A stretch of DNA of 64,000 nucleotides from Flavobacterium psychrophilum (lineage in GTDB: Bacteria; Bacteroidota; Bacteroidia; Flavobacteriales; Flavobacteriaceae). The stretch is taken from NCBI GenBank assembly GCA_945860385.1, contig CAMAQD010000015.1:33419-97418 (forward strand), in the 5' to 3' direction. Each line of letters opens with the position of its first letter. The first letter of the stretch is position 1. Under the pieces are notes generated by a model. The model had not been told where the DNA came from. It searched no databases and saw only the letters and a program-made list of their open reading frames with translations. Below, in pieces: positions 1-64,000 of this stretch. Made by a program: the position numbers and the translations under genes.

Positions 1-465
1 AAATTAGAAGCTCAGTCCATATTAATTGCTGAATTAGCCAACGTCATAATACCGCCAACACAATCTCCTGGAGCCAAAGAAGCTTTGGTTCACAACTATA
101 TAATTAGTTATTTGGAAGACTGTTCTTCAATAAAAGAATACAATAATTTTATAAAAGGTTTAACCGATTTGCAAGAGAATTGTGTTAGCAACTACAACAA
201 TAATTTTGAAAACTGTACCACCGTTCAAAAAAATAAAATAATTGAAGATTTAGATAATAATTCGGATTCCAATGGCCTATTTTCGAAAATTAGTAATAAG
301 TTACAAGGACATTCTTTCTATGATATTTTAAAATCATTAACCATCGAAGGCTATTGTACATCCGAAATGGGAGCAACGCAACACCTTGTTTACGCACTAA
401 TTCCTGGTAAATACAACGCCATTACGTCATTGAATAAGAATCAAAAGTCTTGGGCAACAAAATAA
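1..465 (+). CDS. Gluconate 2-dehydrogenase subunit 3 family protein, 5'-truncated
   Basis: The reading frame is open from base 1 without a start, so the gene begins before the window. The visible N-terminal part reads LIAELANVIIPPTQSPGAKE, typical of the small subunit 3 of membrane-bound gluconate-2-dehydrogenase-type enzymes (family knowledge), which supports the export and activity of the flavin subunit. The stop lies 8 bases before the GMC oxidoreductase gene, so the two are clearly co-transcribed. The TTG at 85 would cut into this conserved motif and is not the start. The role is inferred from the motif and the neighbour. The true substrate is unknown. Confidence 0.85.
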   Translation, partial: KLEAQSILIAELANVIIPPTQSPGAKEALVHNYIISYLEDCSSIKEYNNFIKGLTDLQENCVSNYNNNFENCTTVQKNKIIEDLDNNSDSNGLFSKISNKLQGHSFYDILKSLTIEGYCTSEMGATQHLVYALIPGKYNAITSLNKNQKSWATK

Positions 466-473
466 TTTAAACT

Positions 474-2159
474 ATGAAAAATCAAACACCAGAAAATACT
501 TTTGATGCTATTGTAGTAGGTTCAGGAATCAGTGGCGGTTGGGCAGCCAAAGAGCTCACTCAAGGAGGTTTAAAAACATTGCTATTAGAAAGAGGTCGTA
601 ATGTACAACACATTATCGATTATACAACTGCTTTAAAAAGTCCGTGGGATTTTAAAAATAGAGGGCATTTAACCAATAAAGATTTGGAGGAAAGACCTGT
701 TCAAAGCAGTCATTGTGATGACACCAACAAACATTTTTTTGTTAACGACAAGGAAAATCCCTACACTCAGGTTAACCCTTATAAATGGATAAGAGGGTAT
801 CAGGTTGGTGGCCGTTCGTTGACTTGGGGACGCCAGTGCTATCGCCTTTCCGATTTAGATTTCGAGGCTAATAAAAAAGATGGACACGGAGTAGATTGGC
901 CCATTCGATACAATGATTTAGCCAAATGGTACGATTACGTTGAGGAATATGTTGGCATTAGTGGCAGTGCCGAATCGTTACCACACTTGCCAGATGGTAT
1001 TTTTTTGCCACCAATTCCAATGAACGCCGTAGAACTCCATTTGCAAGAAAAAATAAGTGCAGCATATACAGATCGGGTTATTATAAATGGTAGAGTCGCT
1101 AATTTAACAGAAGCTAAAAACGGCAGAGGTCCTTGTCAGTATCGCAATTTATGCAGCAGAGGATGCCCATTTTCGGGATATTTTAGCAGTAATTCATCAA
1201 CATTGTTAGATGCTCAGGAAACTGGTAATTTAACCCTAAGACCAGATTCTATCGTAAAAGAAGTACTGTATGATGAAAAGCAAAAAAAAGCAATTGGTGT
1301 TGTGGTCATTGATGCTATAACTAAAAAAGAAAAGAGCTACTATGCAAAAATAATTTTCTTAAATGCCTCAGCTATTGCAACAGCGGCTATTTTATTGAAT
1401 TCTGTTTCGCCTTCTTTTCCAAATGGATTGGGGAATTCGAGTTTACAAATTGGACACAATCTAATGGATCACGTTGTAAATGAAGGAACTTATGGAACTT
1501 TTGATGGGTTAAAAGACAAATATTATGAAGGAAGATCTCCCGGCACATTTTACATTCCACGATTCCAAAATTTAGACAAGAAAATTGAAAAAACTGATTT
1601 TTTAAGAGGGTACGGCATTCAAGGGAAAGGAGAAAGAGAAAATTGGCAATCAGTAGATACCGTTGGTTTTGGGGTTTCTTTAAAAGCTAATTTGGCAACT
1701 CCCGGAAAATGGGAAATTGCACTTGGCGGACGAGGAGAATCGTTACCCAATTACGAAAACAAAATTACATTAGACACTGATAATTTAGATCAATGGGGTT
1801 TGCCTATCGTAAAGGTTGACTTCGAATACAGAGAAAATGAATTAGCTATGTTAGAACATATGACTAAATCCAGCGAGGAAATGCTAACCAAAGCAGGATT
1901 TAAGAATGTGGGAAGTTATAGAACTTATCCTGCTCCCGGCTCAGCAGTGCACGAAATGGGAACTGCAAGAATGGGTCATGATCCCAAAACTTCGGTTTTA
2001 AACAAATACAACCAAATGCACGATGTTAAAAATGTTTTCATTACCGATGGGAGTTTTATGACCTCTTCCGGTTGTCAAAATCCGTCTTTAACTTATATGG
2101 CAATTACGGCCAGAGCGTGTAAATTTGCGCTTGAACAATTTCATTCAAATCAATTATGA
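474..2159 (+). CDS. GMC family oxidoreductase (FAD-dependent sugar/alcohol dehydrogenase)
   Basis: A 561-aa flavoenzyme of the glucose-methanol-choline family. The N-terminal Rossmann motif GSGISG lies at residues 16-21, followed by an acidic end (LLERG). The conserved GGRSLTWGR segment is near residue 115, a Cys-rich segment (CQYRNLCSRGCPF) near 225, and the C-terminal HEMGTARMG and GCQNPSLTYMA motifs near 490 and 540 carry the substrate-side His/Asn. It pairs with the upstream subunit-3 gene and overlaps the downstream propeller gene by 4 bases (ATGA). In related operons such pairs act in the periplasm and pass electrons to the respiratory chain. The substrate is not predictable from sequence; periplasmic location is inferred from the partner, as no clear signal peptide is visible. 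Confidence 0.93.
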   Translation: MKNQTPENTFDAIVVGSGISGGWAAKELTQGGLKTLLLERGRNVQHIIDYTTALKSPWDFKNRGHLTNKDLEERPVQSSHCDDTNKHFFVNDKENPYTQVNPYKWIRGYQVGGRSLTWGRQCYRLSDLDFEANKKDGHGVDWPIRYNDLAKWYDYVEEYVGISGSAESLPHLPDGIFLPPIPMNAVELHLQEKISAAYTDRVIINGRVANLTEAKNGRGPCQYRNLCSRGCPFSGYFSSNSSTLLDAQETGNLTLRPDSIVKEVLYDEKQKKAIGVVVIDAITKKEKSYYAKIIFLNASAIATAAILLNSVSPSFPNGLGNSSLQIGHNLMDHVVNEGTYGTFDGLKDKYYEGRSPGTFYIPRFQNLDKKIEKTDFLRGYGIQGKGERENWQSVDTVGFGVSLKANLATPGKWEIALGGRGESLPNYENKITLDTDNLDQWGLPIVKVDFEYRENELAMLEHMTKSSEEMLTKAGFKNVGSYRTYPAPGSAVHEMGTARMGHDPKTSVLNKYNQMHDVKNVFITDGSFMTSSGCQNPSLTYMAITARACKFALEQFHSNQL

Positions 2160-3202
2160 AAAAAATAAAATTAGTATTATGGTTGGGTTTATTTTGCTTT
2201 ATAGTTTTACAAATAGCCGAGTTTGTAATAAGAAAGCCGTCGTATACCATTAAAACTGAGGGAAAATTATATATCGTTAATAAACTCAGTAGCAGTATTA
2301 CAGTTTTTGATTTGTTTCAAGGCAAAGAAATTACAGAAATTCCCATTGAAGTTGAACCCCACGACCCAACAACATTAACTGACCAAAGTAAAGTTGTGGT
2401 CACTAATTACGGAACCCCTTCTATTTTAGGAAAAAGCATCACCGTTATTAACACTAAAACTAATACAATAGAAAAAACAATTGAGCTAGAGGGAAGTATA
2501 GCACCTCACGGAATTGTTGCTTTTCCAAAATCCAATAAAGTAGGAGTGGTAACCGATGTAGGTAATAATTTATTAGTGGTTGATGTAGCAACAGGAATTG
2601 TCGAAAAAAACATACCCACTCAACAAATAGTCAGCCATCTTTTAGTGCTTCATCCCAATAAACCGTTAGCCTATGTGACCAATATCAATTCAGGTTCTGT
2701 CAGTGTTATTGATCTAGAGAAAAATAAGGTAATTAAAATTATTCCCTGCGGTTTCAAAACGGAAGGAATTGATATTACTCCAGATGGGTCAGAAATTTGG
2801 GTAACCAATAATAAAGAAAACACAATCTCTGTTATCAACACAACCACTTACCAAATCACAAATACTTTGCCTAGTGGAAAAGAGTCTTTAAGACTAAAGT
2901 TTTCTATTGATGGTAAACATTGTTTGGTTACGAATGCTAGCGACGGAACCATTTCAGTTTATGACCAACACAGTAAAAAGCAAATCAAAACGATACAACT
3001 TCACGGTAAAACTACGTTCTTAGAAAAATTATTATATCATACGCCACGCCCAGTTGGTATTTTGATTCATCCAAACGGATTATATGCTTTTGTTGCTAAT
3101 TCCAACGCTAATAAAATTGAAGTGATTGATATGAAAACCTTTACTCTTGTTAGCAACATCGGAACTGCCAAGATTCCTGACGGTTTGACATTGGTGCAAT
3201 AG
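2156..3202 (+). CDS. YncE/YVTN-type beta-propeller protein
   Basis: A 348-aa protein with an N-terminal hydrophobic segment (residues 5-22, signal or anchor) followed by repeated blades with the YVTN-like pattern (YIVNKLSSSITVFD, AYVTNINSGSVSVID, IWVTNNKENTISVIN, AFVANSNANKIEVID). This is the surface/periplasmic YncE-like seven-bladed propeller family. Translation is coupled to the GMC gene by an ATGA overlap. No catalytic motif is visible. Some propellers of this group sit beside dehydrogenases as electron-transfer or binding partners; here that is inference from context only. Confidence 0.88.
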   Translation: MKKIKLVLWLGLFCFIVLQIAEFVIRKPSYTIKTEGKLYIVNKLSSSITVFDLFQGKEITEIPIEVEPHDPTTLTDQSKVVVTNYGTPSILGKSITVINTKTNTIEKTIELEGSIAPHGIVAFPKSNKVGVVTDVGNNLLVVDVATGIVEKNIPTQQIVSHLLVLHPNKPLAYVTNINSGSVSVIDLEKNKVIKIIPCGFKTEGIDITPDGSEIWVTNNKENTISVINTTTYQITNTLPSGKESLRLKFSIDGKHCLVTNASDGTISVYDQHSKKQIKTIQLHGKTTFLEKLLYHTPRPVGILIHPNGLYAFVANSNANKIEVIDMKTFTLVSNIGTAKIPDGLTLVQ

Positions 3203-3631
3203 AAAAAAGCTTATTAATTCATCCAAAATAAAAAGCCCTGTAAACTATTTGAACTAAACCCAAAAATCAGGACAAATTTATAATAAAATTTGATTGTAAT
3301 GAACTCGATATTGTATCGGGCTCATTACTTTTAAGTTTAGTTTGATTCATTCCTTGTTAGAGTGTACTACATTATAAGTCATCAGACTACATTGAACTTG
3401 GTAAAACAAGCTTTAGACTTGGCAAAATTATCTCAAAACCTGTTGAAGGGCGAAGAACTTACGGCTTTCGTGAAGAGAAGTTTTGATTTGATAAAATAAT
3501 ATCATAAAAATATATGCCAAAACCTGCGAGTGAAAATTTGCAGGTTTTTTTGTTTATAAAAAAACAGCTTGTTGAATAAAGAATCCCGAACTTTGAATGT
3601 TGAAAATTATTAAATAATAAATTAAAACAAA
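3203..3631. other. Gene-free stretch with hairpins and a possible decayed gene end
   Basis: No intact gene. An imperfect palindrome spans 3298-3326 (AATGAACTCGATA / TATCGGGCTCATT, 11 of 13 matched plus one G-T) and may end the upstream operon, although it has no T-run. From about 3391 to 3499 a stop-terminated frame reads as a short helical peptide ending KRSFDLIK, directly followed by a good terminator (3519-3551). It looks like the last part of a lost gene, but I do not recognise it. Confidence 0.4.
3519..3551 (+). terminator. Rho-independent terminator
   Basis: Arms AAAACCTGC and GCAGGTTTT flank a 12-base loop and run into seven T. There is no intact gene immediately upstream; it follows the short relic frame ending at 3499. 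Confidence 0.75.
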
Positions 3632-4036
3632 ATGACTCTACATATAGAAACTCCCGCCCTACTCTTTTCAGCCACTTCATTAATTTTATTGGCCTATACC
3701 AATCGCTTTCTGACCATTGCCCAAATCATTCGAAATTTAAAAAAAACGTATGACGAAGAAGAGAATAAAAGCGTTTTATTAGAAATTAAAAACCTCGACT
3801 TGCGATTGTCCCTCATTCGTTATATGCAAATGTTTGGGGTTTTGTGTTTATTTCTTTCCGTTTTTGCAATGCTATTATTGTTTATGGAACAACAAGAATT
3901 TGGCATTTATTTTTTTGGCTTAAGTTTACTTGCCTTGCTGATATCATTGGGAATTTCATTTTGGGAAATCAGCATTTCCATCGATGCATTACGCTTGCAT
4001 TTGAGCGATTTGACGGATAAAAAAGATAAGGAATAA
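3632..4036 (+). CDS. DUF2721 family membrane protein
   Basis: A 134-aa integral membrane protein with about three hydrophobic segments (residues 8-28, 70-88, 92-115) and a charged loop between the first two (RNLKKTYDEEENKS). Size, topology and the N-terminal pattern (an aliphatic helix followed by ANRFLTIAQIIRNL-like residues) fit the DUF2721 family, whose function is not known to me. It has its own start with an A-rich leader and stands 92 bases ahead of the DUF1800 gene; co-transcription is possible but not shown. Confidence 0.7.
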   Translation: MTLHIETPALLFSATSLILLAYTNRFLTIAQIIRNLKKTYDEEENKSVLLEIKNLDLRLSLIRYMQMFGVLCLFLSVFAMLLLFMEQQEFGIYFFGLSLLALLISLGISFWEISISIDALRLHLSDLTDKKDKE

Positions 4037-4128
4037 TAATAATAATATAGGTGAAAAATAAAAAAGAATTTTCATCAAATTAAACCATTTTGCAAAATCT
4101 AAGTCCAATTTTTATAGCACTTTAGATT

Positions 4129-5523
4129 ATGGATAAATTCACCCTTTGGTCCTTGCGACTCGGTTATTCGGCAAAACAAGCAAAAACGATTGACAAAATT
4201 GGCTTGAAAAAGTTCTTGGAACAATCTTTTGTCACACAATTCGATTCAAAAATTCCTGATTTTTTAGAAGACAGTCCAAAATCATTTCAAGAATTAAAAG
4301 AAATCCGAAAAACCTTAAACACAGCAAATCCCGAAGCCAAAAAGGAAATGCTCAAAAAGGAAATACAGACTTCAGTCGAAATGAAATCTTGGTGGATTGA
4401 TAAAATGATAGAAAATGAGTTTCCACTTCTTGAAAAAATGACTTGTTTCTGGCACAATCATTATGTTTCCACTTTCCAAAAAGTAAAGGTAAATTATTGG
4501 GTTTTTCAACACAATCAAATCCTACGAGAGCATGCTTTTGGCAATTTCAAAACCTTGACCAAGAAAATCATCCAAAGCAATGCAATGGTCCGCTATCTCG
4601 ACAATGTAGAAAATCGAAAAGATAAACTCAACGAAAACTTAAGTCGGGAATTGCTCGAACTTTTCACACTTGGCATCGGAAATTACAGCGAAGAAGACAT
4701 TAAAAACGGAGCAAAAGGATTGGCCGGATTAGGCATTGGCGAAGAAAACGCCGTTTACAGAAAATTTTTCGAAGAAAACGAACCCTTTGTTTATCTTGGA
4801 AAAAAAGGAAATTTTAAAATCGACGAAATGATTGACATCATTTTCGAACAACCCAATATTCCGTATTTAATTACCCGCAAGATATTAAAATGGTTCATTT
4901 ATGACAATCCAAAAGAAGAGTTGGTGCACTATTATGGCGATTATTTCAAGAAAATGAACTTTGAAATCAAACCATTATTAACCAAAATTTTTACGGAAGA
5001 ATTTACCAAAAACAATGCAGGTTCCAAAATAAAAAATCCTTTGGAATACAGTTTGCAATTAATGGACGAACTGAATGTTACCGATCCTAATGCAAAATTA
5101 ATCGCTTTTTTTATCAAGGAACAAGGGATGGAATTGTTCAACCAACCCAATGTGAAAGGTTGGGATGGAGGAAATTCTTGGCTCACTTCTCAAGTTTTCT
5201 TACAACGTAATAACGCCGCCGATTTGCTTTGCAATGGAAAGAACATAACTCGAGTCCAAAAGGATATGAATCAAAAGTCAATGATGAAGCAAAACCCAAA
5301 TCAACAACTGAATGTGAAATTGAATTGGAACAAAGAAGGCAACAGTAAGGAAATCATTGCTCAACTTTCGGAAAGATTATTATTTCAAAAAGATGCAGCC
5401 AATCAACAAGATTTTGAACAAATATTAAAATACGATTTCGACAGCAAAACCGAAGGTTCGGAAAATGCTGTGATGCGATTGTTCAATTTTATGGTAAAAA
5501 CTCCTGAATTCCAACTCATATAA
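4129..5523 (+). CDS. DUF1800 domain protein
   Basis: A 464-aa protein with the DUF1800 hallmarks: the HNHYVS motif after MTCFW near residue 108, SRELLELFTLGIGNYSEEDI near 170-190, and a late VKGWDGGNSWL segment near 345. No signal peptide is evident from the chosen ATG. DUF1800 genes are almost always followed by DUF1501 genes, as here (10-base gap), so the pair forms one operon. Their biochemical role is not established. The 464-aa length is usual for the short Bacteroidota form. Confidence 0.9.
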   Translation: MDKFTLWSLRLGYSAKQAKTIDKIGLKKFLEQSFVTQFDSKIPDFLEDSPKSFQELKEIRKTLNTANPEAKKEMLKKEIQTSVEMKSWWIDKMIENEFPLLEKMTCFWHNHYVSTFQKVKVNYWVFQHNQILREHAFGNFKTLTKKIIQSNAMVRYLDNVENRKDKLNENLSRELLELFTLGIGNYSEEDIKNGAKGLAGLGIGEENAVYRKFFEENEPFVYLGKKGNFKIDEMIDIIFEQPNIPYLITRKILKWFIYDNPKEELVHYYGDYFKKMNFEIKPLLTKIFTEEFTKNNAGSKIKNPLEYSLQLMDELNVTDPNAKLIAFFIKEQGMELFNQPNVKGWDGGNSWLTSQVFLQRNNAADLLCNGKNITRVQKDMNQKSMMKQNPNQQLNVKLNWNKEGNSKEIIAQLSERLLFQKDAANQQDFEQILKYDFDSKTEGSENAVMRLFNFMVKTPEFQLI

Positions 5524-5533
5524 GTCTAGCATT

Positions 5534-6703
5534 ATGAACAGAAGAAATTTTTTAGCACTCACAGGAACTTTCACAGGCGGTTCACTTTTATTGCCTAATT
5601 TTTTATATTCCTTTGGTTCCCAAAATAATTTGGTTTTGGGCGAACAATGCGTGGTTTTCGTTCAATTGAATGGTGGAAATGATGGCCTGAATACCTTTAT
5701 TCCGTTTGAAGACGCACTTTATTATGACTTGCGTCCAAAGATTTCTCTTTCTAAAACCGAAGTTTTGAATTCATCAAAAGGGATGGCTTTACATCCTGCT
5801 TTGAAAGGTTTTGCAATTATGCAGCAAACTGGCGATTTGTCGGTAATACAAAATGTGGGTTATCCGAATCCGGTTCGTTCCCATTTCAGAAGTCAGGAAA
5901 TTTGGCAAACGGCTCCAACAAATCAAGAATATTTAAGTGATGGTTGGCTGGGTCGTTATCTGGATTTACAATGTAAAGAACATCAACCTACAGCCGGAAT
6001 TAATTTGGATTCTATTGATAATTTAGCTTTGAAAGGCGAAGAACCCAATTCGATTACCGTAAAAGATCCAGAGCGATTTAGAACCATAAGTAAAGCCGAA
6101 AATGAAGGTCAATTATCCAACAATCCTTCGCTAGATTTTGTTCGAAAAATAGCAAATTCCGTAGTGGAAGGTTCTGTTGATATTCAGAAAGCATTGGCTA
6201 AATCAGCCGCTTCGGATGTGATTTATCCAAAAACTGGCTTGGCAAAAAATCTGGAATGGATATCAAAATTGATTAAAGGAAACCTGAATTCGAAAGTATA
6301 TTATACTTCGTTGGGCGGTTTTGACACCCACGACAATCAATTGGCCATTCACAAAAATAAACTAACAGAACTGAACGATGCAGTTTATAGTTTCTATGAA
6401 GATTTGAAAAAATCGCAACAATTGCAAAATGTAACTATAGTTGTTTTCTCTGAATTTGGTCGCCGTGTAAAAGACAACGGACGAGGAACCGACCACGGAA
6501 CGGCAGCTCCAATGTTTATCATTGGAGGAAATAACCGTGGAAAAATCATTGGTAACAACCCCAATCTTTCGGATTTGGACAATGGTGATTTGAAACACCA
6601 GATTGATTTCAGAAGTGTTTACGCCGCTATTTTAAAAAACAAATTGGCTTTCGATTCTTCTAAAATTGGAATACAAAACAAAGCATTGGAAGGATTGTTT
6701 TAA
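5534..6703 (+). CDS. DUF1501 domain protein, Tat-type signal
   Basis: A 389-aa exported protein. The N-terminus MNRRNFLALTGTFTGG carries a twin-arginine-like signal, followed by a hydrophobic core. DUF1501 features are GGNDGLNTFIPF (near 52), HFRSQEIWQTA (near 117), SLGGFDTHDNQ (near 258) and FSEFGRRVKDNG followed by TDHGTAAPMFIIG (near 305-330), a sulfatase/phosphatase-like metal-site fold. It sits 10 bases after the DUF1800 gene and presumably forms a functional pair with it at the cell envelope. The substrate is unknown. Confidence 0.92.
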   Translation: MNRRNFLALTGTFTGGSLLLPNFLYSFGSQNNLVLGEQCVVFVQLNGGNDGLNTFIPFEDALYYDLRPKISLSKTEVLNSSKGMALHPALKGFAIMQQTGDLSVIQNVGYPNPVRSHFRSQEIWQTAPTNQEYLSDGWLGRYLDLQCKEHQPTAGINLDSIDNLALKGEEPNSITVKDPERFRTISKAENEGQLSNNPSLDFVRKIANSVVEGSVDIQKALAKSAASDVIYPKTGLAKNLEWISKLIKGNLNSKVYYTSLGGFDTHDNQLAIHKNKLTELNDAVYSFYEDLKKSQQLQNVTIVVFSEFGRRVKDNGRGTDHGTAAPMFIIGGNNRGKIIGNNPNLSDLDNGDLKHQIDFRSVYAAILKNKLAFDSSKIGIQNKALEGLF

Positions 6704-6744
6704 AAAAACCTGAACCTTCTGGCTTTCCATTCGCAACTATACCC

Positions 6745-6752
6745 TACTTTTG
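6745..6752 (+). promoter_or_regulatory. Putative -7 box (TAnnTTTG) for the 6775 gene
   Basis: TACTTTTG matches the Bacteroidota -7 consensus and lies 22 bases before the ATG at 6775. No clean TTG was found at the expected -33 distance, so the promoter is plausible but incomplete. Confidence 0.5.
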
Positions 6753-6774
6753 CGCCTCACTAAAATAAAATAAA

Positions 6775-7005
6775 ATGTTTGATATTTCATTGACAGAATT
6801 GGTAGGTTATTTAGCATCACTAGTATTAATGATTTCATTTTTGATGAAAAACATAAATACCTTAAGAATAATAAACTCTTTAGGTTGCTCATTATTTGTT
6901 GTATACGGTTTTATGTTGGCAACTTCATGGCCAATAATTATTTCTAACACTTTCATATTAGGAGTAAATATTTTCTATTTAACAAAACACTACCGAAATA
7001 AGTAG
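6775..7005 (+). CDS. Small three-helix membrane protein (YgjV/SemiSWEET-like)
   Basis: A 76-aa, almost wholly hydrophobic protein with three predicted helices (residues 8-24, 30-46, 50-69) and a basic tail (KHYRNK). The pattern of short helices with GYLASLVLMISFLMKN at the start resembles small YgjV-like or SemiSWEET-like half-transporters that act as dimers. The assignment is by length and topology only. It has its own -7 box and no obvious operon partner. Confidence 0.6.
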   Translation: MFDISLTELVGYLASLVLMISFLMKNINTLRIINSLGCSLFVVYGFMLATSWPIIISNTFILGVNIFYLTKHYRNK

Positions 7006-7094
7006 TCTCAATGCTTTTCACTGTTAAAATAATATAGTATAACCGATTTAAAAGCATTATAATGTGCATTTCTATAAAATTTTAACAAAATTTT

Positions 7095-7125
7095 TTGGTT
7101 TAGATTTTCATTTAACTTAATTTCG
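7095..7125 (+). promoter_or_regulatory. Putative promoter of aqpZ
   Basis: TTG at 7095-7097 and TAATTTCG at 7118-7125 are separated by 20 bases, close to the Bacteroidota TTG-N(17-23)-TAnnTTTG rule with one mismatch in the -7 box. The ATG follows 27 bases later. Confidence 0.5.
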
Positions 7126-7152
7126 TTTAATTAACAATCTAAATTTAACATT

Positions 7153-7860
7153 ATGAGAAAATTATTGGCAGAGTTTTTTGGTACGTATTGGTTAGTTTTT
7201 GGAGGTTGCGGAAGCGCACTTTTTGCCGCAGGAATTCCAGATTTAGGAATTGGATTTGCAGGAGTTTCGCTTGCTTTTGGTTTAACCGTTTTGACAATGG
7301 CTTATGCTGTGGGTCACATTTCTGGAGGGCATTTTAATCCCGCAGTTTCTTTTGGATTATGGGCTGGTGGACGTTTTTCTGCCAAGGATTTAGTGCCTTA
7401 TATTATCGCTCAATGCGTTGGAGCTATTGCAGCTGCAGCTACATTATTTGCAATTGCCTCTGGAAAAGCTGGTTTTGCTATTGATGCCACAAAAGCTGGT
7501 GCTTTTGCATCCAATGGTTTTGGTGCATTTTCTCCTGATGGATATACGATGCAAGCTGCTTTTATTGCTGAATTTATATTGACATTGTTTTTCTTACTGG
7601 TTATTCTTGGTGCTACTGACAAATTTGCCAACGGAAAATTCGCTGGTGTTGCCATTGGACTAGCCTTAACATTAATTCACTTAATCAGTATTCCTATAAC
7701 TAACACCTCAGTAAATCCTGCTCGTTCATTGTCTCAAGCTATTTTTGTGGGCGGAGAACCATTATCACAAGTTTGGTTATTTTGGTTAGCACCAATATTG
7801 GGAGCCATTGTAGCAGGACTTATTTATAAAAATTTACTTCAGGATACCTCAGAAGCTTAA
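7153..7860 (+). CDS. aqpZ: Aquaporin Z
   Basis: A 235-aa MIP-family channel. Both NPA boxes are present: GHFNPAVS near residue 62 and [13 protein letters not shown] near 182, the second followed by the arginine of the selectivity filter. Six transmembrane helices can be traced, with the opening [20 protein letters not shown] typical of AqpZ. It moves water across the inner membrane for osmotic adjustment. It is monocistronic, with a promoter upstream and a perfect 12-bp terminator stem downstream. Confidence 0.96.
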
Positions 7861-7881
7861 TCACGTTCTAAATTATATTTT

Positions 7882-7928
7882 AAAGAGAAAAACAAAGGTG
7901 AAAATCTTCGTTTTTCTCTTTATTTTTG
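7882..7928 (+). terminator. aqpZ terminator overlapping the next promoter
   Basis: A perfect inverted repeat AAAGAGAAAAAC (7882-7893) / GTTTTTCTCTTT (7910-7921) with a 16-base loop ends the aquaporin transcript. Its last T is the first base of TATTTTTG (7921-7928), the -7 box of the following AlkB-like gene, so terminator and promoter are fused. Confidence 0.75.
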
Positions 7929-7932
7929 TAAA

Positions 7933-8535
7933 ATGAATTTCCTCTTTAAATCAGAACCTGTAATTTTTAATCTGCCAGATGCAGAAATCATTTATTATCC
8001 TCATTTTTTTGAAAAAAAAGAGGCTGATATACTTTTGGATAAATTATCTTCTCACATTCCTTGGCAACAAGATGACATTAGGGTATTTGGAAAAACCCAT
8101 CCACAACCTCGATTAACTGCTTTGTTCGGTAATGAAGGAAAATCCTATTCCTATTCAAATATAAAAATGCAACCCCATCCTTGGAATGGACTTTTGCAAA
8201 AAATAAAATCACAGGTCGAAAGTGTTTCAGATATTAAATTCACCACAGTTTTGCTTAATCAGTATCGCGATGGAAAAGACAGCAACGGCTGGCATGCAGA
8301 TAACGAAAAAGAGTTGGGCAATAATCCAATAATTGCCTCAGTTAGCTTTGGAACCGAAAGGGTTTTTCAATTGAAACACAATACCATTTCCAATTTGAAA
8401 AAGAATATTGTCCTAGAACACGGTAGTTTGTTGCTAATGAAAGGAACAACGCAGCACTTCTGGAAACATCAAATTCCGAAAACTGCAAAAAAAATTGGTT
8501 CAAGAATAAATCTAACATTTCGTGTAATTGAATAG
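7933..8535 (+). CDS. AlkB-like 2OG-Fe(II) dioxygenase
   Basis: A 200-aa protein of the AlkB dealkylase superfamily. The iron-binding HxD is in GWHADNEKELG (near residue 121), the distal His in HFWKHQIPKT (near 178) and the 2-oxoglutarate arginine in GSRINLTFR (near 191). These enzymes oxidatively remove alkyl groups from DNA or RNA bases, as the NQYRDGKDSNGWHAD segment of AlkB/ALKBH2-type proteins suggests. The ATG lies only 4 bases after a consensus -7 box, so the mRNA is probably leaderless. Confidence 0.92.
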   Translation: MNFLFKSEPVIFNLPDAEIIYYPHFFEKKEADILLDKLSSHIPWQQDDIRVFGKTHPQPRLTALFGNEGKSYSYSNIKMQPHPWNGLLQKIKSQVESVSDIKFTTVLLNQYRDGKDSNGWHADNEKELGNNPIIASVSFGTERVFQLKHNTISNLKKNIVLEHGSLLLMKGTTQHFWKHQIPKTAKKIGSRINLTFRVIE

Positions 8536-8561
8536 AATATTTAAAAAAATCAGTAGATTTG
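8528..8561 (+). promoter_or_regulatory. Promoter of the sterol-desaturase-like gene
   Basis: TTG at 8528-8530, 23 bases, then TAGATTTG at 8554-8561. The -7 box overlaps the upstream TTG at 8559, which rules that codon out as start and supports the ATG at 8580. Confidence 0.6.
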
Positions 8562-8579
8562 AAAACAAATAGCGTTTTT

Positions 8580-9407
8580 ATGAATGAAATTATTGCTTAT
8601 TTCGCTACAATTCCTTCCTCGCACAGAAGTTTAATCCTGGTGGGGGGAATTACTCTTTTTTGGTTAATCGAAAATGCTTTTCCTCTTTTTAGATTTAGTT
8701 ACAAAAAATGGCAACACGCAGGAATAAACTTTTTTATGACATTCACCACTATAGCCATCAATTTTACGTTAGCTTTTTTATTGTTAGCCACTTCCGATTG
8801 GACAATTGCCAATGATTTTGGAATTTTACAATGGTTACCAAAGATGCCTTTATGGCTTTATGCATTTATTGGTTTGATTTTATTAGATTTTATTGGAGCT
8901 TATTTGGTGCATTTAATTGAGCATAAAGTCCAATTTCTTTGGCGTTTTCACTTAATTCATCACACCGATACCTGGGTCGATACGACCTCTGGCAACAGGC
9001 ATCATCCGGGCGAAAGTGTCATCAGATTTACCTTTACCCTTTTGGGTGTTTTTATTGTAGGAAGTCCAATGTGGATGGTTTTTTTATACCAAACCATTTC
9101 GGTTGTTTCTACCCAATTTACTCATGCTAATATTGCTCTTCCCGAAAAATTAGACTCTTTTTTGAGCTATTTCATTGTTTCACCCAACATGCACAAAGTA
9201 CATCACCATTATAAACTGCCTTACACAGATAGTAATTACGGAAATATTTTTTCATTTTGGGATCGAATTTTTGGTACATTTATGTATCTCAAAAAAGAAG
9301 ATATCGTCTATGGAATCGATACTCATATGAATCCAGAAGAGCACAATCAGTTGAGTAATTTATTAAAAATCCCGTTCCTAGAAGCTCGTTCCCCAAAAAA
9401 CACCTAA
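8580..9407 (+). CDS. Sterol desaturase / fatty acid hydroxylase family protein
   Basis: A 275-aa membrane di-iron enzyme. The histidine clusters that bind the metals are visible: HLIEH, then HLIHHTD, then NRHHPGE, then HKVHHHY near residues 110-215, interspersed with four or five hydrophobic helices. The family hydroxylates or desaturates lipids and sterol-like substrates within the membrane; the substrate here is unknown. The start is placed at the ATG at 8580 because an in-frame TTG at 8559 lies inside the -7 promoter box. It is a single-gene unit. Confidence 0.88.
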   Translation: MNEIIAYFATIPSSHRSLILVGGITLFWLIENAFPLFRFSYKKWQHAGINFFMTFTTIAINFTLAFLLLATSDWTIANDFGILQWLPKMPLWLYAFIGLILLDFIGAYLVHLIEHKVQFLWRFHLIHHTDTWVDTTSGNRHHPGESVIRFTFTLLGVFIVGSPMWMVFLYQTISVVSTQFTHANIALPEKLDSFLSYFIVSPNMHKVHHHYKLPYTDSNYGNIFSFWDRIFGTFMYLKKEDIVYGIDTHMNPEEHNQLSNLLKIPFLEARSPKNT

Positions 9408-9532
9408 AAACAGTAAAAAAAATTGGCTTTAGATAAAAAGTAATTATTTTTTTTATTAATATTGGTCAATGATTTAAAAACAAATTTTTTATAAACTAAC
9501 TATTACAATAAAATTGAATTAATTTTCACCTA

Positions 9533-9811
9533 ATGAAGAAGAGTAACCGCACAGAATTAAATTGGGAACAAACAGAAAAACTTGTTACGTTCGCCTTAGA
9601 AGAAAGAAACCCATTTGAAATCATCAAAAAAGAATTTGGGTTGTCTGAAAAAGAGGTTCTTGAAATCATGAAAAAAAAGATGCCTGCAGAAAAATTTGAA
9701 ATGTGGAAAAAGAAAGCTTTAGCCAGTAAACCAAAACCAAAACCTGCAAAAATTGATGACTTTGACGAAGATTTAGATGGTAAATATTATATAAAAAATA
9801 AACTCGATTGA
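9533..9811 (+). CDS. TIGR03643 (DUF2805) family protein
   Basis: A 92-aa basic protein that opens with a compact helical domain: WEQTEKLVTFALEERNPFE, then EFGLSEKEVLEIMKKKMP and KFEMWKKKA, characteristic of the TIGR03643/DUF2805 family. The tail is rich in Lys-Pro and then acidic. The arrangement resembles a small helix-turn-helix, but DNA binding is only my inference. A second copy of the family lies at 43374-43652. The gene stands alone and is closed by a strong terminator. Confidence 0.85.
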   Translation: MKKSNRTELNWEQTEKLVTFALEERNPFEIIKKEFGLSEKEVLEIMKKKMPAEKFEMWKKKALASKPKPKPAKIDDFDEDLDGKYYIKNKLD

Positions 9812-9816
9812 TATAC

Positions 9817-9845
9817 ACTCCTGATTTTTCCAGGAGTTTTTTTTT
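9817..9845 (+). terminator. Rho-independent terminator
   Basis: ACTCCTG / CAGGAGT with a 7-base loop and nine T, just after the DUF2805 gene. Confidence 0.85.
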
Positions 9846-9926
9846 ATATAAAAACCATCATAAAACCCAATGTTACTGTAACATTTCTATTCTTTCAAAG
9901 TCCTATATCAAAAATCAAAACACAAA

Positions 9927-11786
9927 ATGAAAAAAATACTATTTGCGTTCGCATTTGCAACTGTTCTATGGAGTTGTAAAACAGCTAGTTCTTCAACAAC
10001 CGCTTCTGTAAAAGAAGAAATTCTGGTGAATATCGATCTAAATCAAATCAAGGATGACAAGGTTTTAGTAACTATCAAATCCCCAAAAATCAAAACAGAT
10101 GAAGTGATTTATTACGTTCCAAAAACTGTCCCGGGAACCTATTCGGAAGACAATTACGGGAGATATATCGAGGATGTAAAAGCTTTTGATAAAAAAGGAG
10201 ACGCATTGACTATAAAAAAATTAGATATGAATTCCTGGTCAATTTCTAATGCAAAAATGTTAGATAAAATCACTTATTTGGTAACCGATACCTATGACAT
10301 CGAGACAGGAAAAGGTTTTGGAAGTGACGAAATTTTTTCCCCATCTGGATCAAATATTGATGCTGGCAAAAACGTAATGCTCAACACGCATTGTTTTGTG
10401 GGTTATTTTTCAAATTATATGGCTGTTCCGTATAAATTAACAGTTTCTCACCCGGCGAATTTTTGGGGAGCAACTTCTATGACTGATCTGGACCCTACAA
10501 CAGCAAACGATTTGTTTGTAACATCACGTTATGCAGAACTAGTTGAAAATCCTATTATGTATGCAAAACCTGATTATACATCTTTCAAAGTGGATGATAT
10601 GGAAATCCAAATTGCTGTTTATTCTCCAACTGGAAAATTCACTGCTGAAAGTATTACGCCAGAGATGAAAACGATGATGACGGCGCAAAAAAAATTCTTA
10701 GGACCTGTAAATTCAACAAAAAAATATAGTGTTTTGTTGTATTTATCTACTATGAATAAAGACGCTCAAGGCTTCGGTGCATTGGAACACCCAACGGCTA
10801 CGACTGTAGTATTTCCTGAAATGATGCCAGAAGATGAATTGGCAAAAATGATGAAAGATGTAGTTTCTCACGAGTTTTTTCATATTGTGACGCCATTGAC
10901 CATTCATTCACAAGAGATTCAAAATTTTGATTATAATGCTCCAAAAATGTCGGAACATTTATGGATGTATGAAGGAGTGACAGAATATTTTGCCAATCTT
11001 TTTCAAATAAACCAAGGATTAATTGACGAAGATGAGTTTTATACCAGAATAGCTGAAAAAATTCAAAACGCTGCTAAACTCAATGATACAATGCCATTCA
11101 CAACTATGAGTAAGAATGTTTTTGTGGAACCGTACAAAACTCAATATTTGAATGTGTATGAAAAAGGCGCTTTGATTGGAATGTGTTTAGACATTATTAT
11201 TAGAGAAAATAGCAACGGCAAAAAAGGAATTTTGGATTTAATGCATAAATTATCGGTTGAATATGGCGTTTCAAAAGCGTTCAACGATGAGGAACTTTTT
11301 GCAAAAATCACTCAATTGACTTATCCTGAAGTTGGAGAATTCTTAAAAACATATATTGCAGGACCAACACCAATTCCCTACGAAACTTATTTAGCAAAAG
11401 TAGGAGTTACAAAAACCACTAAAAAAGCACCAACAAATGTTTTCTTAAAAGGTCAGGTTCCCTATATTACCGTAAATCAATCGACTAAAGAAATTATTAT
11501 TATTCCAAACATTGAATTGAATGATTTCTATACCAATCTTGGACTGAAAGGAGATGATATTTTGGTGTCAATCAACGATAAAAATTATAGTTTAGACAAT
11601 ATTTACGATATGATTTCGGACAGTGAGAAGTGGAAAGAAAACGACTCTATTGCAATTAAAATAAAACGTGCTGGCAAGGAACAAATCATAAAAGGAAAAG
11701 TAAAACTTCCTTATGAAGAAAAAGGTAGTTTTGAGGCAAAAGACACTACAAAATCAGCATTGAAAGAAGCTTGGCTAAAAGGCTAA
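9927..11786 (+). CDS. M61 (glycyl aminopeptidase) family metallopeptidase lipoprotein
   Basis: A 619-aa exported protease. A short signal ends in a lipobox-like LWSC, so it is probably lipid-anchored. After a beta-rich N-terminal domain, the zinc motif HEFFH is near residue 315 with the third ligand glutamate in MYEGVTEYFANL near 350, and a PDZ domain occupies roughly residues 500-600 (GDDILVSINDKNYS). This order (M61 N-domain, thermolysin-like catalytic domain, PDZ) is that of glycyl aminopeptidase relatives. It probably trims peptides in the periplasm. It is monocistronic, with a terminator downstream. Confidence 0.92.
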   Translation: MKKILFAFAFATVLWSCKTASSSTTASVKEEILVNIDLNQIKDDKVLVTIKSPKIKTDEVIYYVPKTVPGTYSEDNYGRYIEDVKAFDKKGDALTIKKLDMNSWSISNAKMLDKITYLVTDTYDIETGKGFGSDEIFSPSGSNIDAGKNVMLNTHCFVGYFSNYMAVPYKLTVSHPANFWGATSMTDLDPTTANDLFVTSRYAELVENPIMYAKPDYTSFKVDDMEIQIAVYSPTGKFTAESITPEMKTMMTAQKKFLGPVNSTKKYSVLLYLSTMNKDAQGFGALEHPTATTVVFPEMMPEDELAKMMKDVVSHEFFHIVTPLTIHSQEIQNFDYNAPKMSEHLWMYEGVTEYFANLFQINQGLIDEDEFYTRIAEKIQNAAKLNDTMPFTTMSKNVFVEPYKTQYLNVYEKGALIGMCLDIIIRENSNGKKGILDLMHKLSVEYGVSKAFNDEELFAKITQLTYPEVGEFLKTYIAGPTPIPYETYLAKVGVTKTTKKAPTNVFLKGQVPYITVNQSTKEIIIIPNIELNDFYTNLGLKGDDILVSINDKNYSLDNIYDMISDSEKWKENDSIAIKIKRAGKEQIIKGKVKLPYEEKGSFEAKDTTKSALKEAWLKG

Positions 11787-11804
11787 ACAAATAATATCTT
11801 CTAG

Positions 11805-11834
11805 AAAACCAATTGAAATAGATTGGTTTTTTTT
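11805..11834 (+). terminator. Rho-independent terminator
   Basis: AAAACCAAT / ATTGGTTTT with an 8-base loop and a T-run, after the M61 peptidase gene. Confidence 0.85.
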
Positions 11835-11907
11835 ATGAAATTCCGTTAACATAATAGCAAATATTTCCCGCAATTTGCTTTATTTTGCAAAAAACAAAAA
11901 ACCAACA

Positions 11908-12615
11908 ATGAAAAAATCTATCGTTTTAATCTTTACAATTTTACTAGTAGCTTCTTGTAGCAAAGAAGTATCTAAAACCAATCTGCATTTGACCGGAAAC
12001 ATCAAAGGGTTAAAAAACGGAACTTTATATATTCAAAGAGTAGTCGATACTAATCTTGTAGCACTTGATACCATTATTATTGATGGAAATTCAAAATTTG
12101 AAACCGATATCGATTTGAAATCAGCCGAGATGCTATATTTATTTTTAGACAGAGGTGTAACTAATTCACTGGACAATAACATCTTGTTTTTTGCCGAGCC
12201 AGGAACTATAAATATTGAAACGAATTTAGATTCCTATATCTCGAGCGCAAAAATATCTGGGTCAAAAAATCATGAAAAATATCAAGAATATCAAAAAATA
12301 AACGCCCGTTTCAGAGATGAAAATCTTGATATGATTCAACAAAAATTCCTTGCACTAAAAAATGGTAATGGAAAAGTTGTAGATAGTTTAAACACAAGAC
12401 AAGACAACAATACTAAACGAAAATACTTATTTGCTACTAATTTCGCTATCAATAACGGAGACTACGAAGTTTCACCTTATATCGCGTTATCCGATATTTA
12501 CGATATCAATATCAAATATTTAGACACCATCCAAAAATCGATGACACCAAAAGTGGCACAGTCACTTTATGGCAAAAAGTTAACCGAATATGTTACCAAA
12601 ATTAAAAAGGAATAA
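11908..12615 (+). CDS. DUF4369 domain lipoprotein
   Basis: A 235-aa secreted lipoprotein. The start at 11908 (MKKSIVLIF) gives a clean signal with lipobox VASC at residues 15-18; the longer frame from a TTG at 11875 would add 11 polar residues and break it. The region after the Cys (LTGNIKGLKNGTLYIQR and later FETDIDLK, FFAEPGTINIE) follows the DUF4369 beta-domain often seen in front of thioredoxin-like domains in Bacteroidota. No CxxC thioredoxin domain follows here, so this is the stand-alone form. Function unknown. Confidence 0.8.
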   Translation: MKKSIVLIFTILLVASCSKEVSKTNLHLTGNIKGLKNGTLYIQRVVDTNLVALDTIIIDGNSKFETDIDLKSAEMLYLFLDRGVTNSLDNNILFFAEPGTINIETNLDSYISSAKISGSKNHEKYQEYQKINARFRDENLDMIQQKFLALKNGNGKVVDSLNTRQDNNTKRKYLFATNFAINNGDYEVSPYIALSDIYDINIKYLDTIQKSMTPKVAQSLYGKKLTEYVTKIKKE

Positions 12616-12635
12616 TAACTATATTTCTTTAAAGC

Positions 12636-12671
12636 AAAAACCCTGTCATTTTCAATAATGACAGGGTTTTT
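12636..12671. terminator. Bidirectional terminator
   Basis: AAAAACCCTGTCATT / AATGACAGGGTTTTT, a perfect 15-bp stem with a 6-base loop, sits between two convergent genes and has A and T flanks that serve both strands. Confidence 0.9.
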
Positions 12672-12686
12672 ACTTTAAAAAAGGGT

Positions 12687-13157
12687 CTAATTTATTCCGA
12701 CGGTCAATGCAACAATTAGAAAGCCTAATAAAATTAAAACATAAAAACTCAGAATAATTAAGGTCATCATTCCGATGTATTTATAATGTGATTTCAAATA
12801 CTCAAATGAATTTGCTAGTGTTTCAGGATCATTATTTCTTAAAGCTAACTTAAGTTTTGATGAAAATTTATTCAAATAATAAATAGGAAAGAAATAAAGT
12901 GTAGCAATTAACAAGTAAACTACAGTAATCATAATTCCAAATGCGGAACCAAATTTCCCCACTATTTCTCCCGGCATCGTACTACCAATTGTAGTAAAAA
13001 TTGCTCCCGCAAAAATTGCTGCTACAATGATAAATCCAATTCCTAAATACCCAAGAATCGATAAAAAATAGGCCCATTTAGCAGCTTCTTTAAGAAACCT
13101 TTTAGCCGCTTCATTCAAATGCAACTCAAAATCTTCAATTTCAGAATATACTTCCAT
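12687..13157 (-). CDS. DUF5362-like membrane protein
   Basis: A 156-aa protein from the ATG at 13157 (MEVYSEIEDFELHLNEA). A longer in-frame extension to 13244 has no family-like residues and is probably untranslated. A soluble helical N-terminus (residues 1-25) is followed by three to four membrane helices: LGYLGIGFIIVAAIFAGAIF, FGIMITVVYLLIATLYFFPIY and a C-terminal ILSFYVLILLGFLIVALTV. The layout resembles the DUF5362 family of Bacteroidota. Function unknown. It converges on the DUF4369 gene with a shared terminator. Confidence 0.65.
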   Translation of the reverse strand: MEVYSEIEDFELHLNEAAKRFLKEAAKWAYFLSILGYLGIGFIIVAAIFAGAIFTTIGSTMPGEIVGKFGSAFGIMITVVYLLIATLYFFPIYYLNKFSSKLKLALRNNDPETLANSFEYLKSHYKYIGMMTLIILSFYVLILLGFLIVALTVGIN

Positions 13158-13273
13158 AGTGTTAATTTTTTTGTTAGCTACCAAATTAAATAAAAATTTG
13201 CAATACAAATCTATCAAAAAAAAATACCTAAAACAAAAAACCACCTAACAAAAGTTAGATGGTTTTACTAAAG

Positions 13274-13347
13274 AGCCGGCGGAGGGACTCGAACCCACGA
13301 CCTGCTGATTACAAATCAGCTGCTCTAGCCAACTGAGCTACGCTGGC
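13274..13347 (-). tRNA. tRNA-Thr (anticodon TGT)
   Basis: 74 nt on the minus strand. Acceptor arms GCCAGCG / CGCCGGC with discriminator T (one G-U-type pair), D arm GTAGCTCAGTTGGC, anticodon stem CTGAT / ATCAG around loop TTTGTAA (anticodon TGT, Thr), and T arm GTGGGTTCGAGTCCC. CCA is not encoded. Confidence 0.96.
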
Positions 13348-13421
13348 GACTCATTACGGATGCAAATATAAGTCTGAATTTTAATTTTCCAAAAAAAATC
13401 AAACCTTTTTATTGACTTTTT

Positions 13422-13691
13422 TTACTGTAATTCGTTGATTTTAGCAATCAATTGATTTGCAGTTTGTTCCAATTCAACATTGATTTGTTTGAAATGGGCT
13501 TTTTTGTTTTCAACATTCTTCGCATTTACTTTAGTAATTAAAGTATCAAAAGCAGCGATTGCCTCGTCAATCAAAGCATTAGATTCAGTTGTTGGTTTTC
13601 CAGTAGTAGAAATTTCAAACAAGTAAACTGCTTCAATAATATCTCCTAAAACGTAGTTGATGTCTTTTTTTAAATTCTTAACGTTTGCCAT
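13422..13691 (-). CDS. Conserved small helical protein of unknown function
   Basis: An 89-aa protein starting at the ATG at 13691 (MANVKNLKKDINYVLGDI). The upstream in-frame ATG at 13721 would add ten basic residues and is less likely. The sequence is soluble, predicted almost all-helical, and ends in a coiled-coil-like stretch (VELEQTANQLIAKINELQ). It has no membrane segment or signal. I recognise it only as a type of small protein common in Flavobacteriaceae; no function can be assigned. Confidence 0.7.
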   Translation of the reverse strand: MANVKNLKKDINYVLGDIIEAVYLFEISTTGKPTTESNALIDEAIAAFDTLITKVNAKNVENKKAHFKQINVELEQTANQLIAKINELQ

Positions 13692-13844
13692 TTTATTTTT
13701 AATTTTAATTTGCGATTGCAAAAGTACACATAATCTTTCTATTACCGACTATGAAATCGCCACTAAGAACAAGTTTGTTGCTAACAAACACCAATAAGTG
13801 CGAAGGCGATACCATAAATGACCTTTAAAAATCGAAATTTACAT

Positions 13845-14807
13845 TTATGAAATATAAATTTCTAAAAGTGACCCTTTTCCGCTAATAACAAAAGTCTTCA
13901 AAACTGCTGGAATTAAAACCGTATCTCCTTTTATATATTTAAATTTGACACCTTCATATTCCAATTCGAAATCACCTTCGACACACATATATACTGTGAA
14001 GGAATCTCCCGTTTTATTTACTGCTACTTCACCATCTAATGGAATAAAATTAGTCGTAAAATAAGGACAATCCACCATAGAATTCGATAGATTTAGTTCT
14101 TTGTTATACTTTTTAGAAGTATCAATTTTATTGTAATTGATAGCATCCAAAGCTAGATCGACGTGCAATTCTCTTTCATTTCCTGCCGCATCCACCCTGT
14201 CAAAATCATACAAACGATACGTTATATCCGAAGTTTGTTGTATTTCTGCAATTACCAATCCAGCTCCGATGGCGTGAACGGTGCCCGTTTCAAGAAAGAA
14301 AACATCGCCTACTTCCACTTTTACATTATCCAGAATAGAAAGCAAAGTTTTGTTTTTCAGGTTTTCTACATATTCAGCAGCATTCGAATCTTCTTTGAAA
14401 CCCACAATCAATTTAGAATCTGTATCGGCTTGCAGTACGTACCACATTTCGGTTTTTCCAAAAGAATTATGACGTTTTTTAGCCAGTTCATCATTGGGAT
14501 GCACTTGTATTGATAAATCTTCTCGAGCATCAAGATATTTGAAAAGCAATGGAAATTGTTTTCCGAATTTTTGATAAACCTCAGTTCCTAAAAGTTCTTC
14601 AGGATTGGAATCAATTAAATCGTTTAGTGATTTTCCTGCCAATTCTCCATTAGCAACGACACTCACATCGCCTTCAACAGTCGATATTTCCCAACTTTCA
14701 CCAGTAATTTTTGAGGTAATAGGTTTGTTAAGAATCGTCTTTAGTTTTTCTCCTCCCCAAATTCTTTCTTTCAGAATAGGTTCAAATTGTAAAGGATATA
14801 ATTTCAT
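13845..14807 (-). CDS. manA: Mannose-6-phosphate isomerase, class I
   Basis: A 320-aa cupin enzyme that interconverts mannose-6-phosphate and fructose-6-phosphate, feeding GDP-mannose and surface glycans. Zinc-site motifs are present: SIQVHPND near residue 100, GKTEMWYVL near 118, and TVHAIGAGLVIAEIQQTSDITYRLYDFDR near 175-205 (given as separate known pieces). The opening LQFEPILKERIWGG is typical of the short bacterial ManA form. It is the last gene of the minus-strand operon idi-queD-bcp-manA, 45 bases after bcp. Confidence 0.94.
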   Translation of the reverse strand: MKLYPLQFEPILKERIWGGEKLKTILNKPITSKITGESWEISTVEGDVSVVANGELAGKSLNDLIDSNPEELLGTEVYQKFGKQFPLLFKYLDAREDLSIQVHPNDELAKKRHNSFGKTEMWYVLQADTDSKLIVGFKEDSNAAEYVENLKNKTLLSILDNVKVEVGDVFFLETGTVHAIGAGLVIAEIQQTSDITYRLYDFDRVDAAGNERELHVDLALDAINYNKIDTSKKYNKELNLSNSMVDCPYFTTNFIPLDGEVAVNKTGDSFTVYMCVEGDFELEYEGVKFKYIKGDTVLIPAVLKTFVISGKGSLLEIYIS

Positions 14808-14852
14808 TTGTATATTTTTATCTAATTTAAGTCCCTAGCTTCTAAGCTATTT

Positions 14853-15320
14853 TTACTCTTTTTTCGATGCTATTTTTTTTATAATTTTTAATGCTCGCGG
14901 AATATGACTTGTGGCCATTACACTATCAAAAATCAATTGAATGACTCCAGAATTGTCCGCAACATAAGTAACTCTACCCGGAAGGAATCCAAACAAACTG
15001 GTCTTCACCCCAAAGAGATTCCTGAGTTTTTTATCTTGGTCCGAAAGCAATAGAAAAGGCAATTTATATCGCTTGGCAAATTTTTCGTGCGATTGTACAC
15101 TATCACTACTGATGCCAATAACTTCGGCTCCCAAATCTTTGAAATCTTCGTATTGGTCCCGAAAACTACAAGCTTGCGCGGTACAACCTGGCGTGTTATC
15201 TTTGGGATAAAAATAAAAAACAACTGGCTTAATTCCAATAACAGAAGAACTCACAAAATCGTTTCCATTACTATCTTTTGCTGAAAAATTCGGGATTTTA
15301 TCTCCTACTTGTAATGCCAT
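14853..15320 (-). CDS. bcp: Thioredoxin-dependent thiol peroxidase (BCP/PrxQ)
   Basis: A 155-aa peroxiredoxin. The peroxidatic Cys is in KDNTPGCTAQACSF near residue 45, and a second Cys five residues later is the PrxQ-type resolving Cys. FRDQ and GISSDSVQSHEKFA follow as in bacterioferritin comigratory proteins. It reduces hydroperoxides with thioredoxin in the cytoplasm. Its start overlaps the queD stop by one base (TAATG), so the two are translationally coupled. Confidence 0.95.
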   Translation of the reverse strand: MALQVGDKIPNFSAKDSNGNDFVSSSVIGIKPVVFYFYPKDNTPGCTAQACSFRDQYEDFKDLGAEVIGISSDSVQSHEKFAKRYKLPFLLLSDQDKKLRNLFGVKTSLFGFLPGRVTYVADNSGVIQLIFDSVMATSHIPRALKIIKKIASKKE

Positions 15321-15730
15321 TATTCTCCTCTATAAGTTACAAAATTTCGCGGTGTTTCATATAGAACCACTTCCAAATCCATTTCGGATTTTATCTTTAT
15401 TCTTAATTTGTTCCAAATTACAACCACAATATTTTCGGCTGTAGGATTCAGATTTTCGAATTCTGGTACATCCAAATTCAGATTTTTATGGTCGAAAGGT
15501 TTTTCGACTTCTTCCAATATTAAATCGCTTAACACCTTAACATCTATTACGTAGCCTGTTTCGGGATCTATTTCGCCAGTTACACTAACAATCAATTCGT
15601 AGTTGTGTCCGTGAAAATTAGGATTATTGCATTTGCCAAAAACAGCATCGTTTTGCTCGAAAGTCCAATCTTTTCGATACAATCGATGCGCTGCGTTAAA
15701 GTGGGCTTTTCTTGAAATAGTGACTCTCAT
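15320..15730 (-). CDS. queD: 6-carboxytetrahydropterin synthase (QueD/PTPS family)
   Basis: A 136-aa enzyme of queuosine biosynthesis that converts dihydroneopterin triphosphate to 6-carboxytetrahydropterin. The zinc ligands are the His in FNAAHRLY (near 15) and the HGHNYE pair (near 42). The catalytic Asp-His pair is in EKPFDHKNLN (near 78) and the substrate Glu in the late VVLYETPRN segment. Its length matches the family. It lies 23 bases after idi and overlaps bcp by one base. Confidence 0.93.
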   Translation of the reverse strand: MRVTISRKAHFNAAHRLYRKDWTFEQNDAVFGKCNNPNFHGHNYELIVSVTGEIDPETGYVIDVKVLSDLILEEVEKPFDHKNLNLDVPEFENLNPTAENIVVVIWNKLRIKIKSEMDLEVVLYETPRNFVTYRGE

Positions 15731-15753
15731 TAGGAAGTTATTGGTTAGGATTC

Positions 15754-16281
15754 TTAAATCTTATGTTCTTCTAAAAAATGATAAAACTCATCGAATATAA
15801 TTTTGAACCAAACGGTGTAAATTTCAGGGTGCATCTGAATGTCTTTCGCTACATCCTCAATGCTCATCCATTTCCAACTTTCCACTTCCTCGGGATTTAT
15901 TTTTGGCTCGCCACTGTAATAACCAATCATCACGTGATCGAGTTCGTGTTCTGTCAATCCATTATCGAATGGTGCTTTGTAAATGAAATGAAACAATTCT
16001 TTCAAACCCGTTTCGAAACCCATTTCTTCAAACAATCTGCGACTTCCGGCCTGAATATTGGTTTCGCCATCGCGTTGATGACTGCAACATGTATTCGTCC
16101 ACAACAACGGCGAATGGTATTTTTGACTGGCGCGTTGCTGTAGCATTATTTCGTTTTTATCGTTCAACACAAAAACAGAAAACGCTCGATGCAAAACTGC
16201 TTTTTGGTGCGCTTCCATTTTAGGCATCAACCCTATTTGTTCGTCATTATGATTGACTAATATTACATTCTCTTCTTCCAT
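15754..16281 (-). CDS. idi: Isopentenyl-diphosphate delta-isomerase, type I
   Basis: A 175-aa Nudix-fold enzyme (start chosen at 16281, MEEENVILVN; an in-frame ATG at 16296 adds five residues). It interconverts IPP and DMAPP for isoprenoids, carotenoids and quinones. Active-site residues are in LLWTNTCCSHQ (Cys and His near 68) and the Nudix-like AGSRRLFEEMGFE (near 85). The metal-binding Glu pair lies in LTEHELDH near 115. It is first in the idi-queD-bcp-manA operon. The plus-strand upstream region holds no divergent gene until 16543. Confidence 0.94.
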   Translation of the reverse strand: MEEENVILVNHNDEQIGLMPKMEAHQKAVLHRAFSVFVLNDKNEIMLQQRASQKYHSPLLWTNTCCSHQRDGETNIQAGSRRLFEEMGFETGLKELFHFIYKAPFDNGLTEHELDHVMIGYYSGEPKINPEEVESWKWMSIEDVAKDIQMHPEIYTVWFKIIFDEFYHFLEEHKI

Positions 16282-16515
16282 AGTCTTATTTAACACGTCA
16301 AAAATACAAAAAAAGAAATGGATTATTGGCCTCAGAAAAGTTTGTGAAAAGTTTAACGAGCGTTTAATAACTGAAAAGATTAATTTTATGGTCTTAAAAA
16401 TAGTGACAAATCGTTTAGCTTTTTTTAATTTTTGTCATAGAAGCACAACGTTAAAATTTACTTAATTAATAATTGATTTGTAAACTAAATGACAATTTCA
16501 TCTAAAAGTCAATAC

Positions 16516-16523
16516 TACTTTTG
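16516..16523 (+). promoter_or_regulatory. Putative -7 box for msrBA
   Basis: TACTTTTG, a TAnnTTTG match, 19 bases before the ATG at 16543. No convincing -33 TTG. Confidence 0.45.
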
Positions 16524-16542
16524 AAAAATAAAAAAGTAAATT

Positions 16543-17667
16543 ATGAAAATTATGAAAACAAAAAATCCATTTCGAATCCTGCTATTCTTGATTCCTTTAT
16601 TTATGCTGCAAGCCTGTGGCCAAACTGTAAACAATAAAAACAATTCTCAAACCACTTCAAATATGGAAAATTCAATCAACAAACCCGGAAATCCTTATTA
16701 TTCCAATACCGATACAACAAAGCTAAAAGTCACTGATGCCGAATGGAAAAAAGTGCTTTCCGCAGATTTATATGCCGTTTCCAGAAATGCCGATACCGAA
16801 AGGGCTTTTACAGGAAAACTTTGGGATTCTGATGCAAAAGGCACTTATTATTGTGCCGCTTGTGGTAATAAATTGTTTCGATCCGACCAGAAATTTGCCA
16901 GTAGCTGTGGTTGGCCTAGTTTTTTTGAACAAGAAAACAAAAACAGCGTAATTTACAAAGAAGACAATTCTTATGGAATGAAAAGAATTGAAGCCCTTTG
17001 CGGCCGATGCGACGGGCATTTAGGGCATCTTTTTGATGATGGACCTAAGCCAACAGGCAAAAGATATTGTATGAACTCTATTGCATTGGATTTTGTTCCA
17101 GACCAAGTGATTTCAGATAATAAATCCAATAATAAATTGGAAACCATAACACTTGGCGGCGGTTGCTACTGGTGTGTCGAAGCCGTTTACGACAATTTAA
17201 AAGGCGTACAATCGGTAGTTTCAGGATTTACCGGAGGAAAAAATCCCAACCCTACTTATGAAGAAGTTTGCACCGGAAGAACCGGTCACGCTGAAGTGGT
17301 GCAAATCACGTATGACAATACCATCACCAATCTCGACGAAATTTTCAAGGTTTTCTTCACCGTTCATGACCCAACAACTTTAAACCGTCAAGGTGCCGAT
17401 GTTGGGACACAATACCGTAGTGTGATTTTTTATGCCAACGAAGAACAAAAAAAAGCAGCTCATTCTATTATTGATCAATTGAATTCCGAAAAAGTGTATA
17501 GCAATCCAATTGTAACCACTTTGGAACCTTTAACCCAATTTTATAAAGCCGAGGATTACCATCAGAATTATTACCAAAACAATAAAAACCAACCGTATTG
17601 TGAAATGGTAATTCAGCCGAAAATCGAGAAATTCGAAAAAGTTTTTAAAGACCGATTGAAGAAATAA
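16543..17667 (+). CDS. msrBA: Bifunctional methionine sulfoxide reductase MsrB-MsrA, lipoprotein
   Basis: A 374-aa fusion of both methionine sulfoxide reductases in B-then-A order. A signal ends in lipobox LQAC near residue 25, so it is an envelope lipoprotein. The MsrB domain (about 55-185) has two zinc CxxC pairs (CAACG near 104, CGRC near 153) and the catalytic Cys in RYCMNS near 176. The MsrA domain (about 200-355) has GGGCYWCVE near 206 as catalytic motif and GHAEVVQITYD. It repairs R- and S-oxidised methionines in periplasmic proteins. It is monocistronic with its own terminator. Confidence 0.95.
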   Translation: MKIMKTKNPFRILLFLIPLFMLQACGQTVNNKNNSQTTSNMENSINKPGNPYYSNTDTTKLKVTDAEWKKVLSADLYAVSRNADTERAFTGKLWDSDAKGTYYCAACGNKLFRSDQKFASSCGWPSFFEQENKNSVIYKEDNSYGMKRIEALCGRCDGHLGHLFDDGPKPTGKRYCMNSIALDFVPDQVISDNKSNNKLETITLGGGCYWCVEAVYDNLKGVQSVVSGFTGGKNPNPTYEEVCTGRTGHAEVVQITYDNTITNLDEIFKVFFTVHDPTTLNRQGADVGTQYRSVIFYANEEQKKAAHSIIDQLNSEKVYSNPIVTTLEPLTQFYKAEDYHQNYYQNNKNQPYCEMVIQPKIEKFEKVFKDRLKK

Positions 17668-17683
17668 TCCTAAAATAGATTAG

Positions 17684-17712
17684 AAAACCGGAAAGAAATT
17701 TTCGGTTTTTTT
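17684..17712 (+). terminator. Rho-independent terminator
   Basis: AAAACCGGAAA / TTTTCGGTTTT (one G-T pair) with a 4-base loop and a T-run, after msrBA. Confidence 0.85.
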
Positions 17713-17828
17713 ATTGATTGTAGTTTTGAAAATTTATTAGTACTTTTATTCAGAGCATTAGTAATAAATACGTGATATTTATTATATTTGATGTTAGAGT
17801 GATAATGTTGTAAACGTTCATTTTTTTC

Positions 17829-17897
17829 AAACCATCAATATAGTAAGGTTCAGTAAGAATACTTCAAAACTTAATTTCCTTACTATATTGATGGTTT
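17829..17897. repeat. Long palindrome, 20-bp perfect arms
   Basis: AAACCATCAATATAGTAAGG at 17829-17848 is exactly inverted at 17878-17897, around a 29-base loop. The arm plus loop contains TAAGGTTCAGTAAG, which recurs inverted in the palindrome at 22145-22213. There is no T-run, so this is not a simple terminator. It lies about 74 bases ahead of the glycogen-synthase-like gene. Confidence 0.85.
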
Positions 17898-17970
17898 AAA
17901 TTATTGTGAATTTTACTTTTTCACTTGAAATACTTTCTAAATTACTATAATAATATAAAATTCCATTACA

Positions 17971-19197
17971 ATGAAAATAGCACTTTTTACCAATGAATTT
18001 CCACCAAACATCTACGGAGGCGCTGGTGTTCACATCGATTTTTTAAGTCAGGAATTAGCCAAATTAGGACAAGTTGAAGTACGCTGTTTTGGGGACCAAA
18101 ACGTAGATACCGATTCGATGCACGTTCGAGGAATTAATTCTTCACTTACCAAAATGGTTGATGATGCCAATCCGCACATCAAAATGTTTCACAATATGAG
18201 TCGAAATGTAGAATTGTCGCAAGCCACACCTGAGGCCGATGTAATTCATTGCCACACTTGGTACACGCATCTTGCTGGAATTATGAGTCGTGAATTGCTG
18301 CAATCTCCTCTTATTTTGACCACTCACAGCTTGGAAACACATCGCCCTTGGAAGGTAGAACAACTAGGAAACGGTTATTTTCTTTCACGTTGGATAGAAA
18401 ATAGTGCTTACAATACAGCCGACGGAATTATTGCCGTGAGCCAACAAATGAAAGAAGACGTTATTGAAGCGTATGGCGTCAATCCAGAAAAAGTGACGGT
18501 AATTCACAACGGAATTGATCCCGAATTCTACCAACCAACATTTGACAACAATTTACTTTTAGAATTAGGAATTAATCCAAACATTCCTTTTGTGCTTTTT
18601 GTGGGACGCATTACACGTCAAAAAGGAATTTCGCAATTGATTTCTGCTGCCAAATATTTTAATAAAAACTGCCAAATCGTACTTTGTGCCGGAGCGCCAG
18701 ACACCAAAGAAATTGCCAAAGAAACCGAAGCCTTGATTGCCGATTTGAAAAAAGAAAGAGATGGCGTAATCCTCATCTCGGAAATGTTGCCCCGCGAAAA
18801 AATAAAAGTGTTGTACAGCCACGCTCGCGTGTTTGCCTGTCCTTCTTTATACGAACCTTTTGGCATCATCAATCTCGAAGCAATGGCTTGCGAAACGCCT
18901 GTTGTGGGAAGCCACGTAGGTGGAATTCCAGAAATCATTGTCGAAGGAGAATCAGGATATTTAGTGCCACTGAAAAGTGTTTCCAGAACCGATTTTAATC
19001 CTGCCAATCCAGAAGCATTCCAGAAGGCTTTTGCTGCCAAAATTAATATTTTGTTAGAAGACGAAGCCTTGGCAACCCAAATGGGAAAAGCCGGAAGAGA
19101 GCGCGTTTTGAAAATTTTCAGTTGGGAATCTATCGCCAAAACTACGTATGATTATTATCAAAAAGTGATTGATGGGTTTGTGAAGGAGAAGGCTTGA
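17971..19197 (+). CDS. Glycogen synthase-like glycosyltransferase (GT4, GlgA/GlgM actinobacterial type)
   Basis: A 408-aa GT-B enzyme. The opening NEFPPNIYGGAGVHIDFL is that of the Corynebacterium-type glycogen synthases, the acceptor/donor motif is GRITRQKGISQLI (near 210), and the retaining GT signature EPFGIINLEAMACE (E-x7-E, near 290) is followed by PVVGSHVGGIPEI. It transfers glucose from a nucleotide sugar to alpha-glucan or makes maltose-1-phosphate (the GlgM role), which sequence alone does not settle. No other glycogen gene is adjacent. A large palindrome lies in its leader region. Confidence 0.85.
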   Translation: MKIALFTNEFPPNIYGGAGVHIDFLSQELAKLGQVEVRCFGDQNVDTDSMHVRGINSSLTKMVDDANPHIKMFHNMSRNVELSQATPEADVIHCHTWYTHLAGIMSRELLQSPLILTTHSLETHRPWKVEQLGNGYFLSRWIENSAYNTADGIIAVSQQMKEDVIEAYGVNPEKVTVIHNGIDPEFYQPTFDNNLLLELGINPNIPFVLFVGRITRQKGISQLISAAKYFNKNCQIVLCAGAPDTKEIAKETEALIADLKKERDGVILISEMLPREKIKVLYSHARVFACPSLYEPFGIINLEAMACETPVVGSHVGGIPEIIVEGESGYLVPLKSVSRTDFNPANPEAFQKAFAAKINILLEDEALATQMGKAGRERVLKIFSWESIAKTTYDYYQKVIDGFVKEKA

Positions 19198-19300
19198 TAA
19201 CATTTGAAATATTATCAGTTTAAAGTCAAACATTAGTAAGAATTAGGAAGTTTCAAATAGTTACTAGCCTAAAAAATAGTAAATTATAGTTCAAATAATA

Positions 19301-20146
19301 ATGAGACAAAACCCACTAAATGTAATTGTATTAATTGGAGCTGGTTCAATTGGTCAGGCTATTGTCAGACGAGTTGGCGCAGGAAAACATATTTTACTTG
19401 CAGATATAAGTAAGGAAAACGCCGAAGCTGCCTCAAAAGTATTGAGCGAAGCAGGATTTGAAGTCAGTAATACTATTGTTGATGTGTCTTCTAGAAAATC
19501 AGTACTGTTACTTATTGAAACTGCTAAAAAAATTGGAGAAATTACTAATCTCATACATACTGCAGGAGTTTCACCTACTCAAGCACCACCTGAAACGATA
19601 TTGAAAGTAGATTTATATGGAACTGCTCTTGTACTTGAAGAATTTGGAAATAGTATTGCAGAAGGTGGATCAGGCGTTGTTATTGCTTCTCAATCAGGGC
19701 ATCGTTTAGAGCCATTATCCATAGAACAAAACAAGGCACTTGCCACAACACCAGTAGAAGAATTGCTGACGCTTCCTTTACTTCAATTTAATCAGGTTAA
19801 AGATTCACTTCACGCTTATCAACTTTCCAAAAAAGGAAATTCCCTTCGGGTTATGGCTGAAGCTGTTCATTGGGGAAAACGTGGTGCAAGAATTAATACT
19901 ATAAGTCCAGGAATAATAATTACTCCTTTAGCGAAAGTGGAATTAAATGGTCCTCGTGGAGACGGTTACAGACGAATGATCAACTTGTGTCCAACGGGTC
20001 GAGCTGGTACACCTGATGAAGTTGCAAATGTGGCGGCATTACTTATGGGACAAGACGGAGGATTTATCACAGGAAGTGATTTCCTTATGGATGGTGGGGT
20101 TACAGCAGCATATTGGTATGGTGAATTATCGCCAAATTATAAATAA
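19301..20146 (+). CDS. SDR family NAD(P)-dependent oxidoreductase
   Basis: A 281-aa short-chain dehydrogenase. The nucleotide motif is GAGSIGQ (residues 13-19), Ser of the catalytic triad in VIASQSGHRL (near 128), and Tyr/Lys in AYQLSKKGN (near 172-176), followed by NTISPGIIITPLA. A 35-residue insertion sits between the Ser and Tyr strands compared with minimal SDRs. The substrate is unknown. It is a single gene between two unrelated units. Confidence 0.88.
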   Translation: MRQNPLNVIVLIGAGSIGQAIVRRVGAGKHILLADISKENAEAASKVLSEAGFEVSNTIVDVSSRKSVLLLIETAKKIGEITNLIHTAGVSPTQAPPETILKVDLYGTALVLEEFGNSIAEGGSGVVIASQSGHRLEPLSIEQNKALATTPVEELLTLPLLQFNQVKDSLHAYQLSKKGNSLRVMAEAVHWGKRGARINTISPGIIITPLAKVELNGPRGDGYRRMINLCPTGRAGTPDEVANVAALLMGQDGGFITGSDFLMDGGVTAAYWYGELSPNYK

Positions 20147-20161
20147 AAAAGCTACCAGATA

Positions 20162-20182
20162 GCGCTGATTTGCAATCCGCGC
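20162..20182. repeat. GC-rich hairpin after the SDR gene
   Basis: GCGCTGATT / AATCCGCGC, nine positions with one mismatch around loop TGC, much richer in GC than its surroundings. It may end the SDR transcript or be a copy of a short interspersed palindrome. Confidence 0.45.
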
Positions 20183-20247
20183 CCGCAAACAAAAGCAATA
20201 ATACTTAAAAATAAAGGGAAAACTTAAAACGAATTAAACACTATAAT

Positions 20248-21114
20248 ATGAAATTAAACTATTTACTATTTTTAGTTGTATTGCTACATCAATATGGATT
20301 TGCACAACCAGCAACCGAAGTGTACTTGCTCAATATTAAAAATAATGGAAATTCTTTTAGTTTCGACCCAAACTCAAAACCGGTAAACATTAGTAATAAT
20401 GAAGGCTACGATAACCAACCTAGTTTTATCGAAAAGTTAAATGCTGTGGCCTATGTTAGTTCAAGAAATAAAAAATCCACTGATGTTTATTTGTACGATT
20501 TAGCTACTGCCAAAACCCAACAATTTACCAATAATAGCCAAGCAGAATATTCTCCAAAAACTACTCCAGACGGTAAATTTATATCTGTAGTAAAAGACAC
20601 AGATCAAAATCTGACCCGAATTTCGTTGGATGGATTAGTTACTGAAAAACTATATACTTCAAAGGATTCAATAGGATATTATTGCTGGTTGAATAAGTCC
20701 GAAATTGCTGCGTTTACCTTGTCGAAACCAAAAGTTACTTTAAAATTAATCAATATTAAAAACAAAACCGAAAAACAGTTGACAGACAGTATCGGACGGA
20801 GTTTGTATAAATACCGTGATGGAATTGTAATTTGTCAGAAGCTAAAAAAGGGCAGTTGGGTGTCGTTTATTGACAAAAAAGGTACAATAACTCCAATGAT
20901 TGAATTACCAAAAAATACCGAAGATTTTTATTTAACTAACGATGGATGGCTGTTTTCTTCGAATGAGTCTAGCCTTATTTATTGTAATGTAAAGTCTAAA
21001 AACAAAGGGTGGCAAGAATTAGCCGATTTGGCGACAATGGGGATTTCTAAAATTTTCCGATTGTCTGTAAACCAAGACAAGAACAAACTTGCTTTTGTCT
21101 CTGAAGGGCAATAA
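20248..21114 (+). CDS. TolB/PD40-like beta-propeller protein, secreted
   Basis: A 288-aa protein with an N-terminal signal (YLLFLVVLLHQYGFA). The mature part has WD40-like PD40 blades: EGYDNQPSFIEKLNAVAYVS, then QAEYSPKTTPDGKFISVV and NQDKNKLAFVSEGQ. It resembles the C-terminal propeller of TolB and related exported proteins, without the TolB N-domain. The substrate or partner is unknown. It precedes a VOC protein and a cyclophilin in the same direction, with gaps of 30 and 14 bases, so the three are probably one operon. Confidence 0.8.
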   Translation: MKLNYLLFLVVLLHQYGFAQPATEVYLLNIKNNGNSFSFDPNSKPVNISNNEGYDNQPSFIEKLNAVAYVSSRNKKSTDVYLYDLATAKTQQFTNNSQAEYSPKTTPDGKFISVVKDTDQNLTRISLDGLVTEKLYTSKDSIGYYCWLNKSEIAAFTLSKPKVTLKLINIKNKTEKQLTDSIGRSLYKYRDGIVICQKLKKGSWVSFIDKKGTITPMIELPKNTEDFYLTNDGWLFSSNESSLIYCNVKSKNKGWQELADLATMGISKIFRLSVNQDKNKLAFVSEGQ

Positions 21115-21144
21115 AAAATAATTTAAAAAATCAATCCATCAACT

Positions 21145-21501
21145 ATGCTAACAGCAATTCATCCAAAGTTACCCATGCGCGACAAAAAAGCGACAAGGAG
21201 CTTTTATAGTAATAAGTTGGGCTTTCAAGAATTTGGAAGTGCTGACTTTGATGGCTATTTAATGATGCAAAAAGACGGTATTCAAATTCATTTTTTTGAG
21301 TTCAAAACATTGAATCCCAAAGAAAACTATGGACAAGTTTACATCAGGACAAATGATATTGACAACTTTTACCAAACTTTGTTGGACAATAAAACAAGCA
21401 TTCATCCCAACGGACAATTAGAAATAAAACCTTGGGGACAAAAGGAATTTGCTGTACTTGACCCAGACAATAACTTGTTAACTTTCGGACAAAGTATATA
21501 A
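21145..21501 (+). CDS. VOC/bleomycin-resistance-like protein
   Basis: A 118-aa vicinal-oxygen-chelate protein made of two beta-alpha-beta-beta-beta units: PMRDKKATRSFYSNKLGF at the start and YIRTNDIDNFYQTLL followed by GQKEFAVLDPDNNLLTFGQ at the end. The size and the dimer-type layout fit BLMT-like drug-binding proteins. In this family the binding pocket sequesters bleomycin-like compounds, but most homologues have no proven ligand; resistance is not claimed. It is the middle gene of the 20248-22088 operon. Confidence 0.85.
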   Translation: MLTAIHPKLPMRDKKATRSFYSNKLGFQEFGSADFDGYLMMQKDGIQIHFFEFKTLNPKENYGQVYIRTNDIDNFYQTLLDNKTSIHPNGQLEIKPWGQKEFAVLDPDNNLLTFGQSI

Positions 21502-21515
21502 AAACTATCAAAATC

Positions 21516-22088
21516 ATGAAAAAAATATTTCTAATACTAGTTTTACTTTTTACAATCACAAATGCTTCCGCACAAAAAACGGAAATTTGTTTTATTAAAA
21601 CTTCTTTAGGTAATATTACCATCGAATTATATCCCAAAAAAGCGCCAATTACGGTCGCCAATTTTTTGAAATATGTTGATTCACATTTGTATGACAATAC
21701 TTCTTTCTTTCGTTCGGTAACTTTAAACAATCAGCCAAAGGATTCCGTGAAAATTGAGGTCATTCAAGGTGGCGAAGTCGATTCGACAAAGGTTTTTGCT
21801 GCGATTCCACTCGAAAGAACTTCAAAAACAGGCATGCTTCATAAAAACGGAGCTATTTCTATGGCGAGAGACAAGCCCGATTCGGCTACTTGCAGTTTTT
21901 TTATTTGTATCAATGACCAACCTTCTTTAGACTTTGGAGGCAAAAGAAACAAGGACGGACAAGGTTTTGCCGCTTTTGGAAAAGTAATCAAAGGAATGGA
22001 TCTAATTAAAAGAATTCAGCAACTTCACCCAGAACAGGACCAATATTTTAAACCTCCAGTAGTGATTCTTTCCATTATTCGAAAATAA
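21516..22088 (+). CDS. Peptidyl-prolyl cis-trans isomerase, cyclophilin type, secreted
   Basis: A 190-aa protein. After a signal peptide ending near ASAQ it begins with CFIKTSLGNITIELYPKKAP, the cyclophilin opening. Later it has FFRSVTLNN, EVIQGGEVDS, NGAISMARDKPDSATCSFFICINDQPSLDF and GKVIKGMDLIKRI (as separate blocks). These match periplasmic PpiA-like isomerases that assist folding at the envelope. The tail PPVVILSIIRK is typical of the short Bacteroidota form. Confidence 0.92.
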   Translation: MKKIFLILVLLFTITNASAQKTEICFIKTSLGNITIELYPKKAPITVANFLKYVDSHLYDNTSFFRSVTLNNQPKDSVKIEVIQGGEVDSTKVFAAIPLERTSKTGMLHKNGAISMARDKPDSATCSFFICINDQPSLDFGGKRNKDGQGFAAFGKVIKGMDLIKRIQQLHPEQDQYFKPPVVILSIIRK

Positions 22089-22144
22089 TAAAACCTGATT
22101 GTATTATATAGTAAAGCTAAAAAACAATCATTTAAGAAATCATG

Positions 22145-22213
22145 AACCATTAAGGTCTTAAGAAAATTAAGATTTCTAATTTTCCTTACTGAACCTTAAA
22201 TATCTAAATGGTT
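22145..22213. repeat. Imperfect palindrome related to 17829-17897
   Basis: AACCATT at the left end is inverted as AATGGTT at the right end, with inner matched blocks TAAGGT/ACCTTA and TAAGAAAATTA/TAATTTTCCTTA (one bulge). It shares CTTACTGAACCTTA, in inverse, with the 17.8-kb palindrome. It lies in the 257-base gap between the cyclophilin and rhodanese genes, where I see no gene. Confidence 0.65.
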
Positions 22214-22360
22214 AAAAATTGATAGTAAGAAAATCCCTTTTTAAACAAATTTCGACTTGTGTAACCAAAGTTACTGTCTGATTACAATCCTTGCCTTAAT
22301 TTTGCTTCATAATAATTTGAAAGACACGTATAAAGTGTAAATTAATTGAAAGAAGAAAAA

Positions 22361-22645
22361 ATGGATTTGGAAAAAATAATTGCAGAAAATCTAGGTACTA
22401 TTGTAGATGTAAGAACGTATGGAGAATATAGTGGTGGCAACGTAGCGGGTTCCATCAACATTCCTTTGAATGAAATTCCAGCAAGAATAGAAGAACTAAA
22501 AGCGATGAAAGCACCACTTATTTTATGTTGCGCCTCAGGAATGCGAAGCGGTCAAGCTCAAAATTACTTGTCTCAAAACAACATCGAATGCTATAATGGA
22601 GGCTCTTGGCTTGAGGTAAATTACTATAAATCAAAAAACAACTAA
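22361..22645 (+). CDS. Rhodanese-like protein
   Basis: A 94-aa single-domain rhodanese (start taken at the ATG at 22361; a TTG at 22346 adds five residues). The fold is seen in IVDVRTYGEYSGGNVAGSIN and the active-site loop CASGMR preceded by an extra Cys (CCASGMRS) near residue 60. The enzyme moves sulfane sulfur via a cysteine persulfide. It is the first gene of a three-gene unit with a second rhodanese (6-base gap) and a small membrane protein. Confidence 0.9.
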   Translation: MDLEKIIAENLGTIVDVRTYGEYSGGNVAGSINIPLNEIPARIEELKAMKAPLILCCASGMRSGQAQNYLSQNNIECYNGGSWLEVNYYKSKNN

Positions 22646-22651
22646 ATAAAA

Positions 22652-22966
22652 ATGATTAACACATTAAAAAAATTATTCGGTATTGGACCTGGAGTGAACT
22701 ATCATGAATTGGTAAAAAATGGCGCCATTATTTTGGACGTTCGATCCAAATCAGAATATGTTGGCGGACACATAAAAGGTTCCGTAAACATTTCAGTGGA
22801 TACACTAAGAAACAATTTGGGAAAACTAAAAGACAAAAACAAACCCATCATCACTTGCTGTGCTTCAGGAATGCGAAGTGCTTCGGCCAAAAGTATTCTG
22901 GCTTCTAATGGGTACACACAGGTGTACAATGGCGGCGGTTGGTACAGTCTTCAAAATAAATTATAA
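22652..22966 (+). CDS. Rhodanese-like protein
   Basis: A 104-aa single-domain rhodanese, paralogous to its upstream neighbour: AIILDVRSKSEYVGGHIKGS, then CCASGMRSASAKSIL, ending with YNGGGWYSLQNKL. The catalytic Cys sits in the same CCASGMRS loop. Conservation of that loop in both suggests a shared substrate or partner. Its stop overlaps the next start by one base (TAATG). Confidence 0.9.
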   Translation: MINTLKKLFGIGPGVNYHELVKNGAIILDVRSKSEYVGGHIKGSVNISVDTLRNNLGKLKDKNKPIITCCASGMRSASAKSILASNGYTQVYNGGGWYSLQNKL

Positions 22967-23208
22967 TGATAAGAGAAACATTGCTCACCGATTGGAATTT
23001 GATGCGCATCATCCGCTTGGGATTGGGAATTTATATTGCCGTTCAAGCTGTAGAAACTCAAAGTATGATTTCTATGATTTTCGCTATATTCTTTCTTTTC
23101 CAAGCCTTAACAAACACAGGTTGTTGTGGTTCGAATGGCTGTGCAATTCCAATAAAGAAAACCAATTCCGATAAATCAGAAGAAATAGAATACGAAGAAG
23201 TAAAATAA
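22966..23208 (+). CDS. Small membrane protein linked to rhodaneses (DUF2892-like)
   Basis: An 80-aa protein with two hydrophobic helices: MRIIRLGLGIYIAVQAVET (residues 12-30) and SMIFAIFFLFQALTNTG (33-50), then a Cys-rich patch (CCGSNGC) and an acidic tail. The layout resembles the membrane half of YgaP (rhodanese + DUF2892), here encoded as a separate gene. The Cys patch on the membrane surface could accept sulfur from the rhodaneses, which is inference. Translation is coupled to the preceding gene. Confidence 0.75.
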   Translation: MIRETLLTDWNLMRIIRLGLGIYIAVQAVETQSMISMIFAIFFLFQALTNTGCCGSNGCAIPIKKTNSDKSEEIEYEEVK

Positions 23209-23241
23209 AAATAAGGGCATCCTAGAATTTATACTATATAT

Positions 23242-23276
23242 AAAAACCTCGAAAATGAATACTTTCGAGGTTTTTT
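23242..23276. terminator. Bidirectional terminator
   Basis: AAAAACCTCGAAA / TTTCGAGGTTTTT, 13-bp perfect stem with an 8-base loop between convergent genes. Confidence 0.9.
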
Positions 23277-23299
23277 ATTTGAGCGGAATTACAACAAAT

Positions 23300-24412
23300 T
23301 TAAGGTTTAACTGGGTAAGCACTGTCTACATGTATCCTCGTTCTACCAGGTGTTGTATAATCAAATGTTTTATCTGTTTTATTGTAAGAAGGAATTCCTT
23401 TTGTTTCCGTTTCAACAGCTGTTGTAAAAGGATCATCGACGATGGGATCAAAAGGGAAATAAAGGCTTAATCCCGAATTAGTTCCCGCAGGTTTTGTAAT
23501 TTCAAACCTAGTGGTATAATTATCGCCATCATCATCAATATCGCCAAAATCTGGTATTCCATCTTTATCAGTATCATCTGGATTTGATGCAGGAGGTGTT
23601 GGATATTTAGTCAAATTACTGAAATCATACATATATCCATCTCCATTTAAGTCTTCTAAAAAAGACGGAACACCATCATTATCTAGATCTAGTCTCTGAA
23701 TTTGAAATAATTTAAAACTAAAAACTAAAGGGGCATAAGCTGGAATATCATTCGATCCATTATTATAATAGCTATAGCCAGAAGGTAAAAACATCACGCC
23801 AGCCCCAAAATCATAATGAGATACTGTTCCATCAACATTTATGGTATATCTTCCTGATTTAAATTGTGGTAAAATTTCACTCCAACCTCTAAGTGGAATA
23901 ACATTTAAAGTGAATAACTCAAAAAAAGTTTGTGGATATAAATTTTCTTCAAATTTAGTAGCAGAAAGTGCATTTGTAGTTGCATCACGAGATAAATAAT
24001 CTCCTCTATAAGCCGTCAATACCCCATCAACATTACTTGGGGAGATTCCCACTCCGGGCCTTAAGACTAAATAATATAATTTGTAAGTAACACCATTCAT
24101 ACTTGCATTTCTATACCATAATTGAGGATAATTTGTACTACCTGCAACGGCATTACTAGCGTAAGACATTATAGAAGGTTGACCTGCATCAATTTTTGCA
24201 ATAGTTACATTCTGATCATCGACAAAACCGGGGTGATTGATTACTGTAATGTAATTATTATTTAAATATTCCTCAATATCAGCAATATCAGTTTTATATT
24301 GTTCTGCGTAATCTCTTGGTGGTTGAACAGTTGTGGAATTTTCATCCTTAGAACAAGAAAAAAATAAAATGGAGGCAGTTATTACTATAAAATAAAACTT
24401 AAATTTGTTCAT
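23300..24412 (-). CDS. FKBP-type peptidyl-prolyl isomerase lipoprotein with calcium-type repeats
   Basis: A 370-aa protein with lipobox FFSC near residue 18. An FKBP-like domain spans about 115-265: a first strand YKLYYLVLRPGVG, an insertion-rich loop, NVIPLRGWSEILPQFKSG (the FKBP 'V-I-x-G-W' segment) and FLPSGYSYY, then LVFSFKLFQIQR. A following stretch has Asp-rich type-3-repeat-like units (DLDNDGVPSFLEDLNGDGY, DDTDKDGIPDFGDIDDDGD), probably calcium-binding. It likely helps fold surface proteins. It is single and convergent with the rhodanese unit. Confidence 0.85.
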   Translation of the reverse strand: MNKFKFYFIVITASILFFSCSKDENSTTVQPPRDYAEQYKTDIADIEEYLNNNYITVINHPGFVDDQNVTIAKIDAGQPSIMSYASNAVAGSTNYPQLWYRNASMNGVTYKLYYLVLRPGVGISPSNVDGVLTAYRGDYLSRDATTNALSATKFEENLYPQTFFELFTLNVIPLRGWSEILPQFKSGRYTINVDGTVSHYDFGAGVMFLPSGYSYYNNGSNDIPAYAPLVFSFKLFQIQRLDLDNDGVPSFLEDLNGDGYMYDFSNLTKYPTPPASNPDDTDKDGIPDFGDIDDDGDNYTTRFEITKPAGTNSGLSLYFPFDPIVDDPFTTAVETETKGIPSYNKTDKTFDYTTPGRTRIHVDSAYPVKP

Positions 24413-24452
24413 TATAAATCAATTTTTAAGGGCGCAAGATACAATTTTGATT

Positions 24453-24460
24453 TATTTTTG
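24453..24460 (+). promoter_or_regulatory. Putative -7 box for the S4 protein gene
   Basis: TATTTTTG, a perfect TAnnTTTG match, 31 bases ahead of the ATG at 24492. It supports that start rather than an upstream in-frame codon at 24405, which lies before the promoter. Confidence 0.6.
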
Positions 24461-24491
24461 CGTAGAATTTAACTTCGATTTTGCAAAATTT

Positions 24492-24881
24492 ATGAGAATA
24501 GACAAATATTTATGGTGCGTTCGCTATTATAAAACTAGAAATATGGTAACCGAAGCTTGCAAAAAAAATCACGTTACTGTAAATGGGCAGGTTGCTAAGC
24601 CCTCAAAGGAAGTTTTCCCCACAGATAAAATTACTTTCAGAAAAGACCAAATAACTCAAATCATTACCGTTCTTGATATTCCAGCAAATCGTGTTGGAGC
24701 CAAATTGGTCGATGTATATCGAAAAAATGAAACTCCGGCAGAAGTATACGAACATCTTGAGTTATTAAAATTATCGAAAGAACATTATCGAAAAAACGGA
24801 ACTGGAAGACCAACCAAAAAAGACCGCCGTGATATAGATGAATTTGGTAATGAAGTAAAAAGCGAGATAGATGAAGATTAA
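24492..24881 (+). CDS. S4 RNA-binding domain protein (Hsp15-like)
   Basis: A 129-aa protein starting MRIDKYLWCVRYYKTRNM. The S4 domain continues with TEACKKNHVTVNGQVAKPSKEV and DKITFRKDQI. The basic tail (KNGTGRPTKKDRRDIDEF) matches Hsp15/YrfH, which rescues stalled 50S subunits with attached peptidyl-tRNA; transfer of that role is by family only. The ATG at 24492 follows a perfect -7 box. Confidence 0.9.
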   Translation: MRIDKYLWCVRYYKTRNMVTEACKKNHVTVNGQVAKPSKEVFPTDKITFRKDQITQIITVLDIPANRVGAKLVDVYRKNETPAEVYEHLELLKLSKEHYRKNGTGRPTKKDRRDIDEFGNEVKSEIDED

Positions 24882-24893
24882 AAAACGTTTTCA

Positions 24894-24939
24894 AAACTTA
24901 AACCGTTAAACCTTAACCTTTGAACCTTAAACTAAAAGT
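24894..24939 (+). repeat. ACCTTAA-rich intergenic stretch
   Basis: Four close repeats of (A)AAC[C/T][G/T]TAA-type units (AACTTAAACCGTTAAACCTTAA and so on) sit directly upstream of the next gene. Simple direct repetition; low information. Confidence 0.4.
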
Positions 24940-24940
24940 A

Positions 24941-25441
24941 ATGAGCAAGAATATCATATTATCGAATCAGGAAATTGAGCATACTATAAAAAGAATAGCC
25001 TATCAAATCTATGAAACATTTATAGACGAAGAGGAAATTGTTATCGCTGGAATTGCCTCTAATGGATTTATTTTTGCTAAAAAAATTGCAGATTCCCTAG
25101 AAGTCATTTCACCTTTGAAAGTTTCACTTTGTGAGGTACAAATCAACAAGCATCAACCTGAATCAGATGTAAAAACTTCTTTAACAAAAGAAGAATATTC
25201 TAATAAAGGCTTAATTCTGGTGGACGATGTTTTGAATTCAGGAACTACCCTAATTTATGCCGTTAGACATTTCCTAGACGTTCCCTTAAAGAAATTCAAA
25301 ACCGCAGTACTTGTAGATAGAAATCATAAAAAATATCCTGTAAAAGCTGATTTTAAGGGCATTTCTCTTTCAACCTCATCATTGGACAATGTAGAAGTTG
25401 TATTTGATGAAAATGGAGATAATTATGCTTTTTTAAGTTAA
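24941..25441 (+). CDS. Phosphoribosyltransferase family protein (PyrR-like)
   Basis: A 166-aa PRTase. The ATG at 24941 (MSKNIILSNQEI) is preferred over an upstream TTG at 24920. The PRPP loop is GLILVDDVLNSGTTLIYAVR (near 93-112, the DD-x3-SG-T signature), with IVIAGIASNGFIFAKKI near 33. This places it with PyrR/hypoxanthine-type PRTases. PyrR regulates pyrimidine operons in some bacteria, but no attenuator is visible here. It converges on and overlaps the shikimate kinase gene by 9 bases. Confidence 0.85.
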   Translation: MSKNIILSNQEIEHTIKRIAYQIYETFIDEEEIVIAGIASNGFIFAKKIADSLEVISPLKVSLCEVQINKHQPESDVKTSLTKEEYSNKGLILVDDVLNSGTTLIYAVRHFLDVPLKKFKTAVLVDRNHKKYPVKADFKGISLSTSSLDNVEVVFDENGDNYAFLS

Positions 25442-25951
25442 AATAGCGAGAATATCCTGCGCAGTTTCATCTTTCGATTTCCCATCAATATTCACTTTAA
25501 ATTGTGCTTGATTGTAATAAAAACTTCTGTCAAAAAGGTGTTTAGCAATAAATTCCTTTAGTTCATCATTGGTTTTATTTGCAATGATTGGACGTTTACT
25601 TTTATTAGAAACCAATCTTTCAAATAAAGTATCAACCGAAGCCTTTAAATAAATGGAGACTATGTTATCCCCTTTTAATAATTGATGATTATTGGCATAA
25701 CAAGGAGTTCCGCCACCCAAACCTATAATTAAATCGCCGGGAGCGTTCAATAAATCAATAAAAACCTCTCGCTCCAGCTTTCGGAAATAAATCTCTCCAT
25801 GCTGTTCGAAAATTTCTTTTATGGATAAGTTAATTCGTTCTTCGATACTTTTATCCAAATCTAAGCAGGGAATATTGGTAATTTTTGACAACCTATTGGC
25901 AATTGTGGACTTTCCACACCCCATATAACCTAATAAAATAATTTTTCTCAT
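25433..25951 (-). CDS. aroK: Shikimate kinase
   Basis: A 172-aa P-loop kinase that phosphorylates shikimate in aromatic amino-acid synthesis. Walker A is GYMGCGKSTIANRL (residues 8-21), the shikimate-binding Asp is in CLDLDKSIEERI near 32, GLGGGTPCY is near 80, and the lid Arg is in KRPIIANK near 119. Standard family size. Its 3' end overlaps the convergent PRTase gene by 9 bases. Confidence 0.95.
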   Translation of the reverse strand: MRKIILLGYMGCGKSTIANRLSKITNIPCLDLDKSIEERINLSIKEIFEQHGEIYFRKLEREVFIDLLNAPGDLIIGLGGGTPCYANNHQLLKGDNIVSIYLKASVDTLFERLVSNKSKRPIIANKTNDELKEFIAKHLFDRSFYYNQAQFKVNIDGKSKDETAQDILAILT

Positions 25952-26022
25952 TTGAATAAAACCTTATATACTAAGGCGTTAAGTGCTATTGTTTAAAAAA
26001 GACAAATTTATAATAAAATAGC

Positions 26023-26054
26023 TTTGAAAAATTAAAAATAAGACCTTATATTTG
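26023..26054 (+). promoter_or_regulatory. Promoter of the tRNA cluster
   Basis: TTTG at 26023-26026, 20 bases, then TATATTTG at 26047-26054: a near-perfect Bacteroidota promoter. Expected start of transcription is near 26060, exactly where the 14-bp inverted repeat around tRNA-Lys begins. Confidence 0.75.
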
Positions 26055-26061
26055 CACCCGC

Positions 26062-26184
26062 GTTCAAGAAAAGAAAATGACTCGATAGCTCAGTTGGTAG
26101 AGCACATCACTTTTAATGATGGGGTCCTGGGTTCGAGCCCCAGTCGGGTCACAAATTGATGACAATCACATTCTTTTCTTGAAC
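26062..26184 (+). repeat. 14-bp inverted repeat bracketing tRNA-Lys 1
   Basis: GTTCAAGAAAAGAA at 26062-26075 and its exact inverse TTCTTTTCTTGAAC at 26171-26184 enclose the first tRNA-Lys. In the transcript the arms could form a processing stem around the tRNA, similar in idea to rRNA precursor stems. Confidence 0.8.
26079..26151 (+). tRNA. tRNA-Lys (anticodon TTT), copy 1
   Basis: 73 nt. Acceptor GACTCGA / TCGGGTC with A discriminator, anticodon stem CATCA / TGATG around CTTTTAA (anticodon TTT, Lys), and T arm CTGGGTTCGAGCCCCAG. CCA is not encoded. Identical to copy 2. Confidence 0.97.
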
Positions 26185-26188
26185 CAAT

Positions 26189-26261
26189 GACTCGATAGCT
26201 CAGTTGGTAGAGCACATCACTTTTAATGATGGGGTCCTGGGTTCGAGCCCCAGTCGGGTCA
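26189..26261 (+). tRNA. tRNA-Lys (anticodon TTT), copy 2
   Basis: 73 nt, identical in sequence to the copy at 26079-26151, 37 bases downstream of it. Probably a recent tandem duplication in the same transcript. Confidence 0.97.
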
Positions 26262-26303
26262 CAATATAATACGCATACGTTAAAGCATCTTGATAGTCTG
26301 AAG

Positions 26304-26376
26304 GACTTGATAGCTCAGTTGGTAGAGCACATCACTCTTAATGTTGGGGTCCTGGGTTCGAGCCCCAGTCAGGTCA
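26304..26376 (+). tRNA. tRNA-Lys (anticodon CTT), divergent third copy
   Basis: 73 nt. Same body as the two tRNA-Lys(TTT) copies but with anticodon loop CTCTTAA (CTT) and a compensated acceptor pair (GACTTGA / TCAGGTC). The anticodon stem CATCA / TGTTG has one T-T mismatch not present in the others. It would read AAG codons. Confidence 0.88.
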
Positions 26377-26397
26377 CAATTTTTTAGACCAAAAGTT

Positions 26398-26444
26398 CGG
26401 GGAGAGAAGTTTATCCCGAGTAGTAAAACTAACGGGAAGCCCCG
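26398..26444 (+). other. Structured element, possible tRNA relic
   Basis: Nested complementary blocks CGGGG (26398), TCCCG (26414), CGGGA (26433) and CCCCG (26440) could fold into a two-level stem. The last part resembles a worn T arm and acceptor of the neighbouring tRNA-Lys genes. It lies inside the tRNA transcript just before the terminator. Confidence 0.35.
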
Positions 26445-26460
26445 GTCGAGTAACAAAAAA

Positions 26461-26501
26461 AGTAGAGACATTCGCCGAGGCTGACGTCTCTACTTTTTTT
26501 T
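26461..26501 (+). terminator. Terminator of the tRNA-Lys cluster
   Basis: AGTAGAGAC / GTCTCTACT with flanking A and T runs that extend the stem, 16-base loop. It stands 2 bases before tRNA-Leu, so the tRNA-Leu may depend on read-through. Confidence 0.85.
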
Positions 26502-26502
26502 A

Positions 26503-26585
26503 GGCCACGTGGAGAAACGGTAGACTTGCCAGCTTGAGGGGCTGGTGCTCGCAAGGGCGTGCGGGTTCAAATCCCGCCGTGGTCA
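26503..26585 (+). tRNA. tRNA-Leu (anticodon GAG)
   Basis: 83 nt with a long variable arm. Acceptor GGCCACG / CGTGGTC (one G-T), D arm GAGAAACGGTAGACTT, anticodon stem CCAGC / GCTGG around TTGAGGG (anticodon GAG, Leu), variable stem TGCTCGCAAGGGCGT and T arm GCGGGTTCAAATCCCGC. Confidence 0.95.
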
Positions 26586-26591
26586 CAGATG

Positions 26592-26637
26592 AAATACTTC
26601 AAAAGAATCAAGTGAACTTGTTTTTTTTGAAGTATTT
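26592..26637 (+). terminator. Hairpin after tRNA-Leu
   Basis: AAATACTTCAAAA / TTTTGAAGTATTT with an inner CAAGT / ACTTG stem and an internal T-run; probable end of the tRNA-Leu transcript. Confidence 0.6.
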
Positions 26638-26842
26638 TGCATTTAACACAACATCTAAACATTGAAAATAATAAATCTTTATTAATCAAATAATTTAAAA
26701 TTAGTAGCATTATAAAGTAATAAACTGACAATAAACAAGTTAATGCTTTAAATAATTTATAAATAAATTTGCACATTAAATACAAATGTTTAATTTAGCC
26801 CTCCCATTGCCAAAATTTTAGCATTAACGTAGTTGAATTGAA

Positions 26843-27157
26843 ATGACATATAAAACGAATTTATCGGTATTTTTTATCTTTTCATTGATGGTATTGGGTA
26901 CCTGCAATGCAAATTCACAAACTGTTATTTACGATTCTATCAGCAAACAAAAAGTAGCACTTATTGATGTTCGGAAAACATATGAACGAGTTATAGATAA
27001 AGGCTACGCTTCGATTGAAATGTTTGAATACCTGGGGAATTATTATTACAAGGACAATGATTTTCAAAAATCAAAATTGTACTTCGATATGCTATTCAAA
27101 AAATACAAATTATCTCAAATTTCAAAAGAAAGCATTGAGTTGTATAAAACCCTTTAG
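26843..27157 (+). CDS. Small exported TPR-like protein
   Basis: A 104-aa protein with a signal peptide (FFIFSLMVLGTCNANSQ). The mature part holds one and a half helical hairpins of TPR type (MFEYLGNYYYKDNDFQKSKLYFDMLF). Repeats of this sort occur at the N-terminus of OmpA/TPR proteins of the gliding and type IX secretion complex, but this gene is too short to include those domains. Function unknown. It converges on another TPR gene and shares a terminator with it. Confidence 0.65.
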   Translation: MTYKTNLSVFFIFSLMVLGTCNANSQTVIYDSISKQKVALIDVRKTYERVIDKGYASIEMFEYLGNYYYKDNDFQKSKLYFDMLFKKYKLSQISKESIELYKTL

Positions 27158-27180
27158 GATTAACAAATTTGAAAAATATC

Positions 27181-27214
27181 AAAAAAGAGCCGCTATAATA
27201 ACGGCTCTTTTTTT
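27181..27214. terminator. Bidirectional terminator
   Basis: AAAAGAGCCG / CGGCTCTTTT with flanking A and T runs between convergent TPR genes. Confidence 0.88.
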
Positions 27215-27216
27215 AT

Positions 27217-27633
27217 TTAGTAACAATATTTTTCAATCTTTTTAATTGCCTCTTTTTCACCTAATTCAGCTGCTTTTCTTAAATCTACACAACCCTTTTC
27301 TTTGAGCCCCAAAAAGGCTTCCACCAACCCTCTGTTGTAATAAGCCGAAGGAAAATTAATGTTGATTTCGACAGCTTTTGTATAGGCGCTGATAGCTTCC
27401 TCATATTTTTTCATCTGTACTAAATTGTTGCCAGTTTTAAGAAAAGCATCCGCTTTTGTATTATTGGATTCTATTTCCTTCAGTCGATATAAATGATCGT
27501 TAAAATTGGCATTCCCAATTTGTGCATTATAATCGTTAGCAGCTGTTGAGGAATATCCTCGATCTTTATTAGTCTGGGCATAATTATTCAAAACCGAAAA
27601 GACAGCTAAAATTAAAATAATTTTCACTTTCAT
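27217..27633 (-). CDS. Exported TPR repeat protein
   Basis: A 138-aa protein with a signal (ILILAVFSVLNNYAQ). Two consecutive TPR units are visible: ADAFLKTGNNLVQMKKYEEA and ISAYTKAVEININFPSAYYN, then RGLVEAFLGLKEKGCVDLRKAAELG. It is probably a periplasmic scaffold or interaction module. There are no enzyme motifs and no obvious partner other than the convergent TPR gene. Confidence 0.75.
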   Translation of the reverse strand: MKVKIILILAVFSVLNNYAQTNKDRGYSSTAANDYNAQIGNANFNDHLYRLKEIESNNTKADAFLKTGNNLVQMKKYEEAISAYTKAVEININFPSAYYNRGLVEAFLGLKEKGCVDLRKAAELGEKEAIKKIEKYCY

Positions 27634-27766
27634 AATTTAGTATTAAGTTAAAAAATCAATTAATAAAACAACCTAAAAAGATGTTAAATCTAATGTATTT
27701 AAAGGTTTACATTAAAAATTTAGATTCCATTTAATCATCAATTACTATGCCGAATTAAAATTAAAA

Positions 27767-27797
27767 AAAATGCTTCAACACAAAATTGAAGCATTTT
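27767..27797 (-). terminator. Terminator for the DUF4252 gene (minus strand)
   Basis: AAAATGCTTCAA / TTGAAGCATTTT. On the minus strand the stem is followed by a T-run (plus-strand A-run at 27763-27770). Confidence 0.75.
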
Positions 27798-27853
27798 GAA
27801 AATATAATGTTATTGGACTCGACAAACGTACAGACATTAATTTGTTTGTTGAA

Positions 27854-28381
27854 CTACTTCCCTACCGTGGCTTTCTTCAAATCATCACCGCCAGGGATTT
27901 TCATTTTATCAGTGAGAATCGAAATTTCACTTAAGTCAAAATTACCAGTCAAGGACATTAATACTGTTTCATTTTCTTTGTTTGAACCTTCAATAAACAT
28001 TAGCAATTCTTTCACCTGACCCTCAACTGTCCCGCCTTTTACCAATATTCTAACGTTTTTACCACTATCATTAGTACGCATCAACTCTTCTAGACCTGCG
28101 GTTTTGATGTAATTGTCAGTAGATAATTTCATTTCAGTTGACACCCTAGTACTAGTGGTCGTAAAAACTTTAAGGTGATCCAACTTTTTCATTAAAGTCA
28201 AATATTGCTGAGTTTCTTTGTCATTGGCATCCACTTTTACGCTTCCCATCATTTGAAACATTTTCTTATTCACGATTATGGAAGTCACATCGTCTTGACC
28301 ATCATATTTATCAAAAGCAGATTGTGCAAAAAACACATTGGAAACCAAAATTAATACGACTGTTACTATAATTTTTTTCAT
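27854..28381 (-). CDS. DUF4252 family exported protein
   Basis: A 175-aa protein with a signal peptide (VVLILVSNVFFAQS). The mature part (FDKYDGQDDVTSIIVNKKMFQMM) and the later GKNVRILVKGGTVEGQVKELL are typical of DUF4252, a small periplasmic or outer-membrane-linked family of Bacteroidota, often found near sigma/anti-sigma genes. No such genes lie next to it here. Function unknown. Confidence 0.85.
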   Translation of the reverse strand: MKKIIVTVVLILVSNVFFAQSAFDKYDGQDDVTSIIVNKKMFQMMGSVKVDANDKETQQYLTLMKKLDHLKVFTTTSTRVSTEMKLSTDNYIKTAGLEELMRTNDSGKNVRILVKGGTVEGQVKELLMFIEGSNKENETVLMSLTGNFDLSEISILTDKMKIPGGDDLKKATVGK

Positions 28382-28560
28382 TTTTTTGTGTTATACTATT
28401 TTATAAACTAAACCATTACAAAGTAATAACAAAGCTCGTGCCAATGCAATAAAATTTTAAAAATTTATACTTTTATTATACGTTGGAATAACTTTTGATT
28501 ATAAAAGATAAAGTTAAAATTTTTAATCACTATTTTTACGACATAAATATAAACCCAAAT

Positions 28561-30036
28561 ATGACAACAACTTTTAAATATTTTATTGTATTTCTATTAT
28601 CTGCATTTATTTTCCAAAGCTGTCAAGACGAAGACGATGTGGCAGCACCAACGAATTTGGAAGTGAACGATTTTGTATGGAAAGGATTAAATCTTTATTA
28701 TTTATGGCAAGCTGATGTACCTAATTTAGCCGACAATAAATTTTCAAATCAAAATCAATTAAATAGTTTTTTGAAAGGATACGCTACACCAGAAAGCTTA
28801 TTTGAAAGTTTGCTTTACAAACCAGAAAGTCTTTTTCCAACAAATGCTGTGGATAGATTTAGCTGGATTGTTGATGATTATTTGGAATTAGAAGGACAAC
28901 TTCAAGGAACCACCAATAATAATGGGGTAGAATTTGGCTTAAGCAGAAAATCTTCAGGTTCCTCAGATTTATTTGGATCTGTCCGATATATCATCCCTAA
29001 TTCTGATGCATCGACCAAAGACATTAAGCGAGGCGAAGTTTTTGATGGTGTAAACGGGACTAAACTTACTGTAAGTAATTACCAATCTTTATTATTTGGT
29101 TCCAATAATGATTACACTTTAAATATGGCGAACATTATTAATGGTGTTTTTACCTCAAACGGAAAATCAGTCGCTCTAACAAAAACCGTTTTGGACGAAA
29201 ATCCGATTTTAGTCAATAAAGTGATAGTTTCAGGTTTGCACAAAATTGGGTATTTAATGTATAATGGATTTTATCCAAATTACGATACACAACTAAACGA
29301 AGCTTTTGGCACACTTAAATCACAAGGAATTACAGATTTAGTTCTTGATTTACGATATAATAGTGGTGGTTCCGTAATAACTACAACTCGATTAGCAAGT
29401 ATGATAACAGGTGCTTTTACGGGACAAATATTTGCCAAGGAACAATGGAATCCAAAAATACAATCATATTATGAAACCAATAATCCCGAATATTTAAAAA
29501 ATCTTTTTGTCGATAAAATGGGAACTACACCCATCAATAGCCTCAATATGACCAAAGTTTATATTCTAACTTCAAAGAGTTCGGCCTCCGCAAGCGAATT
29601 GGTAATCAACGGATTGAAACCACATATAACTGTAGTTCAAATAGGTGATGTTACTGCTGGAAAAAACGTAGGCTCAATTACTTTGTATGATTCTCCGACC
29701 TTTGGCAAAGAAAACAGAAACCCTAATCATCGTTATGCCATGCAACCTTTGGTGCTGAAAATTGTAAATAGTGTAGGTTTTGGAGATTATCAAAGTGGTT
29801 TAGAACCTACCTTTTTACTAAAAGAGACTATCAGTACGCTTGACGTTTTGGGCAGTCCGACAGAACCTTTATTAAAACTTGCCATTGGTAAAATCACAGG
29901 AACTGCAAAAATGAAACAACCTGCCGAAGGAGGAATTCAATTTGACTATTTTAAAGATTCCAAATCGGTAAATGGCTTACAAAACCAAATGTATATCGAG
30001 AAAGCTCCAGAAGGTTTATTGAAAGCTTTGGAATAA
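28561..30036 (+). CDS. S41 family peptidase lipoprotein
   Basis: A 491-aa protein from the ATG at 28561 (MTTTFKYFIVFLLSAF), ending its signal at a lipobox-like FQSC. An upstream in-frame codon at 28495 gives a polar extension and is rejected. A PDZ-like region precedes the tail-specific-protease domain: the substrate-binding block VLDLRYNSGGSV, then the nucleophile in SKSSASASELVINGLKP (near 350) and the Lys/Gln block ITLYDSPTFGKEN. This family degrades or processes peptides in the envelope. It is monocistronic with a shared terminator downstream. Confidence 0.9.
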   Translation: MTTTFKYFIVFLLSAFIFQSCQDEDDVAAPTNLEVNDFVWKGLNLYYLWQADVPNLADNKFSNQNQLNSFLKGYATPESLFESLLYKPESLFPTNAVDRFSWIVDDYLELEGQLQGTTNNNGVEFGLSRKSSGSSDLFGSVRYIIPNSDASTKDIKRGEVFDGVNGTKLTVSNYQSLLFGSNNDYTLNMANIINGVFTSNGKSVALTKTVLDENPILVNKVIVSGLHKIGYLMYNGFYPNYDTQLNEAFGTLKSQGITDLVLDLRYNSGGSVITTTRLASMITGAFTGQIFAKEQWNPKIQSYYETNNPEYLKNLFVDKMGTTPINSLNMTKVYILTSKSSASASELVINGLKPHITVVQIGDVTAGKNVGSITLYDSPTFGKENRNPNHRYAMQPLVLKIVNSVGFGDYQSGLEPTFLLKETISTLDVLGSPTEPLLKLAIGKITGTAKMKQPAEGGIQFDYFKDSKSVNGLQNQMYIEKAPEGLLKALE

Positions 30037-30051
30037 AAACTTGTAAAATAC

Positions 30052-30083
30052 AAAAAAGGCTCCGCGATGACGGAGCCTTTTTT
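30052..30083. terminator. Bidirectional terminator
   Basis: AAAAAAGGCTCCG / CGGAGCCTTTTTT, 13-bp perfect stem with a 6-base loop between the S41 peptidase and receptor genes. Confidence 0.9.
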
Positions 30084-30099
30084 ATATATAATTATATCC

Positions 30100-32040
30100 T
30101 TAAAAAGTAAAAGTCAATCCCAATTTGTAATTTCTTCCAAGTGAACTATAACCCACATTTTCAACAAATTCTTCATTCAAAATATTGGTTGCTGTTCCAA
30201 AAATGGAAAGCCTGTTTTTAACTAACTCATAACGAACATTTGCATTTACTAATTGGTAGGAATCCAAAACAATTTTTTGCGTCGCATAAGTATTTCCATC
30301 AAAAAAAGCGTCATTTCTGCCATCAACATATTGATAATTCAGGTTGAAAAAAGTTCTGGTATTGATTTGAAAATCCAAAGACGAATTCAATTTATGTTTT
30401 GGTATCAATCGATCCAAAGCTTCATCGACTTGGGTAAAAGTATAATTAGAAATCCATATGATATTTTCGTTTACAACAAATGCAATTTCAGTTTCTACAC
30501 CTTTAGCTTTATTAATTCCATCAATGTTGATGTATTTATAGGCAGATGAAAATCCAATAAAATTGTTTTGTTCCCGGAAAAATCCGACGACTGAAAACCG
30601 AATTTTTTTGTCCAAAAGCTGGGTTTCGAAACCAGCCTCAATCGTGCTATTTTTTTCGGGAGTTAAGGCTGTGTTTCCATATTGAGAATACAATTGGTAC
30701 AAACTTGGCGTTACAAAAGCCGTACTGTAAGAAGCCAAAACCTTTAACGGAAGCGATTCAAAATCAAAGGATGGATTCAGGTTATAAACCATCTGGTTTC
30801 CGTATTCGCTATGAATGTTTAATCGCGCTCCGGCATTGACATTCAACCCGAAATCTGAATTAAAAACTCCCGTAACATAAGGATCAATCATATTGAATTT
30901 GGCACCTTCTTTCGCAATATTTCCGTAAGGAGTTACACTGTTCATATCGTGAAACTGGTATTGCGCACCTGTTACCAAAAACAAGGATTTTGAAATCTCA
31001 TATTTGTTGTACCCATCAACATTCACGCTCCTGGATTCATACTGCGAAAACCCAACCGACTTAGAATAACTATCGAATTCATCATAAGAACGCGCGATTT
31101 TGTTAAAACTCGAGTTTAGGATAAATTCCCCTTTGGAGTATTTGTATTTTGGCAAAAAACCAAAACGAAATTGTTCCGATTTGGAATGATTCTGGCTAAC
31201 ATCGTTTGTTCCGGTATTATCGAAGCCACCATCGTAATCATTGTTGACTTTGTCGAAATTTCCGAAGAAATCCAATGTCAATTTATCAGTGGCTTTATAA
31301 CCCAACCTGGCCAGATAATTAATTCTCGAAAAACGGTCTTCTTCATAGACAACGTTTTCATTTGGCGGAGCAATTTGCGACATCCCAGTAGTTTCCGTAC
31401 TGTTCAACGAAGCAAAATAATTGACTTTTTTCACGTTTCCGTTTACCGAAAATCCTTGATTAAAATCCTGAAGATTGGTCTTTGACGCAAATGCAGTATT
31501 GTTGGTTCCTGCATTAAAATAAGCATTTCCTTGAATGGATTTCTTTCCTGATTTTTTCAAAGTGATGTTAATTACCGCAGTAACAGCGCCAGTTCCGTAC
31601 AAAGTGCTGGCTGCACCTTTCATAATTTCGATACCTTCCACTTGTTCCGCAGGAAGCAAACGTAAATCAAATTCAAAACTAATCCCCGAAGCATCAGTAA
31701 CCGGAATTCCGTCAATGAGAATAAGCACTTGGCTGTTTTTTCCACCGCGAATGTAGTAGCCCAAATTTTTTCCGGCAACGCTTTGGCTTCCATTAATTTC
31801 AACACCTGCTACCGAATTTAGGACATTTGCAATGCTTTGCCCTTCCCTCTTTTTAAGGTCTTCCGAAGTGATTTTGGTAATTACTTTCCCTGATTTTTCT
31901 TTGGCCAAAGCAAATTTGGAATCAGAAATTACTACTTCATCCAATTCAGTTTTGGATGCAATACTGTCTTTTTGCTGCGCAAATACACAGTTAGTCATTA
32001 GTACGAATAACGCACTAATACGAACGATTTTGTTGTTCAT
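30100..32040 (-). CDS. btuB: TonB-dependent receptor, BtuB-like (corrinoid uptake)
   Basis: A 646-aa outer-membrane protein. A signal (VLMTNCVFAQ) is followed by a TonB-box-like ELDEVVISDSKFALAKEK, a plug domain (about 55-170, with GVEINGSQSVAGKNLGYYIRG in separate pieces and LIDGIPVTDASG) and a 22-strand barrel ending in aromatic F (YKLGLTFTF). Size and plug are like BtuB. A cobalamin riboswitch sits immediately in its leader, and BtuFCD-like genes lie downstream on the other strand, so the substrate is most probably vitamin B12 or another corrinoid (inferred from regulation). Confidence 0.92.
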   Translation of the reverse strand: MNNKIVRISALFVLMTNCVFAQQKDSIASKTELDEVVISDSKFALAKEKSGKVITKITSEDLKKREGQSIANVLNSVAGVEINGSQSVAGKNLGYYIRGGKNSQVLILIDGIPVTDASGISFEFDLRLLPAEQVEGIEIMKGAASTLYGTGAVTAVINITLKKSGKKSIQGNAYFNAGTNNTAFASKTNLQDFNQGFSVNGNVKKVNYFASLNSTETTGMSQIAPPNENVVYEEDRFSRINYLARLGYKATDKLTLDFFGNFDKVNNDYDGGFDNTGTNDVSQNHSKSEQFRFGFLPKYKYSKGEFILNSSFNKIARSYDEFDSYSKSVGFSQYESRSVNVDGYNKYEISKSLFLVTGAQYQFHDMNSVTPYGNIAKEGAKFNMIDPYVTGVFNSDFGLNVNAGARLNIHSEYGNQMVYNLNPSFDFESLPLKVLASYSTAFVTPSLYQLYSQYGNTALTPEKNSTIEAGFETQLLDKKIRFSVVGFFREQNNFIGFSSAYKYINIDGINKAKGVETEIAFVVNENIIWISNYTFTQVDEALDRLIPKHKLNSSLDFQINTRTFFNLNYQYVDGRNDAFFDGNTYATQKIVLDSYQLVNANVRYELVKNRLSIFGTATNILNEEFVENVGYSSLGRNYKLGLTFTF

Positions 32041-32129
32041 TTTAATTAAACATTTTTAATAATAAAAATGGGAGAAAAGCATAGAATGACCCATACCCAA
32101 ACCTTTTTTCCCGAAAGTTTGATACTCGA

Positions 32130-32300
32130 TGTAATAGGCAGGTCTCCTGGCTTGCGTCTTGTTGTTGACCTTCCCATCCCGATTCTCAGAACAGTGGTTT
32201 GTAGATAACAACAAGCTTGATAGCTTACAGTTGCGGGTACAGCCCAGGTTTTAAACCTGATTCCCTTTTAATGCAGTTTCGTAAAACAAAACAGCAACCT
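32130..32300 (-). ncRNA. Cobalamin riboswitch upstream of btuB
   Basis: Read on the minus strand, the conserved B12 box AGCCAGGAGACCTGCC (32138-32153) closes the element, and the core GGGCTGTACCCGCAACTGTAAGC-type segment (two pieces near 32222-32245) precedes it. Several short stems lie between. The element ends about 90 bases before the btuB ATG. It should reduce btuB expression when cobalamin is plentiful (family knowledge). Edges are approximate. Confidence 0.93.
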
Positions 32301-32383
32301 CAATACGCTACAAATGTAATATAAATTTCACCCCCTAAAAATATTTATTATCATATCTTTGATATATATTTAATTTTAAAATT

Positions 32384-33250
32384 ATGTGTAAACTATTGCT
32401 TATTATATTGTTTTGTTTTTTTAATGTAATGTTTAGTCAGCAAGCCGTTGATATACGTTTAGTTAATATGAACGTTGGCGCAGCTGCGACCAATAACAAC
32501 CTTGGAGTCCCAAAATTATCTAATGATAACAAATTAAACACGATTCTACAAGCTAACAATGTAACTAGGTATGAATATAAACTAGGACATCCTTACAGTC
32601 CTTATACAGATAAAATTATAGAAATAACTTGCAACTGTGACGAAAACAAATTGGTGAATGATTTAAATTTTTATTCGACTGTTATTGATAAAGCGGTAGT
32701 TTCAAATTATGGTTTTTTTACAGATGCCCTGACAGTAGGTATTTTGAATGAGGGAATAGGTATTCCTACAGGAGTAAACAATTCAATTATCACCACAAAT
32801 GATGATGGTTTGAATCAAATTTTTAAAGATTTTAAAGTATTTTATTATGACCGTTGGTGTACGTCTTGTGGTCACATACCAAGTTTAGCGAAAGCTTATA
32901 GCATTGTTTGTGATTGTGACAATAAAGGATTAAATATTACTTTAAACAACTATACAAGTGTAATTGAGATTAGTGAATATGCCTCAGCGGTTTATTATCT
33001 TGGAAATTATAATTTCTTAAATTCAATTGAAACTATTTACCCGAACCCATTTTCGACTACTTTTTCAATAAATGCAACAGAAAACATTTCGGAATATTCC
33101 GTTTTTGATGTTTCAGGAAAACAAATAATAAAAAGCAATTCTATATCAGATTTAGACACTCAAACTTCTAAACTTGTTTCTGGCATTTATTTCTTAAAAC
33201 TTCAATTTGAAAATGGCAAAAACGGTAATTATAAATTGATAAAAAAATAA
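32384..33250 (+). CDS. Secreted T9SS cargo protein with a duplicated domain
   Basis: A 288-aa exported protein: signal LLLIILFCFFNVMFSQQ, two similar segments of about 60-70 residues (around 45-105 and 140-205), and a C-terminal type A sorting signal (IYPNPF near 220, then SGIYFLKLQFENG). Both copies contain a Cys-x-Cys-Asp motif (ITCNCDENKL and IVCDCDNKGL) after a NDxxLN start, showing an internal duplication. I do not recognise the domain. It lies between the btuB riboswitch and btuF, so a surface role in corrinoid uptake is a possibility only. Confidence 0.8.
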   Translation: MCKLLLIILFCFFNVMFSQQAVDIRLVNMNVGAAATNNNLGVPKLSNDNKLNTILQANNVTRYEYKLGHPYSPYTDKIIEITCNCDENKLVNDLNFYSTVIDKAVVSNYGFFTDALTVGILNEGIGIPTGVNNSIITTNDDGLNQIFKDFKVFYYDRWCTSCGHIPSLAKAYSIVCDCDNKGLNITLNNYTSVIEISEYASAVYYLGNYNFLNSIETIYPNPFSTTFSINATENISEYSVFDVSGKQIIKSNSISDLDTQTSKLVSGIYFLKLQFENGKNGNYKLIKK

Positions 33251-33276
33251 ACTCGATTTTTAAAAAGGAATAAATA

Positions 33277-33284
33277 TACCTTTG
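33277..33284 (+). promoter_or_regulatory. Putative -7 box of the btuFCD operon
   Basis: TACCTTTG, a TAnnTTTG match, 22 bases before the btuF ATG. A short hairpin (CACTT / AAGTG, 33286-33302) follows. There is no riboswitch in this leader. Confidence 0.5.
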
Positions 33285-33306
33285 CACTTCTTTCAAAAGT
33301 GTTTCT

Positions 33307-34449
33307 ATGAAATCTATTTTTTTTCGTTTCGCCTTTTTTTTAGTTATAGTCCCATTCATTGGATGCAAACAAAACAATAGTGTTTCCAGTGATACAATTG
33401 CCTCTCCTAAAAATGAAATGCATTATGCCCAAGGATTAAAAATCTATAAACACCAAGGCTATTCAATCGTAAAAATCACCAATCCTTGGCCGGAAGCAAA
33501 AGAAATTTTTACCTATATCCTTCAAGAAAAAAACGGCATTATTCCGGATAGTTTAAAGCAGTTTTCAATTATTCAAATACCCATAAAATCGATAGTTGTG
33601 ACCTCGACAACTCATATTCCTGCATTGGAATTATTGGGTGTCGAAAATACTTTGGTAGGTTTTCCGAGTACCAATTACATTTCGTCTGAAAAAACTAGAA
33701 AACGTATTGGCGCTGGAAAAGTACGCGAAGTGGGTGTTAATGAAAATCTCAACACCGAAGTTTTGATCGATATGAAACCCGATTTAATTGTAAGTTTTGG
33801 CTTGAATAACAGCAATCCTACTTTAGATAATTTACAAAAAAGCGGTTTAAAAGTAATGCTCAACGGCGATTGGACCGAACAATCACCATTGGGAAAAGCC
33901 GAATGGATTAAGTTTTTCGGTGCCTTATACGGATTGGATTCTAAAGCAAATACCATCTTTTTCGAGATTGAAAAGGAATACAAGGCCACTTTGGCTTTAG
34001 CCAAAAAAGCAAACAATAAACCAACCGTTTTGAGTGGCGCAATGTATCAGGAACAATGGTATGTTCCACAAGGCGAAAGTTGGGCTGCATTGTTTTTGAA
34101 AGATGCTCAATCCGATTATTTATGGGCAAACACAAAAGGAACCGGAAGTTTGTCTGTACCATTTGAAACCATTTTGGAAAAAGCACAAAATGCCGATTTT
34201 TGGATTGCTCCCGGCGATTTTTCATCTTTGAAACAAATGAGTGATAGCAATCCGCATTACAACCAATTTACTTCGTTTAAAAATAAAAAAGTATATTCGT
34301 ATGCCGTAAACAAAGGCGCGAAAGGTGGAATCCTTTATTTCGAATGGTCTCCTACTCGCCCCGACTGGGTTTTGAAAGATTTGATCAAAATTTTTCATCC
34401 CGAATTATTGCCAAATCATAAACTGTTTTTCTTTCAGAAATTAGAATAA
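33307..34449 (+). CDS. btuF: ABC transporter substrate-binding lipoprotein, BtuF/FecB-like
   Basis: A 380-aa lipoprotein (lipobox FIGC near residue 20) of the helical-backbone metal/corrinoid-binding class. The N- and C-lobes are linked by one long helix: VVTSTTHIPALELLGVENTL near 98, KPDLIVSFGLN near 155, then the late YSYAVNKGAKGGILYFEWSP segment. It probably carries cobalamin or another corrinoid from the outer membrane to the permease. A siderophore remains possible, but the riboswitch-bearing receptor next to it favours corrinoids. It is followed one base later by the permease gene. Confidence 0.87.
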   Translation: MKSIFFRFAFFLVIVPFIGCKQNNSVSSDTIASPKNEMHYAQGLKIYKHQGYSIVKITNPWPEAKEIFTYILQEKNGIIPDSLKQFSIIQIPIKSIVVTSTTHIPALELLGVENTLVGFPSTNYISSEKTRKRIGAGKVREVGVNENLNTEVLIDMKPDLIVSFGLNNSNPTLDNLQKSGLKVMLNGDWTEQSPLGKAEWIKFFGALYGLDSKANTIFFEIEKEYKATLALAKKANNKPTVLSGAMYQEQWYVPQGESWAALFLKDAQSDYLWANTKGTGSLSVPFETILEKAQNADFWIAPGDFSSLKQMSDSNPHYNQFTSFKNKKVYSYAVNKGAKGGILYFEWSPTRPDWVLKDLIKIFHPELLPNHKLFFFQKLE

Positions 34450-34450
34450 A

Positions 34451-35482
34451 TTGACTACTACCAACCGAAATATAGCTTTATTCACCATTTTGACATTGTC
34501 ATTGCTACTGCTATTGTTAGTAAACATTAGTTTGGGCTCGGTTTCTATTCCCATAAAAGATGTTTTCAATAGCTTGACAGGAGGAAATTCCAGCAAGGAA
34601 ACTTGGGATTACATCATCGTCAATTATAGATTACCCAAAGCTATTGCAGCAATTCTGGTTGGGATGGGTTTGTCCATCAGCGGATTGTTGATGCAGACCT
34701 TGTTTAGAAATCCACTGGCAGGACCAGATGTTTTGGGACTCAGTTCTGGGGCAAGTTTAGGTGTGGCAACGATTGTTTTGGGTGCTGCTTTTTTACCAAT
34801 CGGTTTATCAGCTGTTTTACTTTCTTCTTATGGAATTGTTTTGGCTTCAAGTTTGGGTAGCTTCTTGGTTTTACTTGCGGTTTTAGCCGTATCCCAACGA
34901 TTGCGCGATACAATGGCAATATTAATTGTCGGCTTAATGTTTGCGAGTCTAACCAGTGCCATTGTTGGGACACTCACCTATTTCAGCTCCGCTGAACAAT
35001 TGCAAAAATTCACTTTTTGGTCCTTAGGAAATCTAGGTAATATGTCTTGGTCATCGATTGGAATTTTAACTATTTGTGTAGCGATTGGTTTGCTTTTAAG
35101 CCTTGTCAGCATTAAACCTTTGAACGCATTATTGCTTGGCGAAAATTACGCCCGAAGCTTGGGAATGAATTACAAAAGAACGCGATTAATTATCATCTTT
35201 GCCACCAGCATTTTGGCGGGTAGTATCACTGCTTATGCCGGACCAATTGCTTTTATTGGATTGGCCGTACCACATATTGCCAAGTTGATTTTTCAAACCA
35301 GTAATCACACTATTTTATTCTGGAGCACCTTGCTTTTGGGCGCCATCATTATGTTGATTTGTGATAGTATTTCGCATCTTCCGGGCAGTGATTTAACCTT
35401 GCCAATTAATGCCGTGACATCCATTTTTGGAGCACCGATTGTGATTTGGCTACTGATTCGAAAACGTAAAATGATGAACTAA
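34451..35482 (+). CDS. btuC: FecCD-type ABC transporter permease
   Basis: A 343-aa permease with about ten transmembrane helices of the FecCD/BtuC type: VNYRLPKAIAAILVGMGLS, GLLMQTLFRNPLAGPDVLGLSSGAS (two pieces), GLAVPHIAK near 275 and SHLPGSDLTLPINAVTSIFGAP near the end. The start is a TTG at 34451; there is no upstream in-frame ATG and the next one falls inside the first conserved block. It begins one base after the binding-protein stop and overlaps the ATPase by one base. Confidence 0.92.
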   Translation: MTTTNRNIALFTILTLSLLLLLLVNISLGSVSIPIKDVFNSLTGGNSSKETWDYIIVNYRLPKAIAAILVGMGLSISGLLMQTLFRNPLAGPDVLGLSSGASLGVATIVLGAAFLPIGLSAVLLSSYGIVLASSLGSFLVLLAVLAVSQRLRDTMAILIVGLMFASLTSAIVGTLTYFSSAEQLQKFTFWSLGNLGNMSWSSIGILTICVAIGLLLSLVSIKPLNALLLGENYARSLGMNYKRTRLIIIFATSILAGSITAYAGPIAFIGLAVPHIAKLIFQTSNHTILFWSTLLLGAIIMLICDSISHLPGSDLTLPINAVTSIFGAPIVIWLLIRKRKMMN

Positions 35483-36267
35483 TGGAAAACGAAATCATCT
35501 TGCAAGCATCAAAAATTAGCATTGGATATACTCATAAAAAAGAGAAAAACATCATTGCCACGGATATTGATTTGTCTTTGGAAAAAGGAAAACTAATGGC
35601 CCTAATTGGCGCGAATGGCATTGGGAAATCAACACTATTAAGAACTTTGACTGGAATTCAAAAACCACTTTCTGGAATTGTTACTATGAACGAGAAGAAC
35701 ATTCACGACTTGGATTCCTTAACCTTGGCACAAAATCTAAGTGTCGTTTTGACCGAAAAATTACCGCCGAGCAATTTGACCGTTTGGGAACTTATCGCTT
35801 TGGGAAGACAGCCTTACACGAATTGGATTGGCAAATTAACCGACAAGGATATTGAAAAAATAAACGAAGCAATTGAATTGACACAAATTGGTCATTTGAT
35901 AACCAAAAAACATTACGAAATCAGTGACGGACAATTGCAAATCGCTTTGATAGCAAGAGCTTTGGCGCAAGACACGCCATTCATTATCTTGGATGAACCC
36001 ACAACTCACTTGGATTTATTGCACAAAGTAGTACTTTTCAAACTCTTGAAAAAACTAACTCAAGAAACTGGAAAATGCATACTATTTTCAACTCACGACA
36101 TTGATATGGCCATCCAATTGAGTGACGAAATGATCATTATGACTCCCGAAAGTACAATTCAAGACCAACCTTGCAATTTGATTCTGAAAGGAAGTTTCAA
36201 CACATTGTTTCAAGATGACCATATTGTTTTTGATAGTGAGAAAGGGAAGTTTGTGATTTCTTCCTAA
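35482..36267 (+). CDS. btuD: ABC transporter ATP-binding protein
   Basis: A 261-aa ATPase of the FepC/BtuD class. Walker A GANGIGKST (near 43), Q-loop region LTEKLPPSNLTVWELIALGR, signature EISDGQLQIALIARALAQ (near 150; SDGQ instead of the usual SGGQ), Walker B FIILDEPTTHLDL and switch His in STHDIDMA. Its start overlaps the permease stop (TAATG). It energises corrinoid (or siderophore) import at the inner membrane. Confidence 0.92.
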   Translation: MENEIILQASKISIGYTHKKEKNIIATDIDLSLEKGKLMALIGANGIGKSTLLRTLTGIQKPLSGIVTMNEKNIHDLDSLTLAQNLSVVLTEKLPPSNLTVWELIALGRQPYTNWIGKLTDKDIEKINEAIELTQIGHLITKKHYEISDGQLQIALIARALAQDTPFIILDEPTTHLDLLHKVVLFKLLKKLTQETGKCILFSTHDIDMAIQLSDEMIIMTPESTIQDQPCNLILKGSFNTLFQDDHIVFDSEKGKFVISS

Positions 36268-36301
36268 CTACAAAGACACGGAGAATGCACCAAATCAAGC
36301 T

Positions 36302-36333
36302 GTCTTAATACTTAATACTCCTATCTTAATACT
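36302..36333. repeat. Short direct repeats TCTTAATAC
   Basis: TCTTAATACTTAATACTCC is followed by a further TCTTAATACT in the spacer between convergent genes and slightly overlaps the trmL 3' end. Low information. Confidence 0.4.
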
Positions 36334-36776
36334 GAAATTTGTCTCTTCGCTTCTCCTACCGCAAAAGCAACGGAATTGGCAATATTAAAACTGCGAATTA
36401 ATTTCGACATTGGAATAGTCAAATGATTTTCGAATCTGGCCAAAACTGCGTAGCTTAAACCCACACTTTCTTTTCCAAAAACCAACCAATCGCCATCCTG
36501 AAAATCGGCTTCATAAATGGATTTTTTGGCGTGAGAACTCATAAGAAATACACGGGATTGATCTGGAATTTGGGTAATCCATTCTTCGATATTTTGATAT
36601 TCCGTAACATCCAAATGTACCCAATAATCCAAACCGGAGCGTTTCAGATTTTTATCATCGATAACAAAACCAAAAGGATGAATCAGGTGCAAACGACTTT
36701 CGGTACCCACGCACAAACGACCAATATTTCCGGTATTGTTAGGGATTTCAGGTTCTACTAAAACGATATTAAGCAT
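36321..36776 (-). CDS. trmL: tRNA (cytidine(34)-2'-O)-methyltransferase
   Basis: A 151-aa SPOUT methyltransferase: LVEPEIPNNTGNIGRLC at the start, LVFGKESVGLSYAVL near 97, and SVAFAVGEAKRQ in the knotted C-terminus. This is the minimal TrmL size. It modifies the wobble base of tRNA-Leu isoacceptors. It is the second gene of a two-gene minus-strand operon, 10 bases after the RluE-type synthase. Confidence 0.93.
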   Translation of the reverse strand: MLNIVLVEPEIPNNTGNIGRLCVGTESRLHLIHPFGFVIDDKNLKRSGLDYWVHLDVTEYQNIEEWITQIPDQSRVFLMSSHAKKSIYEADFQDGDWLVFGKESVGLSYAVLARFENHLTIPMSKLIRSFNIANSVAFAVGEAKRQISVLR

Positions 36777-36786
36777 AAGTATTCAT

Positions 36787-37362
36787 TTAATCATTTAATT
36801 GAAAATCAGAAACCTCCAAAACTGCTCCAGCTTGTAAATCATTCAAATGTACGTTTCCTATTCGAACTCGTACCAATCGTAAAGTAGGAAAACCAACGGC
36901 TGCCGTCATTTTTCGAACTTGGCGAAACTTCCCTTCATTAACGGTGATGGAAGCCCACGATGTTGGACCGTGACGTTCATCCCTAATTTTTTTCCCTCTG
37001 GCCGCAAAGGCTGGAATTTCATTAATCAGGAAAGATTCACACCGTTTGGTAATGTATTTGGTGCCGTTGAAACCAATTTCTACACCCTTTTTAATTTTAT
37101 CAATAGCTTCTTGCGTAATAATTCCATCAACTTGCACATAATATTCTTTGTCGACTTTTTTGCTTCGGACGATTTCACTCATTTTGCCGTCGGTGGTCAT
37201 TAAAAGCAAACCTTCGGAATCCTCATCAAGTCGACCAATAGCCATTGTACCCGCAGGAAAATCGTGTAATTCACCCAAGAGTTTTTTCTTTCGTTTGAGT
37301 TCGTAAATAAATTGACTCAAATAGCCATAGGGTTTGTGGAGAATGAAATGGTGGTGGGACAT
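36787..37362 (-). CDS. Pseudouridine synthase, RsuA/RluE family
   Basis: A 191-aa synthase without an S4 domain: YGYLSQFIYE at the start, then the catalytic GRLDEDSEGLLLMTTDG (Asp near 45), KEYYVQVDG and GKFRQVRKMTAAVGFPTLRL. The lack of an N-terminal S4 domain is as in RluE, which acts on 23S rRNA; the exact target is inferred. Followed by trmL with a 10-base gap. Confidence 0.92.
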   Translation of the reverse strand: MSHHHFILHKPYGYLSQFIYELKRKKKLLGELHDFPAGTMAIGRLDEDSEGLLLMTTDGKMSEIVRSKKVDKEYYVQVDGIITQEAIDKIKKGVEIGFNGTKYITKRCESFLINEIPAFAARGKKIRDERHGPTSWASITVNEGKFRQVRKMTAAVGFPTLRLVRVRIGNVHLNDLQAGAVLEVSDFQLND

Positions 37363-37529
37363 TCTAATTTTTTTTGAGAAACAAAGATAGTTTTGTTTTA
37401 CTGATAATTAAAGAAGAATGACAACACAATTCTTCCCCTCAAACCAAAAGCTTTGTTAAATGATGGTATTCCCGCAGGCAAATAGAATATCTTTATAAAA
37501 GTTGATACTATTCAACTAAAACAAATACT

Positions 37530-37895
37530 ATGGAAAATAATGATTTAGGTTCAAAAAAGATGAACAATAAGCAAAATACATCGGAGGAATTGGGCACCGA
37601 GATCATCCCTGAAAATTATGATCCTACAGCAACTAAACTTGTAGCAGAAGTAGAAACCAACAGCAGCGGCGAACAAAAAATTGTTCACAGAGCACGCAAT
37701 ATTGATTCAACTACGGAACAAGATAATAGCGAAGAAAATGAAAGTCCAAGTTCTAGTTTAGAGATTTTTTCGGATAAGGAAGTCCAAAGAATGATTGAAA
37801 ACAAAGACCACAACTCGGATATTACGGCGCATCGTTATCCAAATTCTGATCCTGATAATCACGAGGACAGAGGAAATATAAAGTTAGACGAATAA
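37530..37895 (+). CDS. Acidic hypothetical protein
   Basis: A 121-aa, very acidic and probably disordered protein, rich in Glu, Asp and Asn (TEQDNSEENESPSSSLE, NSDPDNHEDRGNI). No signal, no hydrophobic core, no domain recognised. It starts with an ATG after a purine-rich leader and ends well before rmuC. Could be a stress-protective hydrophilic protein, but that is guesswork. Confidence 0.6.
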   Translation: MENNDLGSKKMNNKQNTSEELGTEIIPENYDPTATKLVAEVETNSSGEQKIVHRARNIDSTTEQDNSEENESPSSSLEIFSDKEVQRMIENKDHNSDITAHRYPNSDPDNHEDRGNIKLDE

Positions 37896-38034
37896 AAAAT
37901 TTGTCTATGAGTAGCCAATAAGAAAGCAATTTTTTATTGGCTTCTTTTTTGTTCTCCAATATTATTCCGAAAATAATAGTCAACAAATTCAGTAATAATT
38001 CCTTACTTTTACTTTTTAGAAAATTCATTATTTT

Positions 38035-39384
38035 ATGTCAACGCTGCTTCCATTTTTATTGGTATTTATCATTGCTCTCGCTATTGGCGTCTTTTTAGGA
38101 AAACTTATTTTTTCAGCCCAATCGCAATCGGAAAAATCTTTTCTTGAAGAAAAATTGAACAATTTGAAAGATCAATCCTTGGTCGAAAAAACAACTTTAG
38201 AGAGACAATTGCAGCAAAGCATTCAGGAAAAAGAAAGCATTCGCAACGAAAAAGAATCCATAAATATTCAGTTGACCAAGAAAGAAGTCGATTTTGAAAA
38301 TCTTTGGCAACGCAATAAGGAACAAAAAGAAGAAGTCGAAAAATTACAGGAAAAGTTTACCAAGGAATTCGAGAATTTGGCCAACAAAATATTGGACGAA
38401 AAGTCAAGCAAATTTACCGAGCAAAATAAGGAGAATATGAAAAATATCTTGACCCCTTTGCAAGATAAAATTCATTTGTTTGAGAAAAAAGTCGAGGATA
38501 CTCACAAAGAAAGCATTGATTATCACGCGGCTTTACGCCAACAAATTTTAGGTTTGCGTGAAATGAATCTGCAAATGAGCAAGGAAACCCTAAATCTGAC
38601 CAAAGCTTTAAAAGGCGACAGCAAAATGCAGGGAAATTGGGGAGAATTGATTCTGGAACGTGTGTTAGAAAAATCAGGATTAGAGAAAGATCGAGAATAT
38701 TTTGTACAACAAGTCCACACTAGCGCAGAAGGAAATCGAGTATTTCCGGACGTGGTCATCAATCTTCCCGACGGCAAAAAGATGATTGTCGATTCGAAAG
38801 TTTCTTTAACAGCTTATGAAAAATTCATTAATGAAGAAGATGATGCATTAAAAATTAGCTTTTTAAAAGAGCACGTCAATTCAATAAAACGTCACGTTGA
38901 GCAATTAGGTGATAAAAATTACCACGATTTATACCAAATAGAAAGTCCAGATTTTGTGCTTCTCTTCATCCCGATGGAGCCCGCATTTGCTTTAGCACTG
39001 AACGAAGACACCACTTTATACAACAAAGCTTTCGAAAAAAACATTGTGATCGTGACACCTTCGACTCTTTTAGCCACTTTGCGCACGATTGACAGTATGT
39101 GGACGAATCAAAAACAACAAGAAAATGCTTTTGAAATTGCCCGTCAAGCTGGTGCTTTGTATGATAAATTTGAAGGTTTTGTGGCCGATTTAATCAAAAT
39201 TGGAAAGAAAATTGACGAAAGCAAAGTGGAATACCAAGGCGCAATGAACAAATTGGTTGATGGTAGTGGCAATTTGATAAAAAGAGTGGAGAATTTGAAA
39301 AAAATGGGAGCAAAAACACAAAAATCACTTCCTGAAAACATATTGGCAAGAGCCAGAAAAGACGAAAATCTAGAATTAAATTAA
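38035..39384 (+). CDS. rmuC: DNA recombination protein RmuC
   Basis: A 449-aa protein: one N-terminal membrane helix (LLPFLLVFIIALAIGVFLGK), a coiled coil (about 30-130), then the RmuC nuclease-like core: MQGNWGELILERVLEKSGL near 200, GNRVFPDVVINLPDGKKMIVDSKVSL near 230-255 (in two pieces), and a C-terminal DKFEGFVADLIKIGKKI. RmuC limits inversions at short repeats in E. coli. Followed 8 bases later by a small membrane protein gene. Confidence 0.95.
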   Translation: MSTLLPFLLVFIIALAIGVFLGKLIFSAQSQSEKSFLEEKLNNLKDQSLVEKTTLERQLQQSIQEKESIRNEKESINIQLTKKEVDFENLWQRNKEQKEEVEKLQEKFTKEFENLANKILDEKSSKFTEQNKENMKNILTPLQDKIHLFEKKVEDTHKESIDYHAALRQQILGLREMNLQMSKETLNLTKALKGDSKMQGNWGELILERVLEKSGLEKDREYFVQQVHTSAEGNRVFPDVVINLPDGKKMIVDSKVSLTAYEKFINEEDDALKISFLKEHVNSIKRHVEQLGDKNYHDLYQIESPDFVLLFIPMEPAFALALNEDTTLYNKAFEKNIVIVTPSTLLATLRTIDSMWTNQKQQENAFEIARQAGALYDKFEGFVADLIKIGKKIDESKVEYQGAMNKLVDGSGNLIKRVENLKKMGAKTQKSLPENILARARKDENLELN

Positions 39385-39392
39385 GAAATATT

Positions 39393-39764
39393 ATGAGAAA
39401 ATTTATTGGAATTATTATTGCAATTTTACTATTGTCAGTGGTTGGATATTTTACCTTTTTATATAATGCAAGTTATAGCGAGGGAGTCCGTACAGGAGAA
39501 TTAATAAAATTCAGCAACAAAGGCGTAATGTTCAAAACCTATGAAGGAGAACTGAGCCAAGGGATTTCTGGCGCACAAATCTTTAGCTTTTCGGTATTGG
39601 ACAGTCAAGAACAAGTCATCGCCGACTTGAAAGAATTAGAAGGACACTATGTAAAATTAACTTATGTAGAACGTTACAGAACATTTCCGTGGTGGGGTGA
39701 TTCAAAATACTTTATTACAGAAGTGAAAAAAGAAGATTCGCCTTTTAAAATAAAAAACCAATAA
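39393..39764 (+). CDS. Small membrane-anchored protein downstream of rmuC
   Basis: A 123-aa protein: one N-terminal helix (FIGIIIAILLLSVVGYFTFL) then a small beta-rich domain (EGVRTGELIKFSNKGVMFKT, GHYVKLTYVERYR). It keeps an invariant-looking WWGDSKYFIT near the end. No family name known to me beyond its frequent presence in Flavobacteriaceae genomes. It is 8 bases after rmuC and probably in its operon. Confidence 0.7.
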   Translation: MRKFIGIIIAILLLSVVGYFTFLYNASYSEGVRTGELIKFSNKGVMFKTYEGELSQGISGAQIFSFSVLDSQEQVIADLKELEGHYVKLTYVERYRTFPWWGDSKYFITEVKKEDSPFKIKNQ

Positions 39765-39831
39765 AAATCAGTCGTTAAATAAAATTTTCCTGATTAATTT
39801 GTTAACTTTAGATAATTAAATTCATAGCAAT

Positions 39832-40371
39832 ATGAAAAAAATTATTTTAGTCACCCTCATTTTTATAGCCAATATTTCCTTCGCTCAGAAAGAAATGGCT
39901 ACTGCAGCAGGCATCATCAATTTTGAAGCCTCTGTTCCTTTGTATGAAGAAGTTACAGCTACAAATAAAACTGTTTCCTGTGCGTTAAATCTAAAAAATG
40001 GAGTGCTATGGAGTATCGTTCCAATGAAGAATTTTGAGTTTAAACTTTCCTTAATGAAAGAACATTTCAATAAAAAATATTTAGAAACAGACACTCATCC
40101 GAACGCTTATTTTAAAGGATCGATTGAAGGATTTAATTGGAATATAATTGATACAAATCCTAAAGAATTTAAACTCAAAGGAGTTTTAAAATTACACGGA
40201 AAATCAAAAAAAATCTATACCATTGTACAGCTAAAAAAAATAGAAAATAGATTGGAAATTGTTTCTGATTTCAACATAAACATCAAGGATTTCAATATTG
40301 AGATTCCTGAAATATTAAGTATGAAAGTAGCGGAAACAGTCCATATTGAAAGTCGTTTTTTGTTGCAGTAA
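39832..40371 (+). CDS. YceI-like periplasmic protein
   Basis: A 179-aa exported protein with a signal (VTLIFIANISFAQ). The mature part follows the YceI lipocalin-like pattern: AAGIINFEASVPL, HFNKKYLETDTHPNAYFKGSI, then FKLKGVLKLHGKSKKI and FNINIKDFNIEIP. YceI proteins bind isoprenoid or amide lipids in the periplasm; the ligand here is not predictable. Single gene, convergent with the epimerase at 40374. Confidence 0.85.
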   Translation: MKKIILVTLIFIANISFAQKEMATAAGIINFEASVPLYEEVTATNKTVSCALNLKNGVLWSIVPMKNFEFKLSLMKEHFNKKYLETDTHPNAYFKGSIEGFNWNIIDTNPKEFKLKGVLKLHGKSKKIYTIVQLKKIENRLEIVSDFNINIKDFNIEIPEILSMKVAETVHIESRFLLQ

Positions 40372-40373
40372 AA

Positions 40374-41288
40374 CTATTTACCCAAACAATCCTTCAGAGC
40401 CATTTCTAGAGTATTAAATTGAAATTTGAAACCTGTTTTTTCAATTTTGTCTGAAGAAACTCGTCGCCCTGTCAAAATAATTAACGCCATTTCTCCCAAT
40501 ATTATATTTAGCAGAAAAGCAGGAACATTAGGCAACCATAACGAATAGCCATAGATTTTGGCCAATGTTTTCGAAAAGATTGTATTGTCTGTACTGTCAT
40601 TGATTGCAGCATTATAAGCACCTGACATTTCTGGGTTTTTGATAGCTTCAAGATAAATGGAGCACAAATCATCGATGTGAATCCAAGGCATATATTGCCT
40701 TCCAGAACCCATTGCCGAACCTAATCTATATTTAAAAATCGGAACTAATTTCTTCAAAAAGCCCTCTCCTTTACCTAGCACAATTCCAGTTCTTATTTTT
40801 ACGGTTCGAATGCCCAAACGCTCTATGGTTTCAGCTGCAGCTTCCCATTTTTGACAGGTTGAACCTAAAAAATCATTGACCGGGGCAGTAGTTTCGGTAC
40901 AAATCTCAGATCCATTAATTGCACCGTAAATCCCGACTCCAGAAGCCGAAACAAAAGCGTCTAATTTTTTATCATTCTTTTTTAAAACGTCATAAATCAA
41001 TTGAATGGATTTCTCTCTGCTTTGCACAATGGCCTCTTTTCTTTTGGTGGTCCATCTTTCGTCGGCAATACCTTCGCCTGCAAGATGAATGATATAATCT
41101 GCTTTGAAAACAGCTTTTTCATCTATAGTATGATTCTCAATATCCCACTTAAAATAGGAAATGTCGGCACTATTCTGTTTAAAACTTCTGCTAAAAATTG
41201 AAACAGAGTAATCATTTTGAATCAACAAACGGGTTAAGTATTTTCCAATAAAACCTGTTCCTCCAGTAATTAATACATTCTTTTTCAT
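40374..41288 (-). CDS. TIGR01777 family NAD-dependent epimerase
   Basis: A 304-aa extended SDR: VLITGGTGFIGKYLTRLL at the N-terminus, HLAGEGIADERWT near 70, SASGVGIYG near 115, then RTGIVLGKGEGFLKK and MPWIHIDDL. These are the TIGR01777 (YfcH-like) hallmarks. The substrate is unknown. The start codon lies 4 bases after a consensus -7 box on the minus strand, so the mRNA may be leaderless. It is divergent from the TetR-aarF operon. Confidence 0.9.
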   Translation of the reverse strand: MKKNVLITGGTGFIGKYLTRLLIQNDYSVSIFSRSFKQNSADISYFKWDIENHTIDEKAVFKADYIIHLAGEGIADERWTTKRKEAIVQSREKSIQLIYDVLKKNDKKLDAFVSASGVGIYGAINGSEICTETTAPVNDFLGSTCQKWEAAAETIERLGIRTVKIRTGIVLGKGEGFLKKLVPIFKYRLGSAMGSGRQYMPWIHIDDLCSIYLEAIKNPEMSGAYNAAINDSTDNTIFSKTLAKIYGYSLWLPNVPAFLLNIILGEMALIILTGRRVSSDKIEKTGFKFQFNTLEMALKDCLGK

Positions 41289-41292
41289 ATTG

Positions 41293-41322
41293 CAAATTTA
41301 CGCAATATTATTAGGCAATCAA
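41293..41322 (-). promoter_or_regulatory. Promoter of the TIGR01777 gene
   Basis: On the minus strand: TTG (41320-41322), 19 bases, then TAAATTTG (41293-41300), with the ATG only 4 bases after the box. The fit to TTG-N(17-23)-TAnnTTTG is perfect and predicts a leaderless mRNA. Confidence 0.65.
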
Positions 41323-41338
41323 ATATTAACATTTATTT

Positions 41339-41382
41339 TTGTTTAACTTTTATTATTATTTATTAAACAATTAGTATCTTTA
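41339..41382 (+). promoter_or_regulatory. Operator-like inverted repeat and -7 box of the TetR operon
   Basis: TTGTTTAA (41339-41346) and TTAAACAA (41363-41370), 16 bases apart, precede TATCTTTA (41375-41382), a TAnnTTT-type -7 box. A regulator bound at this repeat would cover the -33 region. Being just upstream of a TetR-like gene, it is a candidate autoregulatory operator. Confidence 0.5.
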
Positions 41383-41407
41383 CGCCATAATTTAAAATTA
41401 TAAAAAA

Positions 41408-42067
41408 ATGGCAACTAAAAAAACAACAATAACTAGGGACACAATTGTTTCTATGTACATGAATTATCGTTTAGAAAATACAGACAGACCAAAATCAGTA
41501 TATCAATTTGCAAAAGAAAATGGATTTGATGAAGCAGTATTTTACTCCTTTTTTGGGACTTTAGAAAGTGTAGAAAAAGAAATCTATAAAATATTTATCG
41601 AAAAAACTATTGACCTGATTCAGAAAGATCCAGCCTATGAAAATTATGATATGAAGAGCAAAATGCTAAGTTTCTACTTTACGCTTTTTGAAATGATGTC
41701 TGCAAATAGAAGTTATGTTCTCTTGACTCTGAAAGAGCACAAAAACCAATTAAAAAATCTAATGCAGCTTTCGGGCCTTCGAATCGAATTCAAAAACTAC
41801 GTTTCTGAAATTATTACTGACGATGTGAGAACCCAATTTGAAAAATTTCAGAATTTTCAGGAAAAAGCAATTCAGGAATCGTCTTGGCTTCAGTTTCTTT
41901 TGATTTTGAAATTCTGGATAGACGACGAATCTCCCTCTTTTGAAAAAACAGATATTTTTATTGAAAAATCAGTAAAAGCAGTTTATGATGTCTTCAATAT
42001 TGCTCCTATAGAAAGTATAATCGATCTTGGGAAGTTTCTCTATAAAGAAAAAACACAAAAAAATTAA
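41408..42067 (+). CDS. TetR-like transcriptional regulator
   Basis: A 219-aa protein with an N-terminal DNA-binding helix bundle in TetR order: TRDTIVSMYMNYRL, then SVYQFAKENGFDEAVFYSFF (the helix-turn-helix, near 36-55), and a ligand-type C-terminal helical domain. It leads an operon with AarF, DUF2805, SDR and FolE. Its stop overlaps the aarF start by one base, so the regulator is tied to its target genes. The ligand is unknown. Confidence 0.8.
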   Translation: MATKKTTITRDTIVSMYMNYRLENTDRPKSVYQFAKENGFDEAVFYSFFGTLESVEKEIYKIFIEKTIDLIQKDPAYENYDMKSKMLSFYFTLFEMMSANRSYVLLTLKEHKNQLKNLMQLSGLRIEFKNYVSEIITDDVRTQFEKFQNFQEKAIQESSWLQFLLILKFWIDDESPSFEKTDIFIEKSVKAVYDVFNIAPIESIIDLGKFLYKEKTQKN

Positions 42068-43377
42068 TGAAAACAATAGATTATATTCCTACTTCAAAAA
42101 TTGAAAGAGCTACAAAACTCGTTCAAACCGGTGCCAAAGTAGGTGTCAATTACTTAAAATATTACGGCGAAAAAATGGTGAATAGCGATTTAAATCGTGA
42201 CAAGCTCAATGAAAACAATGCCGAAGATATTTATGACGGACTTAAAAGTTTAAAAGGAAGCGCGCTCAAAGTAGCTCAAATGTTGAGTATGGACAAAAGT
42301 TTTCTGCCACAAGCTTATGTAGAGAAATTCTCTTTGTCTCAGTTCTCGGTTCCGCCACTTTCAGCTCCATTGGTCTTGAAAACGTTTAAGGCTAATTTTG
42401 GCAAAACACCTTATGAAATCTTTGACGAATTCAATGCAAATTCTGTAAATGCAGCCAGTATTGGTCAGGTGCATTTGGCTGTGAAAAACAACAAAAAACT
42501 AGCTGTAAAAATACAATATCCTGGTGTTGCCAATAGTATTTCCTCAGATTTGGCATTGGTAAAACCCATTGCAGTTCGCATGTTTAACCTTCAAGGTAAA
42601 GATTCTGATAAATATTTCAAGGAAGTCGAGGACAAATTGACCGAAGAAACCAATTACACATTGGAACTAAAACAAAGTCAGGAAGTGGTCGAAGCCTGCC
42701 AAAAAATAGAAAATCTAGTTTTCCCAAAATATTATCCTGAATTTTCTTCCGAGAAAATTATCACGATGGATTGGATGTCTGGCATTCACATTTCTGAATT
42801 TGCTGCAAAAAATACCAATCAGGTAATCGCAAATAAATTGGGGCAGGCACTTTGGGATTTTTATATGTACCAGATTCATATTTTAAGAAAAGTACACGCT
42901 GATCCTCATCCGGGAAATTTCTTGGTAAACACAGAAAATAAGTTAGTGGCTATTGATTTTGGTTGTATGAAGCAAATACCTGTAGAGTTTTATGTTCCTT
43001 ATTTTGAGCTAATTAATAAAGATATAATTGACAATAAAAAATTATTTAAAGATAAATTATTTGAATTAGAAATTCTTAGAGTGGATGATTCTGCAGCAGA
43101 AGTAGAATATTTTACGTCTCTTTTCTATGATTTATTGTCTCTGTTTACAAAACCCTTTCAAACGGAAAATTTCGATTTCTCGGATGCAGAATTTTTTGAA
43201 AACATTGCAAAATTGGGAGAACGATTTTCGAAAGACACCAATCTTCGAAAAATGAATGGTAATCGTGGTTCGAAACATTTTATATATATGAACCGAACTT
43301 TCTTTGGATTGTACAATTTAATGTTCGATTTGAAAGCTAAAATCGTTGTAAATCAATATTTAAAATACCAAAATTGA
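42067..43377 (+). CDS. AarF/UbiB/ABC1 atypical kinase
   Basis: A 436-aa protein of the UbiB-like kinase family. KGSALKVAQMLS (KxGQ-like, with VAQ) near 60, the Ala-rich loop NAASIGQVHLAV near 137, VKIQYPGVA near 154, the catalytic block HADPHPGNFLV near 278 and the DFG-like AIDFGCM near 296 are all present. In other bacteria such kinases support quinone or lipid metabolism. It overlaps the TetR stop by one base and the DUF2805 start by 4 bases. Confidence 0.92.
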   Translation: MKTIDYIPTSKIERATKLVQTGAKVGVNYLKYYGEKMVNSDLNRDKLNENNAEDIYDGLKSLKGSALKVAQMLSMDKSFLPQAYVEKFSLSQFSVPPLSAPLVLKTFKANFGKTPYEIFDEFNANSVNAASIGQVHLAVKNNKKLAVKIQYPGVANSISSDLALVKPIAVRMFNLQGKDSDKYFKEVEDKLTEETNYTLELKQSQEVVEACQKIENLVFPKYYPEFSSEKIITMDWMSGIHISEFAAKNTNQVIANKLGQALWDFYMYQIHILRKVHADPHPGNFLVNTENKLVAIDFGCMKQIPVEFYVPYFELINKDIIDNKKLFKDKLFELEILRVDDSAAEVEYFTSLFYDLLSLFTKPFQTENFDFSDAEFFENIAKLGERFSKDTNLRKMNGNRGSKHFIYMNRTFFGLYNLMFDLKAKIVVNQYLKYQN

Positions 43378-43652
43378 AAAAAGAATTATCCGATCTAGAA
43401 AAAGACCGTATCATAGAAATGGCTTGGGAAGACCGAACTACTTTTGATGCAATTTTAATGCAATTTGGGTTGAAAGAACAAGAAGTAATCGACTTAATGC
43501 GAATTGAAATGAAACCTTCAAGTTTTAAAATGTGGCGTGAAAGAGTACAAGGTCGCAAAACAAAACACGAAAAACTAAGGGATTTTCAAGAAGGCAGATT
43601 TAAATGCAGCAGACAAAGACAAATCAACAATAATAAAATTTCTAAGAGATAG
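43374..43652 (+). CDS. TIGR03643 (DUF2805) family protein, second copy
   Basis: A 92-aa paralogue of the 9533 gene: DRIIEMAWEDRTTFDAIL, then QFGLKEQEVIDLMRIEMKP and SSFKMWRERVQGRKTKHEK. The start is a TTG that overlaps the aarF stop (TTGA). The tail is basic, unlike the Lys-Pro/acidic tail of the first copy. Function not known. Confidence 0.85.
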   Translation: MKKELSDLEKDRIIEMAWEDRTTFDAILMQFGLKEQEVIDLMRIEMKPSSFKMWRERVQGRKTKHEKLRDFQEGRFKCSRQRQINNNKISKR

Positions 43653-43655
43653 AAT

Positions 43656-44339
43656 ATGAAGAATATAGTAATCATTGGCGGTAGCAAAGGAATTGGAAGC
43701 GCCATTTTGTTGCAACAATTAGAAACCAACATCGTCCATAACATTAGCCGGAATGCTCCAGATATTTCGCATCCAAACCTAAAACATTATTCTATAGATG
43801 TCCTAAAAGATACTCTTCCAGAAATTGAAAACATTGACGTTTTGATATATTGTCCAGGTTCAATTAATTTGAAACCCATTGGCAGTCTAAGTATCGATGA
43901 TTTCAGAAATGATTTCGAAATCAATGTGATTGGTGCTGTAAAAACTATTCAGAAATATTTACCAATACTAAAAAAAGGTACTAATCCATCCATCGTTTTG
44001 TTCAGCACTGTGGCAGCAAAACTAGGAATGCCTTTCCACGCCAGCATCGCAACTGCTAAGGCAGGAATCGAAGGTTTGGTAAAATCACTTGGAGCAGAAC
44101 TAGCTTCTGTAGTAAGAATTAATGCTATTGCTCCCACTATTACGGAAACAACGTTGGCGGCAGGAATCCTACGAAACGATCGAATGAAAGAAAACATGAT
44201 GGAGCGACATCCGATGAAAAACTATTTAAAACCTGAAGAGGTGGCGAGTATGGCCAATTACCTGATTTCAGATCATGCCAAATCAATCTCAGGACAAGTC
44301 TTTGAAATGGATTACGGTATTGTAACGTTCAAAATATAA
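43656..44339 (+). CDS. SDR family oxidoreductase
   Basis: A 227-aa short-chain dehydrogenase. The cofactor motif is GGSKGIGSAI (residues 8-17) and the Ser block is VLFSTVAAKLGMPFHASIA. Where the canonical YxxxK would be, it reads FHASIATAKAGIEGLVKSLG: the Tyr position is occupied by a different residue. The lysine (ATAKAG) is kept. It may be a divergent or reduced-activity SDR. Followed by FolE in the same operon. Confidence 0.85.
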   Translation: MKNIVIIGGSKGIGSAILLQQLETNIVHNISRNAPDISHPNLKHYSIDVLKDTLPEIENIDVLIYCPGSINLKPIGSLSIDDFRNDFEINVIGAVKTIQKYLPILKKGTNPSIVLFSTVAAKLGMPFHASIATAKAGIEGLVKSLGAELASVVRINAIAPTITETTLAAGILRNDRMKENMMERHPMKNYLKPEEVASMANYLISDHAKSISGQVFEMDYGIVTFKI

Positions 44340-44380
44340 AAAGAAAATTAAAATAAATATTTCTACTTAAATAAAATAAA

Positions 44381-44995
44381 ATGATAGCCAAACAAGTAAA
44401 AGGGTACGAAAAAATAGAAAAATACGATACCGAAACCACCACAATACTAGCTGATAACTACCGAAGCATAATTGAAAATTTAGGTGAAAATATCTATAGA
44501 GAAGGTCTCGAAAAAACACCTGAAAGAGCTGCAAAAGCAATGCAATATTTAACTCATGGTTATGGTTTAGACCCTTTAGAAATTCTAAAATCAGCCCTAT
44601 TTACTGAAGATCATAAGCAAATGATTGTCGTGAAAGACATTGAGGTTTATTCTATGTGTGAACACCATATGTTACCATTTTTTGGTAAAGCACATATTGC
44701 TTATATTCCTGATGGAAAAATCGTTGGTTTAAGTAAAATTCCAAGAGTCGTAGATGCTTTTTCAAGAAGAATGCAAGTCCAAGAAAGATTGACCGATGAG
44801 ATCAAAAACTGTATTCAAGAGGCACTTAACCCGCTAGGAGTTGCAGTTGTGATTGAAGCCCAACATATGTGTATGTGTATGCGAGGCATTCAAAAACAAA
44901 ATTCGGTAACTACAACTTCATCTTTTAATGGTGCTTTTGAAAAAAATAAAACCAGAAAAGAATTTATAAGTTTAGTTTCCAATAAATTGAGTTAA
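44381..44995 (+). CDS. folE: GTP cyclohydrolase I
   Basis: A 204-aa FolE that converts GTP to dihydroneopterin triphosphate for folate or other pterins. Zinc and catalytic motifs: [20 protein letters not shown] near 90-108 (Cys and His ligands), [15 protein letters not shown] near 118, and [12 protein letters not shown] near 160 (third ligand). It is the last gene of the TetR-aarF-DUF2805-SDR-folE cluster. A pterin made here may serve a light- or quinone-linked function, which is inference from context. Confidence 0.95.
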
Positions 44996-45122
44996 ATTTA
45001 ATGACACCGATAGCGACAAAATAAAAAATTGAACTCTATTGTTGATTGCATTCAATAATGGTAAAACATTATTTAATATTTTTTGTTTTAATCTTTCAGT
45101 TGGTAGATAAATAAAAATCGAC

Positions 45123-45155
45123 AAGGCGATAAGAACATAATCTTATCGCCTTTTT
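45123..45155 (+). terminator. Rho-independent terminator
   Basis: AAGGCGATAAGA / TCTTATCGCCTT with a 6-base loop and a T-run after the folE operon. Confidence 0.85.
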
Positions 45156-45810
45156 AACCCAAAATAATTTTAGGTAAGTTTTCATTCAACCATTTGTATT
45201 TGCTTAAAATCATCACATGAGTCCCTCCTTTTACAACAATGCAGTTTTGAATGTTTTTTATCGGAAAAACATCATCTTCATCACCGTGAATATGGATTAC
45301 ACTTTGATCAGCGATAGTCCTGTCCCACAAAATAACTTGTTCTACAGCCCAATCTAAGTAGCGTTTGTCTCGAACACGAAGAAATTTTTCATACAACTTA
45401 AGACGTTGGTTTATCTTTTCACCAAATGAAAATTTAGACAGGCTTTCGATATTAGCAATCAACTTCGTTGGAATTAGCTTATAAGCTTTTGTCGTTTTGG
45501 CTACTTTCATTCGCAATGGAAACTCCAGATTTGTTTTGGCGCTTGAAATGATAATTACTTTTCTGACTTCAATAAATTGTGATATTTCCTGAACCAAAAT
45601 TCCGCCAAAAGAAACTCCAATTAAAACTGGATTTTGATGCGTAATCTTAGCTGAAATTCTTTTGGCATACTGAGGCAATGTTTCATTATCTAAAGGTATT
45701 TCCCATTCCAAAAGAATCATTTCAAAAACATTGGCAGGTAGAACAATTCGTTCAAAGATAGAGGAACTTGCCGCCAAACCAGGCATAAAATAAACAGGGA
45801 TTTTATCCAT
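45154..45810 (-). CDS. Alpha/beta hydrolase
   Basis: A 218-aa hydrolase fold protein. The nucleophile elbow is GVSFGG (near 84), the acid lies in HGDEDDVFPI (near 178) and the His in GGTHVMIL (near 197). The opening PVYFMPGLAASSSIF provides the oxyanion region. The substrate is unknown. A single gene read against the folE operon; the terminator abuts its stop. Confidence 0.85.
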   Translation of the reverse strand: MDKIPVYFMPGLAASSSIFERIVLPANVFEMILLEWEIPLDNETLPQYAKRISAKITHQNPVLIGVSFGGILVQEISQFIEVRKVIIISSAKTNLEFPLRMKVAKTTKAYKLIPTKLIANIESLSKFSFGEKINQRLKLYEKFLRVRDKRYLDWAVEQVILWDRTIADQSVIHIHGDEDDVFPIKNIQNCIVVKGGTHVMILSKYKWLNENLPKIILG

Positions 45811-46054
45811 AACAGTGTTTTAATGCCAACCGCTATATTAAGTAAGTTTTTTTTGTAAAATTAATTGATTTATTTGAATTCGCTACCGATATACTATTAA
45901 TAATCGTTTGAAATTGAAAATCAAATCAATATCTTTACCTACCATATTAAGGTACTTGAATAAATCAACTCGTTGCTTTCAATTTTGAGATCAAAGTTAA
46001 TTTTAGACCAAAAAACTTTTGGACTAAATACCAACAAAATTAAATTTATTACTA

Positions 46055-46357
46055 ATGGAATCTTCACTCATTATTGAAATCAAGGACAATACTTTTGCCA
46101 GACAATTTGAAACCATAACCAAAAATGGATTGGTGACCGTTGAATATTCTTTTCAGGAGAAAAAAATATTCTTAACAAAAATTAATGTTCCAGAATCCTT
46201 TGATGATGAATTGTTTATTTCTAATTTACTCAAACAAATTATGGCAATAGCCATAGAGCGAAAACTGAAAGTGGTTCCGATACTTCCTAAAATTGTTGTT
46301 TTCTTCAAAAAGAACCCAATTTATAAAGAGTTACTTCCTCCAGGAATTCGACTATAA
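46055..46357 (+). CDS. GNAT-like acetyltransferase (YjdJ-like)
   Basis: A 100-aa protein in the minimal GNAT-like class: VTVEYSFQEKKIFLTKINVP, then FISNLLKQIMAIAIERKLKVVPILP (two pieces) and a final FFKKNPIYKELL. The order matches YjdJ-type GCN5-related proteins, but the acetyl-CoA loop is weak, so it may bind rather than acetylate. Single gene with a bidirectional terminator downstream. Confidence 0.7.
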   Translation: MESSLIIEIKDNTFARQFETITKNGLVTVEYSFQEKKIFLTKINVPESFDDELFISNLLKQIMAIAIERKLKVVPILPKIVVFFKKNPIYKELLPPGIRL

Positions 46358-46395
46358 AAAAGAGGCAATTTCATAATGAGAATAGCCTCTTTTTT
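46356..46395. terminator. Bidirectional terminator
   Basis: AAAAAAGAGGC / GCCTCTTTTTT with an 18-base loop between the GNAT-like gene and the convergent low-complexity gene. Confidence 0.8.
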
Positions 46396-46423
46396 ACATT
46401 AAATATTATACTGATTTTTTAGC

Positions 46424-47572
46424 TTATCTTCTGCCCCCGCGCACGCCGCCGCCGCTTCGAGCTGCCCCGCTGTAACCTCCGCCACTTCGACCACCGCCAC
46501 TAAAGTTACTTCCACTGCTACGATTATTAGCTCCTCCCCTATTGGATGAACTATTAGAAGTTGATGGACGAGAATAGTTATTTGACGCCCCTGATTGACG
46601 TGTTGAAGGATTTGTAGGTCTGGTTGATGGAGATGTCGGTCTGGTTGATGGACTTGTTGGTCGTGTTGAAGGCGAAGTAGGTCTAGTTAAACCTGATCCA
46701 GATTCTCTTGTAGAAGGCCTATTTCCATTATTAGTTGAAGGCCTATTGTTATTTATATTACCCGTAGCTCTATTGCCATTGTTTTTATAATTACCATTTT
46801 TATTGTAATTATTTACAGTATTGGATCTGTTTCGAGTATTTCTATTGTAATTGTTATAATGATTTGAATTATTGATATTAATGTTTACAGATCCGTGATA
46901 TCCGCCATAATAACCACCGTGACAGTGATAATGATTTGACCAATAAACTCCATACATTATTGGAGCCCAAGGGCGGAAATAGGGTGGATAAAATCCAAAA
47001 TAGAAAGGCGAATAATAGGGTACATAAGCGGGTGAATATACATATTGTACAATTGGTGGCGACTGAACCACTACCGTTGTTGTTGTTGTCGTTGTTGCAG
47101 GAAGATTCATTGTTTCTTGTCCGCTATACCCTGGATTTGCAGTAGCAGAACCACCATTTCCTTTTGGCTCAACAACATAATTTTTACCATACAAATCTTC
47201 ATCACCTACGATTTGAATTGCAGCATCTTTTGAAACAAAAATAACCGCAACATCTTGATTCTCAGTTTTATTCACCGCAACCTGAAGAACAAAAGAAAAA
47301 GAATCCCCATCTTTATCAGTAATTACTTTAATGAAATCAACTTTTTTATCATTATTTAAATCTAAATTATTAACAGCTTCTTTATCTGCATTCAACGCAT
47401 TTTCAAAATCTTCTATGGTTTTAGATTTTTGAAAAATTTCCATAACTGCATAAAGATCAAGATTATCACCAGGTAATCCTAAAGATACTGGTTTATCTTT
47501 GGTTTGTGAAAAAATGGGCAAACTAAACGTGCTAGTTAACAATATCGATAAGGCTAAAAAACTATTTTTCAT
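46424..47572 (-). CDS. Low-complexity exported protein with TRPTSPS repeats
   Basis: A 382-aa exported protein. A signal (ALSILLTSTFSLPIFSQ) and an ordered N-terminal domain (about 25-130, DUF-like beta/alpha, ending QVAVNKTENQDVAVIFVSKD) precede a Pro/Tyr-rich linker, a Gly-His-Tyr block, an Asn-rich block and four near-identical TRPTSPS heptads (about 295-325), ending in Gly-Arg. Low-complexity tails of this kind occur on surface or biofilm proteins. No function can be read. Confidence 0.7.
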   Translation of the reverse strand: MKNSFLALSILLTSTFSLPIFSQTKDKPVSLGLPGDNLDLYAVMEIFQKSKTIEDFENALNADKEAVNNLDLNNDKKVDFIKVITDKDGDSFSFVLQVAVNKTENQDVAVIFVSKDAAIQIVGDEDLYGKNYVVEPKGNGGSATANPGYSGQETMNLPATTTTTTTVVVQSPPIVQYVYSPAYVPYYSPFYFGFYPPYFRPWAPIMYGVYWSNHYHCHGGYYGGYHGSVNININNSNHYNNYNRNTRNRSNTVNNYNKNGNYKNNGNRATGNINNNRPSTNNGNRPSTRESGSGLTRPTSPSTRPTSPSTRPTSPSTRPTNPSTRQSGASNNYSRPSTSNSSSNRGGANNRSSGSNFSGGGRSGGGYSGAARSGGGVRGGRR

Positions 47573-47846
47573 ATTTTAGATTTAAAATTAAAACATCTTT
47601 ATTTCAACATTATAGATGCTAAATTACAAATAAATCCTTTTTTCTTAACAATTCTTATCAAATTTTCAAATTTATTCTTTCAAGATTTTTTTTCAAATTT
47701 TCCAAATACCATAATTACTAATTGTTGTTATTGAATCATATTCTTATAAAATCTATGAAAAAAAATTAAATTATTAATTTATTACCTAATATTGAATTAA
47801 ATTTGTTTCTATCAACGCTTTATAAATAATTTTAAACTTACTGTAT

Positions 47847-48347
47847 ATGAAAAACAAGATTTTAACATTAGGATTATTGATCGTTTTCGGCACTTTATCA
47901 ATTTCTTGCAATAAAAAAACAGATGAAGCCCCAGCTGCATCAATAGTCGATAAAGAACAAATAAAAAAGGAAATTCAAGCTATTGAAAATACTTTTGCAG
48001 CACATTACAATTCAAAAAATACAGATAGTATAACCTATTATGCTGATGATGCAAAAAGTTTTTTCATTGGAAGAAATCCAATTATCAGCAAAGACTCGAT
48101 TTTAGAATATTTAAAGAATGATATTAATGGTATAGAAAAAGGAATTAAATTTTCATTTACCACCAATGAAGTACACGTTTCAAATGACGGAATAAATGTC
48201 ACTGAAATTGGGGAATTCAAATTAACAGATTCAACAGGCACAAAAATAGAAAGCGGAAATTATTTCAGTTTATTTGAAAAAAGAAACGGAAAATATGTTT
48301 GCATTAGAGACATAGCCGCTTCAAATATGTCAAGAGATAGTAAATAA
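47847..48347 (+). CDS. NTF2-like/SnoaL lipoprotein (DUF4440-type)
   Basis: A 166-aa lipoprotein (lipobox ISC near residue 21). The mature part is an NTF2-like domain: IENTFAAHYNSKNTDSITYYADDAKSFF (two pieces), then TEIGEFKLTDSTGTKIESG and YFSLFEKRNGKYVCIRDIAAS. These proteins are cone-shaped folds used as enzymes or binding domains; no catalytic residue is obvious. Single gene ended by a strong terminator. Confidence 0.8.
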   Translation: MKNKILTLGLLIVFGTLSISCNKKTDEAPAASIVDKEQIKKEIQAIENTFAAHYNSKNTDSITYYADDAKSFFIGRNPIISKDSILEYLKNDINGIEKGIKFSFTTNEVHVSNDGINVTEIGEFKLTDSTGTKIESGNYFSLFEKRNGKYVCIRDIAASNMSRDSK

Positions 48348-48371
48348 TAATTGAATTATTCAAAATAATTT

Positions 48372-48415
48372 AAGTAAGACATTTCAAAACATTTTGAGGT
48401 GCCTTACTTTTTTTT
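48372..48415 (+). terminator. Rho-independent terminator
   Basis: AAGTAAG / CTTACTT with an inner TCAAAA / TTTTGA stem and eight T. Confidence 0.8.
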
Positions 48416-48530
48416 GTGCTTTTCAAAAGAATTAAAACTGGTTTTTTAGCTTATTGCTCAACTCTCTCTTCAGCAAAATTATTTAAAAAATTCTAACAAA
48501 TAAATGCTCAAACGCATTGGTAGAATAAGT

Positions 48531-48592
48531 AAATTATATAAAAATCATCTGTAATTATATAAAACCAAATCACTAATTGAGGTCTAACTTTA
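48531..48592 (+). promoter_or_regulatory. Regulon site 1: 21-bp direct repeat and -7 box before the phospholipase gene
   Basis: Half-sites AAATTATATAA (48531-48541) and TAATTATATAA (48552-48562), starts 21 bp apart, then TAACTTTA (48585-48592), 23 bp after the second half-site ends. Member of the seven-site family described in the findings. Confidence 0.8.
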
Positions 48593-48613
48593 CAAGTTAA
48601 TAAATCCAAAAAC

Positions 48614-49519
48614 GTGAAATTGCTTAGAGATTGCATTGTATTCTTACTATTTGTGTTGTCCCATTCCAATTCTAATGCACAGATTCAAACTTTATTTAAT
48701 GATAAAGTAGAACTCAAATCGATGGCAGCACGTTGGGAATTAGACTCTACTTCGGCGAGAGGGACGTTTTTAGTAACCCCCTACAAATCAATATATATTT
48801 TGCCTTTTGTGTGGTCTAATAACGTCAATGAAAAGCCTAGTTCTGGAAATGAATCTCCTGATTATATCGCGCCCAATTTAGATTATGACAACTTTGAATT
48901 AAAATTTCAATTGAGTTTTAAAACGAAAATTATACAAAGTTTTTTATGGGGAAAAGCTGACTTATGGGTTGCTTATACGCAAGTTTCACATTGGCAAATT
49001 TATAATGCTGACTTGTCTCGTCCCTTTAGAGAGATAAATTATGAACCAGAAATTATCCTAAATTTTCCTGTGAAATTTAATTTTCTTGGCTTTAAAACCC
49101 GAATGATTGGAGCTTCGTTTAATCACGAATCCAATGGCAAAAGCTTACCTAATACTAGAAGTTGGAACAGAGTGATCTTGTTGGCTGGTTTCGAACGAGA
49201 AAATTGGAATATCTATCTTCGACCGTGGTATGTACTTCCTGATTTAAGAGAAAATCCAGATATTTCTAATTATATTGGTAATGGAGATATGACGGTAATT
49301 TATTCTAAAAATAGAAGTGTTTATACTTTTGAAGGAAGTCATAATTTCAATTTTAAAGGACAAATGAGAGGTAGTGCTGCGTTTTCTTGGTCATATCCGA
49401 TAAAAGGGAATCTTAAAGGATATTTACAGGTTACTCACGGATACGGAAATTCACTTATAGATTATAACAATAATCAAACTACCGTTGGAGTTGGCGTATC
49501 CTTAATTGAATGGCAGTAA
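48614..49519 (+). CDS. pldA: Outer-membrane phospholipase A (OMPLA)
   Basis: A 301-aa outer-membrane beta-barrel lipase. GTG start, signal LRDCIVFLLFVLSHSNSNA. The catalytic motif FNHESNGKSLPNTRSWNR (near 175-195) gives the His-Ser pair and the Asn, then calcium-type positions. It cleaves phospholipids that reach the outer leaflet and so restores lipid asymmetry, matching the MlaE/MlaF pair at the end of the window. It carries regulon site 1 in its promoter. Confidence 0.9.
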   Translation: MKLLRDCIVFLLFVLSHSNSNAQIQTLFNDKVELKSMAARWELDSTSARGTFLVTPYKSIYILPFVWSNNVNEKPSSGNESPDYIAPNLDYDNFELKFQLSFKTKIIQSFLWGKADLWVAYTQVSHWQIYNADLSRPFREINYEPEIILNFPVKFNFLGFKTRMIGASFNHESNGKSLPNTRSWNRVILLAGFERENWNIYLRPWYVLPDLRENPDISNYIGNGDMTVIYSKNRSVYTFEGSHNFNFKGQMRGSAAFSWSYPIKGNLKGYLQVTHGYGNSLIDYNNNQTTVGVGVSLIEWQ

Positions 49520-49952
49520 AAATTTAAACAAATCAAAAAGTTGTAAGCTTCAGGTTATAATAGTTAAAAAAGTGCATTTGCAAATTTTAGGTTTGCACTA
49601 TTAAAATTACAGAAAATTAAGATATCAAATAGTTGTATTAGATTTGCTTTAAGAAATAAATATTTTTTTGGTACAATTTCGTATTGATTGCAGTTTCTTT
49701 ACTGTTCAAATAAGATGTTTTGTAATCGCACAAATTTAACAGGTTAATATCGTACCTTACCAAAATAAGAATGCTATTTAACTTAAATAATTAAGAGAAG
49801 TAAAAGATAAACCACTTGTTTTAGGAATATTCGTCATTTAGCCATAATGAAATCAAAATGTGTGAATTATATAACAATTTTCTGGAATTATATAATCACA
49901 TCGAAAGCGAATCGTTCGACTTTTACAGTAACTATTTTAATAAAACAATAAT
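49520..49952. other. Long spacer upstream of the AraC gene
   Basis: No gene seen in 433 bases. A weak hairpin (AGTGCA / TGCACT, 49571-49600 region) lies near the end of the phospholipase transcript. The right part holds regulon site 2 (49864-49925). The rest is AT-rich without repeats I can define. Confidence 0.5.
49864..49925 (+). promoter_or_regulatory. Regulon site 2: autoregulatory site before the AraC gene
   Basis: Identical half-sites GAATTATATAA at 49864-49874 and 49885-49895 (21 bp apart), with GACTTTTA at 49918-49925, 23 bp on. The first half-site is preceded by GTGT and the second followed by TCACA, making an extra outer inverted repeat. The only fully identical pair in the family. 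Confidence 0.85.
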
Positions 49953-50513
49953 TTGAAATTATATATTAAATACATGGTTAGCAACCGTTGTAAAATGGCG
50001 GTTAAAGAAGAACTAAAAAAACTTGGGCTTCACTACATCGTAGTCGATTTAGGCGAAGTTGATATTATGGAAAATATTTCCATGGAAAAACGAGTTTTAC
50101 TAAAAGCTAACTTACTTCTTTCCGGTCTAGAATTGATGGATGATAAAAGAGCCATGATGATCGAAAAAATCAAAACTATAATTATAGAAATGGTACATCA
50201 TTCGGAAGAAACCATTAAAATCAATTTTTCGGATTATTTGAGTGAAAAAATGAATCACGATTATACATATTTGTCTAACTTGTTTTCAGAAGTACAAGGT
50301 ACTACCATCGAGCAATATATTATTTCTCACAAAATCGAACGCATTAAAGAATTAATTATTTACGGCGAACTTAATATTACCGAAATTGCCTGGAAAATGG
50401 GCTACAGCAGTGTAGCGCATTTATCAAGTCAGTTTAAGAAAGTTACAGGGCTTACTCCTTCTCATTTCAAACAATTGAAAGATAAAAGACGAAGTCCTAT
50501 TGAAGAAATCTAA
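49953..50513 (+). CDS. AraC-family transcriptional regulator
   Basis: A 186-aa regulator. The C-terminal double helix-turn-helix (about 105-180) is clear: IEQYIISHKIERIKELII, then LNITEIAWKMGYSSVAHLSSQFKKVTGLTPSHFK (two pieces). The N-terminal 70 residues (MKLYIKYMVSNRCKMAVKEELKKLGLHYIVVDLGE, in two pieces) resemble a heavy-metal-associated domain in which the first Cys is Ser. A TTG start at 49953 keeps this N-terminus; an ATG at 49974 would remove it. Its own promoter carries the best regulon site, so it is the likely master regulator. The kinase gene follows 38 bases later. Confidence 0.9.
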   Translation: MKLYIKYMVSNRCKMAVKEELKKLGLHYIVVDLGEVDIMENISMEKRVLLKANLLLSGLELMDDKRAMMIEKIKTIIIEMVHHSEETIKINFSDYLSEKMNHDYTYLSNLFSEVQGTTIEQYIISHKIERIKELIIYGELNITEIAWKMGYSSVAHLSSQFKKVTGLTPSHFKQLKDKRRSPIEEI

Positions 50514-50551
50514 AATTCAAAAAGCGTGTACTAATAATTGTGTGAGTAATT

Positions 50552-53500
50552 ATGATGTTTAAATTAGAAAAAAAAACGAAACTCTTTTATATTATCTCAG
50601 CCATACTGTTAACAGTTGTATTGGGAATCTTCTATGCAAACAGTCAAAAGGAAATAGCTTCGAGCAAAAAATTATTACACACTCAGGAAGTTATTAGTAA
50701 GAGCAATGAAGTCTTGCTAGATGTACTCAATATTGAAACAGGTTTTAGAGGATATTTACTATCTGGAGATCGTGTTTTTTTAGAGCCATACAATCAATCC
50801 AAAATTAAAATAAACGCTAATTTAGACACATTAGAAGTGCTAACCCGCGACAATCCAAATCAGTTAGATAATATCACTTTGTTGAAAAAAAAGGTGGTTG
50901 ACCGAATATCTTTCACAGAAAAATACCTGACTGCTAAAAGTCCTGCTTTATTGAGTAATTCCGAAAAAATAGGAATAATTATAGAAGGAAAAATCATTAC
51001 AGACAAAATTAGAGCTGCAAAAAGTTCTATTACTAATGAAGAGTCCAGACTGTTAAAAGGTCGAAAAATCGAAAACGAAAAAGATTATCATTCATCTGAA
51101 TTAATCTTTATTTTACTACTTATTTTTCTAGTGACCATTTTTATCTTTGGATATTTTATCATAAAAAGTCAAAAAGAAAAAAACTTTGAATTAGAAAGCC
51201 ATACTGCCGACCTTAAATCAGCCTCTCAATATGCCTTAAGTCTCATCGAGGCAAGCCTTGACCCACTTGTAACCATTAATGCTAAGGGGAAAATCACGGA
51301 TATGAATGAAGCATTAGTACGTATAACTGGTGTGACTAGGGAAGAACTTGTAGGGTCTGATTTTTTCGATTATTTTACTGATCAACAAAGTGCCCGTGAG
51401 GTTTATCAAGAAGTTTTTGAAAAAGGTTCAGTTGCCGATTTGCCTCTTACCATTCGCCATAAAGACGGAAAATTGACAGACGTATTATTCAACGGATCCG
51501 TTTATAGAAATGATAGTGGAATAATTCTGGGGGTTGTAATTGTAGCAAGAGATATTGCAGAGCAAAAATGGGTCTTAGATTTACAAATTGCAAATAAAGA
51601 GTTGGCCTATCAGAATCAAGAAAAAGAAAAAAGAGCCAATGAGTTAGTAATAGCTAATGAAGAATTAGCGTATCAAAACCAAGAGAAAGAAAATAGAGCC
51701 AAGGAATTAGGTATAGCCAATCAAGAATTAGCCTATCAAAACCAAGAGAAAGAAAATAGAGCTAATGAGTTAATTATAGCCAATAAAGAATTAGCTTATC
51801 AAAACCAAGAAAAGGAAAATAGAGCCAATGAATTAGGTATAGCTAATGAAGAATTGGCCTATCAAAACCAAGAAAAGGAAAATAGAGCCAATGAATTAGG
51901 TATAGCCAACGAAGAATTAGCCTATCAAAACCAAGAGAAAGAAAATAGAGCCAATGAACTAGGCATTGCCAATGAAGAATTGGCATATCAAAACCAAGAA
52001 AAAGAAAACAGAGCCAATGAGTTAGGCATTGCTAATGAAGAATTAGCTTATCAAAACCAAGAGAAAGAAAATAGAGCCAACGAATTAGGCATTGCTAACG
52101 AAGAATTAGCCTATCAAAACCAAGAGAAAGAAAATAGAGCCAACGAGTTAGTCATTGCCAATGAGGAACTTCTTTACCAAAAAGAAGAAAAGACAAAAAG
52201 AGCCGATGAGTTAATCATTGCCGAAATTGAACTTAAATTTCAAAATAAAGAGAAAGAAAAAAGAGAAATTGCCAACAAGGAACTTGAAGCTCTCAGTTAC
52301 TTAGCAAAACTAGCTTCGCAATATTCATTGAGTTTAATAGAAGCCAGCCGTGACCCATTGGTAACCATAAACATTCAAGGTAAGATTACCGATATGAATG
52401 AAGCGACAGCGAACATTACTGGACTATCGAGAGAAGAACTTATTGATTCCGACTTTTTCGATTATTTTACAGAACAACAAAAAGCACGGGAAGTCTATCA
52501 AGAAGTATTTAAAAAAGGCTCGGTTGCAGATGCTCCACTAACTCTTAGGAACAAAAACGGAAAACTAACCGATGTACTATTTAATGGCTCAGTTTATAAA
52601 GACGGTGACGGAAATGTTCGAGGAGTTGTAATTGTTGCCCGAGATGTAACCGAGCAAAAAAGAATTGCTACAGAATTGATAGAAGCCAGAGTTTTTGCAG
52701 AATTGGCTACTGAAATTGCAGAAGAAGAAAAAAGAAATGCCGAAGCTGCTACAATAATTGCCGAAAATGCAGTAAAAGCAAAACAACAATTTTTATCCAA
52801 TATGAGTCACGAGATACGCACGCCAATGAACGCCATCATTGGGTTCACAAAAGTGGTATTGAAAACAGATTTGACTGATAAACAAAAAGAATATTTATCG
52901 GCCATAAAAATGAGTGGTGATGCCTTAATCGTTCTCATCAATGATATTCTTGATTTAGCAAAAGTAGATGCCGGAAAAATGACATTTGAACAAATTCCGT
53001 TTAAACTGGCCTCTTCCATTTCAGCGATGCTCCACGTATTTGAAACCAAAATTCAAGAAAAAAATTTAGTGTTAATTACAGAATATGATGCCAACATACC
53101 AAAAGTTATGCTTGGTGATCCAGTTCGTTTACATCAAATTATTTTAAACTTAGTCAGCAATGCAATAAAATTTACCTCGAAAGGAAAAATAACTGTACGT
53201 GTTAGTTTATTAAATGAAGACGAGAAAAGTATCACTGTAGAATTCTCAATTTCAGATACCGGAATTGGAATTGACGAAAGTAAAATGGAAACTATTTTTG
53301 ATAATTTTCAGCAAGCCACCAGTGGAACTTCAAGATTATTCGGGGGAACTGGATTAGGATTAGCCATTGTGAAACAATTAGTAGAACCTCAGGGGGGAAC
53401 TTTAAATGTCAAAAGTAAATTTAATGAAGGCTCAACTTTTAGTTTTACATTAAACTTTCTAAAGACAAATATTGATACAGAGTTAGAAACCGAAAATATA

Positions 53501-54319
53501 GAGATAGAAACAGGATTCAAGAATATAAAAGTATTGGTTGTAGAGGACATGCCTTTGAATCAATTATTGATGAAAACGCTTTTAGATGATTTTGGTTTTG
53601 AACGTGACATAGCCGAAAACGGAAAAATTGCAATCGAAAAACTTCATGAAAAAGACTATGATATTATATTAATGGACTTGCAAATGCCAGTAATGAATGG
53701 TTTTGAAGCCACCGAATATATTCGAAATACATTAAAATTAAATCTTCCTATTATAGCTCTTACGGCCGATGTAACCACAGTTGATTTAGCTAAATGCAAA
53801 ACTGTGGGAATGAATGATTATTTAGCAAAACCGGTTGACGATCGCGAATTATACAACAAAATTATTGGTTTAGTAAAAAACCCGGTACTTCAAAAAGATA
53901 CTCTTAAAAAGAAAGAGAACGAGCAGGAGAAAGTAAAAATTGATTCGAAGGAAATTGAATCTATTAAACACACTAATCTAGAATACTTAAATGTTAGAAC
54001 AAAATCAAATCCAAAATTAATGAAGGAGATGATTTCAATCTATTTACAGCAAACACCTCCTTTGCTTGAAGCTATGCGAAAAAGTGTACAGGATAAAGAT
54101 TGGCAATTGTTAGCTGCGGCAACACATAAAATTATTCCATCCTTTTCTATAATGGGTATGAATTCCGATTTAGAAAATAGAGCAAGAAAAATTCAAGAAG
54201 CCGCTAAAGCCGGCCAATTCACCGATGAAATAGCCCAAATGGTTTTGCAAATAGACACCATTTGTAATCAAGCCTGCAAAGAATTAGAAATAGAATTTAA
54301 CCTTATAAAAAATACATAA
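50552..54319 (+). CDS. Hybrid histidine kinase with CHASE3, two PAS, long coiled-coil repeat, REC and Hpt
   Basis: A 1255-aa sensor. Residues 10-28 form membrane helix 1, 30-175 a CHASE3-like periplasmic sensor, 186-206 helix 2. PAS1 (225-340) and PAS2 (588-705) are close copies of each other. Between them residues 342-573 hold eleven 21-residue repeats forming one long coiled coil. Then HisKA (MSHEIRTPMN near 750), HATPase (NAIKFT, DTGIGID, GGTGLGLAI), REC (Asp in ILMDLQMP near 1040) and Hpt (His in ATHKII near 1191). A His-Asp-His-Asp phosphorelay is expected. Two bases separate it from the response regulator. Confidence 0.95.
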   Translation: MMFKLEKKTKLFYIISAILLTVVLGIFYANSQKEIASSKKLLHTQEVISKSNEVLLDVLNIETGFRGYLLSGDRVFLEPYNQSKIKINANLDTLEVLTRDNPNQLDNITLLKKKVVDRISFTEKYLTAKSPALLSNSEKIGIIIEGKIITDKIRAAKSSITNEESRLLKGRKIENEKDYHSSELIFILLLIFLVTIFIFGYFIIKSQKEKNFELESHTADLKSASQYALSLIEASLDPLVTINAKGKITDMNEALVRITGVTREELVGSDFFDYFTDQQSAREVYQEVFEKGSVADLPLTIRHKDGKLTDVLFNGSVYRNDSGIILGVVIVARDIAEQKWVLDLQIANKELAYQNQEKEKRANELVIANEELAYQNQEKENRAKELGIANQELAYQNQEKENRANELIIANKELAYQNQEKENRANELGIANEELAYQNQEKENRANELGIANEELAYQNQEKENRANELGIANEELAYQNQEKENRANELGIANEELAYQNQEKENRANELGIANEELAYQNQEKENRANELVIANEELLYQKEEKTKRADELIIAEIELKFQNKEKEKREIANKELEALSYLAKLASQYSLSLIEASRDPLVTINIQGKITDMNEATANITGLSREELIDSDFFDYFTEQQKAREVYQEVFKKGSVADAPLTLRNKNGKLTDVLFNGSVYKDGDGNVRGVVIVARDVTEQKRIATELIEARVFAELATEIAEEEKRNAEAATIIAENAVKAKQQFLSNMSHEIRTPMNAIIGFTKVVLKTDLTDKQKEYLSAIKMSGDALIVLINDILDLAKVDAGKMTFEQIPFKLASSISAMLHVFETKIQEKNLVLITEYDANIPKVMLGDPVRLHQIILNLVSNAIKFTSKGKITVRVSLLNEDEKSITVEFSISDTGIGIDESKMETIFDNFQQATSGTSRLFGGTGLGLAIVKQLVEPQGGTLNVKSKFNEGSTFSFTLNFLKTNIDTELETENIEIETGFKNIKVLVVEDMPLNQLLMKTLLDDFGFERDIAENGKIAIEKLHEKDYDIILMDLQMPVMNGFEATEYIRNTLKLNLPIIALTADVTTVDLAKCKTVGMNDYLAKPVDDRELYNKIIGLVKNPVLQKDTLKKKENEQEKVKIDSKEIESIKHTNLEYLNVRTKSNPKLMKEMISIYLQQTPPLLEAMRKSVQDKDWQLLAAATHKIIPSFSIMGMNSDLENRARKIQEAAKAGQFTDEIAQMVLQIDTICNQACKELEIEFNLIKNT
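51578..52270 (+). repeat. 63-bp tandem repeat inside the histidine kinase gene
   Basis: About eleven in-frame 63-bp units coding ANELxIANxELAYQNQEKE followed by NR or KR. Units 5-9 are identical at protein level; the DNA differs only at synonymous sites between them. Outer units are more diverged. The unit length of 21 (three heptads) keeps the coiled-coil phase. Confidence 0.95.
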
Positions 54320-54321
54320 TC

Positions 54322-54771
54322 GTGAAAAAAGAAAACATAATAAAACTTTTCCTGGTAGATGACGATGCCTTGTTTCTTAAATCATTGGAAATTGAATTTA
54401 TGGAGCATGCTGATTTCACAACTGAAACCTATATCATCCATTCTTTTGCAACAGGTGAATTATGCCTGGAAAATTTAGAACTTAATCCAGACGTTATTAT
54501 TTTAGATTACTATCTGGATGGAATTGATCCAAATGCAATGAACGGCCTGGAAACATTAGATAAAATAAAAGCAGTCAATCAAGATTTTCCTGTAATAATG
54601 TTATCTTCTCAAGACAAAATTGATGTAGCCATAAATTGTATGCATCATAAGGCTTTTGATTATGTGGTAAAAAGCGAAACTGCTTTTTTGCGCCTACAAA
54701 AAATTATCTCCACCATTTTTCAATACAAAAAAATGAAAAAAGAACTGAGCTGGTATATGGATCGAATGTAA
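54322..54771 (+). CDS. Single-domain response regulator
   Basis: A 149-aa stand-alone receiver domain with a GTG start, two bases after the hybrid kinase gene. Acidic pair in FLVDDDALF (near 11-14), phosphoacceptor Asp in IILDYYLDG (near 60), Ser/Thr switch in IMLSSQ and Lys in YVVKSE. There is no output domain, so it acts as a phosphate relay or protein-interaction switch, likely for the kinase Hpt domain. Confidence 0.93.
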   Translation: MKKENIIKLFLVDDDALFLKSLEIEFMEHADFTTETYIIHSFATGELCLENLELNPDVIILDYYLDGIDPNAMNGLETLDKIKAVNQDFPVIMLSSQDKIDVAINCMHHKAFDYVVKSETAFLRLQKIISTIFQYKKMKKELSWYMDRM

Positions 54772-54817
54772 TTATACCATTTATTCCAACACGCTAATAA
54801 TCTGCCTTCTTACCTAC

Positions 54818-54858
54818 AAATGATGCAATTTCAAATTGAAATTGCATCATTTTTTTTA
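54818..54858 (+). terminator. Rho-independent terminator
   Basis: AAATGATGCAATTTCA / TGAAATTGCATCATTT, 16-bp perfect stem, 3-base loop, T-run; ends the AraC-kinase-regulator group. Confidence 0.9.
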
Positions 54859-54894
54859 TAATTCATTCATCTTTTTTTCAATTATGTAATGTGT

Positions 54895-54956
54895 GAAAGA
54901 TATAAGTTTCCCTGAGAATAATGTAATAATTTATGAAGTAAACGTGACCAACTTTG
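54895..54956 (+). promoter_or_regulatory. Regulon site 3: before the ice-binding protein gene
   Basis: Half-sites GAAAGATATAA (54895-54905) and GAATAATGTAA (54916-54926), 21 bp apart, then CAACTTTG (54949-54956), 23 bp on. GTGT precedes the first half-site, as in sites 2 and 4. Confidence 0.8.
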
Positions 54957-54994
54957 GGGTGTGATAATTACGTCACATCCCAAATCTTTTTATA

Positions 54995-55828
54995 ATGAAT
55001 TTAAAAAATGTGTTTCCAGCCGTTGCAATGTTAATGGTTGTGTTATTTTCTAGTTGTGACAACAGTCAGGAAAGCTATCCAGAAGCTACTGCAACTACAA
55101 AAGCTTCATTAGAAGCTACGGCATCTTCAAAAGTTGCTTCGGTATCAAAAACTAGTTTAAACTCTAAAACAACCGACCAATTAAGAGTTGTGAACCTAGG
55201 TGTTGCTGGCGATTTTGTAATTCTATCAAAAACAGGAATTACTAGTGTTTACAAATCTACTATTACCGGAGATATTGGTACAAGCCCAATCACTGGAGCA
55301 GCTATGGTAGTAAATTGTGGCGAAGTAACAGGAAATGTTTTTTCTGTTGATGCTTCTGGCCCAGCGTGTAAGACCACAAGCGCAACTATGCTGACCGCTG
55401 CTATAGGTGATATGCAAACTGCATATACAGATGCGGCTGGACGATCTAATCCTGATTTTCTAAATTTAGGTGCAGGAAATATAGGTGGAAAAACACTTAC
55501 CCCAGGTTTGTATAAATGGACAAGTGCCCTTAACATTCCAACCGATATTACGCTTACTGGTAGCCCAACCGACGTTTATATTTTACAAGTTGCGGGAACT
55601 CTCAAAATGAGTTCTGCAGTTAGGATTACTCTTGCTGGTGGACTACAAGCCAAAAATATTTTTTGGGTAGTTTCTGATGCTGTTACTTTCGGAACCACTA
55701 GCCACTTTGAAGGAAATATTCTTGGAATGACAGGGATTAATATGCAAACAGGAGCAACAATCAACGGAAGAATGTTGGCCCAAACTGCCGTAACTCTTCA
55801 AATGAATACAGTTACAATACCACAATAA
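54995..55828 (+). CDS. Ice-binding protein (DUF3494) lipoprotein
   Basis: A 277-aa lipoprotein (lipobox FSSC near residue 21) with a Ser/Thr/Ala/Lys-rich linker (about 25-65) followed by a full DUF3494 domain (about 66-277): VNLGVAGDFVILSKTGIT, STITGDIGTSPITGAAM, NLGAGNIGGKTLTPGLYKW, FWVVSDAVTFGTTSHFEGNI and the final GATINGRMLAQTAVTLQMNTV. In known members this beta-solenoid binds ice planes and inhibits recrystallisation. Lipid anchoring would keep it on the cell, for freezing protection or ice attachment. Its promoter holds regulon site 3. Confidence 0.93.
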   Translation: MNLKNVFPAVAMLMVVLFSSCDNSQESYPEATATTKASLEATASSKVASVSKTSLNSKTTDQLRVVNLGVAGDFVILSKTGITSVYKSTITGDIGTSPITGAAMVVNCGEVTGNVFSVDASGPACKTTSATMLTAAIGDMQTAYTDAAGRSNPDFLNLGAGNIGGKTLTPGLYKWTSALNIPTDITLTGSPTDVYILQVAGTLKMSSAVRITLAGGLQAKNIFWVVSDAVTFGTTSHFEGNILGMTGINMQTGATINGRMLAQTAVTLQMNTVTIPQ

Positions 55829-55848
55829 AATAAATTATTTTATTTCTT

Positions 55849-55880
55849 AAAGAGGTTGTCGAGAGACAGCCTCTTTTTTT
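55849..55880 (+). terminator. Rho-independent terminator
   Basis: AAAGAGGTTGTC / GACAGCCTCTTT (one G-T), 4-base loop, T-run, after the ice-binding gene. Confidence 0.85.
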
Positions 55881-55913
55881 TACCGCAAAACCACTAAATA
55901 AAACTTTAGGTGT

Positions 55914-55975
55914 GAATGATATAACTCTTAATAGGAATTGTATAATATTTTTTTAGGTAAATGAGCTCAACTTTG
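55914..55975 (+). promoter_or_regulatory. Regulon site 4: before the 56028 gene
   Basis: Half-sites GAATGATATAA (55914-55924) and GAATTGTATAA (55935-55945), 21 bp apart, then CAACTTTG (55968-55975), 23 bp on, the same -7 box as site 3. Confidence 0.8.
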
Positions 55976-56027
55976 CGCTATACAAAAAATCAATTTTTTT
56001 AAAAATTAACCTTTAAAATTAAATAGT

Positions 56028-56222
56028 ATGAATTTAAAAAGAATTTTTGGAGCATTGCTCACAGGCCTCGGAATTGCTGGCCTTATTTACACTGCGGTAG
56101 TGTTTTCTGGCACTTCTGGAGATACAAGAGATGTGAAAGAACTTATCATTTACGGCGTACTTGGTATTGTATTTTTCGTTTCAGGAATTAGCCTTGTTCG
56201 TACAACAAAAGACGAATCATAG
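56028..56222 (+). CDS. Small two-helix membrane protein
   Basis: A 64-aa protein with two hydrophobic helices: FGALLTGLGIAGLIYTAVVF (residues 6-25) and ELIIYGVLGIVFFVSGISLV (36-57), separated by a short Gly/Ser/Asp loop, with a charged C-terminus. I do not recognise a family. It has a regulon promoter and lies 77 bases before the AI-2E-family transporter gene, probably one operon. Confidence 0.7.
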   Translation: MNLKRIFGALLTGLGIAGLIYTAVVFSGTSGDTRDVKELIIYGVLGIVFFVSGISLVRTTKDES

Positions 56223-56299
56223 TATACCTTTTTTCGATTGTCGAAAAATTATCGAATACATAATTATTAAATAAAGTCGTTTAGAAAATCTAATAAAAT

Positions 56300-57376
56300 A
56301 TGACAGCAAACATTACTTCGGTTATACAGAAACTGCTTTTAGCATTTCTTGTTTTTGCTGGTTTATATTATGCCAAAGTTTTTTTGATGCCTTTATTTAT
56401 TGGGGGAATACTTGCAACACTATTCCTCCCTTTTTGCAGTTGGATGGAAAAAAAGAAAATCAACAAAGGATTGGCTGTTTTCATTTCATTGTTTTCCTTA
56501 TTATCGCTTGTCGCTGCAGTTATTGCCTTGTTAGGTTGGAAAATTTATGACTTCCTGGATGATTTTGCACTTGTAAAAAGAGAAGCAATAGCCTCGTTTA
56601 ATAGAATCCAGATGTACGTCTATGACCATTTGAATTTATCATTTAAACAGCAAGTTCAAATATTAAAAAACGAACAACCTTCTTACGGCAGCATTATGCA
56701 GATTGTGTTTGAGTCGTTGGCCAGTTTATTTACCAATTTTATTTTAGTATTGGTCTATTTTATCTTTTTGTTGTATTATCGTGTCCATATCAAGGTCTTT
56801 TTTATAAAAAAAACAGCCCCTGCTCAACAAGGTCAAATGGAACATCTTATTGTCAGTGCGGCTAATATATCGCAACAATATCTTTTGGGAGTTTTTAAAA
56901 TGATTGTGATTTTATGGGTTATGTACGGCATTGGTTTTAGTATAATAGGTGTAGAAAACGCCATATTTTTTGCTATTCTTTGCGGATTATTAGAAATTAT
57001 TCCTTACATCGGAAATATAACTGGAACATTATTAACTCTTTTAGTTGCAGCAGCTCAAGGCGCAAATTTATCTTTACTAGGTGGAATAATACTCGTTTAT
57101 GGCTCAGTACAACTTATTCAGGGTTGGCTTTTGGAACCACTAATATTAGGACCACAAGTAAAAATAAATCCTCTATTTACCATTATTGCTTTGGTACTGG
57201 GAGAACTTCTTTGGGGTGTGCCTGGTCTTATTCTAGCCATTCCAGTAATTGCCATCTTTAAAATTGTTTGCGATCATATTGAGTCCTTAAAACCTTATGG
57301 GTTTTTGATAGGCGAAATTGAAACGGAAAGAGAAGTATTGAATTTTATTAAAATAAAAAAGAAGCAATCAAATTAG
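56300..57376 (+). CDS. AI-2E family transporter (UPF0118/PerM-like)
   Basis: A 358-aa permease of the UPF0118 family with about eight helices. Typical blocks: FAGLYYAKVFLMPLFIGGIL, then YLLGVFKMIVILWVMYGIG, GLLEIIPYIGNITGTLLTLLVA (two pieces), and WLLEPLILGPQVKINPLFTI with GLILAIPVIAIFKIV. Family members were linked to autoinducer-2 or ion export; the substrate is not predictable. It is co-directional with the 56028 gene and probably expressed from its promoter. Confidence 0.9.
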   Translation: MTANITSVIQKLLLAFLVFAGLYYAKVFLMPLFIGGILATLFLPFCSWMEKKKINKGLAVFISLFSLLSLVAAVIALLGWKIYDFLDDFALVKREAIASFNRIQMYVYDHLNLSFKQQVQILKNEQPSYGSIMQIVFESLASLFTNFILVLVYFIFLLYYRVHIKVFFIKKTAPAQQGQMEHLIVSAANISQQYLLGVFKMIVILWVMYGIGFSIIGVENAIFFAILCGLLEIIPYIGNITGTLLTLLVAAAQGANLSLLGGIILVYGSVQLIQGWLLEPLILGPQVKINPLFTIIALVLGELLWGVPGLILAIPVIAIFKIVCDHIESLKPYGFLIGEIETEREVLNFIKIKKKQSN

Positions 57377-57525
57377 AATGGGTTTCTATTTCTGAAATAA
57401 ATAGTATTTAGCTATCAAAAAGGATCTGTCTCACTTATTGCTTTAAAAAAATAACAATTAAAAATATCAAAAGTCGGAATTAAATTTTGGGGAATGTTTT
57501 TTTTGGGTTTTTGGTTTTTTGGTTG

Positions 57526-57558
57526 GAGGTTGCTGTAAAAAGCAACCTCTTTTTTTTT
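57526..57558 (+). terminator. Rho-independent terminator
   Basis: GAGGTTGCT / AGCAACCTC with a 6-base loop and nine T. TTTTTTGGTTGG just before the stem also precedes the terminator at 61860. Confidence 0.9.
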
Positions 57559-57602
57559 ATAATTTTTTTAAAATAGTGTTTTAAATCAACATGATAAAGC
57601 GT

Positions 57603-57663
57603 GAATATTATAAGTCTTTACCAAAGTAGTATAACTTCTTTGCTATCATAAAAACGACCTTTA
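57603..57663 (+). promoter_or_regulatory. Regulon site 5: before the GH130-GT4 operon
   Basis: Half-sites GAATATTATAA (57603-57613) and AAGTAGTATAA (57624-57634), 21 bp apart, then GACCTTTA (57656-57663), 22 bp on. The second half-site is preceded by CCA, as in sites 6 and 7. Confidence 0.75.
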
Positions 57664-57695
57664 TAATTCGTTATTGGTAAGTAAATAAAAAAGAT

Positions 57696-58736
57696 ATGAT
57701 ACAAGTAAAAAAAGATGGAATAATAATAGAGAAGACAGCATTTCCTTTCGAAAACGAAGGCGTATTAAACCCTGCTGCCATTAGAGAAGGAGAGTTTGTT
57801 CATTTGTTCTATAGAGCAGTTAGTGAAGGAAATCATTCCAGCATTGGCTATTGTAAATTGATGGGCCCTTTAGAAGTAGAACAACGGCTGAATGTGGCTT
57901 TGATTTCTCCTGAATTTGATTATGAAAAACATGGCATCGAAGATCCAAGAATAGTAAAAATTGATGATTTGTATTACCTCACGTATACCGCTTATGATGG
58001 TGTAAATGCATTGGGAGCACTGGCAACTTCAAAGGATTTAATTCATTTTGACAAAAAAGGAATCATTGTACCCCAAATGACCTACGAAGAATTTAATCGT
58101 TTGGCAGAAACAGATATCATATTGGACGAAAAATATTATCGCTTCAATCAGCACAACCATATCAGTGAAAAAGAAGGATTGAAAATGTTGCTGTGGGACA
58201 AAAATGTTATTTTTTTCCCAAGAAGAATTAACGGAAAATTATGTTTCTTTCATCGCATTCGACCGGAAATACAAGTTGTGGTGCAAATAGATACAATAGA
58301 AGAACTAACCAAAGATTTTTGGAAAGAATATTTCATTCGCTTCAATGATTTTGTGGTTCTTTCACCAAAATACGAACACGAAAAAAGCTACGTAGGAGGA
58401 GGCTGTCCACCGATCGAAACTGAATTAGGATGGCTTATTATTTATCACGGAGTGCACGATTCTGTAAAAGGTTACGTCTATTCAGCTTGTGCTGCTCTGC
58501 TGGATTTAGACAATCCACAAATAGAAATTGCACGCTTACCCTACCCTTTATTCCAACCTGAAGAAATTTGGGAATTAAAAGGCGAAGTAAATAATGTGTG
58601 CTTTCCAACTGGAACTGCAATTTTTGATGATACTATTTATATTTATTACGGTGCTGCCGATGAAAGGGTGGCTTGCGCATCAATGAGTTTATCAGAACTG
58701 TTAAAAGAATTAATGTTAAATAAAAAATTAAAATGA
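57696..58736 (+). CDS. GH130 family glycoside phosphorylase-like protein
   Basis: A 346-aa five-bladed propeller of glycoside hydrolase family 130. Typical blocks: HLFYRAVSEGNHSSIGYC, GIEDPRIVKIDDLYYLTYTAYDG (two pieces), NVIFFPRRINGKLCFFHRIRPEIQV (two pieces), GGGCPPIETELGWLIIYHGV and YYGAADERVACASMSL. Family members phosphorolyse beta-mannosides; whether it is phosphorylase or hydrolase is not read from the sequence. Its last codon region overlaps the GT4 start by 4 bases, so both act in one path, perhaps a mannose-containing glycan. Confidence 0.9.
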   Translation: MIQVKKDGIIIEKTAFPFENEGVLNPAAIREGEFVHLFYRAVSEGNHSSIGYCKLMGPLEVEQRLNVALISPEFDYEKHGIEDPRIVKIDDLYYLTYTAYDGVNALGALATSKDLIHFDKKGIIVPQMTYEEFNRLAETDIILDEKYYRFNQHNHISEKEGLKMLLWDKNVIFFPRRINGKLCFFHRIRPEIQVVVQIDTIEELTKDFWKEYFIRFNDFVVLSPKYEHEKSYVGGGCPPIETELGWLIIYHGVHDSVKGYVYSACAALLDLDNPQIEIARLPYPLFQPEEIWELKGEVNNVCFPTGTAIFDDTIYIYYGAADERVACASMSLSELLKELMLNKKLK

Positions 58737-61147
58737 GAAACCCAATAGTAATCAATCAAAGCCATTTATTTCCAATAAAAAGATACCCTAAAAACAGCGC
58801 TGATATTGGAATAAATTTTCAAAAAACCGAAATCAAATTGCCTGAAATTTTATTTATTTCCACTTTTCCTCCCAGAGAATGTGGCATAGCAACCTATTCG
58901 CAAGATTTAATTTTTGCCCTAAATAATAAATTTTCTAAATCATTTAACATCAGAATTGCTGCTTTAGAATCACAAAACGAAAAACATATTTATACAGATG
59001 ACGTTTATACCGTTTTAGAAACAGACAATCCCAGTTCTTATGCAGCATTAGCCCTGAAAATTAATAATAATCATGCAATCGAAATTGTTTTAGTTCAGCA
59101 CGAATTTGGTTTGTTTAGAGGAAATGAAGATGATTTTATTTCATTTTTGAAATGCATTCATAAACCCATAATTTTAGTTTTCCATACTGTTTTACCAAAT
59201 CCTTCGGAAAAACTAAAAAGTCAGGTTCAAGCCATCAATAGTATGATTGATTCTTTTGTGGTGATGACTAATTCGTCTTCAAAAATATTACAAAATGATT
59301 ATGATGTTTTGCAGGATAAAATCACGGTAATTCCACACGGAACGCATTTAGTAGAACATTCAAACAAAGAAGTTCTTAAAGAAAAATACAATTTGTCGGG
59401 TAAAAAAATCATTTCAACCTTTGGTTTATTAAGCTCCGGAAAATCTATCGAAACGTCTATTGATGCTTTACAAACTATTATCAAAGAACAACCCGATGTA
59501 TTATTTCTCATTATCGGAAAAACACATCCAACAGTTTTTAAAAACGAAGGCGAAAAATATAGAACTTCCTTAGAAGATAAAATTGTTGTTTTGAATTTGC
59601 AAAACAATGTAAAATTCATCAATAAATACTTGCCGCTTGATGAGCTATTAGAATACTTACAACTTACGGATATTTATCTTTTTACGTCCAAAGATAGGAA
59701 TCAGGCAGTGAGCGGCACATTTGCTTACGCCATCAGTTGTGGTTGCCCTATAATTTCTACGCCAATTCCACATGCTGTCGAAGTTTTGCAGGATGGAATC
59801 GGGATAATAATTGATTTTGAAAATCCAAAACAATTAGCAAAAGAAGTAATTCATTTGTTGAACGATGACCAATTACGCAAAAATATTACAGCCAATGGCA
59901 TTCATAAATTAGCCCCAACCGCTTGGGAAAATTCTGCTATTGCACATGCTTTTTTGATTGAAAAAACAGCAGTTCATGCTTCAACTTTGCATTATAGAAT
60001 TCCTAAAATTAATCTCAATCATTTCAAAAATTTGACAACACCCTTTGGAATGATTCAGTTTTCAATCATCAATCAGCCCGATTTAGATTCGGGATATACC
60101 ATCGATGATAACGCAAGGGCATTGGTAGCGATGTGTCAGCATTTTGAATTATCAAAAGATACAACGGATTTAGAATACATCAACCGTTATTTTAACTTTA
60201 TAAAATACTGCTACCAAGCGGACGGGACTTTCTTGAATTACATCAATAAAAACAAAAAGTTTACCAAACAAAACAGCGAAAATCTCGACGATGCGAACGG
60301 AAGAACAATCTGGGCCTTGGGATACCTAATTTCTTTGGGCGAAATTTTGCCAACAAAATTATATGATGACGCTGTATTAGCTATGGAACTAGGATTGAAA
60401 AATGTCCATAAAATTACTTCTACTCGATCTATGGCTTTCATCATAAAAGGGATTTATTATAGTAACCTGAAAAACGAATCTATTCAAAATGTGCTTTTAC
60501 AACAACATCTTGCCGACAAATTGGTGCAAATGTTTAAGCATGAAGCAAAAGAAGACTGGCAATGGTTCGAAAGCTATCTTACTTATGCCAATAGTATTCT
60601 ACCAGAAGCGATGCTTTGTGCCTACTTGTCAACTGGTGTGAACTCCTATAAGAATATTGCCAAAAAATCATTTGATTTCTTATTATCAAAAATTTATAGA
60701 AACAATAGTATAAAAGTGGTATCTAACAAAGGTTGGCTGGCCATTGGCGAGAAAATAAATCCTGAAAAAGTAGGCGGCGAACAACCTATTGACGTGGCTT
60801 ATACCATTATGGCTTTGAGCAAATATTACAATACTTTCAAAGAAGAAAAGTATTTGCGAAAAATGAAAATTGGTTTCAACTGGTTTTTGGGAGACAATCA
60901 TTTACATCAAATCATATATAATCCTTGCACTGGGGGTTGTTATGATGGGCTAGAAGACACATACGTCAATTTAAATCAAGGAGCCGAATCAACCGTAAGT
61001 TATTTGATGGCAAGACTTACAATGGAAAAACATTTGAAAGAGAAAGTATCTAAAAAATCGACTAAAATGATAGTGCCCAGAAAAAACAAATTGAAATCAA
61101 ATGTTAGAATTTCGAGTGTTGAAACCAAAAAGCTAGGAATTATATAA
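58733..61147 (+). CDS. Glycosyltransferase GT4 fused to a helical-barrel domain
   Basis: An 804-aa protein. The GT4 part (about 40-415) has FPPRECGIATYSQDL at the start, HGTHLVEH, FGLLSSGKSIETSI, and GTFAYAISCGCPIISTPIPHAVEVL (two pieces) with the acidic residues of the donor site weak. The C-terminal part (about 440-770) is alpha/alpha-barrel-like: DSGYTIDDNARALVAM, DANGRTIWALGYLIS, GEQPIDVAYTIMALSKYY, as in six-hairpin glycosidase-like proteins. It probably elongates and handles a glycan together with the GH130 protein. The last 11 bases of the gene (61137-61147) form the first half-site of regulon site 6. Confidence 0.85.
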   Translation: MRNPIVINQSHLFPIKRYPKNSADIGINFQKTEIKLPEILFISTFPPRECGIATYSQDLIFALNNKFSKSFNIRIAALESQNEKHIYTDDVYTVLETDNPSSYAALALKINNNHAIEIVLVQHEFGLFRGNEDDFISFLKCIHKPIILVFHTVLPNPSEKLKSQVQAINSMIDSFVVMTNSSSKILQNDYDVLQDKITVIPHGTHLVEHSNKEVLKEKYNLSGKKIISTFGLLSSGKSIETSIDALQTIIKEQPDVLFLIIGKTHPTVFKNEGEKYRTSLEDKIVVLNLQNNVKFINKYLPLDELLEYLQLTDIYLFTSKDRNQAVSGTFAYAISCGCPIISTPIPHAVEVLQDGIGIIIDFENPKQLAKEVIHLLNDDQLRKNITANGIHKLAPTAWENSAIAHAFLIEKTAVHASTLHYRIPKINLNHFKNLTTPFGMIQFSIINQPDLDSGYTIDDNARALVAMCQHFELSKDTTDLEYINRYFNFIKYCYQADGTFLNYINKNKKFTKQNSENLDDANGRTIWALGYLISLGEILPTKLYDDAVLAMELGLKNVHKITSTRSMAFIIKGIYYSNLKNESIQNVLLQQHLADKLVQMFKHEAKEDWQWFESYLTYANSILPEAMLCAYLSTGVNSYKNIAKKSFDFLLSKIYRNNSIKVVSNKGWLAIGEKINPEKVGGEQPIDVAYTIMALSKYYNTFKEEKYLRKMKIGFNWFLGDNHLHQIIYNPCTGGCYDGLEDTYVNLNQGAESTVSYLMARLTMEKHLKEKVSKKSTKMIVPRKNKLKSNVRISSVETKKLGII

Positions 61148-61197
61148 ATTTTATCCAAAGTTATGTAACATTCTAACAATCAGTTTTTAGAAATTTA
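61137..61197 (+). promoter_or_regulatory. Regulon site 6: before dps, overlapping the preceding stop codon
   Basis: Half-sites GAATTATATAA (61137-61147, ending in the GT4 stop codon) and AAGTTATGTAA (61158-61168), 21 bp apart, then GAAATTTA (61190-61197), 22 bp on. The predicted dps leader is about 145 bases. Confidence 0.75.
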
Positions 61198-61346
61198 CAG
61201 TATAGAAATAACAGAAGTTTATTTCTTAAAAAACAGTCAATGTCGTTTCGTCAAGAGAAGAAGCTACTCACCAATAAAAAATTATTGGTACTAACAAATG
61301 ACTTTGATGTTTTTTAAATTATTCAAGAATTTAAAACAATATTAAT

Positions 61347-61820
61347 ATGATACCAAAAATTGGGATTACAGAAGATCATTTGCAAAAAGCGAACGCATTG
61401 CTTTCTGTTGTTTTGGCAGATGAAATGACGCTTTATGTTAAAACAAGAAAATTTCACTGGAATGTAGCCGGACAAAGTTTTATGGAATTACATAAATTAT
61501 TCGAATCACAATATACTGAACTCGAAGCTATCATTGATACAGTGGCAGAACGCATCGGTAAATTGGGTGGTAAAACTATTGGGACTATGAACGAATTTGC
61601 ACTCCTTGCCCGGATTGTGGAGCATCCAAACCAATACCCTGTTCAGAAAACAATGCTCACAGAGCTTTTAGCAAATCACGAATCTCTTATTGCTGAATTG
61701 CGAAAAGACATCGATTTATCTACAGAAGAACATCATGATGCCGGAACAGCGGATATGTTGACTGGAATTATGCAACAACATGAAACCATAGCCTGGATTT
61801 TAAGAAGGTATTTGGCTTAA
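61347..61820 (+). CDS. dps: Dps family DNA-binding miniferritin
   Basis: A 157-aa ferritin-like protein. Ferroxidase-site residues are in KTRKFHWNVAGQSF (His/Trp near 37) and in LFESQYTELEAIIDTVAERI (Asp/Glu near 55-72), shared between subunits of the 12-mer. A helical C-terminus ends MQQHETIAWILRRYL. It oxidises and stores iron and protects DNA in starvation or oxidative stress. It carries regulon site 6, as expected for a stress gene. Confidence 0.95.
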   Translation: MIPKIGITEDHLQKANALLSVVLADEMTLYVKTRKFHWNVAGQSFMELHKLFESQYTELEAIIDTVAERIGKLGGKTIGTMNEFALLARIVEHPNQYPVQKTMLTELLANHESLIAELRKDIDLSTEEHHDAGTADMLTGIMQQHETIAWILRRYLA

Positions 61821-61859
61821 AATAAAAAAATAATTTGCTAAAATTGTTTTTTTTGGTTG

Positions 61860-61891
61860 GCGGCTGTCTTTTGAAGACAGTCGCTTTTTTT
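61860..61891 (+). terminator. Rho-independent terminator
   Basis: GCGGCTGTCTT / AAGACAGTCGC (one G-T), 3-base loop, T-run, after dps. Confidence 0.88.
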
Positions 61892-61929
61892 GTGGAATTT
61901 AGACATTGTGTTTTTTAATAAAAAAGAGT

Positions 61930-61991
61930 AAATAATATAACTTATATCCAAAGTTATGTAACACTTACTGCGCGCCAATGGCCCACCTTTA
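61930..61991 (+). promoter_or_regulatory. Regulon site 7: before the eRF1-like gene
   Basis: Half-sites AAATAATATAA (61930-61940) and AAGTTATGTAA (61951-61961), 21 bp apart, then CACCTTTA (61984-61991), 23 bp on. The second half-site with its flank (ATCCAAAGTTATGTAACA) is identical to that of site 6. Confidence 0.8.
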
Positions 61992-62052
61992 CCTTTCGAT
62001 AATTTCGAATTTACAATGGCAAATAATCGAATAGAAAAGAAAAAATGTAAAG

Positions 62053-62436
62053 ATGAAAACTACTAAAAAATTAGGAATATGGATCGATTATTCCACAGCC
62101 AATTTAATTGAATATAATATGGATTCCTACGAAATAAAAAGCATTGATTCTGGATTTTCATTTGAAGAAATAAATGAAGTTTTAAACAATAATAAATGCT
62201 TAATAGACAATAAAGAGAACCAACAACTATCTAAATATTTTAAAAGAATAGCAGAGCAACTTAAGGAATACAATGAACTGGTACTTTTCGGATCAACAGA
62301 TGCCAAAGTCGAATTGAATTCGATTTTGAAAGAAGAAGAATTATTCCAAAAGATAAAAATCGAAATAAAAAATACCGCTAAAATGACTGATAATCAAAAA
62401 AAATCTTTTGTAAAAAGTTATTTTTCATTAACCTAG
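62053..62436 (+). CDS. eRF1-like / translational machinery-type protein
   Basis: A 127-aa protein: LGIWIDYSTANLIEYNMDSY at the start (the eRF1 domain-1-like opening), a central helix (LSKYFKRIAEQLKEYNELVLFG) given as two pieces, and LFGSTDAKVELNS. This resembles bacterial eRF1-like proteins without the release GGQ motif; a role at ribosomes in stress is possible but unproven. It is followed by MlaE/MlaF 50 bases later, so all three may form one transcription unit. Confidence 0.7.
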   Translation: MKTTKKLGIWIDYSTANLIEYNMDSYEIKSIDSGFSFEEINEVLNNNKCLIDNKENQQLSKYFKRIAEQLKEYNELVLFGSTDAKVELNSILKEEELFQKIKIEIKNTAKMTDNQKKSFVKSYFSLT

Positions 62437-62485
62437 TCATTAAACACTTAGAAACAATATTACTATAATATAAAACCAAACTATT

Positions 62486-63244
62486 TTGACTCTATATCTA
62501 AAAAATGTTTTTAATGATGCGGGCAACATGACCCAGTTTGCCTTGAGATTTTTTAAAGAAATTTTCAGACCTCCTTTTCAATTCAGAGAATTTGTAAGAC
62601 AATGCTTTGCCGTAGGATACAAAACTTTGCCATTAATTAGCATCACAGGCTTTATAATGGGATTGGTTTTGACCATTCAATCGCGACCAACTTTGCTAAA
62701 ATTTGGCGCGGAATCCTGGCTACCTAGTATGGTTTCGTTATCGTTAATCCGTGAAATTGCTCCCGTTGTAACCGCATTGATTTGTGCCGGAAAAATAGCT
62801 TCGGGTATTGGAGCTGAATTGGGTTCAATGAAAGTAACCGAGCAAATAGATGCGATGGAAGTGTCGGCAATAAACCCTTATAAATATTTAGTGGTTACCA
62901 GAATTTTAGCAACCACACTTATGGTACCGCTTTTGGTGCTTTATGCTGATTTTATTGGTATTTATGGTGGATATGTAGGGTACAATATTCACGGAAGCAT
63001 GACTTTATTTCGATATTTCTCGGATGTACTGGAACACGTAGAATTTTTAGATTTTTTCCCCGCAGTAATCAAAACCTTTTTCTTTGGTTTTTTTATAGGC
63101 TTAATTGGTTCTTATAAAGGTTTTAATGCTTCAAACGGAACAGCTAGTGTTGGAATAGCGGCAAACGAAGCGGTGGTTGCGGCCTCGCTTTCAGTATTTA
63201 TTATCGATATGATGGCAGTTCAACTAACCGATTTACTTTTCTAA
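62486..63244 (+). CDS. mlaE: MlaE family lipid-asymmetry ABC permease
   Basis: A 252-aa permease with the MlaE hallmarks: FRPPFQFREFVRQCFAVGYKTLPL (two pieces), TGFIMGLVLTIQSRPTLLKFGA, SLIREIAPVVTALICAGKIASGIGAELGSMKVTEQIDAMEV (in pieces), and the late GFNASNGTASVGIAANEAVV. It is one half of the inner-membrane pump that moves phospholipids between membranes. Start is a TTG at 62486; an internal ATG at 62528 would drop 14 residues. MlaF follows after 4 bases. No MlaD gene is visible before the window ends. Confidence 0.92.
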   Translation: MTLYLKNVFNDAGNMTQFALRFFKEIFRPPFQFREFVRQCFAVGYKTLPLISITGFIMGLVLTIQSRPTLLKFGAESWLPSMVSLSLIREIAPVVTALICAGKIASGIGAELGSMKVTEQIDAMEVSAINPYKYLVVTRILATTLMVPLLVLYADFIGIYGGYVGYNIHGSMTLFRYFSDVLEHVEFLDFFPAVIKTFFFGFFIGLIGSYKGFNASNGTASVGIAANEAVVAASLSVFIIDMMAVQLTDLLF

Positions 63245-63248
63245 AACT

Positions 63249-63983
63249 ATGGAAGCACAACCTATTGTAGCTATTACGAATTTGTATAAATCTTTCGGTG
63301 ATAACGAAGTTCTAAAAGGAATAAACATCACGGTTCAAAATGGAGAAAATTTGGTTATTCTAGGACGTTCTGGTTCAGGAAAATCAGTAACCATAAAATG
63401 TTTGGTCGGTTTAGTCAAAGCAGATAAAGGAGAAATCAAAATTTTTGATAAGGAAATTACCACTTTAAATAATAATGAACTCAACGAAATCAGGATGAGT
63501 ATTGGTTTTATGTTTCAAAATGGTGCTTTGTATGATTCGATGTCTGTAAGACAAAATTTAAGGTTTACATTAAAGCACCATACTGAAAATTTAGAGGAAT
63601 CTGACATTGAAAGTAAAATTACGGAGGCTTTAGAAAGCGTTGGCTTAGCGGAAGCCATAGACAAAATGCCTGCAGAACTATCGGGCGGAATGAAAAAAAG
63701 AATCGCATTGGCAAGAGCTATAATTATCAAACCAAAGATAATTTTATACGATGAACCAACTTCGGGTTTAGACACAATTACATCCAGAGAAATTAGTGAA
63801 TTGATACTTTCAGTTCAAAAAAAATACAAAACAAGTTCTATCATAATTACCCACGATATGGCTTGTGCAAAAACAACAGGCAATCGGATTTTGATCCTTC
63901 AAGAGGGACAAATCAAAGCCGAAGGTACCTATGCCGAATTAGAAGAAAGTGAAGATGAATGGGTGCACTCCTTTTTTATATAA
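63249..63983 (+). CDS. mlaF: MlaF family ABC ATPase
   Basis: A 244-aa ATPase. Walker A GRSGSGKSV (near 38), Q-loop GFMFQNGALYDSMSV, signature ELSGGMKKRIALARA (near 140, the GGMKKR form of MlaF/MKL), Walker B IILYDEPTSGLD and switch His in IITHDMA. It powers MlaE. The window ends 17 bases after its stop in an A-run, so MlaD or other partners may lie beyond. Confidence 0.95.
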   Translation: MEAQPIVAITNLYKSFGDNEVLKGINITVQNGENLVILGRSGSGKSVTIKCLVGLVKADKGEIKIFDKEITTLNNNELNEIRMSIGFMFQNGALYDSMSVRQNLRFTLKHHTENLEESDIESKITEALESVGLAEAIDKMPAELSGGMKKRIALARAIIIKPKIILYDEPTSGLDTITSREISELILSVQKKYKTSSIIITHDMACAKTTGNRILILQEGQIKAEGTYAELEESEDEWVHSFFI

Positions 63984-64000
63984 ACCCAAAAAAAAAAAAA

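Follow-up and report, generated by a model that had tools for sequence, protein, structure and literature searches.

Seven sites, each made of two direct half-sites whose starts lie 21 bp apart and followed at a fixed distance by a -7 box, stand upstream of genes in the window (the whole 64-kb stretch of DNA analysed here), recur in related loci with their spacing and placement conserved, and are linked to the gene of a 179-aa AraC-type protein. We estimate at roughly 0.75 the probability that they are operators of this protein, which would act as a class II activator, be fed by a relay and control a general stress response of Bacteroidota that works without a dedicated sigma factor. Such a circuit, in which an activator takes the role of a special sigma factor in the stress response, looks so far undescribed: among the literature matches listed (titles and the starts of abstracts, with few subscription papers and no bioRxiv preprints), no description of such a regulon was present.

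Seven direct-repeat sites in the window

The sequence-only reading had listed seven half-site pairs with starts exactly 21 bp apart in each, together with seven -7 boxes; every pair and every box was recovered at its coordinates, all on the + strand.

48525..48593, + strand: site 1, half-sites 48531-48541 and 48552-48562, -7 box 48585, upstream of the PLA1 gene; 25.9 bits
49858..49926, + strand: site 2, half-sites 49864 and 49885, -7 box 49918, upstream of the AraC-type gene (predicted autoregulation); 44.3 bits
54889..54957, + strand: site 3, half-sites 54895 and 54916, -7 box 54949; 41.1 bits
55908..55976, + strand: site 4, half-sites 55914 and 55935, -7 box 55968; 54.9 bits
57597..57665, + strand: site 5, half-sites 57603 and 57624, -7 box 57656; 32.6 bits
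61131..61199, + strand: site 6, half-sites 61137 and 61158, -7 box 61190, overlapping the GT4 stop codon; 30.4 bits
61924..61992, + strand: site 7, half-sites 61930 and 61951, -7 box 61984; 53.6 bits

The second half-site ends 22 bases before the -7 box. The description of the sites as intergenic holds in general but fails for site 6, where the GT4 stop codon (gene end 61147) falls inside the first half-site. The half-site consensus likewise needed revision, since the first half-site is longer than had been claimed, reading TGTGAATNATRYAAC in relatives, where position 9 is a C in about one third of the sites. Each half-site is close to a palindrome (TTATATAA), and matches on both strands occur at some sites, which would allow them to be read as an inverted repeat; yet the G of TGTAA keeps one orientation in both halves, and the repeat is therefore direct.

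The strict pair occurs seven times at 21 bp in the window, always on the + strand, and three times in total at the remaining spacings between 11 and 50 bp on both strands, with a chance expectation of 0.05 per window (first-order Markov model, 100 simulations, maximum 2). A matrix with counts from 225 sites of other loci scored the seven sites at 25.9-54.9 bits, followed by next-best places at 2.0 and 0.9 bits, and found none at 0 bits or above in the reversed window sequence; because those 225 sites had been chosen with a matrix still containing the window, this leave-window-out test is nearly, not wholly, independent.

Conservation in loci around regulator relatives

A contig scan found 271 relatives, and 80 loci with AraC proteins 78-95% identical were kept. 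Among them, 39 were labelled Flavobacterium, several with cold-habitat species names, and the others included Bacteroidales, Prolixibacteraceae, Chitinophagaceae, Saprospiraceae and one Ignavibacteria MAG. The tree places the window together with F. franklandianum. Across the 80 loci (1.36 Mb), 92 pairs were spaced at 21 bp (84 on the + strand, 8 on the - strand), compared with at most 3 at any other single spacing from 14 to 40 bp. The iterated 69-column matrix returned 234 sites of at least 10 bits in the loci and the window; at a threshold of at least 12 bits it gave 230 sites versus 0 in reversed sequence, and at a threshold of at least 0 bits 257 versus 3. Twenty stretches (396 kb) selected for their pattern hits contained 105 sites of at least 10 bits and 0 in reversed sequence.

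Matches are far from equally common within genes: 220 of the 234 sites are intergenic, though ORFs make up 86% of the DNA of the 80 loci and the window, and so are 317 of 342 distinct sites in the wider set. The matrix ends a median of 45 nt before the start codon assigned to the site. When the half-site columns alone were used for scanning (at least 15 bits) and AnnTTTR was then looked for, this -7 box stood at offset 55 in 261 of 333 sites and at offset 54 in 39 (together 300/333), with an average of 1.8 at other offsets, a count that is not fully independent because the matrix had been trained on sites including the -7 box. The Markov expectation, the single spacing, the reversed controls, the -7 offset and the leave-window-out scores together exclude a chance origin of the sites.

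Comparison of the upstream regions of orthologues showed that the site is kept in position before the AraC gene. It reaches at least 10 bits in 58 of 79 loci with enough upstream DNA, and half-site 1 lies at -113 to -105 in 53 of these 58; in 11 of the 21 loci lacking a site of at least 10 bits there, the best match is weaker (-14.6 to 9.8 bits) but lies at -108 to -104.

The high similarity of sites within one stretch would suit repeats that were spread by a small mobile element, or that represent a shared core-promoter sequence, and are not operators. We disfavour this explanation as highly improbable: conservation is strong in the half-sites and the -7 box and weak in the stretch that separates half-site 2 from that box, and the downstream ORFs fall into many unrelated clusters. 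This explanation is further disfavoured by the published sigma-A -7 box, TAnnTTTG, which the main text of its source does not describe with such a pair (PMC9723704).

The AraC-type regulator and its neighbours

Site 2 precedes a unit of three genes on the + strand.

49974..50513, + strand: AraC-type regulator, 179 aa, with a C-terminal AraC helix-turn-helix domain (HTH_18, E 3.3e-18; HTH_AraC, E 1.6e-9)
50552..54319, + strand: hybrid sensor kinase with CHASE3, PAS domains, HisKA, HATPase, REC and an HPt-like C-terminus
54322..54771, + strand: single-domain response regulator, receiver only (PF00072, E 3.5e-15)

By profile, the regulator's PDB relatives are YesN and Lin2118. Its N-terminus of about 80 aa has an invariant Cys6 in an alignment of 36 proteins (mean column identity 88%). 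The N-terminal 84 aa of the window protein had no Pfam match at E<=10, the effector-binding cupin domain of the AraC sugar subgroup included, and for two relatives the search returned nothing beyond Glutaredoxin (E 0.19) and SAP (E 0.11); a metal- or redox-sensing fold found no support in the Pfam search. An AlphaFold model (pLDDT 81) shows the C-terminal helical domain well and predicts an alpha-beta-beta-alpha arrangement for the N-terminus.

The domain set for a four-step phosphorelay is present in the window, namely HisKA, REC, HPt and a separate terminal receiver, with the HPt match (E 1.3e-4, 22.5 bits) falling just below the curated cut-off of 24.6. Of the 72 loci with 1.5 kb or more of DNA downstream of AraC, 69 have a kinase-like stretch that begins within this distance. 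The AraC-type protein is the sole DNA-binding protein found in the three-gene unit; binding by a LytTR or other response regulator was also considered and rejected, as such a DNA-binding domain is absent from the unit.

Co-occurrence of sites and regulator across genomes

The strict pattern was found in 13 of 14 chosen genomes, at up to 25 sites per genome, and the reversed pattern in none (0 matches). Two genomes hold dense clusters, with 22 sites within about 93 kb in G413 and 14 within about 90 kb in G411. Sites in relatives are not confined to a stretch as short as that in the window. In 16 Flavobacterium-type genomes, the bare pair, stripped of the -7 box and flanks, gave 211 matches and its reversed pattern 66; genome-wide the bare pair has a real chance background of about one third.

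In 395 genomes drawn from the phylum, the strict pattern with the -7 box was present in 74 and the reversed control in 10, and an AraC homologue (E<=1e-40) in 145. Both occurred together in 62 genomes, the site only in 12, the homologue only in 83 and neither in 238 (Fisher 2e-20, relatedness and base composition not being part of the test). Close orthologues (at least 78% identity) were found in 9 of the 395, the centre of the sample counted. Counting against the link between site and regulator are the 83 of 145 homologue-bearing genomes lacking a strict site and the 12 of 250 homologue-free genomes (at E<=1e-40) that have one, including G032 with three strict sites.

Those 12 genomes would be explained if another DNA-binding protein, encoded elsewhere, bound the sites and the AraC gene were just one of its targets. 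We regard this as quite improbable, given that the number of sites tracks the homologue, which is present in 31 of the 32 genomes with at least 3 sites (Fisher 8e-14, again with relatedness and base composition outside the test). Furthermore, the lone strict site of G087, G122 and G397 adjoins the AraC homologue, though with a matrix score below 5 in G397. Among the loci around 20 homologues of 47-84% identity, which had been chosen partly because a strict site adjoined them, 19 have a site of at least 5 bits, and 13 have one no more than 250 bp from the gene, compared with 0 in the reversed control. Direct repeats at 21 bp also suit AraC-type proteins, and the AraC-type protein remains our preferred binder.

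Genes downstream of the sites

The following genes lie downstream of the sites in the window, in addition to the AraC gene.

48614..49519, + strand: outer-membrane phospholipase A1, putative target (PF02253, E 1e-90)
54995..55828, + strand: DUF3494 ice-binding protein, putative target (PF11999, E 5e-61; best-scoring solved chain 4nu2)
56028..56222, + strand: 64-aa membrane-type protein, putative target, 88% identical to L017:14083-14274
56300..57376, + strand: AI-2E family permease (PF01594, E 3e-42)
57696..58736, + strand: GH130 glycoside phosphorylase, putative target (PF04041, E 2e-48)
58733..61147, + strand: GT4 glycosyltransferase (PF00534, E 1e-21)
61347..61820, + strand: Dps-type mini-ferritin, putative target (PF00210, E 6e-26; best NCBIfam match Dps, below its cut-off)
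62053..62436, + strand: 127-aa protein, putative target, without a Pfam or NCBIfam match
62486..63983, + strand: MlaE permease and ABC-type ATPase, MlaF-like (PF02405, E 5e-71; PF00005, E 4e-33)

Pfam matches bore out the phospholipase, AraC, ice-binding, GH130, GT4 and Dps-type targets named from sequence. The supposed eRF1-like/MlaEF group stood in part: the MlaE permease and MlaF-like ATPase were recognised, but the 127-aa protein that had been called eRF1-like had no match in either database. These two genes likely form one operon with that of the 127-aa protein. Cotranscription is also likely for the GT4 and GH130 genes, which overlap by 4 bases, and possible for the AI-2E family permease gene, which follows that of the 64-aa protein. 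The families of the 64-aa protein's relative and of the 127-aa protein lie downstream of sites in 6 loci and in 5 loci (window counted), respectively.

The 342 distinct sites led to 321 assigned downstream ORFs, with the caveat that PLA1 entered this assignment through an internal start and the small-membrane-protein operon through its second gene. The largest clusters are the AraC gene (63), DUF3494 ice-binding proteins (34), OmpA-type proteins (17), CsbD (14) and Dps (9). Thirty target representatives were scanned for domains; 6 of them lacked any match at E<=0.001, and in another 2 all matches lay under the cut-off (RIFIN, Cupin_2). The matched families include Ferritin, Usp, BON, YtxH, DnaJ, low-affinity iron permease and BrkB, and further DUF2383, aldehyde dehydrogenase, DUF5670, MarC, NDH2, FMN oxidoreductase and bestrophin-like proteins. 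CsbD, Usp, BON, Dps, YtxH, BrkB, DnaJ and the low-affinity iron permease are general-stress families, and their presence among the targets in relatives, together with the up to 25 strict-pattern sites per genome, makes the original label of a compact envelope, cold and starvation regulon too narrow. Counting against a general stress function, the ice-binding, GT4 and PLA1 targets do not belong to the classic stress genes.

Genes for CsbD, a hallmark stress protein, were also sought independently of the motif. In 24 genomes chosen for AraC or sites, 24 of 29 CsbD genes carry a site of at least 10 bits, located at -144 to -109, as do 17 of the 22 above the Pfam cut-off; two of the five genes lacking a 10-bit site score 4.3 and 2.0 bits in that position. 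In 80 genomes of the phylum sample, 2 of 20 CsbD genes carry a site where any homologue is present and 0 of 10 in genomes without one. Given the 2 of 20 in these unselected genomes, the CsbD link holds mainly for the close orthologues plus a few others, not for the whole family. YtxH, tried as a second independent test, proved weak, with a site in 7 of 30 loci examined (of 54 places listed).

A narrower function is conceivable, in which the AraC protein does bind the sites but runs a niche-specific programme for cold, freeze-thaw and envelope, carried on an accessory gene cluster, and not a general stress response. The rank of ice-binding proteins as second largest target group (34/321), the Flavobacterium and cold-habitat labels among the 80 loci, the palsa labels of some MAGs, the restriction of close orthologues to so few of the sampled genomes and the clustering of sites in G411 and G413 all speak for it. 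We nevertheless consider this reading rather unlikely, in view of the general-stress families listed above and, more tentatively, of loci labelled as groundwater MAGs and Paludibacter. A general stress response remains the favoured interpretation.

Proposed mechanism and comparison with known systems

We infer that the AraC protein is the binder, that it activates rather than represses, and that a phosphorelay and a stress function belong to the same circuit. The protein encoded at 49974-50513 would bind the two direct half-sites, 21 bp or two helical turns apart; the downstream half-site would cover the place of the -33 element, and the regulator would therefore act by class II activation, recruiting sigma-A polymerase where the -7 box is poor, at its own promoter too. 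The leading T of the sigma-A box TAnnTTTG is not conserved in the sites, which would fit activator dependence. The CHASE3-PAS kinase (HisKA-REC-HPt) and the single receiver may form a four-step phosphorelay that reports stress to the regulator, signalling to AraC being suggested by gene order, and the regulon would constitute a general stress response of Bacteroidota in which control lies with an activator and not with a sigma factor. An AraC-type activator replacing the -33 contact had been predicted from the window, and this model draws support from the 21-bp spacing, the fixed -7 distance, the conserved sites upstream of AraC and the co-occurrence of motif and regulator.

AraC/XylS activators with two direct half-sites include AraC at I1-I2, MelR and RhaS. 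The window protein resembles them in its C-terminal AraC-type helix-turn-helix, in the direct half-sites (21 bp apart) linked to its gene, in a half-site beside or over the -35/-33 region and in its predicted autoregulation. It differs in being small, with an N-terminus of about 80 aa that matches no Pfam family, in being encoded with a kinase and a receiver, and in having predicted targets that include stress genes and do not form a catabolic operon.

With RpoS, SigB and EcfG with PhyR-NepR, the system shares the target families CsbD, Dps, BON, YtxH, Usp and BrkB-like proteins and upstream signalling by a histidine kinase or receiver, the latter being predicted here. In contrast to those systems, an AraC-type activator is predicted to act here on primary-sigma-type promoters: no sigma or anti-sigma factor was found among the 14 window proteins scanned around the sites, and the sites keep a degenerate sigma-A-type -7 box at fixed spacing, not the -35/-10 pair of an alternative sigma factor. 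The Bacteroides HTCS with an AraC output domain are found in the same phylum and also combine histidine kinase, receiver and AraC-type DNA binding; here, however, the kinase with HPt, the receiver and the AraC output are three separate proteins, and the predicted targets are not polysaccharide utilisation loci. The sigma-factor motifs SM1-SM6 of Flavobacterium psychrophilum have the same type of -7 box, but the terms AraC and direct repeat have 0 occurrences in the main text of that paper (PMC9723704).

Implications for stress control in Bacteroidota

An autoregulated AraC-type activator, fed by a kinase-HPt-receiver relay and acting through an operator that can be read from sequence, may run the general stress response of Bacteroidota, a broader claim for which we see the odds as evenly balanced. 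Bacteroidota are not known to have RpoS, SigB or EcfG, and how they coordinate general stress survival is poorly known. The circuit would provide a candidate master regulator, a likely upstream relay, an operator sharp enough to be scanned for in any genome and a list of targets, so that the question of stress control becomes directly testable in culturable non-pathogenic Flavobacterium. It would also assign a defined candidate regulator to the ice-binding proteins of sea-ice flavobacteria.

Candidate operators at ice-binding genes

In Flavobacterium frigoris PS1 (locus L041), the AraC gene is followed, about 4 kb downstream, by an ice-binding protein gene with a weak site in front of it:

L041:14500-15431, ice-binding protein gene preceded by a weak site of 15.8 bits

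The encoded protein aligned with the solved chain 4nu2 at 517 bits across 247 residues. Among the matches listed by a literature search, no account of how this ice-binding protein is regulated was seen. In the window, an additional weak site (54818, 2.0 bits) and an additional half-site (54879) were observed upstream of the main site of the ice-binding gene.

Position and symmetry of the sites

At ten loci with AraC homologues of 47–68% identity (L223, L225, L226, L228, L230, L233, L234, L236, L237 and L238), a site either overlaps the AraC gene or starts no more than about 15 bases from where that gene ends. From this arrangement, it appears as if the AraC gene end were built into the candidate operator of the next gene. 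Some sites, including G016:C13:53259-53320 and those in L002, L011 and L061, are near-perfect palindromes that match both strands, and the regulator may therefore be able to bind them in both directions. One sampled genome, G032, contained three strict sites and no AraC homologue at E ≤ 1e-40; these sites either belong to a diverged regulator or occur by chance.

Plasmid-borne homologues

Distant homologues of the regulator, with identities of up to 58%, are plasmid-borne in Runella, Hymenobacter, Mucilaginibacter and others, in records including:

NZ_CP030852.1, plasmid with a distant homologue
NC_015704.1, plasmid with a distant homologue

Plasmids can therefore serve as vehicles for this regulator family.
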